From: Dehalococcoidia bacterium
GTDB lineage: Bacteria; Chloroflexota; Dehalococcoidia; GIF9; AB-539-J10
DNA length: 34,151 bases
Direction of reading: 5' to 3'
Assembly: GCA_030602785.1 (NCBI GenBank)
Contig: JAUVZB010000025.1
Span: 1-34,151, forward strand
How positions within the stretch are numbered: the first letter of the stretch is position 1; each line of letters begins with the position of its first letter. The notes beneath the pieces are model-generated. The model did not search any database, had not been told where the DNA came from, and saw only the letters and a program-made list of their open reading frames with translations. Position numbers and translations under genes: made by a program. Positions 1 through 34,151 of this stretch are shown one piece after another.

Positions 1-122
1 AAGGCTATGGCAAATGCAACATGGTCATCGTGGGCGCGGCTATGCGCAAACTCGTTCACATCATCTTCGGAGTGCTCAAGAACGGAAGCCCATTCGACCC
101 TGCCATAGCTATAGCAGCTTGA
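1..122 (+). CDS. IS110-family transposase, C-terminal fragment (runs off left edge)
   Basis: Reading from base 3 gives 39 residues ending at TGA 120-122. The sequence includes MVIVGAAMRKLVHIIFGVLK and ends NGSPFDPAIAIAA. The pattern of a conserved MRKL.HIIFGVLKNG.PFDP tail is typical of the C-terminus of IS110/IS116/IS902 (DEDD-type) transposases. Only this tail is visible; the catalytic RuvC-like part lies outside the window. IS110 elements lack obvious terminal inverted repeats, so the right end of the element cannot be placed, but it should lie between the stop codon and the tandem repeats that start at 138. Whether the copy is intact cannot be judged from here. Confidence 0.8.
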   Translation, partial: GYGKCNMVIVGAAMRKLVHIIFGVLKNGSPFDPAIAIAA

Positions 123-137
123 CATGCAAGACGGTAT

Positions 138-304
138 CTACCTCATGAATGATGTCCGACGGGCGGACACTGAGGTCCGCCCCTACGGGAAACCGGGCAA
201 TTCATCCTGCCAACCGTCCCTCCACCCCCCGGGCGTGTGCAACGTGCCCCTACCTCATGAATGATGTTCGACGGGCGGACACTGAGGTCCGCCCCTACGG
301 GAAA
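138..304. repeat. Two 55-bp direct repeats, each carrying a GGGCGGAC hairpin
   Basis: Bases 138-192 and 250-304 are the same 55-bp sequence with one difference (TCC versus TTC), at a 112-bp period. Each copy holds an 8-bp stem, GGGCGGAC / GTCCGCCC, around ACTGAG (161-182 and 273-294). Between them, 231-249 is a weaker hairpin of the GGGC...GCCC type. The stretch 123-351 has no credible gene; short open frames across it are repeats of each other. The hairpins belong to the same family as those at 2693-2907 and 14042-14819. Confidence 0.8.
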
Positions 305-351
305 ATCGCGCTGTTCCTCAGGAGGGACTCCCGACCCGGGTTTCCTGCACG

Positions 352-1359
352 TCAGTGAGTCTCGAAGAAGTCCAGCTTGTCCAGCTTGCCGAAGTTGTGC
401 CAGGAGTCTACCCAGCGCACGGTGCCGGAACGGCTGCGCATCGCCACGGAATGAGTCTGGGCGCCACCCCTGAAGTAGCGCACGCCCTTGAGCAACTCAC
501 CGGTGCTGACTCCGGTGGCGGCGAAGAAGACCTGGTCGCTGTCGACGAGGTCCTCCGTCCTGTAGACCTTGTCAACGTCAACTCCCGCGGCCACGGCGGC
601 TTTCCTTTCATCTTCACTGCGGGCCCATGCCTTGCCTTGGATACCGCCTCCGATGCAGCGTATCGCCGCGGCGGAGAGGACGCCCTCGGGCACCCCTCCG
701 ATGCCCATCAGAACATCAATCTCTCTGTCGGGCAGTGCGGCCTCTACGGCGGCGGCAACATCGCCATCGGAGATGAGTTTGACCCTGGCGCCGGCAGCCC
801 TGATTTCGGATAGCAACTGCTCGTGACGAGGCCTGTCCAGTACTACCACAGCAATCTCGGAGATTTTTCTGTTCTTGGCTGCCGCTATTCTCCTCAGGTT
901 CTCAGCGACCGGCGCGTTGATGTCTATCGAGTCCTTCGCCTCCGGCCCGGTAACAATCTTGTTCATGTAGAAGAACTGTGTGGGGCAGTGCATCGTGCCT
1001 CTCTCCGAAAGCGCAACGACTGCGATAGCTCCGGGCAGACCTCTGGCGACCAGCGCGGTGCCATCAATCGGATCGACAGCGATGTCGACCTGCGGAGTCG
1101 AGCCGTCGCCAATACGCTCATCGACATACAACATGGGCGCCTGGTCTTTCTCCCCTTCTCCGATGACGACGATGCCATCCATGCTGACGTGGCCGAGTAC
1201 GTGACGCATTGCGGCTACCGCTGTCTGGTCGACCAGGTTCTTGTCTCCCCGCCCCAGGTAGCGGGCGGCCGCCAGGGCTGCCGCTTCCGTCACGCGCACC
1301 AGCTCCATGGCGATGTTTCGTTCAATTACCTGCTGGGAATCCGCAATGTTCATAGACAT
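352..1359 (-). CDS. glpX: Fructose-1,6-bisphosphatase class II (GlpX)
   Basis: This 335-residue protein has the usual GlpX length. It dephosphorylates fructose-1,6-bisphosphate to fructose-6-phosphate in gluconeogenesis, in the cytoplasm; some homologues also act on sedoheptulose bisphosphate. Visible signatures are GEGEKDQAPML at residues 67-77 and the metal-binding DPIDGT at 96-101, both diagnostic of the lithium-sensitive phosphatase fold, followed by the GIGGVPEGVLSAAAIRCIGG block of GlpX. The start at 1359 was chosen because GGAGAG lies 7 bases upstream; an ATG two codons later (1353) is possible, and the open frame further upstream has no family similarity. It is transcribed divergently from the AIR-synthase-like gene. 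Confident family call. Confidence 0.95.
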   Translation of the reverse strand: MSMNIADSQQVIERNIAMELVRVTEAAALAAARYLGRGDKNLVDQTAVAAMRHVLGHVSMDGIVVIGEGEKDQAPMLYVDERIGDGSTPQVDIAVDPIDGTALVARGLPGAIAVVALSERGTMHCPTQFFYMNKIVTGPEAKDSIDINAPVAENLRRIAAAKNRKISEIAVVVLDRPRHEQLLSEIRAAGARVKLISDGDVAAAVEAALPDREIDVLMGIGGVPEGVLSAAAIRCIGGGIQGKAWARSEDERKAAVAAGVDVDKVYRTEDLVDSDQVFFAATGVSTGELLKGVRYFRGGAQTHSVAMRSRSGTVRWVDSWHNFGKLDKLDFFETH

Positions 1360-1425
1360 GGCTTCACTCTCCAGATTCAGTGGCACGATTTGTGTCCACC
1401 TAATGATACGCCAACTGGCGCCAAT

Positions 1426-1440
1426 CGGGATATCATCCCG
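1426..1440. promoter_or_regulatory. Operator-like inverted repeat in the glpX divergent region
   Basis: CGGGAT-ATC-ATCCCG is a perfect 6-bp inverted repeat with a 3-base centre, located about 70 bases upstream of the glpX start and about 45 bases upstream of the -35 box of the divergent gene. That position fits a regulator site for either gene, but this rests only on symmetry and place. Confidence 0.3.
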
Positions 1441-1483
1441 CGTCTGTAGCGACCTTTCCATAGGTGTGCGGCGGTGGCTGCGG

Positions 1484-1512
1484 TTGACAGTGCGTGGTGT
1501 CGTTCCTAGAAT
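1484..1512 (+). promoter_or_regulatory. Sigma-70 promoter for the AIR-synthase-like gene
   Basis: A consensus -35 TTGACA (1484-1489) is followed by exactly 17 bases and a -10 TAGAAT (1507-1512, 5 of 6). Transcription would start near 1519, leaving a leader of about 97 bases before the ATG at 1616. Confidence 0.7.
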
Positions 1513-1615
1513 TGACGTCTGGTTGCCGGGAATCTCACATCCGAGGCCATGCGCTGCGGGTACTACGAGACCTCCTGAATCTGATTGACCCGGGAACTGC
1601 GAAGGGAGCAAGTAC

Positions 1616-2668
1616 ATGTCCTACGATACCGACCTGCCGACACTCGGCAAGATAAGTCCGGAGTTCTTCGACCGCGTCATCTATCCTCGACTTGGCGCCC
1701 CTGATTCGGAGATCGTGATTGGTCCCCGCCACGGCGTCGACTACGGCGTCGTACGTTTCGAGGGAGGATGCCTGGCGATGTCGACCGACCCGTTCTTCAT
1801 AGTCCCGGCATTTGGATTTGCCAGGGCGGCCTGGTTCGCTTTCCACATCATCATGTGTGACGTTGCCGTATCCGGACTGGCGCCACGGTACCTGTCCATC
1901 GACCTCAACCTGCCTCCGGAGATGAATGAACGCCAGATGGAGGAGATGTGGGAGGCTGTCCACCAGGAAGCGCTCAAGTACGGAGTCAGCATAGTCACCG
2001 GGCATACCGCGCGCTATGCCGGCTGCAACTACCCGATGGTTGGCGGTGCGACTGCCATGGCCTTTGGACCTGAGTCCGAGCTTCGCGGGCCCCATCTTGT
2101 GCGCGACGGTGACGTTGTCGTCATTACCAAGGGCCCCGCGGTCGAGATGACCGGCCTGCTGGGGGTCTGCTTTCCTCAGAAGTTTGTCGAGGCCGGTGGT
2201 CCTTCCTTCCAGAAGGAGGCCGAGGACGTCTTCTTCCAGATGTCGGTTCTTGACGACTGCGCCATAGCTCGCCGTTTCCCCGGGGTTCATGCCATGCACG
2301 ATGCCACCGAGTGTGGGGTATGGGGCGGGCTGTACGAGATGGCGACTGCGAGCGAGCATGGCCTTCGGATTGAGGAAGAGCGAATCCCCCTCCAGCCGGT
2401 CATCCAGCGAACGGCCGAGTTGTTCGGGGTTGACCCGTTCTGTGGCATCAGCGAGGGAACTCTCCTTCTCATGGCTGACAAGACTGAGGTTCCCTCTCTT
2501 CTTGAGGAGTTACACCGGAACGGGATTGTTGCGGCAGCTGTCGGCGAGGTCCGTCCGGCAGTCGAAGGACTGAAGATTGTTCGCGTCGGCGCCGAACGGC
2601 CTCTCGAACATCCCAGGGTGGACCCATATTGGGCTCTGGCAGACCGGCTGAGTCGGGAAAGCTCCTGA
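1616..2668 (+). CDS. AIR synthase-related / HypE-like ATP-binding protein
   Basis: This 350-residue protein resembles the PurM/HypE/ThiL/SelD superfamily: an N-terminal AIRS domain (ATP-binding, including the SIVTGHTARYAGCNYPMVGG block) and a C-terminal AIRS_C domain (GDVVVITKGPAVEMTGLLG, then HDATECGVWGGLYEMA). It ends ADRLSRESS and lacks the C-terminal PRIC-type motif whose cysteine HypE uses to carry the carbamoyl/cyano group, so it is unlikely to be a true hydrogenase maturase. No purine or hydrogenase genes are nearby. The start has GGGAG about 7 bases upstream and a near-consensus promoter. The ligand or substrate is unknown; the enzyme presumably uses ATP to activate a carboxyl or amide group, as its superfamily does. 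Confidence 0.8.
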   Translation: MSYDTDLPTLGKISPEFFDRVIYPRLGAPDSEIVIGPRHGVDYGVVRFEGGCLAMSTDPFFIVPAFGFARAAWFAFHIIMCDVAVSGLAPRYLSIDLNLPPEMNERQMEEMWEAVHQEALKYGVSIVTGHTARYAGCNYPMVGGATAMAFGPESELRGPHLVRDGDVVVITKGPAVEMTGLLGVCFPQKFVEAGGPSFQKEAEDVFFQMSVLDDCAIARRFPGVHAMHDATECGVWGGLYEMATASEHGLRIEEERIPLQPVIQRTAELFGVDPFCGISEGTLLLMADKTEVPSLLEELHRNGIVAAAVGEVRPAVEGLKIVRVGAERPLEHPRVDPYWALADRLSRESS

Positions 2669-2688
2669 CCGGGGCGTGCCGCCCGGTC
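2667..2688 (+). terminator. Hairpin overlapping the stop codon of the AIR-synthase-like gene
   Basis: GACCGGG (2667-2673) pairs with CCCGGTC (2682-2688) around an 8-base loop, starting within the TGA stop. There is no T-run, so it may be a 3'-end stabiliser rather than a true intrinsic terminator. Confidence 0.4.
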
Positions 2689-2692
2689 TGAT

Positions 2693-2907
2693 GGGGCAAG
2701 GTTGCGTTGCCCCCCCCCCGATGCAGACCTGCCGCGTCGTGCCGTTGATACGCCACTCATTACCAGCATTCATGGTCGAGCACCCTGGTGCAGGGGCGGA
2801 CCTCTGCGTCCGCCCGCCACGGATTTGTGCACCGTCGACGGTTGGCTGCCCCAACACCTCCACCTACATCCATCGCGCCCACGACGGGCAGGCGCAGAGG
2901 CCTGCCC
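2693..2907. repeat. Cluster of three palindromic hairpin repeats
   Basis: The 389-bp gap between the AIR-like gene and the next gene holds three hairpins of one design. 2693-2713 has GGGGCAA / TTGCCCC, 2794-2815 has GGGCGGAC / GTCCGCCC, and 2886-2907 has GGGCAGG / CCTGCCC. The GGGC...GCCC base is constant while the inner pairs differ but stay complementary. The remainder of the gap shows no convincing gene. Confidence 0.75.
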
Positions 2908-3057
2908 CTGCATTCCACGTGCCGCCTCTCCCCCGCGGGGAGGCTATCGGAGAAACAGCTCCTTCGACATTGGTACGAAGGAGGCGAGCCTGTGCCTCTG
3001 GTAGAATCTACGACGTCATGCCGGACGTTGCGCGGCATGCATCGAAAGGAGGAGCTG

Positions 3058-3579
3058 ATGACGTTCACCCCATCCGAAATCGAGACCCTGGACCGAATCG
3101 AGCAAGATGCGGGGGCCTGCCTTGTGGAGATGCACGGTTGTGCCCGCTGCACGCTGCTCGCCATCGCACGCAACCTCGAACTTGCTGATGACGACTCTTT
3201 GGATACTGCGCTTCGTGCCGGTATCACTCTGTCCGGCGGAATCGCAGGGACGCGCAACCACTGTGGCGCATTGCTGGGCGGAATCATGGCGATAGGAATT
3301 GAAGGAATCAAGGGCAGTCCGCGCGAGGCCAATGCCGCGGAGAAGAAGGTGGCGTCCGATGTGTCGAAGCGGTTCTACCGCCGTTTTGAGCGAGAGATAG
3401 GCCATGCCCTGTGCCGCGATATCCGCGACGCCGCGCTGGGGCGGCCATTCGACACTTCCGACCCGGACGAGGCCCGCAAGTATGAGGAGGCAGGTGGCGT
3501 GCAGATGTGCAGTGGGGTTGTGGGGAAGGGTGCGCGCATGGCTGCCGAGATGATACTGGAGCTGCGGCGCGGCGCGTAG
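3058..3579 (+). CDS. C_GCAxxG_C_C family putative redox protein, copy 1
   Basis: This 173-residue soluble protein matches the C_GCAxxG_C_C family (small cysteine-rich proteins thought to be redox active). Conserved cysteines are C21, C28 and C31 in the MHGCARC block, C69 in GTRNHCGALLGGIMAIG, and two later ones in LCRDIRD and QMCSGVVG. The start is fixed by AAAGGAGG seven bases upstream of ATG 3058. It has no signal peptide. A close paralogue lies at 11514-12032 with the same cysteine pattern and about 60% identity by eye. The partner or electron carrier is not evident. It stands alone, downstream of a hairpin-repeat region. Confidence 0.85.
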   Translation: MTFTPSEIETLDRIEQDAGACLVEMHGCARCTLLAIARNLELADDDSLDTALRAGITLSGGIAGTRNHCGALLGGIMAIGIEGIKGSPREANAAEKKVASDVSKRFYRRFEREIGHALCRDIRDAALGRPFDTSDPDEARKYEEAGGVQMCSGVVGKGARMAAEMILELRRGA

Positions 3580-3650
3580 CCCTGACGCCCGTGAGGCGCG
3601 TCGGCGTCGCGCAATCGTGTTGGAGTCGTGCAGGCCAGTGGCCGACGGGG

Positions 3651-3965
3651 TTACTGCAGGTCGAGCGCGAAGACGATGGCTTCACGCACCTCTGTCAGCT
3701 TCGCGCCATCGAGAGCTGTGATTGGCGAGTCGAGAAGCGACATCGGTATGGTCAGAATCTGGTCGAGGTTCACGACGCACTGCGATGGCATCCCGTCCTG
3801 GACGGTCAGCTGAACCTCGACCGGGATGTGGCGGATTGTACGTGTGATTGCTGCCACCGTAGCCGCCGTTCGCACTCCGTAGGCGGCATCGCGGGAAAGC
3901 AGCAGTACGGGACGCCGGCCGGCGGGAGCCGGCAGGTTCGCCCACCAAACCTCACCCCGCCGCAC
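3651..3965 (-). CDS. MazF/PemK-family toxin
   Basis: This 104-residue protein has the PemK/MazF fold: the N-terminal RRGEVWWANLPAPAGRRPVLLLSR strand-turn region, a central VEVQLTVQDGMPSQCVVNLDQILTIP, and the SLLDSPITALDGAKLTEVREAI ending. Family members are ribosome-independent or ribosome-dependent mRNA endoribonucleases that halt growth when the antitoxin is lost. It starts with GTG at 3965, whose G is also the last base of the antitoxin's TAG stop, so translation is coupled. A GAGGA at the end of the antitoxin gene can serve as its ribosome site. The pair is a typical type II toxin-antitoxin module. Confidence 0.88.
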   Translation of the reverse strand: MRRGEVWWANLPAPAGRRPVLLLSRDAAYGVRTAATVAAITRTIRHIPVEVQLTVQDGMPSQCVVNLDQILTIPMSLLDSPITALDGAKLTEVREAIVFALDLQ

Positions 3966-4216
3966 TACCAGTCCTCATCGGGGAGCGATTCGGCCACCAG
4001 CGATGCCTGGGTCGCTGCCACAGCGAGTCCCTCCCGACACTTGCGGTAGCCCGCCACGTATGTCTTCTCCTTCCGCCGGGTCTCAAGCTGGTGAAGGTAG
4101 CTTTCGCAGGCCTGCCTGATGAGTGCGGCTCTGCTCTGGCCACGCTGGCTCGACAGCTCATCCAGCTTGTGAAGGAGTTCGCTGCTGACAGGTACCTGTA
4201 CGATTGTGCCCTTCAT
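3965..4216 (-). CDS. Ribbon-helix-helix antitoxin of the MazF pair
   Basis: This 83-residue protein begins MKGTIVQVPVSSELLHKLDELS, a ribbon-helix-helix (CopG/MetJ-like) DNA-binding strand and helix, followed by RGQSRAALIRQACESYLHQLE. The C-terminal half (AATQASLVAESLPDEDW) is acidic and should wrap the toxin. It is expected to neutralise MazF and to repress the operon. The ATG at 4216 has GGAG eight bases upstream; the longer open frame upstream of this ATG contains a toxin remnant rather than a real N-terminus. Its TAG stop overlaps the toxin's GTG by one base. Confidence 0.85.
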   Translation of the reverse strand: MKGTIVQVPVSSELLHKLDELSSQRGQSRAALIRQACESYLHQLETRRKEKTYVAGYRKCREGLAVAATQASLVAESLPDEDW

Positions 4217-4317
4217 GCTCTTCACTCCACAAAACGTTCCACAACATGCTACACAAGAACACGTGGTTGTGACAACACTGCGCTCGCGATGGGTGGCAGG
4301 GTTAGTGCCGGGCAGAT

Positions 4318-4375
4318 GCGAAAGCGAGGGCCTCACACACCCCAGAGCTGTGATGCGTGAGTCGAGAAGAGACAA
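4318..4375 (-). pseudogene. Remnant of a second MazF toxin 3' end
   Basis: Bases 4318-4375 resemble bases 3667-3742 of the intact toxin gene. One block matches at about 19 of 24 bases and the next (4344-4374) at about 26 of 31; between them roughly 19 bases are missing, which breaks the frame. In one frame the remnant still reads SLLDSRITAL, against SLLDSPITAL in the toxin. It lies upstream of the antitoxin, as expected if an earlier tandem copy of the module decayed. Confidence 0.6.
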
Positions 4376-4510
4376 CCGAACGCGACGTGCAGCTTGACAA
4401 CACTCAACTCGCCTGTGTATTAGTAAGCGCACACGGGGTCCTCTCGTGCGGTCTGCACGAAGTGACAGCAAAAGTGTCCGAATCCGCGAGGCAGCGAGGA
4501 AGTGGCCGCT

Positions 4511-4753
4511 ATGCTATCGAAGAGTGACGGTGTAGATGGAGGCTGGCTCGTCAAGTGCGACGGGTGTGGACGGGAGACGCTGGCCGAGGTCTTTCCAGAC
4601 AGGATTGTCGTGTACGACACACGCCACGGTCGCAGGCACATCGCGGTTATCCCCAAATGCGAACTGCTCAAGATTATGGGCTCGTGCCTCATCGGAGTAG
4701 TGCCGGGTAAGGAGTGCACGGGACAGAGTAGTAGCGCCATGACACAGAACTAG
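4511..4753 (+). CDS. Small hypothetical protein with a CxxC motif
   Basis: This 80-residue product starts MLSKSDGVDGGWLVKCDGCGRETLAEV. The CDGC pair and two later cysteines (PKCELLKIMGSC) could bind a metal, but no family was recognised. GAGGA lies about 13 bases before ATG 4511, and a GTG nine bases earlier (4502) is an alternative start. It is followed by a palindrome and T-run, which suggests an independent transcript. Nothing else convincing lies in 4376-4510. Confidence 0.5.
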   Translation: MLSKSDGVDGGWLVKCDGCGRETLAEVFPDRIVVYDTRHGRRHIAVIPKCELLKIMGSCLIGVVPGKECTGQSSSAMTQN

Positions 4754-4790
4754 ATACTGAACTGCGAGAGATAGCACGACTATCCTGCAA

Positions 4791-4836
4791 GACCGTTGAA
4801 CGGTCCACACGCCAGATGGCGTACGGGGCGTTTTTT
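4791..4836 (+). terminator. Terminator after the small CxxC gene
   Basis: Two palindromes, GACCGTT-G-AACGGTC (4791-4805) and ACGCCAGATGGCGT (4809-4822), are followed by six T's at 4831-4836. ACGCC can also pair with GGCGT at 4827-4831, which places the stem directly against the T-run, as an intrinsic terminator requires. Confidence 0.55.
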
Positions 4837-4906
4837 GCTTTTTTCCATTGTGATGGCCGAATCGCGGCAAACAGTAGGGGCATATCAAAAAGGAGGAAAA
4901 GGAACT

Positions 4907-6052
4907 GTGAAAAGGAAGCTATTGTTGCTAGTACTGTCAGTGGGCCTCATCGCGAGCCTTGTGCTTGTGGGCTGCGCGCCAGAGGCTGCTGCACCTGCGG
5001 AAGAGGAGGAAGAGGCTCCCGTGGCTGAGGAGGAGGAAGAAGAGGCCCCCGCAGCGCCTGCGGACGAGGTGTACGAGGGTGTCTGGCAGGACATCGACGC
5101 TGCCGGTTCGACCCAGAACCGCGTACTCGTCGAAGCCATGGCGAACCTGAAAGCTGCCTCCGGAGGACGAGTCGACATAACAGTGTACCCCGAGGGCGAG
5201 ATTGTCCCCAGGAACGAGGGCACTATGGCTGTGAAGGACGGCGTGGTGGATATCGCGACCGTCGCCGCGTCCATGGACAAGGGGCGCCTTGGCCCGGCAA
5301 CCTACATCATGACTTCGTCAGGTCTGCCGGCTGGCCCGAGTACCATCGACTGTCTCGCGTGGATCTACAAGGGCGGGGGTCTGCAGACGATGGATGATGC
5401 CTATAGTGACTACTGCTACGTGAAGGGTGCTGTCGCCGGTGCGGCCGAGCTGTTCACGCATTCCAACAAGCCGCTCGAGACGGCAGCGGACTTCAAGGGC
5501 CTGAAATTCCGTGCCCTTGGATTGTGGGGAGAGGTTCTCAACAAGCACTACGGAGCGTCTGTTGCGCAATTGCCCGGCGGCGAGCTCTATTCTTCGATGG
5601 AACGTGGGGTCATTGACGCCTTCGAGTACGGCCCGGCATCTCTGAACTTCGTCATGGGCTTCCAGGAGATTGCCGACTACATCGGCCTTCCCGGCGTCCA
5701 GTCCCCGGGCTACACCAAGCCCATCCTGGTGAACAAGAGCTTCTTCGACAACCTGCCTGCCGACCTGCAGGTCATGTTTGTGGAGGAGTGCACCGCGCTG
5801 GCGATGAGGAGCTTAGTCGAGGTGGCCTACGAGAACTCGGTGGGCATCCAGCAGTTCAGGGACTACGGCACGAAGGTCTTCTTCGTGGACGAGGATTTCC
5901 AGGCGGACATTGCGAAGAACACCCGCGCGATGTGCGAGGATTTCGCTGCTGAGGATGCGCTCTTTGCAGAGATCTGGGAGGAGCAGGACGCCTTCTTCAA
6001 GATCTGGAAAGGCCTTGCCGAGATAACTCCTAAGTACACCATATTCGAGTAG
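4907..6052 (+). CDS. dctP: TRAP transporter substrate-binding lipoprotein (DctP family)
   Basis: This 381-residue extracytoplasmic solute receptor captures an organic acid or related ligand for the DctQM permease. Residues 1-22 form a lipoprotein signal ending LVGC (C23 lipidated). A very acidic linker (about 24-52, runs of Glu with Ala-Pro) tethers the receptor to the membrane. The mature domain shows the DctP pattern: VDITVYPEGEIVPRNEG, KFRALGLWGEVLNKHYGASVAQLPGGELYSSMERGVIDAFEY and a FFDNLPADLQ block. The Arg in KFRAL is the usual carboxylate contact. GTG 4907 was chosen because AAGGAGG lies 10 bases upstream and the lipoprotein signal begins here. The ligand cannot be read from sequence. 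Confidence 0.92.
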   Translation: MKRKLLLLVLSVGLIASLVLVGCAPEAAAPAEEEEEAPVAEEEEEEAPAAPADEVYEGVWQDIDAAGSTQNRVLVEAMANLKAASGGRVDITVYPEGEIVPRNEGTMAVKDGVVDIATVAASMDKGRLGPATYIMTSSGLPAGPSTIDCLAWIYKGGGLQTMDDAYSDYCYVKGAVAGAAELFTHSNKPLETAADFKGLKFRALGLWGEVLNKHYGASVAQLPGGELYSSMERGVIDAFEYGPASLNFVMGFQEIADYIGLPGVQSPGYTKPILVNKSFFDNLPADLQVMFVEECTALAMRSLVEVAYENSVGIQQFRDYGTKVFFVDEDFQADIAKNTRAMCEDFAAEDALFAEIWEEQDAFFKIWKGLAEITPKYTIFE

Positions 6053-6066
6053 TTACGTCTGGTGTG

Positions 6067-6123
6067 ACCCGTACCAAAGTGGCAGCCTGCCGCAATATGC
6101 GGCAGGCTGCCGCGGATACGGGT
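6067..6123 (+). promoter_or_regulatory. Strong nested hairpin between dctP and dctQ
   Basis: GGCAGCCTGCCGCA (6081-6094) pairs perfectly with 6098-6111 around the loop ATA, a 14-bp stem. An outer stem, ACCCGTA / TACGGGT (6067-6073 with 6117-6123), encloses it. There is no T-run. Its place just after the binding-protein gene fits a 3'-end stabiliser or attenuator that keeps DctP more abundant than the membrane subunits. Confidence 0.65.
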
Positions 6124-6139
6124 TCGGATTGGAGCAGAT

Positions 6140-6661
6140 ATGAGAGTTCTCCAGAAGTTCTACGAGAAGGTAGGGCTCATCAGTGATTGGTCGGGGAAGG
6201 GGGTCAGCATTCTCGTACCCGCGCTCATACTGAGCGTGGTCATTGAGGTGTTCGCGCGCTACGCGCTGAATTCACCGACCATCTGGTCGTACACGGTAAG
6301 CTACATGATGGGGACGGTCATCATAGCGCTCGGCATGTGCTACGTGTACTACCACCACGCGAATGTGAGGGTGGATATTTTCTATGCCAGACTGTCAAGG
6401 AAGTGGCAGCTGGTGATTGACACTTCGTTGACCGCTTTCCTGTTCTTTCCGCTCGTCTTCATGCTCACCAAGGTGTGGGCACAGGATACCTGGCACAGCT
6501 ACCTTTGCGGGGATGTGCCGACGCAGGGTATCTGGTACCCGCCCCTCTGGCCGTTCAAGGCACTCATAACCATTGGCTTCGCTCTACTCCTGCTTCAAGG
6601 ATTCGCGATGTTCTTGAAGGACATCGCCTCTTTGTCGAAAGGGGGTGAGGAACCGTGGTAG
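6140..6661 (+). CDS. dctQ: TRAP transporter small permease (DctQ family)
   Basis: This 173-residue integral membrane protein has four predicted spans, for example ILVPALILSVVIEVFARYAL, IIALGMCYVYYHH, LTAFLFFPLVFMLTKVWA and ALITIGFALLLLQGFAMF. It includes the DctQ-type FARY and HANVRVDIFY motifs between spans 1 and 3. DctQ is the small subunit that pairs with DctM. ATG 6140 is preceded by GGAG. Its stop overlaps the start of dctM by seven bases, so the two are translationally coupled. Confidence 0.9.
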   Translation: MRVLQKFYEKVGLISDWSGKGVSILVPALILSVVIEVFARYALNSPTIWSYTVSYMMGTVIIALGMCYVYYHHANVRVDIFYARLSRKWQLVIDTSLTAFLFFPLVFMLTKVWAQDTWHSYLCGDVPTQGIWYPPLWPFKALITIGFALLLLQGFAMFLKDIASLSKGGEEPW

Positions 6662-7992
6662 AGATGAGTCCGCAACTTGTAGTAGCCGTCATGTTTGGCG
6701 CCGTGTTCATCGGCGTGTTCCTTGGCTATCCGTTGCCGTTCATCGTGGCCGGCGTCGCCATGGTAGTGGGGTTCCTGGTGCTTGGCCCGCCGGTGTTTGC
6801 CCTTCTGCGGGTGCGCCTGTGGGGCATGATGATCAGCTATATACTGCTTGCTATCCCGCTCTTCATCTTCATGGGCTCGATGGTAGAAAAATCGGGCTGT
6901 GCGGAGGGCCTGTACGAGGGCCTGTATCTGTCGTTTGGTGGCCTGCGGGGTGGTCTCGCTATTGCGACCGTTCTGATGGGAACGGTGCTGGCCGCGTGCG
7001 TGGGAATCATTGCCGCATCTGTTATCACCCTCGGGCTGATTGGTATTCCCAGCATGTTGAAGCGGGGCTATGACAAATCGCTCATCTGCGGGGCTGTGTG
7101 CGCGGGTGGGAGCCTTGGTATCCTGATACCTCCCAGCATCATGCTTGTTATCTACGGGCCGATGGCCCAGATATCCGTCGGAAAGCTGTTCATGGGAGCC
7201 TTCGGTCCAGGCCTGCTGCTGTCGGGACTATACGTCACTTACATCGCTGTCCGCGCGTGGCTGCAGCCGGGTCTCGCACCTCCGCTCTCCGCGGAGGAGA
7301 GAGCTGTCCCCGTTGCGGTCAAGGTACGGGCCCTTGCGACAGGCATGATGCCGCCGCTGTTGTTGGTGATGAGCGTGTTAGGAGTCATCTTCTTTGGAAT
7401 CGCTGCGCCAACCGAGGCTGCGGCCTGCGGTGCATTCGCAGCGACGATACTGGCGATCGCGAATCGGAGGTTCAGCCGGACTGTCCTGAGGGACTGCATG
7501 TTTCAGACGGTGAGGGTCTCCACGATGGCCCTGCTCATTGGGTGGAGCGCCAGCATGTTCACGGGCGTGTTCCTGAGGCTGAAGGGTGGTGATGTGGTGG
7601 CGGACTTGATTATGGCCGCCCCGTTTGGCAAGTGGGGCGCGTTCGGGCTCGTGATGATTGTGGTGTTCATCCTGGGCTTCCTTATAGATTGGATGGCAAT
7701 CGTGTTCATTCTCGTGCCGCTGCTGGCTCCGATTATTCCAGAACTGGGGTTCGACCCACTATGGTTCGCAATCATGATTTGTGTCAATCTGCAGATGGCT
7801 TTCATGACGCCGCCGATGGCGCCGGCGATATTCTTCCTGCGAGGGATAGCAAAGGAAGAATGGGGCATCAACATGATGCACATAATCCGCGGCATCGTGC
7901 CCTTCGTGTTTTTCATCGTCGTCGCGTTGGGCTTGTGCATCGTGTTCCCGCAGATCATCCTCTGGTTGCCGCACCAGATGATCAAGTTCTAG
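6655..7992 (+). CDS. dctM: TRAP transporter large permease (DctM family)
   Basis: This 445-residue, roughly 12-span protein is the transport subunit that uses the sodium gradient to move the ligand delivered by DctP. Family blocks seen include LLAIPLFIFMGSMVEKSG, GTVLAACVGIIAASVITLGLIGIP, ICGAVCAGGSLGILIPPSIMLVIYG and, near the end, FLIDWMAIVFILVPLLAPI with NLQMAFMTPPMAPAIFFLRG. GTG 6655 was chosen because GGGTGAGG lies just upstream and the ATG at 6664 would be too far away. It overlaps dctQ in the usual way. Confidence 0.93.
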   Translation: MVEMSPQLVVAVMFGAVFIGVFLGYPLPFIVAGVAMVVGFLVLGPPVFALLRVRLWGMMISYILLAIPLFIFMGSMVEKSGCAEGLYEGLYLSFGGLRGGLAIATVLMGTVLAACVGIIAASVITLGLIGIPSMLKRGYDKSLICGAVCAGGSLGILIPPSIMLVIYGPMAQISVGKLFMGAFGPGLLLSGLYVTYIAVRAWLQPGLAPPLSAEERAVPVAVKVRALATGMMPPLLLVMSVLGVIFFGIAAPTEAAACGAFAATILAIANRRFSRTVLRDCMFQTVRVSTMALLIGWSASMFTGVFLRLKGGDVVADLIMAAPFGKWGAFGLVMIVVFILGFLIDWMAIVFILVPLLAPIIPELGFDPLWFAIMICVNLQMAFMTPPMAPAIFFLRGIAKEEWGINMMHIIRGIVPFVFFIVVALGLCIVFPQIILWLPHQMIKF

Positions 7993-8032
7993 GCGGGTGT
8001 TGAGAGTTCGTCCGCCGGAGACGATGAGAACC

Positions 8033-8101
8033 GCCGGTCAACCGGCTTGCGAAAGGCGGACGGGATAGACTGCGTGTCGCAGCGGTGTCCCGCTGCGACA
8101 C
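8033..8101 (+). promoter_or_regulatory. Two hairpins between dctM and the SDR gene
   Basis: GCCGGT-CA-ACCGGC (8033-8046) is followed by a 12-bp perfect stem GTGTCGCAGCGG (8074-8085) / 8090-8101 with the loop TGTC. Neither has a T-run. The second ends 26 bases before the SDR start, so it could act as an mRNA processing or stability element within the operon. Confidence 0.5.
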
Positions 8102-8127
8102 GTCGGTATCAGAACAAGGAGGATTGC

Positions 8128-8901
8128 ATGCTGCTGGAAGGAAAGGTGGCCCTCATCACCGGTTCAGGTCGAGGGATTGGCCGCGCGATGGCGATGACGT
8201 TCGCCCGGGAAGGGGCGGATATCGCCGTCAACGATGTGAACCTTGAGGCTGCGGAGGAGACTGCCGAGGAGATAAGAGGCCTTGGGCGGAAGGCAATTGC
8301 CGTGAAGGCCGATGTCGGCGACCCCGAAGAGGTCGAGGTGATGGTGGCGCGAACGATTGGCGGGCTGGGTGGTGTGCACATACTGGTGAACAACGCAGGC
8401 ATAGTGGACCAGGGCGTGCCGACCGTCGAGTCATCGGTCGAGCGATGGGACGAGGTCCTTCGCGTGATACTTCGCGGCACGTACCTGTGCTGTCGGAGTG
8501 CAGGGAAATGGATGGTGCAGCAGCGCACCGGGAAGATAGTGAACATAGGCTCTGTGGCTGGTCTCACGGGATTGGCGCCTCGCCCGGCGTACGTTCCCGC
8601 CAAGGGTGCTGTCATCGACCTCACCCATACCCTCGCGGTTGAATGGGCTCCGTACGGCATTAACGTCAACTGCATCACTCCGGGGTTCTGCCTGACGCCT
8701 CTCTCTGAAGAGGCGTTCAAGCGCGCGGGTGCGGACCTGGCGAAGGTGGGGCAGAACATACCCATGGGACGGCTGGCGCTGCCGCAGGATATCGCTGATG
8801 CGGCCCTGTTCCTGGTATCGGACGGAGCGAAGTACATCACGGGCGTGACGCTCCCCGTGGACGGCGGCTGGCTTGTGTACCGGCAGCTTCCAAAGGGGTA
8901 G
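8128..8901 (+). CDS. SDR-family NAD(P)-dependent oxidoreductase
   Basis: This 257-residue classical short-chain dehydrogenase has the cofactor motif TGSGRGIG (11-18), NNAG (88-91), and the catalytic triad S142 (NIGSVAG), Y155 and K159 (YVPAK). The C-terminus has the common GVTLPVDGGW ending. It probably oxidises a secondary alcohol of the compound imported by the TRAP system just upstream, or an intermediate of it; the substrate is unknown. ATG 8128 has AAGGAGG seven bases upstream. It probably belongs to the TRAP operon with the epimerase that follows. Confidence 0.93.
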   Translation: MLLEGKVALITGSGRGIGRAMAMTFAREGADIAVNDVNLEAAEETAEEIRGLGRKAIAVKADVGDPEEVEVMVARTIGGLGGVHILVNNAGIVDQGVPTVESSVERWDEVLRVILRGTYLCCRSAGKWMVQQRTGKIVNIGSVAGLTGLAPRPAYVPAKGAVIDLTHTLAVEWAPYGINVNCITPGFCLTPLSEEAFKRAGADLAKVGQNIPMGRLALPQDIADAALFLVSDGAKYITGVTLPVDGGWLVYRQLPKG

Positions 8902-8981
8902 TGCCGCGCGCCACCCATGTTGCTGGTTCCCGGGCGTCCACCACAGCGTGGGCGCGCGTTGAGAGGAGGAGAGTTCATAAC

Positions 8982-9956
8982 ATGGCGAATTGTATGGTAA
9001 CGGGTGGATTCGGATTCGTTGGCAGGCATCTTGTGAAGATGCTGTTGGAACGCGGTGACAGAGTCACCGTGTTCGATGTGGTCCCCGGTTCTCCCTTCCT
9101 CGAGGATATCAAGGGTGAATTCAACGCGAGGGTAGGCGACCTTGCGAACATGGCGCACCTTGTTGAGGCAGTGCGCGAGAACCAGATTGAGACCATCTAC
9201 CATGTCGGGGCGGCCATCCCTCCACTGACGGAGCGTGACCCGTCTCTTGCGTTCAACGCGAACGTACTCGGCACCCAGAACATACTTGAGGTTGCCCGGC
9301 TGCTTGGCGTGAAGAGCGTCATCTTTGCGAGCACGCAATCATCGTACTCCGACGGGGATGCGTTCATACCGATGGACTACCCGCAGAGGCCCGGCACTTT
9401 CTACGGGATGACCAAGGTCTGTGGCGAGCGTATGGGCGAGGCCTACTGGCGGCACTTCGGTGTGAACTTCCGTGGCGTGCGATACTGCATCGTGAACGGT
9501 CCCGGCAGGGGTGGTGTGAATCCGGGCCAGTTCGTGGTCTGGACACTGCAGATGGCGGCATTGAAGCGTCCTTTCAAGGTCTTTGTTGAGCCGGACGCCG
9601 AGGTCGCGAGCATCTACGTCAAAGATGCGGCGAAGGCGCTCATCGACCTCAATGAGGCCGATGAAGCCGGACTGCGGTACCGCGTGTACCCCATCATGGG
9701 CTACACGGTGACAGCTCGACAGCTCGTCGATGTCGCGAAGAAGTATGTGCCCGAAGCGGACCTCACCTTCAGAGTCAACGAGGACATGATGAAGAAGGTG
9801 CGTTCCCTGAATCTGGCCCGCCGCATGGATATCGAGCCTGCGATGAAGGACTGGGGCTTCAAGCCCGAGTACGACCTGGATGCGTCCATGAGGGACTATG
9901 TGGCGCAGTGCGCGTCGCATCGCGACCTGCTCGACTACGCGATCCCGGAATTCTAG
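8982..9956 (+). CDS. NAD-dependent epimerase/dehydratase (extended SDR)
   Basis: This 324-residue protein has the Rossmann motif GGFGFVG (8-14), an ASTQSSYSD block with the catalytic Ser/Thr near 117-121, and Y141/K145 in FYGMTK. These mark a UDP-glucose 4-epimerase-like extended SDR. The family epimerises or oxidises nucleotide sugars or sugar acids; here, next to TRAP and SDR genes, a catabolic role is more likely than cell-wall sugar synthesis, but this is inference. ATG 8982 is preceded by GAGGAGGAG. A strong hairpin follows at 9983. Confidence 0.9.
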   Translation: MANCMVTGGFGFVGRHLVKMLLERGDRVTVFDVVPGSPFLEDIKGEFNARVGDLANMAHLVEAVRENQIETIYHVGAAIPPLTERDPSLAFNANVLGTQNILEVARLLGVKSVIFASTQSSYSDGDAFIPMDYPQRPGTFYGMTKVCGERMGEAYWRHFGVNFRGVRYCIVNGPGRGGVNPGQFVVWTLQMAALKRPFKVFVEPDAEVASIYVKDAAKALIDLNEADEAGLRYRVYPIMGYTVTARQLVDVAKKYVPEADLTFRVNEDMMKKVRSLNLARRMDIEPAMKDWGFKPEYDLDASMRDYVAQCASHRDLLDYAIPEF

Positions 9957-9982
9957 TTCCGGTCATCTGAAGGCAACAAGAA

Positions 9983-10008
9983 GGGCGGTGGGACCAGTCC
10001 CGCCGCCC
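9983..10008. terminator. Bidirectional hairpin between convergent genes
   Basis: GGGCGGTGGGAC (9983-9994) pairs with GTCCCGCCGCCC (9997-10008), with one G-T wobble and the two-base spacer CA. It separates the epimerase gene on the plus strand from the VOC gene on the minus strand, so it can end both transcripts. T-runs are weak. Confidence 0.65.
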
Positions 10009-10032
10009 TCGTGCTTGAACTCTGCCAGACGG

Positions 10033-10515
10033 CTAGTCCTCGATGGGGGTGCCCGTCGCGGGATGGAGTTTTACGCCTTTGGGCGCCTCCATGATCTCCA
10101 GGGTGATACCGTCCGGACCCCGGAAGTAGGCGATTCCCCAGCCCTTCAACGCGCCGCCTCCCGCCCACAGGGGCTCGTAGACGAACTCGACACCCTTCGC
10201 GGACCATTCCTTGTACGTCTTATCAATGTCGTCGACGACAAAGCCAATGTGTGCGACACCCGTGTTGCACGTGGCCAGATCGAGTGTCTTGCCCTCGGGG
10301 CTGACGTACTGGATAAGTTCCACGTTGCCGTTGTCAGGCGTGATGATGTTGACTATCTTCATCTGAAGGTTCTCGAAGCCGATAATCTTCTCCACGCGCT
10401 CGCCGCTGACGTCCCGCACATCATTGGACTCGAGGCCCAGCTTGTCGACGAAGAATGAGCGGGCCTCATCAATGTTGCTGACAGTAAAACTGATGTGCTG
10501 TATTGCTGTAATCAT
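10033..10515 (-). CDS. VOC-family protein (glyoxalase / methylmalonyl-CoA epimerase-like)
   Basis: This 160-residue protein has two beta-alpha-beta-beta-beta repeats of the vicinal oxygen chelate fold. Likely metal ligands are H7 (IQHISFTV), E66 (NVELIQY), H89 (VAHIGFVVDD) and E140 (GITLEIMEAP), the usual H-E-H-E arrangement. Family members include glyoxalase I, methylmalonyl-CoA epimerase and extradiol dioxygenases; sequence alone does not decide among them. ATG 10515 is preceded by GGAGG. It is divergent from the methyltransferase and convergent with the epimerase gene. Confidence 0.88.
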   Translation of the reverse strand: MITAIQHISFTVSNIDEARSFFVDKLGLESNDVRDVSGERVEKIIGFENLQMKIVNIITPDNGNVELIQYVSPEGKTLDLATCNTGVAHIGFVVDDIDKTYKEWSAKGVEFVYEPLWAGGGALKGWGIAYFRGPDGITLEIMEAPKGVKLHPATGTPIED

Positions 10516-10603
10516 GTCCTGCCTCCAACTGTAGCGTTCGAGGGCGATTCTATCATAGCGAACTTGGCCTCGTTGATGTGGTTGTGGATGGGATGGAAAG
10601 GGA

Positions 10604-10632
10604 TTGACCACCCCATTTGCCTGTGCTATCGT
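10604..10632 (+). promoter_or_regulatory. Sigma-70 promoter for the methyltransferase gene
   Basis: TTGACC (10604-10609) and TATCGT (10627-10632) are separated by exactly 17 bases. The predicted start near 10639 gives a leader of about 120 bases containing a GGAG/GGAGTG-rich stretch. It lies in the 243-bp region between divergent genes. Confidence 0.5.
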
Positions 10633-10758
10633 CCGAGTGGAGCGGAGTGGAGTGAGAACTCTCCGCCAGGTCTTCAAACGGGGACGGGGCCCGCCGTTTC
10701 CGGCCAGATATCCGACAGAAACGAATCTTCATGTTGTTGCGTTAAGAAGGAGGTGCGT

Positions 10759-11397
10759 ATGACGGAAGAAAGCAAGGTGCAATGGATATACGCGTCCAAG
10801 GACAACGAGGAACTGGAGCAGAGATACGATGTGTGGGCAGGCGAGTATGACAAGGACCTTGACGAGTCCTTCGGGTGGGTTGGACCGAAAGTGGGGGCCG
10901 AGGTCTTCGCAAAACACGTGCCACAGGCAGCGGTGATTCTAGATGCGGGAGTGGGGACGGGACTGGTCGGTGTTGAGTTGAGGAAGCTCGGTTACACGAA
11001 TATCACCGGGATGGATATGTCACAGGGAATGCTGGATGAGGCTGCCAGGAAGGGAGTCTATCGGCAACTGGACCAGATGGTTATGGGTGAGAAGCTGGAC
11101 TACATAGACGACGCGTTCGACGCTGTCATCAGTATCGGGGTGCTGACTCTCGGGCATGCCCCAGCCGGGTCGCTGGACGAGCTCGTTCGGGTCACGAAGG
11201 CCGGCGGCCACGTGGTATTCAGCCTGCGCCCTGATGTGTACGAGGAACACGGCTTCAAGGAGAAGCAGTCGGCGTTGGAAGCCGCGGGACGCTGGGAGCT
11301 GGTGGAGGTTTCGGACAAGGTGAAGATAATGCCGAAAGGGGAGCCGGAAGTGGAGCACCAGGTATGGGCGTACCGCGTGTGCCCGGGTGGAGAATAG
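10759..11397 (+). CDS. Class I SAM-dependent methyltransferase
   Basis: This 212-residue protein carries motif I LDAGVGTGLVG (61-71), an acidic post-I turn ITGMDMSQGML, DAVISIGVLTLGHAPAGSLDELVRVTKAGGHVVFSL (motifs II and III), and an N-terminal YDVWAGEYDKDLDESFG that matches a Methyltransf_11/UbiE-like family. The substrate is unknown. ATG 10759 is preceded by AAGAAGGAGG. It has its own promoter and is followed by the second C_GCAxxG_C_C gene after a hairpin. Confidence 0.9.
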   Translation: MTEESKVQWIYASKDNEELEQRYDVWAGEYDKDLDESFGWVGPKVGAEVFAKHVPQAAVILDAGVGTGLVGVELRKLGYTNITGMDMSQGMLDEAARKGVYRQLDQMVMGEKLDYIDDAFDAVISIGVLTLGHAPAGSLDELVRVTKAGGHVVFSLRPDVYEEHGFKEKQSALEAAGRWELVEVSDKVKIMPKGEPEVEHQVWAYRVCPGGE

Positions 11398-11416
11398 GAC
11401 GGAAACGAGGGTCTGG

Positions 11417-11445
11417 CGGGCTGCACTGTCGGGGAGACCAGCCCG
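11417..11445 (+). terminator. Weak hairpin after the methyltransferase gene
   Basis: CGGGCTG (11417-11423) pairs with CAGCCCG (11439-11445) around a 15-base loop. There is no T-run. It may separate the methyltransferase from the next gene. Confidence 0.3.
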
Positions 11446-11513
11446 TGCTGATACAGTTGAATAACCCCGCTACGGGTCAGGATACAAACGAAGTAACGTA
11501 GGAGGTCTCCGGT

Positions 11514-12032
11514 ATGGTAGCTGAGCCGACCAACAAGGAACTGCTTGACCGTGTAGAGGAGGATGGGGCGAAGTGTGAGAAAGAGATGCACGCGTGCGCG
11601 CGCTGCGCGCTTCTCGCCGTTGCTCGAAACCTCAAGCTGGCCGAGGACGATTGCATTGATGCTGCGTTGAGGACGGCGATACCGCTGAGCGGCGGTATTG
11701 CGGGAACGCGCAACCACTGTGGTGCGCTGGTGGGGGGGATCATGGCGATTGGTCTTGCAATGGTGAAGGGCAATCCTCGCGAGGCCGCCGTCGAGGAGAG
11801 GAAGGCCTCTATGGCGGTTTCTAAACGCTTCTACCGCTGGTTCGAGAAGGAGATTGGCCAGGTGCGCTGCTACGACATCCGGGACGCCGGTCTGGGGCGC
11901 TCCTTTGACACATCCGACCCGGAGGAGACGAAGAAGTTCGAAGCGGCCGGCGGATACGAGCTGTGCAGCGGCGTGGTTGGCAAGGCGGCACGCAAAGCCG
12001 CTGAGATGATTCTCGAGTCGCAGAAAACATAG
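11514..12032 (+). CDS. C_GCAxxG_C_C family putative redox protein, copy 2
   Basis: This 172-residue paralogue of the protein at 3058-3579 shares C21, C28 and C31 (MHACARC), C69 (GTRNHCGALVGGIMAIG) and the late cysteines in RCYDIRD and ELCSGVVG. It also shares the long blocks SGGIAGTRNHCGAL and FDTSDP. It has an extra cysteine (EDDCID) that copy 1 lacks. Copy 2 has A27 where copy 1 has G27, so its motif reads ACARC. Start ATG 11514 has GGAGG upstream. A redox role is inferred from the family. Confidence 0.85.
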   Translation: MVAEPTNKELLDRVEEDGAKCEKEMHACARCALLAVARNLKLAEDDCIDAALRTAIPLSGGIAGTRNHCGALVGGIMAIGLAMVKGNPREAAVEERKASMAVSKRFYRWFEKEIGQVRCYDIRDAGLGRSFDTSDPEETKKFEAAGGYELCSGVVGKAARKAAEMILESQKT

Positions 12033-12147
12033 CTGTCGTGGCTGGCTTCTCTCTCAGGTGGTAGGAGGCGCGTTTGTGCAGGCGAAGTGGACCTCTTGAA
12101 GGAGTGCCGGCGCGTCAGTTGGTGAGGCAGAAGCTGTTGGCTAACGT

Positions 12148-12183
12148 CTAGGGGCAGGCGGTGACTTCAACGCGGTCACGGCC
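12148..12183 (-). pseudogene. Severed 3' end of the GGDEF gene
   Basis: Reading the minus strand from 12183 gives G-RDRVEVTACP and then TAG at 12148-12150. Joined to the interrupted gene (..YRAKEAG) through the shared GGC glycine codon it rebuilds YRAKEAGRDRV, the normal end of a GGDEF domain. This fragment was separated by the IS3 element and is no longer translated with the rest. Confidence 0.85.
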
Positions 12184-12265
12184 TGAGGTGGACCCCATCC
12201 TTAGGACAGGACAGGGGCTAGATTAAGGTGGGGTTCTGCCGCCCTTGGGGCTCCCTTCGATACTA

Positions 12266-12856
12266 TCAGATGAACAGATTGTCGTTGTAGCTCCCCTTCC
12301 CGTCCATGCTGATGCTGATGCCATGCCGCTCCAGCATCCCGGTGAATTCATCGCTGGTGAACTGGCTGCCCTGATCGCTGTTGAAGATCTCCGGCCTCCC
12401 TGTACCCAGGGCCTCCGAAAGCGCGTCGATGCAGAAGCCGACGTCCAGGGTGTTGGACAGACGCCACGCAAGCACGTATCGGCTGTACCAGTCCATGACG
12501 GCCACCAGATACAGGAAACCACGCGCCATGGGAATGAACGTGATGTCCGTCGCCCAGACCTGGTTGGGCGCGCTGATGCTCAGGCCCCTGAGCAGATACG
12601 GAAAACGCCGGTGCGTGGGTGCCGGGATTGTGGTTCTCGGACGCCGGTAGACTGCCCTGAGCCCCATGAGGCGCATCAGTCTCTGCACACGTTTCCGGTT
12701 CACCCTCTGGCCCCGGCTCTGCAGCCATGCGGCCATCTTGCGCGCCCCGTAGAACGGCGTCGCCAGATACTGGCGGTCAATCAGCTTCATGAGAGCGAGA
12801 TCCTCCTCTGCGATTGCCTTCGGCTGGTAGTACAGACCCGACCGGCTGATGCCCAA
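12266..12856 (-). CDS. IS3 OrfB transposase (DDE integrase), C-terminally truncated
   Basis: The product has the HTH_21-like start MGISRSGLYYQP and the rve core: WATDITFIPMARG (first Asp), FNSDQGSQFTSDEF (second Asp), then MDGKGSYNDNLFI and a stop. In intact relatives DN.F.E follows, where the Glu completes DDE, and roughly 60-70 more residues are expected; here both are gone. The same frame is open upstream of 12856 and reads RRHPSLSLVRQC without a start codon. The natural product would therefore be an OrfAB fusion made by -1 frameshifting in the overlap with OrfA, around 12928-13005. No classic A6G slippery site is seen. Confidence 0.85.
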   Translation of the reverse strand: MGISRSGLYYQPKAIAEEDLALMKLIDRQYLATPFYGARKMAAWLQSRGQRVNRKRVQRLMRLMGLRAVYRRPRTTIPAPTHRRFPYLLRGLSISAPNQVWATDITFIPMARGFLYLVAVMDWYSRYVLAWRLSNTLDVGFCIDALSEALGTGRPEIFNSDQGSQFTSDEFTGMLERHGISISMDGKGSYNDNLFI

Positions 12857-12927
12857 CAGCCGGCACTGGCGTACCAGTGACAGCGACGGGTGCCGACGAT
12901 CGATTCCGGCACGCCGTCGCTTCAGGC

Positions 12928-13209
12928 TCAGCGAGCCAACCTGCTCTCCAAGAAATCCCGCTCCACCTTGAGCTGCCCAATGTGCTGGTATAGCTGGGCA
13001 ACCAGGCCATCATCACTCGTCTTCCTTTTCTGGCCCTCGTCGAAAACCCCAGCGGCGCCTTCCACCAGCGCTTTCTTCCACGCACTCACCAGGTTTGGAT
13101 GAACCTCGAACCGGCTGGCCAACTGCGCTACCGTGTCTTCCCCTTTGAGCGCCTCCATGGCAACCTTGGCCTTGAATGCCGGGCTGTGCTTCCTGCGGTT
13201 CCGTTTCAT
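12928..13209 (-). CDS. IS3 OrfA (helix-turn-helix transposase subunit)
   Basis: This 93-residue protein, [23 protein letters not shown] onward, has the HTH_Tnp_1 helix-turn-helix ([21 protein letters not shown]) that binds the terminal repeats. It is followed by a leucine-zipper-like region ([23 protein letters not shown]). ATG 13209 is preceded by AAGGAGCAGGAC. It ends at TGA 12928; the OrfB frame lies one base back (-1). Typical length for the family. Confidence 0.9.
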
Positions 13210-13288
13210 GTCCTGCTCCTTCCGTAGCTCCCTCTATTTTAGGAGCAGAATCCCACTTTAGCCACCTGTCCGAATTTCGGGGTCCATC

Positions 13289-13885
13289 TCAGCCTGCCTC
13301 TTTTGCGCGATAGAGCGCGGCATCGGCCCTGCTGATGAGTGAGTCCTCGTCGTCGCCCTCGCAATACTCCGCCCCGCCGAGGCTGGCAGTGACCTTCAGT
13401 GCGCCGCCGGTGGCGTCGCGGAGCGGAGCTCCACGCAAGGCTTTGCAGACCCTCCGGGCCATGGTGGCCGCACCCGCGGCGTCCGTGCGTGGGAGCAGGA
13501 TGAGGAACTCCTCCCCTCCATAGCGCCCAACGAGGTCTGTCTGTCGCACGCTGCGATGCATGAAGTCGGCGAGGTCAGCCAGGACGCTGTCTCCGACACG
13601 GTGCCCGTGCAGGTCATTGACCTGCTTGAAGTAGTCAATGTCCAACATCACCACAGACAGCGCGCCTTTGTACCGCCTGACGTGCTGCAGCCATTCATTC
13701 AGCTTCTCGAGGATGGAGCGGCGATTGTACAGGCCCGTGAGCGTGTCGTAGTAGGCGAGCTGCTCAAGCTCGGAGGTCTTGGCAGCAAGCTGATCTTCGA
13801 TTGCGACAATCTCGTTCTGGAGTCTGGCAACCTCTGCGCTGAGATCGCGTGGGGTGTGGTCGGAAGGCACAGGCTTTGAGTTCAC
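13289..13885 (-). CDS. Diguanylate cyclase (GGDEF), 3' end cut by an IS3 element
   Basis: This 198-residue cytoplasmic protein makes cyclic di-GMP from two GTP. A coiled coil (about 15-43) is followed by YYDTLTGLYNRRS and the GGEEF active site at 123-127, with an RQTD inhibitory site (114-117) five residues upstream. The protein stops at ..ADAALYRAKEAG because the TGA at 13289-13291 comes from the first bases of the IS3 terminal repeat. The original gene ran 11 codons further, to 12148. The catalytic residues are intact, so activity may survive. There is no sensor domain. Confidence 0.9.
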   Translation of the reverse strand: MNSKPVPSDHTPRDLSAEVARLQNEIVAIEDQLAAKTSELEQLAYYDTLTGLYNRRSILEKLNEWLQHVRRYKGALSVVMLDIDYFKQVNDLHGHRVGDSVLADLADFMHRSVRQTDLVGRYGGEEFLILLPRTDAAGAATMARRVCKALRGAPLRDATGGALKVTASLGGAEYCEGDDEDSLISRADAALYRAKEAG

Positions 13886-14041
13886 GACACCAGTATACTA
13901 CGCCCTCGGATTGTGGTGGGAGGGGTGCGTCACCGGCTGTAGATGGTCTGCGATTCTGTCCTCCCCTGACCGTTGGGCGAAAGTGTCCGCATGCAGGAGA
14001 AGGCGACGTTGAAAAGGAAGGCCTGGCAGAGGTCGGTTTTC

Positions 14042-14345
14042 TGCAGGGGCGAGGCATGCCTCGCCCGTCGGGTTGCGTGCCCTTCACGGTTGTGTTGGCC
14101 TTCGCGGCGTTGTGTGACGATAGGGTGGCGGGCCAGGCATGCCTGCCTTCTGCATTCAGACCGTCCCACGTCCACCGGGCACGTGCAACGTGCCCCTGTC
14201 GGAACTACCCCCTTGGTCCTGACCCACACGGGCGGATCTGTAAGGGCGATGCATGCGTCGCCCGTAGGGCAGTGTGCCACTCACGGGTGTGCCGGCCTTT
14301 ACTGGCTTGTGTGACGACATGGCGGTGGGGCAGCATTCCTGCCCC
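14042..14345. repeat. Degenerate tandem duplication with paired hairpins
   Basis: The 956-bp gap 13886-14841 has no credible gene. Two units of about 105 bp, 14042-14147 and 14239-14345, align at roughly 70% by eye. Each starts with a hairpin (perfect palindrome GGGCGAGGCATGCCTCGCCC at 14047-14066; GGGCGATGCATGCGTCGCCC at 14244-14263). Each then has a shared linker containing TTGTGTGACGA and ends with a second hairpin (14134-14145; GGGGCAG / CTGCCCC at 14327-14345). Between the units lies another hairpin, GGGCACGT / ACGTGCCC (14177-14195). Confidence 0.7.
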
Positions 14346-14518
14346 CCTACACCGGAATCCTCCCAAGCGGACGTCTTCGCTGGACACCAATATCAGACAC
14401 GCGGATGTGTGGACTGCCGTGGCATCCGAGGGGGACTCTAACTGCTGGCCCGCAGCGGGCATCGCCGGCGCAGGTGCTTGCTCACGAAGGTGTTTGTGGA
14501 CTGCGGGCTGATGCGAAC

Positions 14519-14609
14519 ACTGTCGCGCCACGACGGTCTGCGGGGGAGCACTACCGTACTCCGGCGACTCAACGCCGGCATTTCTGCCGGTTCACCGTGG
14601 CGCGACAGT
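14519..14609. other. 14-bp perfect inverted repeat enclosing alternative hairpins
   Basis: ACTGTCGCGCCACG (14519-14532) is repeated inverted at 14596-14609 with 63 bases between. Inside, CCGGCG / CGCCGG (14561-14566 with 14573-14578) competes with CCGGCA / TGCCGG (14575-14580 with 14585-14590). AAGGAGG follows at 14616-14622. This could be a structured leader RNA or a miniature transposable element with short terminal repeats. A short frame after the AAGGAGG (GTG 14622 to TAG 14666, 14 codons) is too short to call. Confidence 0.5.
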
Positions 14610-14789
14610 CGAACCAAGGAGGTGAACTCAATTTCACAATACTCCGCGCGGGACCGATTGCTCTAGGCAGGGTGAGAGAAACACCTGTAGGACGTGGACA
14701 GAAAGAGATGTCGGGATTTGGCCTACATGGCGAGTGGGTCGTTCCTGTATGGTGAGGACATGCACCAAGGCCGGGTGGCGCCGAAAGCG

Positions 14790-14819
14790 GCAGGGGCGGA
14801 CCGGCCGGTCCGCCCCTGC
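14790..14819. repeat. 30-bp perfect palindrome downstream of the DUF4382 operon
   Basis: Bases 14790-14804 are exactly complementary to 14805-14819. The base is GCAGGGGCGGACC, the same GGGCGGAC core seen at 161, 273 and 2794. It sits 22 bases past the stop of the minus-strand DUF4382 lipoprotein gene, where it could also stabilise or end that transcript. Confidence 0.75.
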
Positions 14820-14841
14820 GAGCATCACATGGTAGTGTGGA

Positions 14842-15633
14842 CTAGGACTCTTCGGGTTCCTCGCCGTCCTCATCCGCGGAGTGGCTTCCTCCGGGTTGTC
14901 CGGCCCACTCCGGCTTGCCCGTCTCTTCCGGCTTGCCCGCATCGTCGGGCTTCCCGGCGTCGGCTGATTTCCCCGGCGACTCGGGCTTGCCCGTCCGGAT
15001 GCGCTCCTCAGTGTGCTCAAGGATCCGGTACTGTTGGCCTTCGCCGCTCTCAGTGAGCTGAGGCTTCAGAATGTACTGGCCGCTGTTGCCGGCGCTGTGG
15101 ACTGTGATATCGAAGACGAATTCGGCCGCCTCGCCCTCGGGCTCGTCACCGACGGTGAAGGGCAGCTTGAGCTGGAGCTTGTTCGAGGGCAGCTTGATTT
15201 CGATGGCTTCACCGGCATCTTCTCCCTCCGGGGGCACGAGAAAGCCCCATACTTCGTCGATGTAGAGGAATATCTTCGTGTAGTCCCCTTCAGGGACGTT
15301 GCCCTCCCAGGCGTCTATCGCGTCTAGACCTTGGAACTCCACGAGGTTGACCTCTATCGGTGGCTCGATTGGCTCTTCAATCACGCCCTCGTCATCGCCG
15401 GGCACAAGGCCGATGCCGCTGATGACCACCCAGAGTTCTTCGAAATCGCCGATGTCGTTGGGCTCGTCGCTGATGAGGAGACGGAAGTTGACGTCCTCCT
15501 CGGCGGGCGCAGTTGAGCCGGCGACCGCTTCTTGCCCGGCGGGTGTCGGGGTGGTGGTGTCTGTCACGGCGCAGCCAGCCAGCGGCATAGCGGTGAGTAC
15601 AAGGGTGGTGACCAGGGCGAATGTCTTCTTCAT
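14842..15633 (-). CDS. DUF4382-containing lipoprotein
   Basis: This 263-residue product begins with a lipoprotein signal, MKKTFALVTTLVLTAMPLAGC, with C21 as the lipidation site. A DUF4382 domain follows (about 48-205), recognisable from FRLLISDEPNDIGDFEELWVVISGIGL and the FVFDITVHSAGNSGQYILKPQL strand. The C-terminal tail is a low-complexity GKPxxxG repeat (about 223-250) ending in acidic residues. The domain is expected to lie outside the membrane. ATG 15633 has AAGGAG nine bases upstream. It is the third gene of the sigma/anti-sigma operon and a paralogue of the sensor domain of the second gene. Function unknown. Confidence 0.8.
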   Translation of the reverse strand: MKKTFALVTTLVLTAMPLAGCAVTDTTTPTPAGQEAVAGSTAPAEEDVNFRLLISDEPNDIGDFEELWVVISGIGLVPGDDEGVIEEPIEPPIEVNLVEFQGLDAIDAWEGNVPEGDYTKIFLYIDEVWGFLVPPEGEDAGEAIEIKLPSNKLQLKLPFTVGDEPEGEAAEFVFDITVHSAGNSGQYILKPQLTESGEGQQYRILEHTEERIRTGKPESPGKSADAGKPDDAGKPEETGKPEWAGQPGGSHSADEDGEEPEES

Positions 15634-15716
15634 AACCTGTGCTCCTTCAGACAAGCCGATGTTCTATCTCATGGGTTGAAACGCTGGTTCGCGGGAGATG
15701 TCAGGTTGTGGCAGGA

Positions 15717-16823
15717 CTAGTTCTCCTGTGGTGGATGGCGAGGCCCTGGCGGGTCAGCACCGGGCAGAACCGCGTTTCCGTGTGGCGTGCCACCTTGTCC
15801 ATTGCCGGGAGTCCCGGCAGGGGTGCCTTTTGCATTCTCCTGTGGCTGCACGGGGTCGATGGGGTGGTCTGCGCCGCTCTCGGAAGCCTGCGGTGAAAGG
15901 ATGTACCGACCGTCGGGGCAGGCGCTGTGAACCGTGATGTCGAATACGAACCCGGTCGTGTCCTCATCACCGACGGAGAAGGCAGTAGTGACGTGGAGCT
16001 TGTCTGATGGAAGCTTGACCTCAGCTTCCTCCCCGGTGGACGACAGGATGCCCTTTATGCTCTCGACGCGTATGAAGACCGTGCTGTAGTCGCCTGCAGG
16101 CACATCGCCTCGCCATAGCTCCTGCGCACGGGCTCCCTGAAGTTGGACCAGGTCAGCCATGGACTCCACGGGAGTGAGTTCCACCCACGGGCCGTCGCCG
16201 TGTGGCTTCAGCTCGATTGTGGCGATTGTGATGATGAGGCTCTCGAAGTCACCGATATCGTTGGGCTCGTCGCTTACGTAGAAGACGAAGTTGCCTTCTT
16301 CCCGAGCGGCAGGTGTAATGGGAGGTGTCTCCGTGTCAGTCGGACCGTTCTCCTGTTCCTGTGGTGTTGGCTCGGCGGGTGTCTGCCCCGCTTCGCCCGG
16401 CTGCTCTGTGGTCCCGGGGGGCTGAGACGAGGGGATGGAGGGCATACCGTCCGGGCCAAGCGCAGGTCTGACGAGCAGGATGGCGGTGAGGGCGATGACA
16501 GCCAGGGAGGCGATTGCGGCGGCGGGAAGCGGCCGTGCGAAGAGGCGTTCAATGAGCGAAGGCATTCGTCGGCGGGACTGCTGCCGGAATGCGCGCGCCG
16601 CACGCGCGGAATCCATGCGTGCCCTTGCCCGGATGGCGCCTTGCCCGGATGGCTCGAACGTGAACGCCGTGCGCGCAGTCTCCGAGACACGCAGGAGCGG
16701 CTCGATGCGAAGGGCATGCTCCGGGTAGAGCGCGAGGCACTGCGCCACCGTCTCTCCGCGGGCCACGCGGTCGAGGCAGTCGTCGAGTGCCCTGTCGAAC
16801 TCGTTGATGTCCATTCGTTTCAT
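15717..16823 (-). CDS. Membrane anti-sigma factor fused to an extracellular DUF4382 domain
   Basis: The 368-residue protein has three parts. The cytoplasmic N-terminus (1-95) contains FDRALDDCLDRVARGETVAQCLALYPEHALRIEPLL, a pattern seen in proteins encoded beside ECF sigma factors. A single membrane span lies at about 98-119. A Pro/Thr/Glu-rich linker leads to a DUF4382 domain (about 165-310), recognised by FVFYVSDEPNDIGDF and FVFDITVHSACPDGRYILSP. The start at 16823 is one base from the sigma factor's stop, which indicates coupled translation. Anti-sigma function is inferred from position and layout; no zinc HxxxCxxC motif is present. The DUF4382 part could sense an envelope signal. Confidence 0.75.
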   Translation of the reverse strand: MKRMDINEFDRALDDCLDRVARGETVAQCLALYPEHALRIEPLLRVSETARTAFTFEPSGQGAIRARARMDSARAARAFRQQSRRRMPSLIERLFARPLPAAAIASLAVIALTAILLVRPALGPDGMPSIPSSQPPGTTEQPGEAGQTPAEPTPQEQENGPTDTETPPITPAAREEGNFVFYVSDEPNDIGDFESLIITIATIELKPHGDGPWVELTPVESMADLVQLQGARAQELWRGDVPAGDYSTVFIRVESIKGILSSTGEEAEVKLPSDKLHVTTAFSVGDEDTTGFVFDITVHSACPDGRYILSPQASESGADHPIDPVQPQENAKGTPAGTPGNGQGGTPHGNAVLPGADPPGPRHPPQEN

Positions 16824-16824
16824 G

Positions 16825-17355
16825 TCAGCTGAGCAGCCGCCTTAGTTTCTCGAGCGCGGCCCGCTGCATCTCCCGTACGGAACCATCGCTCTTTCCCAGC
16901 GCCGTGGCTGTCTCCCTGGAACTCAAACCACCGAAGAAACGCAGCGTGATGACGTCGCTCTGGTCCTGCGTGAGATGCTGCATTGCTTCCTTCACGTCCT
17001 TGAGCAAGATGTTCTGCTCTGCGAGTTGCGCAGGGTCAGGGGAGTCCGGCAGCTCGGCCTCGTCCTCATCACTTCGCTCGAAGCGCCCCGCGCGCCTGTA
17101 GCGGTCCACGACGAGGTTGCGGGCGATTCGAAACAACCAGGCCTGCATCGGGAGGCCCCGCTCGCGGAAGGAGTCGAGCGATTCGAAAGCGCGGACGAAG
17201 ACATCTGCCGCGACATCCTCTGCCTCTGTGGGATTGCCGAGACGGGCGTAGGCATAGCGTGCGAGCCTTGGATAGCACGAGTCGAAGAGCGAGCTGAGGT
17301 GCTCTTCCTTGCTATGTCCTGCGTGTGTGTGATCTGTTCCGGATCCCGGAGCCAT
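16825..17355 (-). CDS. ECF-type RNA polymerase sigma factor
   Basis: This 176-residue protein has sigma region 2 (LFDSCYPRLARYAYARLGNPTEAEDVAADVFVRAFESL and LPMQAWLFRIARNLVVDRYRR). A variable acidic linker leads to region 4 (AMQHLTQDQSDVITLRFFGGLSSRETATALGKSDGSVREMQRAALEKLRRLL), the helix-turn-helix that reads the -35 box. It should direct RNA polymerase to a small regulon, probably including its own operon, and be held by the membrane protein encoded next. ATG 17355 is the preferred start because conserved sequence begins soon after; a longer frame to 17451 has no ribosome site. Confidence 0.92.
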   Translation of the reverse strand: MAPGSGTDHTHAGHSKEEHLSSLFDSCYPRLARYAYARLGNPTEAEDVAADVFVRAFESLDSFRERGLPMQAWLFRIARNLVVDRYRRAGRFERSDEDEAELPDSPDPAQLAEQNILLKDVKEAMQHLTQDQSDVITLRFFGGLSSRETATALGKSDGSVREMQRAALEKLRRLLS

Positions 17356-17522
17356 GTCACGCTTTCCCGCTGCGCCAAGCTGCCTCCCAAGTATACACAA
17401 GCTTCGCACGCGGCCGGCCGCGCGCTTGTTAACTGCGTCTTCATATGTCATAACGCAGCGACTACCATTGTGTCAGGACTTCTGCGCGGCATCCGGTGTG
17501 GACCATGTTCGGCGGTTGACAG

Positions 17523-17549
17523 AAAAACGGGCCTGGAACTCCAGGCCCG
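17523..17549 (-). terminator. Intrinsic terminator of the phosphotriesterase-family gene
   Basis: On the minus strand CGGGCCTGG-AGTT-CCAGGCCCG is a perfect 9-bp stem (17528-17549) followed by TTTTT (17527-17523), a textbook Rho-independent terminator. It separates the hydrolase from the ECF operon downstream. Confidence 0.9.
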
Positions 17550-17574
17550 CCTGCGGATAGCCTGTGGGAGTGGT

Positions 17575-18636
17575 CTAGACGAAGCTGAAGAAGCGGCGGG
17601 GGTTCTGCACCATTATGGTGTCGATGATGTCCCTGCCGATGCCGCGTTTCAGCATCATGGGGACAACGTAGTTGGAAATGTGGGCGTAGCCCCATCCACC
17701 GTTGCAGACCAAATTCGTCTTACAGTTGATGTCGTGCGATATGAGCAGCTGGCCAAGGAAACCGGCATCCATCAGGTCGCGCATCTCGTAAATTCGCGTT
17801 GTGTCGTTTGGCAGGTCGAGGTAGTCCGGCGTGTAGAACGAGGGGAAGTGTCCTTCCCAGCCGAACAGATCGTACTCGAGATAGCAGCCGAGCTTCGTGA
17901 GTTCCACCCTGCCATCGTGTGTGCGAATCCTGCCGTCTATGTGGCTGAAGGCCACTCGGCTCATGTCTGCTCCGGCCTCATCAAGTATCCGTGCTGCTGT
18001 TATCGGGCCGAGGGGGTTGCGGCCGGGGTGCACGTTGATTGGCGCACCGGTTGCCTTCTGGGCCTTGACGGCCGCGAGCAGCGACTTCTTCTCGAACTCG
18101 TGCATGGGCCAGGAACAGCCGATCTCGCCGATGACGCCGGACCTGATGCCGGTGCTGCCGACGCCTTCGGTGATGTCTCGCACTATCTCGTCCGCTATCT
18201 CGTCAACCGACATGGAGAAGACACCGGGGTTGAGCGAATTGGCCGAGTAGTAGCCCGACCCCATGATGATGTTGAGCCCCGTGATGCGGGAGATGCGGGC
18301 GAGTGCATTCACGTCGCGACCAAGGCCGTTGTTTCCCTGGTCAACGATGGTCCTGCCGCCGGCTGCCTTGAAATGCAGGATCTCCTTTGTCGCTACTTCC
18401 TCGTCGAACAGACGCAGGTTGTCCGCGCTCTCAAACGGGTGGTAGCGGAGCCAGCTCAGGGTCTCCCAGTCAACAGGCTTGTGCGCGTTGCCTTTCTCCG
18501 CTGAGGCGGAGGGTTCTGTATACAGGGCGCTTCCGTCCATGAGGACGTGCTCGTGTGGCAGCGTGATACCGAGGTCCTGTCCTTCTATCACGCCGAGGAC
18601 TGTCTGAGCCTTGCCTGTGAGTGAAACTACTGACAT
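17575..18636 (-). CDS. Phosphotriesterase-family metal-dependent hydrolase
   Basis: This 353-residue amidohydrolase-fold enzyme has HxH (H28, H30 in LPHEH), a glutamate in GVIGEIG in place of the carboxylated lysine (as in PHP-type members), then INVHPG, AFSHIDG and LISHDIN, giving the remaining histidines and the catalytic aspartate of a two-metal site. The family contains lactonases, esterases and organophosphate hydrolases; lactonase activity is the commonest in environmental bacteria, but the substrate here is not known. ATG 18636 has AAAGGAG upstream. The gene ends at a strong terminator. The upstream gap 18637-18928 shows no clear gene and no promoter I would defend. Confidence 0.88.
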   Translation of the reverse strand: MSVVSLTGKAQTVLGVIEGQDLGITLPHEHVLMDGSALYTEPSASAEKGNAHKPVDWETLSWLRYHPFESADNLRLFDEEVATKEILHFKAAGGRTIVDQGNNGLGRDVNALARISRITGLNIIMGSGYYSANSLNPGVFSMSVDEIADEIVRDITEGVGSTGIRSGVIGEIGCSWPMHEFEKKSLLAAVKAQKATGAPINVHPGRNPLGPITAARILDEAGADMSRVAFSHIDGRIRTHDGRVELTKLGCYLEYDLFGWEGHFPSFYTPDYLDLPNDTTRIYEMRDLMDAGFLGQLLISHDINCKTNLVCNGGWGYAHISNYVVPMMLKRGIGRDIIDTIMVQNPRRFFSFV

Positions 18637-18928
18637 GGCAGTGTGGTCTCCTTTCGTGGTTGCGGGTGCAAGGGCACCCGATGCTCCCCACGACGATACC
18701 ACGTGCCCTGGGGGGAGTCAACGCGGGACTTCGGTCGGTTTGCCGCAAGCCCAGGTTGTCGTCTGGCGGCGTTTCGCCCCGCGGCCCTGCGCCCCCACAT
18801 GGGAAACGCGACGAGAACTATTCCCAACGGACTAATCATTTGCATTGCACAAAGTATCTTGTTACTCTTTCGCGAGTGACCGGCTCCAGCTGGTTGTCAG
18901 AAGAGTACAAGGACGCGAAGGAGGCGTT

Positions 18929-20338
18929 ATGAGATACGCGAGGAGGCTGCTGCTCGCCATCATAGTGACGGTCATTTTTCTGCCAGTGGGTGCAGGAACG
19001 GCGCTCGCGGCTGTTGAAGGAGCGCCTGACCTGGAAGCCCTGGTTGTGGGGGGTAACGAGTTTCAGATCGGTTCCGCGGGTGAACTGCAGATAATGATTC
19101 AGAACAAGGGTAGCTTTGAGGGGCGGGTGAAGGGTGCTGATGACCAGGTGCTGGCGTATGGCTATGGCATCAATGGGATGATGGTGGCCTACCCGTGCAC
19201 CACGACGCAGAACCTCACATTGACCCTCGAGTCAAAGAACCCGCTGATAGAAATCATAGGCGGGTCGGTGTACATAGGAGCGCTGCCGCGCAGCTTCGTC
19301 ACACCGGAGCCGTTGACATTCGGAGTGCGTGTGTACAAGGGCGCGGACGTAGGAGCCTACGACCTGGAGCTGAAGGCCTCGTATGAGTACACCAGCGACG
19401 TGGATTGGCTGAATCCTCCGAGTTCGCTTCCGATGGTGCCGGACCCACGCGCGTACAATCCTGCCACGTACCAGCCACAGTTCTACTTCGTCAGTCAGGA
19501 ACGGACAGAGGTCATTCCTGTCACTATCGATGTCACCGGCAGCTATTTCGAAGTGGTGAAGTCCGAGGGCGAGAGCCTGAGGCCGGGGGCCACGGGCACG
19601 GTGAGAGTGACCCTCGGGAATAACGGTGAGACCGCGTACGAAGTGACCGCCGAAGTTCTCCCGGGTGGCAACTTCGTTCCGGTGGACCGTGCGAGCTACC
19701 TCGGAACCGTGGATGCGGGCTTGCGTGTGACCACGGAGTTCAAGGTTGCTGTCTCACAGGATGCTATCTCCAAGGCGTCTCCACTGAGCATTCGAATCAG
19801 CTACAGAGACAAGGGTGACGCGCTGCGTGAGTCCACGGTGAAAGTAGGCGTGACAATAGGAGAAGATATCGAGTTCGATATCGTGAGGACTGAGCTGGAC
19901 GAGCCGCTTGAGCCGGGGACGCAGCGTGTGCTCTCTGTCTCAATCGAGAATGCCAGCGATACTGACCTGCACGATGCAGTGGCCAGGATAAGCGCCATCG
20001 ACCCGTTCTCCAGTACGGATGAGACGGCCTACATCGGAGAACTGGCTGCGGGAGAAACCAGGGTGGCCAAGTTCAAGATAGGCGCGGACGGCGACGCGAT
20101 ACCGAAGGCGTATGCCCTGGACGTGGACATGAAATACAAGGACGACAACGGGAATTCCTACACGTCGGATGCCATGAAAGCCGATGTTCGGATCGTTGAG
20201 TCGAACAGGCTTTCCACCCAGACGGCCATTCTGCTGGCGGTCGCCGGCATTGCTCTTGGCGGTGGTGCCTATCTGGTGGTGAGGGCTGTCAGCAGGCGGC
20301 GAAAGGCGAATGCCACAACGGAGTTGAGCCCGGGCTAG
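18929..20338 (+). CDS. Surface protein with CARDB-like domains and C-terminal membrane anchor
   Basis: This 469-residue protein has an N-terminal signal peptide (1-27, cut after GTALA) and beta-rich extracellular repeats. The repeats resemble CARDB / COG1361 (S-layer-like) modules with the pattern E.L.PG....V.V.L.N.G, for example GESLRPGATGTVRVTLGNNGETAYEVTAEV and EPLEPGTQRVLSVSIENASDTDLHDAVARI. A final membrane span (AILLAVAGIALGGGAYLVVRAV) precedes a basic tail. ATG 18929 is preceded by AAGGAGG. Its stop is one base from the next start. Pairing with an HAE3 transporter suggests it is the extracytoplasmic partner of that transporter. Confidence 0.82.
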   Translation: MRYARRLLLAIIVTVIFLPVGAGTALAAVEGAPDLEALVVGGNEFQIGSAGELQIMIQNKGSFEGRVKGADDQVLAYGYGINGMMVAYPCTTTQNLTLTLESKNPLIEIIGGSVYIGALPRSFVTPEPLTFGVRVYKGADVGAYDLELKASYEYTSDVDWLNPPSSLPMVPDPRAYNPATYQPQFYFVSQERTEVIPVTIDVTGSYFEVVKSEGESLRPGATGTVRVTLGNNGETAYEVTAEVLPGGNFVPVDRASYLGTVDAGLRVTTEFKVAVSQDAISKASPLSIRISYRDKGDALRESTVKVGVTIGEDIEFDIVRTELDEPLEPGTQRVLSVSIENASDTDLHDAVARISAIDPFSSTDETAYIGELAAGETRVAKFKIGADGDAIPKAYALDVDMKYKDDNGNSYTSDAMKADVRIVESNRLSTQTAILLAVAGIALGGGAYLVVRAVSRRRKANATTELSPG

Positions 20339-20339
20339 G

Positions 20340-22655
20340 ATGTCAGGTCTGTTTGAACGCATCGGCTCTCTAGTTGCACACAGGACTCGCCTTCTTCTGC
20401 TTCTCTCAGGTCTGCTTCTGCTGCCCGCGCTCTACGGCGCGGGGCAGATAGAGATGGAGACAGGCCTGGATACCTTCGTGTCGACCGACACGAAGATGTA
20501 CCGGGACTATGAGACCTACGTAGAGAACTTCGTCAAGGGCGAGGCAGTGATGCTCATGCTGTCGGGTGACGTGTCGAGCGTTGACACACTTCGGGCGGAG
20601 CAACGGTTCGCTGACTCCCTGAACAGCGATGGCAGGGTACTGGTGGTCCAGAGCCTGGCATCTGTCATTGAGGGAGCGATGTGGCGGAGCACGGGTGTCG
20701 CCTACGTGCCTTCCAACCAGGGTGAACTGGACGAGCTGATAGCACATCTTCCCGCGGAGCTTGTTGGCGCACTGCTGCCCGGCGTGCAGTACTCGCTTGT
20801 GTTCGTGGACGTGGAGGCAGGGCTGGAACAACGCGAGCTTGAGGCGCTGCTGGCGCGCGTCGAAGATGTGGCGCGTGAGGCAGGCTTTCCACCCGGCGTG
20901 AACACCGAGACAATGGGAGAGGTCATGTTCGCTGCCGAGATGCAGGACGAGATGGGCAAGAGCCTCCTCCTCATGCTCGCCTCAGTGGTGGCGGCGATGG
21001 TCCTCGTGCTTGCCATTGTCTTCAAGCATGTGAAGCGAAGGCTGATGCCTCTGGTTGGCGTGATTGTCGCCACGCTGGCGACATTTGGAGTGACAGGGCT
21101 CCTGAACGTTCCGCTCACCATGGCATCCATGATCGTGTTTCCGCTCCTCATCGGCATCGGGATTGACTATTTCATCCAGTTCCACAATCGTGTCGATGAG
21201 GAGGTGCGCGCAGGCAAGACGACCGCGCAGGCTGTGAAGGACGGGATGGGGATGATTGGGCCCGCGGTTGCGCTTGCCGCGCTGTGCGGCGGACTTGGAT
21301 TCTCGGCGCTGTTTGGCTCGCCCGTACCGATGATGGTGCAGTTCGGAGGTCTGAGCCTTCTGGGAGTCACGCTGTGTTTTCTTGCCGCCGTGTTCTTCAT
21401 GTCGCCGCTGTTGTACCTCGTGTACAGACGTCGTGTGCCCGTGATCGAGTCCGGACGTCAGGGTGAGGGGCGCACGGAGGCTCCGCAGGAGCTTGGAATA
21501 GAGCGACTGCTTGGGAGGGTCTCTCTATTCTGCGCGAAAAATCCTTTGCCGATCGTCGCGATAGTCGTGCTATTGACGGTGCTTGGCTATTCCTATGACC
21601 AGAAAGTGGGTGTATCGGTGGATGAGAAATCCTACGCCCCGCCTGACATGCCCGTGTTGGTGCAGGCGGCGAAGCTGGAGAGCGTGACTGGTTCCGGGAA
21701 ATCCCTGCAACTGCTCGTCCGGTCCGATGATGTGACGTCGCGCGCCGTCCTCGTCTGGATGGATGAATTTGAGCACTATGTTGTGAGCCGGCACCAACGC
21801 GTCACGGGGAGCTCGAGCCTCGCAGGAGTCGTGAAGGAAGCGGCGGGTGGTTCCATACCGCCAACGTCAGCCGAGCTGGGCATGGTTCTTGAGTCGATTG
21901 ATGACAGCGTGCTGGAACGAGTAGCGAGCGGCACGTCGCTAGGACTTATCACCCTGATGACTGGCAGCATGGAGGCGAGTGCCTTCCGGGAGACTCTGGC
22001 GTCACTTGAGCGCGACCTCGAATGGATGTCACCGCCGCCGGGAACACACGCGACACTCACGGGAGAATCGGTTCTCATGGAGAGCGTGATGGATCCGCTC
22101 ACGAAGGGCCGATACGAGATGACGTTCAAGGGTCTTCTGTTCATCTTCCTGGCGCTCCTGATCGTGTACAGGAACTGGTTCAAGGCACTGATTCCCGTGC
22201 TGCCTGTGGTAATGGTTACCGGACTGTCCGGTGGATTGATGTATGTACTGGGTATGGAATACACGGCTGTCTCCGCCACGATGGGGGCACTCATCATTGG
22301 CCTGGGGGTGGAGTATTTCCTTCTGGTTATGACCAGGTACTACGAGGAACGCGACAAGGGGGTGGGGCCGGAGGAGGCGATGCAGGTGGCGGCTTCGAGG
22401 GTTGGAGTGGCGCTTCTCTCGTCCGGCGCGACCACGATTGGAGGCTTCGGGGCGCTCATGTTCTCGTCGTTTCCTGTGCTGCAGACGTTTGGCACTGTGA
22501 CCGTCATGATATTCGGGTTGCTTCTGCTACTGACATTCACGCTTCTACCTGCGATACTCGTTCCGCTTGACCGCTGGCGGAGCAGAGAGAGAAAGAAAGC
22601 GCGTGTTCCTTTCGTGGCCGCTGACACAGGGGTGCAAGGAGGTTTGGTCGTATGA
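20340..22655 (+). CDS. RND/MMPL-family transporter (HAE3-like)
   Basis: This 771-residue protein has the RND layout: one span near the start (about 18-33), a large outer loop, and five spans including VPLTMASMIVFPLLIGIGIDYFIQFHNR. The pattern then repeats in the second half, with AVSATMGALIIGLGVEYFLLVMTRYYEER as the matching segment. The buried acidic residue in each GxGxD/EY motif is the usual proton-relay site. Many family members export lipids or hydrophobic compounds; the cargo here is unknown. Translation is coupled to the CARDB gene upstream (1-bp gap) and to the MarR gene downstream (ATGA overlap). Confidence 0.88.
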   Translation: MSGLFERIGSLVAHRTRLLLLLSGLLLLPALYGAGQIEMETGLDTFVSTDTKMYRDYETYVENFVKGEAVMLMLSGDVSSVDTLRAEQRFADSLNSDGRVLVVQSLASVIEGAMWRSTGVAYVPSNQGELDELIAHLPAELVGALLPGVQYSLVFVDVEAGLEQRELEALLARVEDVAREAGFPPGVNTETMGEVMFAAEMQDEMGKSLLLMLASVVAAMVLVLAIVFKHVKRRLMPLVGVIVATLATFGVTGLLNVPLTMASMIVFPLLIGIGIDYFIQFHNRVDEEVRAGKTTAQAVKDGMGMIGPAVALAALCGGLGFSALFGSPVPMMVQFGGLSLLGVTLCFLAAVFFMSPLLYLVYRRRVPVIESGRQGEGRTEAPQELGIERLLGRVSLFCAKNPLPIVAIVVLLTVLGYSYDQKVGVSVDEKSYAPPDMPVLVQAAKLESVTGSGKSLQLLVRSDDVTSRAVLVWMDEFEHYVVSRHQRVTGSSSLAGVVKEAAGGSIPPTSAELGMVLESIDDSVLERVASGTSLGLITLMTGSMEASAFRETLASLERDLEWMSPPPGTHATLTGESVLMESVMDPLTKGRYEMTFKGLLFIFLALLIVYRNWFKALIPVLPVVMVTGLSGGLMYVLGMEYTAVSATMGALIIGLGVEYFLLVMTRYYEERDKGVGPEEAMQVAASRVGVALLSSGATTIGGFGALMFSSFPVLQTFGTVTVMIFGLLLLLTFTLLPAILVPLDRWRSRERKKARVPFVAADTGVQGGLVV

Positions 22656-23161
22656 AGACCGCCGAGGAAAGACGAAGACTTATCGACGGGATTATTGAAC
22701 TCGGAGAGACAGAGTCATGGAACCTCCCTCCGGTGATTCCGGAAGACTGGCTGGCGCTGGACCTGACCATGCCTCAGCTCAAGATGATCATGTGCATCTA
22801 CGCACACGGACCTCAACGTGTGAGCGAGATAGCCGCGTCTGTAGGCGTCAGTCAGGCCGTCGTCACAGGTGTAACGGACAGGCTCATCCACCGGGGCCTC
22901 GTTGAGAGGGGTGGGGACCCTCATGACCGCCGCGTCGTTGTTTGCAGCCTCTCAGACGAAGGACGGCAGCTCGGCCACAGGTTGTGGGAGTCCGGCATAG
23001 ACCGTGGCAGGAAGCTGATGGAGGTGATGACGCTCGAGGAACTGCAGCTTCTGAGTGAGGCCGTCGAGATGGTATTCGGCGTCCTCTCCCGCGTGAGAGG
23101 GAAGCTGGGTGCCGACGAGAGCGTTTCGCGTGGACCTGCCCCGGCAACGAAGCGCGACTAG
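22652..23161 (+). CDS. MarR-family transcriptional regulator
   Basis: This 169-residue winged-helix protein has [67 protein letters not shown], the MarR helix-turn-helix, recognition helix and wing. Such proteins usually repress an adjacent efflux operon and let go when they bind a small ligand, so it may control the RND operon it ends. It overlaps the transporter gene by four bases (ATGA). Its stop overlaps the 3' end of the convergent cyclophilin gene (23158). Confidence 0.92.
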
Positions 23162-23724
23162 GATTTCTCGATACGAATCGTCTTGATGACGTCGCCCTGC
23201 TTGATATCCAGCAACACGAGCATGCTCTCAACGAGTTGGCCGAACACCGAGTGCTTCCCGTCGAGGTGTGGCTGCGGCTCATACGTGATGAAGAACTGGG
23301 ACCCGTTCGTGCCCGGTCAGGAGTTCGCCATCGAGAGAGTTCCTGTTCCGTGCTTGTGTGCGCTGAACTCATCCTCGAACTTGTAGCCGGGTCCGCCTGT
23401 TCCGGTCGCCGTGGGGTCGCCTCCCTGGGCCATGAAACCCGCAATCACCCTGTGGAACGTGGTGTTGTCGTAGAAGCCTTCCTCAGCCAGGAAGACAAAA
23501 CTATTGACTGTCACAGGAGCGTCCGCTGCAAACAACTCGCACACGAGGTCTCCCTTCTCCGTCTCGATGATGGCGGTGTAGTTGGCACTTGTGTCGATAG
23601 TCATTGGCGGCGGCGATGTGTATGTCATTCGTTCCTTCTCCTCTTGTTCTGTGCATGCGGCAAGGCAGGGCAACAGGACGGCAAGCGCAACAATGACCCC
23701 TGTTCGAACCAGTTTCGTGCTCAT
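23158..23724 (-). pseudogene. Cyclophilin-type peptidyl-prolyl isomerase lipoprotein broken by an in-frame TGA
   Basis: The N-terminal 135 residues carry a lipoprotein signal (..LLPCLAAC, C24) and the cyclophilin core FHRVIAGFMAQGGDPTATG (catalytic R92) through GTGTLSMANS. A TGA at 23317-23319 then stops translation. The next 52 codons are in the same frame and read [20 protein letters not shown] and ..[10 protein letters not shown], the remaining conserved cyclophilin half, ending at TAG 23158-23160. Relatives have Gly at the TGA position ([16 protein letters not shown]), so a single GGA-to-TGA change explains it. It could be a nonsense mutation, sequencing error or read-through. The start overlaps the GGDEF stop by four bases (ATGA). 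Confidence 0.85.
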
Positions 23725-25022
23725 CTGTGAAGGTGCTCCTTTCCGTTGTGTCTGCGCGCTTGCTTCTGTCGGTACATGAGGTCGTCAGCCCTCGAGAGCA
23801 CCTGATCGAGGCTCTCCGAGAGTAGCGGGTCGTATGTTGCCACGCCGATACTGAGGCTGATGTCGTAGGGGCGCCCGGCGTTGTCAGCAAATGCTATCAG
23901 ATTTCTCTCGAGACGCATACGCAGCATCCCGACGCTTGTGTCATCGCTCTCGATGGCGAGAACGGCGAACTCATCGCCACCGATGCGGGCAACGATATCA
24001 GACTCCCTGAATGTCTCACTCAGGATTGCCGCCACGTCAGTCAGAGCACGGTCGCCCGCCTGGTGACCGAGCGTATCGTTGATGCTCTTCATCGCGTTGA
24101 GGTCACAGTAGAAGAGCAGCATGTTGCGGCCGCTGCGCTGGCTCAACCGGGTCTGCTGTTCAGCGAGTGAGAAGAAGCCGCGGCGGTTGTAGAGTCCCGT
24201 GAGGTCGTCTCTCAGCGACATGGTGCGCATGTGGACTTCGGCTTCTTTGAGATTGTGAAACAGCAAGTCGTACGGCTTGGTGAAACCTGTTTCGACGAAC
24301 GCCTTGTAGATGAGGTAGAACGACACGGCAAGCAGGAGTTGGCCGAGCGCCTGCCATGGACCTGACAGCAAGTGTGTCAGTCCGAAGGCGACGGAGGCGA
24401 GCGCGGTCACAGCAATCGCGGCCGAGACAAGTGCCAGCACCCGTGGATGGAATCTGTGGCCCGAGTGCTTCAGCAGCGCGAGAGCTGCAACCAGGATACC
24501 GACCGTGACACAGTAGCTCGCGGAGGTGAAGAGGGTGGGATTGCCGTCCGGTGTGTAGCAGCACGGCCGGGAGGCCAGCAGGATGGCTGCAACAACGGCT
24601 GCAGCCACTGCCAGGAAGGACAGGAGCGTTGGGAGAGGGCGCAGCTTGCGCTGCACGAAGGCCACGGCCAGAAGCAAAGACACCGCCTGGAGGTAGCGAC
24701 CTGCCAGCAGGGCGCGAGTCGAAGTCTCGATTCCCCCGGGCACGAGGCCGAACCACGGGTGGCTGAACATGTGTAGCACCTCGATGATGGCGAGGGCAAG
24801 ACATGCCATGCCGAGCAGGAGGAAGTAGTCCGAGTCGAGGAATGCTCGTGCGTTCGACGCGAACATGAACACAGCGAAGAGGAGCGTGATAGAGAGGACT
24901 TCAATGAGCGCAAGAAGAAGCGACTCGCTCCAGAGTCCAGTGAGGCAGATTCCTCCGAGGACAAGGGTGATGGGCAGCAAGCTTCGCAGTGTCTCTTTCG
25001 AGCCTGACAACCCTGCCACCAC
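23721..25022 (-). CDS. Membrane diguanylate cyclase (MASE3-like sensor plus GGDEF)
   Basis: This 433-residue protein has an N-terminal membrane region of about seven or eight spans (roughly 12-245), with the ALAIIEVLHMFSHPWFGL motif resembling a MASE3 sensor. A GGDEF domain follows, with LRDDLTGLYNRRGF (270-283), GGDEF at 348-352 and an inhibitory RESD at 339-342. It should make c-di-GMP in response to a membrane or redox signal. GTG 25022 is the only reasonable start, but no strong ribosome site precedes it. It follows the Asp23/AmaP/DUF2273 genes and overlaps the cyclophilin gene. Confidence 0.88.
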   Translation of the reverse strand: MVAGLSGSKETLRSLLPITLVLGGICLTGLWSESLLLALIEVLSITLLFAVFMFASNARAFLDSDYFLLLGMACLALAIIEVLHMFSHPWFGLVPGGIETSTRALLAGRYLQAVSLLLAVAFVQRKLRPLPTLLSFLAVAAAVVAAILLASRPCCYTPDGNPTLFTSASYCVTVGILVAALALLKHSGHRFHPRVLALVSAAIAVTALASVAFGLTHLLSGPWQALGQLLLAVSFYLIYKAFVETGFTKPYDLLFHNLKEAEVHMRTMSLRDDLTGLYNRRGFFSLAEQQTRLSQRSGRNMLLFYCDLNAMKSINDTLGHQAGDRALTDVAAILSETFRESDIVARIGGDEFAVLAIESDDTSVGMLRMRLERNLIAFADNAGRPYDISLSIGVATYDPLLSESLDQVLSRADDLMYRQKQARRHNGKEHLHR

Positions 25023-25101
25023 TTGCTACGCGACCGCTTTCAACTCGACCAAGGTTGCCCCCCGGCCGACCATTCCGCCGGCGGACAGGACGGCGCCTGT
25101 G

Positions 25102-25305
25102 TCAACTACGCGGTTTTCTCCCCCTGCCTGACTGAAAACGCTCGTAGGCGTCGAGAAGATCAATCTCTCCGAGGTAGACCTTCGCGACAAACCAGCCTAT
25201 CAACACGCAGAGCGCAACAACCAGGAACTTGGCGAACCCGAGCCACGCGATGATGAGGCCTGCTACCAAGCCCGCGGCAATCCCGATTACCTTCGCATTT
25301 CCCAT
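25102..25305 (-). CDS. DUF2273 small membrane protein
   Basis: This 67-residue protein, MGNAKVIGIAAGLVAGLIIAWLGFAKFLVVALCVLIGWFVAKVYLGEID.., has two hydrophobic stretches and matches the DUF2273 small membrane proteins encoded next to Asp23 and AmaP in Gram-positive bacteria. ATG 25305 has AAGGAC seven bases upstream; ATG 25311 is possible. It sits 13 bases after amaP in the same operon. It probably helps anchor the Asp23-type proteins at the membrane. Confidence 0.8.
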   Translation of the reverse strand: MGNAKVIGIAAGLVAGLIIAWLGFAKFLVVALCVLIGWFVAKVYLGEIDLLDAYERFQSGRGRKPRS

Positions 25306-25318
25306 GGCCATGTCCTTT

Positions 25319-25891
25319 TCACCGTACCGAAACCCGGCTTCGCTTGTCGGAATGGTATTTGAACTTGATGTCGACCCGGGCAACCGGCAGTCCCGTCAAC
25401 TGCTGGATTGTATCGCGTACTTTGGATTTCATCTCGGGATTGACTTCCAGCAGGTTCGCACCCAGCGCCACGGTGGCGCGGCCCTTGACCAGCAGCCCCT
25501 CCTTGCCATCTCTGATGAAGCAGTCAACATCGTTTACGCCGTGGACTGTCTCGCCTGTGCGCTCGGCCAGCAGGCAAAGGCTCTGGTTCTCGATAGTGGC
25601 AACGCCCTTGTCAGTCGTGCTCAGTACGTGCACGACAGAAGTGCGAAGAGGTATCAATTCAGCCAGCAGCAGTGCCAGCATACCTACGGCCGCGACGACG
25701 CTGAGAGAGATAATTGCCACCCTGCTCGCGGTTGTTGCTTCGGAGGCCAGTTGTAACTGGGACTGGAACCACCCCGCGAGGATGTATGGCGGCCATATCT
25801 GAGCGGCGACACCGATAGTAGCAACGGCCCCGCCAAGGATGGCCAGAGCACCGAGTATCACCACAATGCGGTTGAACACGGTAATCATCAT
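25319..25891 (-). CDS. AmaP-like alkaline shock response membrane-anchor protein
   Basis: This 190-residue protein has two membrane spans near the N-terminus (about 4-30 and 55-80). An Asp23-like cytoplasmic part follows (EGLLVKGRATVALGANLLEVNPEMKSKVRDTIQQLTGLPVARVDIKF), as in AmaP, which anchors Asp23 to the membrane in Staphylococcus. ATG 25891 has GGAG seven bases upstream; neighbouring GTG 25894 and ATG 25888 are alternatives. It lies between the Asp23 and DUF2273 genes. Confidence 0.8.
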   Translation of the reverse strand: MMITVFNRIVVILGALAILGGAVATIGVAAQIWPPYILAGWFQSQLQLASEATTASRVAIISLSVVAAVGMLALLLAELIPLRTSVVHVLSTTDKGVATIENQSLCLLAERTGETVHGVNDVDCFIRDGKEGLLVKGRATVALGANLLEVNPEMKSKVRDTIQQLTGLPVARVDIKFKYHSDKRSRVSVR

Positions 25892-25974
25892 CACTTGTCT
25901 CCACTCACCCTCACGCCTGACCTTCCGTCCCGGTCTGCGTCAGCGGGTGCGGACTCAAGGGAGCCGTGACTGTA

Positions 25975-26370
25975 CTACGCGACTCTGGCCTGAGTCTTCT
26001 GCTGCGGAATGTCGATTCCAACAATCCGGATGTTGATCTCCTTGGCGATGAGACCGGTGAACTCAAGCAGGCGTGCGGCGACCTTCTTCCGGACCTCGTT
26101 GATGATGTTCGGGATGCTGTAGCCGTAGTGCACGTTCATCTGCAGGTCCACGATGCACTCACGCTTCCCGACCTCAACAGCAACGCCTGCCCTCGCCTTC
26201 TCGGCGGCGTCTGCGAACGCGCCGGAAAGCGCGCGGCGCACGGTGCTCTTGCCCAGACTTCCGACACCGTCGATCTCCTGCGCAGCCAGGCCGGCGATGG
26301 AGGCGACCACATCATCACCTATGATTGTCTCACCGACGAAGCCATGCTCGCTCTTCTGTTCCTCAGCCAT
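25975..26370 (-). CDS. Asp23/Gls24-family envelope stress protein
   Basis: This 131-residue protein has the Asp23 core: GETIIGDDVVASIAGLAAQEIDGVGSLGK, then AGVAVEVGKRECIVDLQMNVHYGYSIPNIINEVRKKVAARLLEFTGLIAKEINIRIVGID. In Firmicutes such proteins form membrane-associated networks needed for cell-envelope homeostasis under alkaline stress. ATG 26370 is preceded by AAGGAGG. It is the first gene of a five-gene operon (Asp23, AmaP, DUF2273, GGDEF, cyclophilin) and has a strong promoter upstream. Confidence 0.9.
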   Translation of the reverse strand: MAEEQKSEHGFVGETIIGDDVVASIAGLAAQEIDGVGSLGKSTVRRALSGAFADAAEKARAGVAVEVGKRECIVDLQMNVHYGYSIPNIINEVRKKVAARLLEFTGLIAKEINIRIVGIDIPQQKTQARVA

Positions 26371-26543
26371 GTTCCGACCTCCTTCCGCTTTTCTCCCTAT
26401 TTCTGCCATCCGACCAGCGGTGGACAAAAGGACCCCAGCCAGATACTGCTCATTGGTGACCAGAGATGTGCGAGACACCACCCACATCGGGAGTCCTCTG
26501 CCCATCAAACTGCGCACTATGCAACAAGCAAAACCCTGTTGTC

Positions 26544-26572
26544 AGTGTATTGCGACATGAGGCACGTGTCAA
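26544..26572 (-). promoter_or_regulatory. Sigma-70 promoter of the Asp23 operon
   Basis: On the minus strand a consensus TTGACA (26572-26567) is followed by exactly 17 bases and TACACT (26549-26544, four of six). The start site near 26537 gives a leader of about 167 bases before the Asp23 ATG; I saw no riboswitch-like structure in it. Confidence 0.7.
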
Positions 26573-26605
26573 GATAGATGGCAGCACCTGATAGATGGCA
26601 GCACC
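26573..26605. repeat. 17-bp tandem repeat next to the Asp23 promoter
   Basis: GATAGATGGCAGCACC occurs at 26573-26588 and again at 26590-26605, directly upstream of the -35 box. It could be a paired regulator site or simple slippage. Confidence 0.5.
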
Positions 26606-26610
26606 CGGGA

Positions 26611-26925
26611 CTAAAGATCCAGCCGATATTCCGGAGCCGCCCGCCGGCAACCTTGCGCTCGAGTTTGCCCGTCGCCGTGACCGACACAGCGGGTGGACGT
26701 GGAGCCGGATTGTGCGAGGTGGCAGGCGGACTCCCGGACAAGCTCATGGAGGCGTGTGTTGTGGATTCCTATCTCTCCCAGTGCCCGGTTCCCTTGCCGG
26801 CTTCCGTCACTCCGGTATCGAGACACGAGCGCCCGAGTGATAGAGATGCCGTCGCACGCTATACCTTCGAGGGCGTCGGCCACGGCAGACTGATGTGGCC
26901 GCAGAATCACCTGGCAGCAATCCAT
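26611..26925 (-). CDS. Small protein with P-II-like signature (possibly degenerate)
   Basis: This 104-residue ORF starts 11 bases after the MFS stop, with GGGAG before ATG 26925. Residues 6-33, VILRPHQSAVADALEGIACDGISITRAL, fit the P-II signature (IIRPxxxxxVxxALxxxGxxGMTVTxx). Later NTRLHELV and VGHGDGQ lie where P-II proteins have KIRxExVV and IGDGK. The T-loop tyrosine and RQKGHTELYRG segment are not preserved. It may be a divergent regulator, a degenerate copy, or chance similarity. The rest of the intergenic 26371-26936 shows only the promoter and repeat listed. Confidence 0.4.
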   Translation of the reverse strand: MDCCQVILRPHQSAVADALEGIACDGISITRALVSRYRSDGSRQGNRALGEIGIHNTRLHELVRESACHLAQSGSTSTRCVGHGDGQTRAQGCRRAAPEYRLDL

Positions 26926-26936
26926 TGTGTCTCCCG

Positions 26937-28286
26937 TCAACCAGCCTTGCGCAGAGGTTCCTTCATCAACAGCGCTCCAAGAAACCCCAACGCCATGAGT
27001 GCGCAGCACAGGAGGAGACCTTGCTGGAATGCCTCAACGGGATAATGCCGCACACCGTTCAGCATCTCTCCTGTCCAGCCGCTGTCCAGGAAGTGGCCGA
27101 ATAGCGGTTGGACTGCCGCCGCTCCTATGAAGGCTCCCATGTTGATGACGCCGCCTGTCATCCCGCGCACCTCCGGCCTGGCGACATTGCGTACTGTTGC
27201 AAACGACACGGACATGGCTCCGATGCCGGACCCTATCAGGAAGGCAAGGAGCCAGTGTGCCTCGATGGGAGGTTTGCCTCCGTTCCACAATGCCATTATG
27301 AGGAGACAGGTGAGTGACGTTCCTGTGGCGAACCTGATCGGGATGCTACGACTTCTGATACGGTCCGAGATGTAGCCGAGTGAGGAGGTCCCGACGATTG
27401 AGCCCAGGGCGGAAGCAAGCGCGAATGTGGCGGCGTAGTCACGTGCAAGCCCGTAGGTCTGCATGAGGTAGATGACGTACCAGTTCAGGAAGAACGCGGA
27501 GTATGCTCCGTACGTGCCCATGCAGACCATGAAGAGGGGCCAGATCCGCTTGTTGCTTATCACCCGTGACATACGTTCGCGTACCGAAAGACTGCGTTCC
27601 TCGGTGTCTACCGCGGCACTGACTCTACCCTCCGCCTCAGCGATTGAGGGGAGGCCTGCCTTCGTGGGGTCGTCCTTCAGGATGAACCAGTTGAGGATGG
27701 CGACTGTTAGACTCATGCCTGCCGCAGTCACGAAAGACATGCGCCAGCCGATGGCCATGATGAGGAGAGCCAACGGCGTCGCTGCGAGAAGCTGCCCCGT
27801 GTTGTTGATGGCTCCCGATAGACCGGTCACGGTACCTACCTCGCGTGACCGGAACCAGCTCATGATGACCTTGAGAACGCTCAGCCATGCGACCGATGCG
27901 CCGAAACTCACGAGGATCCTGCCGAAGTAGAGGACACCGAAGGTGGGCGCGAGACCCATGACAACGGTTCCTGCGGTCGTGAAGAGCAGCCCCATCGTGA
28001 TGATCTTCCGTGGCCCGATGGTGTCCGCCAGGGTGCCTGACGGAATCTGCATGGCCGCATAGACGTAGAAGTAGACGGCCCCCAGGCTGCCGAATGCAAC
28101 CGCGGTGATGCCAAAGTCCGCCATGATCCGGTCGGCCATGGGGCCCATTGCAGCCCGGTGGAAAAGGCCAATCGAATGTGAGAGCACGGCCACAAACCAG
28201 ATGAGCCATCGCTTCCGGTAGATCTTCGCTACCTGTCTGTTCCAGAGCGTGGGTGCCTGGGCGGCCTGGTCGCTCGTGATGGTCAT
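26937..28286 (-). CDS. MFS transporter
   Basis: This 449-residue carrier has 12 predicted spans. It carries the MFS cytoplasmic loop-2 motif in variant form (PSGTLADTIGPRKIITMG, after span 2), and GYISDRIRSRS in the second half. RAAMGPMADRIMADFGIT after the first span is typical of anion:cation symporter-like MFS proteins, so an organic acid is a likely substrate, but this is inference. ATG 28286 has an AGGAGG somewhat far (14 bases) upstream. A small P-II-like ORF follows. Confidence 0.9.
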   Translation of the reverse strand: MTITSDQAAQAPTLWNRQVAKIYRKRWLIWFVAVLSHSIGLFHRAAMGPMADRIMADFGITAVAFGSLGAVYFYVYAAMQIPSGTLADTIGPRKIITMGLLFTTAGTVVMGLAPTFGVLYFGRILVSFGASVAWLSVLKVIMSWFRSREVGTVTGLSGAINNTGQLLAATPLALLIMAIGWRMSFVTAAGMSLTVAILNWFILKDDPTKAGLPSIAEAEGRVSAAVDTEERSLSVRERMSRVISNKRIWPLFMVCMGTYGAYSAFFLNWYVIYLMQTYGLARDYAATFALASALGSIVGTSSLGYISDRIRSRSIPIRFATGTSLTCLLIMALWNGGKPPIEAHWLLAFLIGSGIGAMSVSFATVRNVARPEVRGMTGGVINMGAFIGAAAVQPLFGHFLDSGWTGEMLNGVRHYPVEAFQQGLLLCCALMALGFLGALLMKEPLRKAG

Positions 28287-28357
28287 GTGCTTTGCCTGGT
28301 CCTCCTGAGCTGCCGTGGGATTCTGCCGGGGCTAAGCGTGGGTTGCGCGACGGTTGG

Positions 28358-28546
28358 TCAGAAGTCTCTGCCATGACGCGCCGCATCCGGTGCGGCTCTC
28401 GCGACGCGGATAAGAAGAGCGTCGGCCTCTCCAACCATGAGAGCGCGGTGGCCCTTCTCGAGAAGCCATGGTATGCGGTCGGACTCGTTCATGAATGTGC
28501 CTGCGGCCTCGCCTGGCTGAAGCTTCTGCTTTGCTCGATTCATCAT
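28358..28546 (-). pseudogene. Internally deleted HpcH/HpaI aldolase remnant
   Basis: The 62-codon frame reads MMNRAKQKLQPGEAAGTFMNES, like the N-terminus of HpcH/HpaI class II aldolases. It continues directly into RIPWLLEKGHRALMVGEADALLIRVARAA, which resembles the C-terminus of the same family. About 190 central residues, including the metal and substrate sites, are absent. It looks like an in-frame deletion relic; the family match was made by eye. The rest of 28287-28906 holds one hairpin and the promoter of the next gene. Confidence 0.45.
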
Positions 28547-28675
28547 TGTCTCTTGGCCATCGCCGCCTGCGGCGATGGCTTTCTCGTGCCACGCAATGCG
28601 CGTGCGGAACCGCCTGCCGATGCAGTGGTCGTTGCGCGACGGACTCCCATGCACTTCGTCAACGGAGCCTAACGC

Positions 28676-28718
28676 CACTGCCCGGCATCGAGCCGCGGCA
28701 CCGTGCCGCGTGGCAGTG
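28676..28718. repeat. Nested palindrome upstream of the KduD-like gene
   Basis: An outer stem CACTGCC / GGCAGTG (28676-28682 with 28712-28718) encloses CGCGGCA-CCG-TGCCGCG (28694-28710). It lies 114 bases before the promoter of the next gene. Confidence 0.55.
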
Positions 28719-28831
28719 CGAGAGCGCGCCGGAGCCTGATGGAACAGGGATAAGGTGGGTCGCCGGGCGAGCCCTATTGTACGCCATTTGCCCGTTGTGA
28801 CAAACGGCCTGTATTCTCGCGTGCCGTGGTG

Positions 28832-28837
28832 TATAAT
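28832..28837 (+). promoter_or_regulatory. -10 box of the KduD-like gene
   Basis: A perfect TATAAT at 28832-28837 lies 69 bases before the ATG at 28907. No good -35 element is found 17 bases upstream, so an activator may be required. Confidence 0.45.
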
Positions 28838-28906
28838 CGGGCAATATGTCACGTGTGCCGGGTGACATGGTGCAGGGCCGGGACTCGCAGTAAGGAGGGA
28901 GATTCA

Positions 28907-29677
28907 ATGGGAATACTGGACAAGTTCAATCTGGAAGGAAAGGTCGCGCTCGTAACAGGTTCGAAACGCGGTCTGGGCAAGGCAATGGCGCTGGGGCTTG
29001 CCGAGGCTGGGGCTGACATAATCGGCGTCAGCGTGTCCATGGAGGAATCGGGCAGCGAGTTGGAGAAGGAGGTCACGGCGCTTGGTCGTAAGTGCAAGTG
29101 CTATCGCTGTGACTTCGGTGACAGGAAAGCAACCTATGATTTCATCAAGAAGGTCAAGGCCGAGTTCCCGGTTGTCGACATCCTCGTGAGCAACGCAGGG
29201 ACCATCGAGCGCAAGCCAGCGGTGGATCACACCGATGAGATGTGGGACAAAGTCATTGAGGTGAATCTCAGTTCTCACTTCGTCATGGCGCGGGAATTCG
29301 GAAAGGAGATGGTTGCTCGTGGTTCGGGCAAGATCGTCATGACTGCGTCGCTGATGTCCTTCCAGGGTGGCATCACCATACCCGGCTATGCTGCGTCAAA
29401 GGGAGGCATCGCTTCGCTGGTTAAGGCATTGGCAAACGAGTGGGCCTCAAAGGGCGTCAATGTGAATGCGATTGCTCCCGGCTATCTGGCGACCGATCTG
29501 GCGGCGGCCCTGAGGAATGACCCTGTTCGCAACCCCTCTATCATCGCACGCATACCCGCCGGAAATTGGGGGCAGCCGGAGGACCTCAAGGGCACGGTTG
29601 TGTTCCTGTGTTCCGAGGCAGCAAGCTACGTTCACGGCATAGTCCTGTCGGTTGATGGTGGTTGGATGGGGCGGTAG
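28907..29677 (+). CDS. SDR dehydrogenase, KduD-like (2-deoxy-D-gluconate 3-dehydrogenase type)
   Basis: This 256-residue SDR has TGSKRGLG (17-24), SNAG (92-95), S145, Y158 and K162 (YAASK). Its N-terminus (ILDKFNLEGKVALVTGSKRGLGKAMA) and C-terminus (ARIPAGNWGQPEDLKGTVVFLCSEAASYVHGIVLSVDGGW) match KduD, which interconverts 2,5-diketo-3-deoxygluconate and 2-keto-3-deoxygluconate in uronate breakdown. No other pectin/uronate genes are nearby, so only the subfamily is claimed. ATG 28907 follows AAGGAGGGAG. A terminator follows the gene. Confidence 0.88.
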   Translation: MGILDKFNLEGKVALVTGSKRGLGKAMALGLAEAGADIIGVSVSMEESGSELEKEVTALGRKCKCYRCDFGDRKATYDFIKKVKAEFPVVDILVSNAGTIERKPAVDHTDEMWDKVIEVNLSSHFVMAREFGKEMVARGSGKIVMTASLMSFQGGITIPGYAASKGGIASLVKALANEWASKGVNVNAIAPGYLATDLAAALRNDPVRNPSIIARIPAGNWGQPEDLKGTVVFLCSEAASYVHGIVLSVDGGWMGR

Positions 29678-29717
29678 CGCCGTACGCGGGCTGTTGACAC
29701 AAAGCGACACGTATGGA

Positions 29718-29750
29718 GGGGTCGGCTGCTTGACGGCCGACCCCTTCTCT
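29718..29750 (+). terminator. Terminator of the KduD-like gene
   Basis: GGGGTCGGC (29718-29726) pairs exactly with GCCGACCCC (29736-29744) around nine bases and is followed by TTCTCT. Confidence 0.7.
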
Positions 29751-29771
29751 GCATACAGGAGGGAAGGCAGC

Positions 29772-30392
29772 ATGGGCGAGTGTGTGATTGGTATTGTCCC
29801 CACCATTAAGAAGGGCAAGTCGTTTGGCCGCTGGGACACGTACACCATGGTTGTAACTGACACCCGGAGTATCTTCGCCCAGATGACGGGCGACATGTTG
29901 AAGCAGATTATTGCGGAAGCTCAGAGAAGGGGCAAAGAAGAAGGTAAGGGGTTCCTGGCAAGGTGGGGAGAGCAGATTAAGGCCAGTTTGTCATTTTCAC
30001 AGCGGTACCTTGACATGTCTCCCGAGGAAGCGCTCAACGAGACGCGCAGCAATTTCGCGATTGCTAACTCCGACATCCGCTCCATCAAGATACGCAGCAA
30101 GACTCAGAGCAGCGGCAATGATGACGTGGACCCGACTGTGACCGAGCTGACTATTGAGGGTGCGGGCAAGAAGTTGGTCTATACCGTGGACTCGCTCTCA
30201 AACGAGACGAAGGACATGCTGAAGAACGTGTTCGGCGGCCGGGTGCGACGACCCACCAGAGTGCGGCACGGGGACGTTCAGGAGACGCGCAGCAGCGGAC
30301 CGGGGCCATACGATGGATTGATGCCGGGGCGTGGGCTAGCCCTCGTGCTGTGCGGGTTCGTCCGGCGTCACTTGTTTGGGGAACCGCAGTGA
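29772..30392 (+). CDS. Hypothetical protein
   Basis: This 206-residue soluble protein, MGECVIGIVPTIKKGKSFGRWDTYTMVVTDTRSIFAQMTGDMLKQII.., matched no family I could recognise. The alternating strands at the N-terminus (VIGIVPTIKKGK / YTMVVTDTRSIFAQM) and the later ITRSIKIRSKT-like and ELTIEGAGKKLVYTVDS strands could form a PH-like beta fold with a helical insert (QRRGKEEGKGFLARWGEQIKASLSFSQRYLDMSPEEAL). ATG 29772 has AGGAGGG upstream. Its 3' end overlaps the convergent rarA gene by 57 bases. It lies after a terminator, so it is probably monocistronic. Confidence 0.7.
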   Translation: MGECVIGIVPTIKKGKSFGRWDTYTMVVTDTRSIFAQMTGDMLKQIIAEAQRRGKEEGKGFLARWGEQIKASLSFSQRYLDMSPEEALNETRSNFAIANSDIRSIKIRSKTQSSGNDDVDPTVTELTIEGAGKKLVYTVDSLSNETKDMLKNVFGGRVRRPTRVRHGDVQETRSSGPGPYDGLMPGRGLALVLCGFVRRHLFGEPQ

Positions 30393-31730
30393 GCCTCGCC
30401 ACTGTTCAAGGCGCGACACCACGTCCTTCTCGTAGCCCTGGTCGCCCGGAACGTAGTATCTCTTCCCTCTAAGCCCGGGCGGGAGGTGCTCCTGCTGGAC
30501 GTAGTGCCCTTCATAGTCGTGAGCGTACTTGTATCCCTTGCCATAGTCCATCTCCCGCATGAGTTTGGTGACAGGGTTTCTCAGGTGCAGGGGGACGGGG
30601 TCATTTGGCCCTCTGCGGATGTCTTCCTGCACGGCGGAATAGCCGGCTTCGAGTGAGTTGCTCTTGGGGGCGGTTGCGAGATAGACGGCTGCCTGTGCCA
30701 GAGCGAGGCTACCCTCGGGCAGGCCGATGAAATGGACAGCCTGCTGTGCTGCCATGCAGATGACGAGCGCCTGCGGGTCAGCCATTCCCACGTCCTCCGA
30801 CGCAAAGCGCACCAGGCGTCGAGCGATGTAGAGAGGGTCCTCGCCTGCTTCCAGCATTCTGCCCAGCCAGTAGAGACCTGCGTCAGGGTCGGAGTCCCTG
30901 AGGGACTTGTGGAGGGCCGAAATGATGTCGTAGTGCTGGTCGCCAGCCTTGTCATAGAGCAGCGTCCGGTGCTGCAGAGCCTCTGCGATTGCTTCCACGG
31001 TGACATTGCGGCGACCGCTACCATCGGGTGGAGTCGCCAGGGCTGCAAGCTCCAGTGCATTGAGCACGATTCGGGCGTCTCCGCTCGCCACTGAGACGAG
31101 CTGTTCGAGAGCGTCGGCGGCAAGGTCGACGTTGAGCTGTCCCAACCCTCGCTCGTCATCCGAAAGTGCTCGTGAGAGGATGGCTTTGAGGTCGTCCTTC
31201 TCGAGAGGGTCGAGCTTGAATGTGCGAGCCCTGGAGAGCAAGGGGGAGATGACCTCGAAGGATGGGTTCTCTGTCGTTGCTCCGATGAGGGTGACCGTTC
31301 CGTCCTCGACGTGGGGCAGAATGGCGTCCTGCTGTGCCTTGTTGAACCGGTGTATCTCGTCGATGAAGAGTATCGTGCGCTGACTCGAGAAGGCGAGACG
31401 TTTCCTGGCCTCGTCGACAACCCTGCGGAGGTCAGCGACGCCCGCGGTTACGGCGCTCATCGGGGCGAAATGGGACTTGGTGCAGCGTGCGATTATTCGC
31501 GCGAGCGTTGTCTTGCCGGTGCCGGGTGGTCCCCACAGGACGATTGAGGGCAGGTTGTCAGCGTCGATGCTGCGCCGAAGCAGTCTGCCGTCACCTACGA
31601 GGTGCTGCTGGCCGACAAACTCGTCGAACGACTGTGGCCTCAGGCGGGCGGCAAGCGGCACCCTTGCTGGCGCCCGCGCCTGGCCCTGACTCTCAGACCT
31701 GTCGGGTTGACTGAACAGCGACGGGTGCAT
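30336..31730 (-). CDS. rarA: Replication-associated recombination protein A (AAA+ ATPase, RarA/MgsA)
   Basis: This 464-residue protein has the RarA layout. The N-terminus reads PLAARLRPQSFDEFVGQQHLVG, with Walker A GPPGTGKT (67-74), Walker B ILFIDEIHRF (120-129) and sensor 1 TLIGATTENPSFEVI. C-terminal RarA tetramerisation regions follow, with DPDAGLYWLGRMLEAGEDPLYIARRLVRFASEDVGMADP and a MREMDYGKGYKYAHDYEGHYVQQEHLP tail. It acts at stalled replication forks. ATG 31730 is the likely start; GTG 31736 is possible, and neither has a strong ribosome site. The 3' end overlaps the convergent hypothetical gene. Confidence 0.95.
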   Translation of the reverse strand: MHPSLFSQPDRSESQGQARAPARVPLAARLRPQSFDEFVGQQHLVGDGRLLRRSIDADNLPSIVLWGPPGTGKTTLARIIARCTKSHFAPMSAVTAGVADLRRVVDEARKRLAFSSQRTILFIDEIHRFNKAQQDAILPHVEDGTVTLIGATTENPSFEVISPLLSRARTFKLDPLEKDDLKAILSRALSDDERGLGQLNVDLAADALEQLVSVASGDARIVLNALELAALATPPDGSGRRNVTVEAIAEALQHRTLLYDKAGDQHYDIISALHKSLRDSDPDAGLYWLGRMLEAGEDPLYIARRLVRFASEDVGMADPQALVICMAAQQAVHFIGLPEGSLALAQAAVYLATAPKSNSLEAGYSAVQEDIRRGPNDPVPLHLRNPVTKLMREMDYGKGYKYAHDYEGHYVQQEHLPPGLRGKRYYVPGDQGYEKDVVSRLEQWRGSLRFPKQVTPDEPAQHEG

Positions 31731-31805
31731 ATCCACGTTTGAAACACGTCCTGCCAGAACTCCTGCCTCACGGCAGTGCGCAGTCCTATTCCCGGGTTGG
31801 AAGGG

Positions 31806-32648
31806 CTACTCGAAAAGCCCTCGGACGTAGGGGAGGGCCTTCCTGGCGATGGTCTCAGGGTCCGGACTCAGGTCGAAGACCTCGACGGACAGATAGCCGG
31901 AGTAGCCTATGTCCTTGAGCGCACTTGCCAGCGCGGGGAAATCAATCCGGCCGGTTCCCGGCCAACTCTTGCTGTCGTCGTTCATATGAACGTGGGCCAG
32001 ATACTTCCCATGAGTTCTGATTGCCTTCGGTATGTCCACTCCCTGGTGGTAGGCGCCGAAACAGTCCAGCATCCACATCAGGTTCGGGTGGCCGACGTCC
32101 CTGACCATTCTCATTGCCTCATCCGGTGTGTTGATGAAGTTGGTCAGCGCAGCATGTATGGGTTCCAAGCTAAGCACCACGTCGTAGGCGGCTGCGAACT
32201 CCGCGCACTCTCGCAGCATATCGCGGGAGTTCCGCCAGCCATCTTCATAGGGCATGCCTTCCGGTATGCTTCGTGCGGAGGCTGACCCGAGGACGATATT
32301 GCGACCTCCGACCTCACCGCAGAAGCGGATGAGCTCCTTGAGATAGTCCTTCGTCCGGAGGCGAATCCCCGGGTCGAGGCTGTTCATCTGGAGTCCGGCC
32401 GGACAGTTGTAGAGCGGCTGGAGTCCGGGAATGGGGGTGAACAGCGCGTGCAGCCCGGCAATCTCGATGTCGGCTGCGTCGGCCCATGCCCGCATCTGCT
32501 GGCGCTCCGGCGCCGTAACATCGGCTATGCTGTTGCAGAACGAGTAGGACGCCAACTCAACCGCGTCATACCCTGTCTTCTTCGCAAAATCGAATATCTC
32601 ATCAACGTTCCATCCCGGGAATGTGTCGCTGCAGATGCCGTACTTCAT
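31806..32648 (-). CDS. Sugar phosphate isomerase/epimerase (AP endonuclease 2-type TIM barrel)
   Basis: This 280-residue TIM-barrel enzyme has a metal site formed by E162 (LSLEPIHA), D195 (WMLDCFG), H221 (LAHVHMND) and E256 (LSVEVFD). This is typical of the xylose-isomerase-like family that includes IolE, hydroxypyruvate isomerase and D-tagatose 3-epimerase-like proteins. The exact sugar is unknown. ATG 32648 is preceded by GAGGGAA. It follows the aldo/keto reductase gene by 47 bases, so the two probably form an operon for a carbohydrate or polyol. Confidence 0.88.
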   Translation of the reverse strand: MKYGICSDTFPGWNVDEIFDFAKKTGYDAVELASYSFCNSIADVTAPERQQMRAWADAADIEIAGLHALFTPIPGLQPLYNCPAGLQMNSLDPGIRLRTKDYLKELIRFCGEVGGRNIVLGSASARSIPEGMPYEDGWRNSRDMLRECAEFAAAYDVVLSLEPIHAALTNFINTPDEAMRMVRDVGHPNLMWMLDCFGAYHQGVDIPKAIRTHGKYLAHVHMNDDSKSWPGTGRIDFPALASALKDIGYSGYLSVEVFDLSPDPETIARKALPYVRGLFE

Positions 32649-32695
32649 CTGTTCCCTCGTTCGCCGCTCGGATTCCGTGTCCGTGCGCGCGATTG

Positions 32696-33673
32696 TTACC
32701 GCCCGTAGAAGAAGCGCAATGGCCTCAGCTCGTGCCAGAGCTTGTCACACGCCGCGAGCTCCTCGGCTGTGAGTTGCAGTTCGGTCGCTGCGATGTTGTG
32801 CTCGATGTGCTTCATGGACGTTGCGCCGACGATGATTGATGTCACCTCGGGCCTGCTGAGAATCCAGGCAAGTGCGAACTGGACCATGTCTCTGTCGCTC
32901 TTAGAGGCGACGGTTCTGAAATGCTCGACGGCCTTGAAGTTGGTCTCGTTCCAGTACCGCTCGTAGTACATCTTCCCCATGGTGTCATTGGAGAAGCGCG
33001 TCCCGGCTGCAGGTGGCCTTGAGGGGTCGTGCTTGCCGGTGAGGAGGCCGCCTGCAAGGGGATTGTAGACGCATACTCCGAGACCCTCGGTGGCGCAGAG
33101 CGGGAGCAGCTCGTACTCGATGTCGCGTGTCAGCAGGTTGTATGGTGGCTGCATGCACTCGAAGCGGGCAAGGTTATGGGCATCGCTGACCCAGAGCGCC
33201 TTGCAGAGCTGCCATGCGCGGAAATTGGAGCAGGCGGGATAGCGCACCTTTCCCTGGTGTACGAGGTCGTCCAGTGCGCGCAGCGTCTCCTCGATGGGCG
33301 TCGTGTAGTCAGGCAGGTGGACGTAGTACAGGTCGATGTAGTCGGTGTCGAGCCGGCGGAGGCTGTCCTCAACGGCACGCATGATGTGCTTGCGGGAGAG
33401 GCCGACGTCGTTCGGGCCGGTCCCCATGGGGCTGCCGACCTTCGTGGCAAGCACGATGTCTTCCCGCTGTCCCTTGATGGCCTTTCCCACGATTTCCTCG
33501 GAACGGCCCTTGACGTACATGTTGGCGGTGTCAATGAAGTTGACGCCGCGTTCGATCGCAGCCTGTGTCATGGAGATGGCGTCGGCCTCGCTTACCTGGT
33601 CGCCAAATGTCATCGTGCCCAGACATATCTGCGAGACTTTGAGACCCGTCCTGCCAATTGTCTTGTACTGCAT
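32696..33673 (-). CDS. Aldo/keto reductase
   Basis: This 325-residue NADPH-dependent reductase has the complete catalytic tetrad D48 (FIDTANMY), Y53, K78 (LATKVG) and H119 (YYVHLPD). The later IIVGATSMKHIEHNI block contacts the cofactor. The substrate is unknown; coupling to the isomerase gene suggests a sugar aldehyde or ketone. ATG 33673 has GGAGGA upstream. The 135-bp gap to 33808 holds nothing I recognise. Confidence 0.93.
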   Translation of the reverse strand: MQYKTIGRTGLKVSQICLGTMTFGDQVSEADAISMTQAAIERGVNFIDTANMYVKGRSEEIVGKAIKGQREDIVLATKVGSPMGTGPNDVGLSRKHIMRAVEDSLRRLDTDYIDLYYVHLPDYTTPIEETLRALDDLVHQGKVRYPACSNFRAWQLCKALWVSDAHNLARFECMQPPYNLLTRDIEYELLPLCATEGLGVCVYNPLAGGLLTGKHDPSRPPAAGTRFSNDTMGKMYYERYWNETNFKAVEHFRTVASKSDRDMVQFALAWILSRPEVTSIIVGATSMKHIEHNIAATELQLTAEELAACDKLWHELRPLRFFYGR

Positions 33674-33808
33674 CTGGTGTCTGTTCCTCCTGGTGTCGCA
33701 TAGCGGGTGGAGCTGTCCCCCTCGGCGAAGCTTATAGACGCACTATGCGGGTGTCAAACAATCACCATGAAGGGTCTTCTCGGTCTGGTAGGGCGGCGTT
33801 GCAAGCCT

Positions 33809-34069
33809 TCAGTGGGGATTGGTGGTGGCACGCCCTGGCTTGAGGACCCACATCAGGACGGCCGAGGTGACCAGGAATAGCTGGACGACTATGAGCGTGC
33901 TCTGGTAGCTGCCGGTGATGTCGTGCAGGAAGCCCCCGAGCCAGGGTCCCAGAGCGCCACCGAGGGAGCAGGCCAGAATCACTGTGCCCTGTACGGCGCC
34001 GTAGTGGCTGCCTAGGAGCCTGTCGGAGAAACAATTCTCATTGCCATATAGGGCATCGAGATGGAACAC
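33809..34069 (-). CDS. MFS transporter, C-terminal part only (5' end missing)
   Basis: About 80 residues, ENCFSDRLLGSHYGAVQGTVILACSLGGALGPWLGGFLHDITGSYQSTLIVVQLFLVTSAVLMWVLKPGR, are the last two or three spans of an MFS carrier, with the family's GGALGPWLGG and D.TGSY motifs. The rest of the gene is not in frame upstream; instead an IS1182-like transposase begins on the other strand at 34090. The gene therefore looks interrupted near 34040-34090, although an edge effect of the window cannot be excluded. Confidence 0.65.
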   Translation of the reverse strand: MFHLDALYGNENCFSDRLLGSHYGAVQGTVILACSLGGALGPWLGGFLHDITGSYQSTLIVVQLFLVTSAVLMWVLKPGRATTNPH

Positions 34070-34089
34070 TGGTGGGGTATAGTAGTAGC

Positions 34090-34151
34090 GTGAAGACGTT
34101 CAAGCCGTACGCGCCGAACCAACTACTGCTGCTACCGCCGTCGTTGCAGGA
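34090..34151 (+). CDS. IS1182-like transposase, N-terminal fragment (runs off right edge)
   Basis: GTG 34090 opens a frame reading MKTFKPYAPNQLLLLPPSLQ, the distinctive N-terminus of IS1182/IS5-superfamily transposases (M..F.PY.P.Q.LLLPPSL..WLPE). Only about 20 residues fall in the window. The left terminal repeat of the element should lie between about 34040 and 34085, beside the truncated MFS gene. Confidence 0.65.
   Translation, partial: MKTFKPYAPNQLLLLPPSLQ

Follow-up and report, generated by a model that had tools for sequence, protein, structure and literature searches.

An internally deleted IS3-family element supplies the stop codon of a truncated diguanylate cyclase gene in a Dehalococcoidia genome

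In the MAG of a Dehalococcoidia bacterium (Chloroflexota) a copy of an IS3-family insertion sequence (IS) interrupts the 3' end of a diguanylate cyclase gene, and the first three bases of the element form the new stop codon of this gene. The cyclase ends with ...ALYRAKEAG, and its ten-residue tail RDRVEVTACP lies severed on the far side of the element. The IS copy has itself lost 190 bp of its transposase frame orfB, a deletion that the initial annotation of this DNA had overlooked and that we add here. We regard the explanation as a whole, in which the shortened cyclase would also be impaired, as very probable. The window, i.e., the whole stretch of DNA analysed, is the complete contig C112 of 34,151 bp from a genome (G000) of 2.57 Mb in 141 contigs. 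The locus is known from this one MAG contig, at the level of the assembly, and the insertion may or may not be fixed. All features are listed in Table 1.

Read on the minus strand from its GTG start at 13885, the cyclase frame is open up to the element, its last codon GGC being the duplicated triplet and the following TGA the first three bases of the IS. If the element and one GCC are removed, the two flanks rejoin to an ending YRAKEAGRDRVEVTACP-stop, in longer form ...ALYRAKEAGRDRVEVTACP-stop. The transposase frames and the interrupted gene share one orientation. The initial annotation had placed an IS3 element inside a diguanylate cyclase gene at 12148-13885, had assigned the TGA behind ..YRAKEAG to the terminal repeat and had proposed a GCC duplication with a join that restores YRAKEAGRDRV; the minus-strand frame 13885-13289, the inverted repeats with GCC on both sides, the IS3 transposase orfB and the rejoined flanks agree with it on each of these points, and the interval is right for the gene plus the element. 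The same holds for its statement that GGEEF and RQTD are retained. The Pfam GGDEF profile is matched by residues 44-198 (profile positions 1-158 of 161, E=5e-45), with GGEEF at residues 123-127 and the metal-binding DxD site, MLDID, at 80-84 being nearly all invariant in the alignment, and with the inhibitory RxxD site as RQTD at 114-117. What the IS cuts off is the terminal GR(N/D)xV segment, a conserved although not strictly defining part of the domain, which is present in the restored frame.

Table 1. Features of the interrupted cyclase locus and of related IS copies. Positions refer to the window unless another contig is given.
Feature	Position	Strand	Basis or remark
Convergent C_GCAxxG_C_C gene, synteny marker	11514..12032	+	conserved neighbour
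Severed cyclase 3' end, (G)RDRVEVTACP + TAG	12148..12180	-	seen in sequence
Target-site duplication GCC, far copy	12181..12183		seen in sequence
IS3-family insertion sequence copy, internally deleted	12184..13291 (1108 bp)	-	inverted repeats, GCC duplication, orfB score, related copies in same genome and genus
Left terminal inverted repeat TGAGGTGGACCCC	12184..12196	+	repeat search
orfB of the IS, truncated after ...SYNDNLFI	12266..12856	-	HTH_21 and rve present, rve_3/rve_2 missing
Approximate junction of the 190-bp orfB deletion, GTTCATC joined to TGATAGTATCG	12267..12272	-	alignment with G006:C174 and G000:C24 copies
orfA of the IS, 93 aa, helix-turn-helix	12928..13209	-	Pfam HTH_Tnp_1, E=7.9e-9
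Right terminal inverted repeat TGAGATGGACCCC	13279..13291	-	TGA at 13289-13291 is the new stop codon
Target-site duplication GCC, near copy	13292..13294		codes the last residue (Gly) of the truncated protein
Truncated diguanylate cyclase, N-terminal helix + GGDEF, 198 aa	13289..13885	-	Pfam, AlphaFold; IS-supplied stop
Second IS copy	L028 (G000:C24:96000-103000), about 2840-4065		open orfA/orfB including catalytic Glu
Short IS-end matches, 49-63 bp	L029 (G000:C26:371-431), L030 (G000:C74:1895-1957), L031 (G000:C138:13925-13985)		

The ends of the element are well defined. Read inwards, the terminal repeats are 13 bp long and identical except for one position, and TGAGGTGGACCCC occurs exactly once in the window, its sole partner with one mismatch being the other end of the IS. 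Inverted 13-mer pairs lying 500-2500 bp apart were searched for across the window, allowing at most one mismatch. Of the 84 pairs that came out, matching 3-bp flanks are found in two, and of these the pair at 12184-13291 alone has TG...CA ends and an enclosed transposase. Target duplications in the IS3 family usually measure 3-5 bp, and the GCC found here falls within this range. As in other members of the family, a helix-turn-helix orfA is followed by an orfB with HTH_21 and rve domains, the latter frame scoring 202.7 bits against NCBIfam NF033516 (transpos_IS3, cut-off 160), and the terminal inverted repeats are of the TGA...TCA type. Both ends begin with TGA, and thus every insertion in phase, that is one third of all insertions into a gene, halts translation at once; in the other two phases a stop is reached 32-51 bp from either end.

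Alignment with the copy on contig C174 of the related genome G006 places the 190-bp loss within orfB, the first lost codon being that of the catalytic glutamic acid. The window frame ends with ...SYNDNLFI-stop compared to ...SYNDNLFIERLWRTVKYEEV in intact copies, in which counting on the sequences gives a D-56-D-35-E triad as in the IS3 family, with the E directly after NLFI. Accordingly complete triads are found in the C24 and G006 relatives and not in the window copy, and rve_3 and rve_2 are detected by Pfam in the intact C24 orfB and are absent here. Because the catalytic Glu is deleted, the copy is non-autonomous and unable to move by its own transposase; it descends from an IS3-family element but is defective and does not count as an autonomous member. 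A second difference may concern the programmed -1 frameshift between the two genes. In IS3-family elements the usual signal is a slippery run of the A6G type (PMC5771124). Here orfB sits in the -1 frame relative to orfA and no A6G run is visible in the orfA/orfB overlap of the window, suggesting that the signal is absent or different from the usual one.

The C24 copy from the same genome is 93% identical to the window IS, and the C174 copy of G006 shows 96% identity over 636 bp. In the C24 copy the right end is altered (TGAGGTGTGCCC) and no alignment is obtained for the left end, so that this copy appears to lack one end. In principle it could still provide transposase in trans, and the C24 and window copies could complement each other. 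The short matches on C26, C74 and C138 were rejected as full copies on reading and resemble remnants or solo ends. In G006 a member of the same IS family likewise sits close to this gene block, upstream of a sigma-factor gene (L135 on C148, 3427-3542), about 4 kb from the window site and at a different position, and the contig ends inside that IS.

A comparison with related genomes for an uninterrupted allele, as proposed in the initial annotation, was possible with four genomes of the same genus (G004, G002, G005 and G001), all of which carry an orthologue in the same gene neighbourhood. The orthologues end with GRNKVEITACTL, GRNRVEIAPCPA, GRNRVEVAPFPSATSQ and GRNRVEVAPLPLSSQA, thus continuing past the glycine with GRN- or GRD-type tails, and none of the four stops at KEAG. 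A G[RK][ND] tail is also present in each of the 43 wider relatives compared, which come from many phyla, the Arg after the tail glycine being nearly invariant in the alignment. As orthologues and wider relatives alike run on beyond the glycine, a natural KEAG ending without an element, which would have spoken against the insertion, is not what the relatives have. In all four genomes the convergent C_GCAxxG_C_C gene and a glyoxalase gene adjoin the cyclase, a methyltransferase gene is nearby in three of them, and DUF4382 genes occur in two of the same-genus stretches read. The cyclase counterpart in G013 (L055), a genome of the same family, shows 51% identity. G003, also from the same genus, keeps the flanking genes, but the stretch read there yielded no GGDEF gene, and hence the gene can apparently be lost and appears dispensable. 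The closest relative is G006, with 85–90% DNA identity over the stretches compared. Its contig C148 starts within a repeat that precedes the cyclase, and the gene itself is not assembled, so that G006 gives no date for the insertion.

In order to judge the condition of the truncated protein we looked at its model and its substitutions. AlphaFold models it confidently (pLDDT 94.7), the last helix being where the chain stops, and therefore it may fold; for a full-length relative the model shows the tail as a short strand (residues 171-173). Two window-specific changes, E144R and R147C, affect positions conserved in 12 of 14 wider relatives. Altogether 13 window-specific substitutions compare to seven specific for G004, numbers too small to prove relaxed constraint. 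The open frame, together with a divergence at codon positions 1 and 2 versus position 3 that resembles other orthologue pairs, gives no support for a long decay. Just before the start codon (13886-13900, minus strand) lies a TATACT motif common to all five genomes (orthologues L009-L012). As the motif is kept, the gene is probably still transcribed, possibly from a conserved promoter giving a leaderless message.

Several other readings of the locus have to be weighed. A natural end of the gene at KEAG, with the match beyond the element arising by chance, has a negligible probability: the GGDEF profile is almost complete at this point, which is all that speaks for it, and it is refuted by the orthologue tails, which closely match the restored one, e.g., GRNKVEITACTL versus GRDRVEVTACP. 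An assembly artefact with the IS misjoined onto two unrelated flanks is very improbable. Repeats are often mis-assembled and further copies and fragments of this IS occur in the genome, but the flanks put together give a conserved ending in frame, the 3-bp duplications on either side match, and the convergent gene beside the severed tail also adjoins the cyclase in the relatives. A full-length or longer protein might still be made if the population were mixed and contained an intact allele, or if the new stop were read through, and we consider this unlikely. The first variant draws on the nature of the genome, a MAG of 141 contigs in which repeats are often collapsed, but no second allele was found in the assembly; in the second the ribosome would run into IS sequence and not into the cyclase tail.

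More serious is the reading that the truncated cyclase is still active, as the initial annotation had suggested as one possibility, perhaps with a different regulation, and that the IS has trimmed a dispensable tail. GGEEF, RQTD and the DxD site are intact, the core is modelled with high confidence, the frame is otherwise undamaged and the profile is covered almost to its end, all of which fit an active enzyme. Against this stand the retention of the tail in every syntenic orthologue and every wider relative, its strand in the full-length model and the non-conservative changes at conserved sites of the window copy, and we rate the reading as possible but not probable. A literature search on how C-terminal truncation affects GGDEF proteins gave no direct report. 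Taken together, these comparisons mildly favour reduced or lost activity, which seems roughly twice as probable as retained activity. An adaptive insertion, in which a non-autonomous IS removed the C-terminal strand and selection in this lineage favoured the product, either as a differently regulated cyclase or as a c-di-GMP sensor without catalytic activity, appears quite improbable.

According to the explanation that we prefer, an IS3-family element inserted near the 3' end of a stand-alone GGDEF gene, at a GCC that overlaps the codons for Gly and Arg, and duplicated these 3 bp. It landed in phase, so that its TGA ended the protein at ...KEAG and the tail was lost. The sequences show these steps and the deletion in orfB directly. 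The 190 bp of orfB may have been lost either before the insertion, in which case the element moved in trans, or afterwards. The resulting cyclase would, as we infer, be impaired with its catalytic core intact, since the GGDEF fold is without its nearly invariant end segment.

Stop codons supplied by the IS are familiar from insertion sequences generally, and as a gene disruption the case is ordinary, if with a neat stop, and part of the routine genome evolution of an uncultured member of the Dehalococcoidia. For cyclase genes the literature search gave one near precedent, DR_A0342 of Deinococcus radiodurans ATCC 13939K, a GGDEF-domain gene split in two by IS2621, with the HD-GYP and GGDEF domains remaining whole and the activity only presumed (PMC11219805). 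Both cases share a GGDEF gene interrupted by an IS, with the catalytic domains intact and activity presumed only. In contrast to DR_A0342, with its two parts and whole domains, the window cyclase loses the last strand of the GGDEF domain itself. In its architecture, an N-terminal helix followed by GGDEF, it resembles the stand-alone coiled-coil cyclases SiaD, DgcB from Caulobacter and WspR. The best structural matches were SiaD (7e6g) and the GGDEF structures 3ign and 5llx, yet the window protein stops where these chains continue and is without their terminal segment. The locus represents a clean and checkable example of a gene that is terminated by the end bases of an insertion sequence, and a natural test of whether GGDEF domains need their conserved terminal strand for activity.

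Some further observations were made in the window. A second C_GCAxxG_C_C-type redox protein is encoded at 2788-3579 (+) and resembles by eye the one at 11514-12032 (+); G004 also has two such copies near the cyclase. A dispersed palindrome-rich intergenic repeat of the GGGCGAGGCATGCCTCGCCC type, which has 82 matches across G000 and dozens in G006, occupies 13990-14370; in G006 contig C148 starts inside it, just upstream of the expected cyclase. A second diguanylate cyclase, with a MASE3 membrane sensor domain, is located at 23721-25022 (-). At 23317-23724 (-) an in-frame TGA interrupts the gene of a peptidyl-prolyl isomerase of the cyclophilin type (Pfam Pro_isomerase, profile positions 3-96 of 159). 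Its frame runs on past this codon, and a nonsense mutation or a sequencing error would account for the stop.
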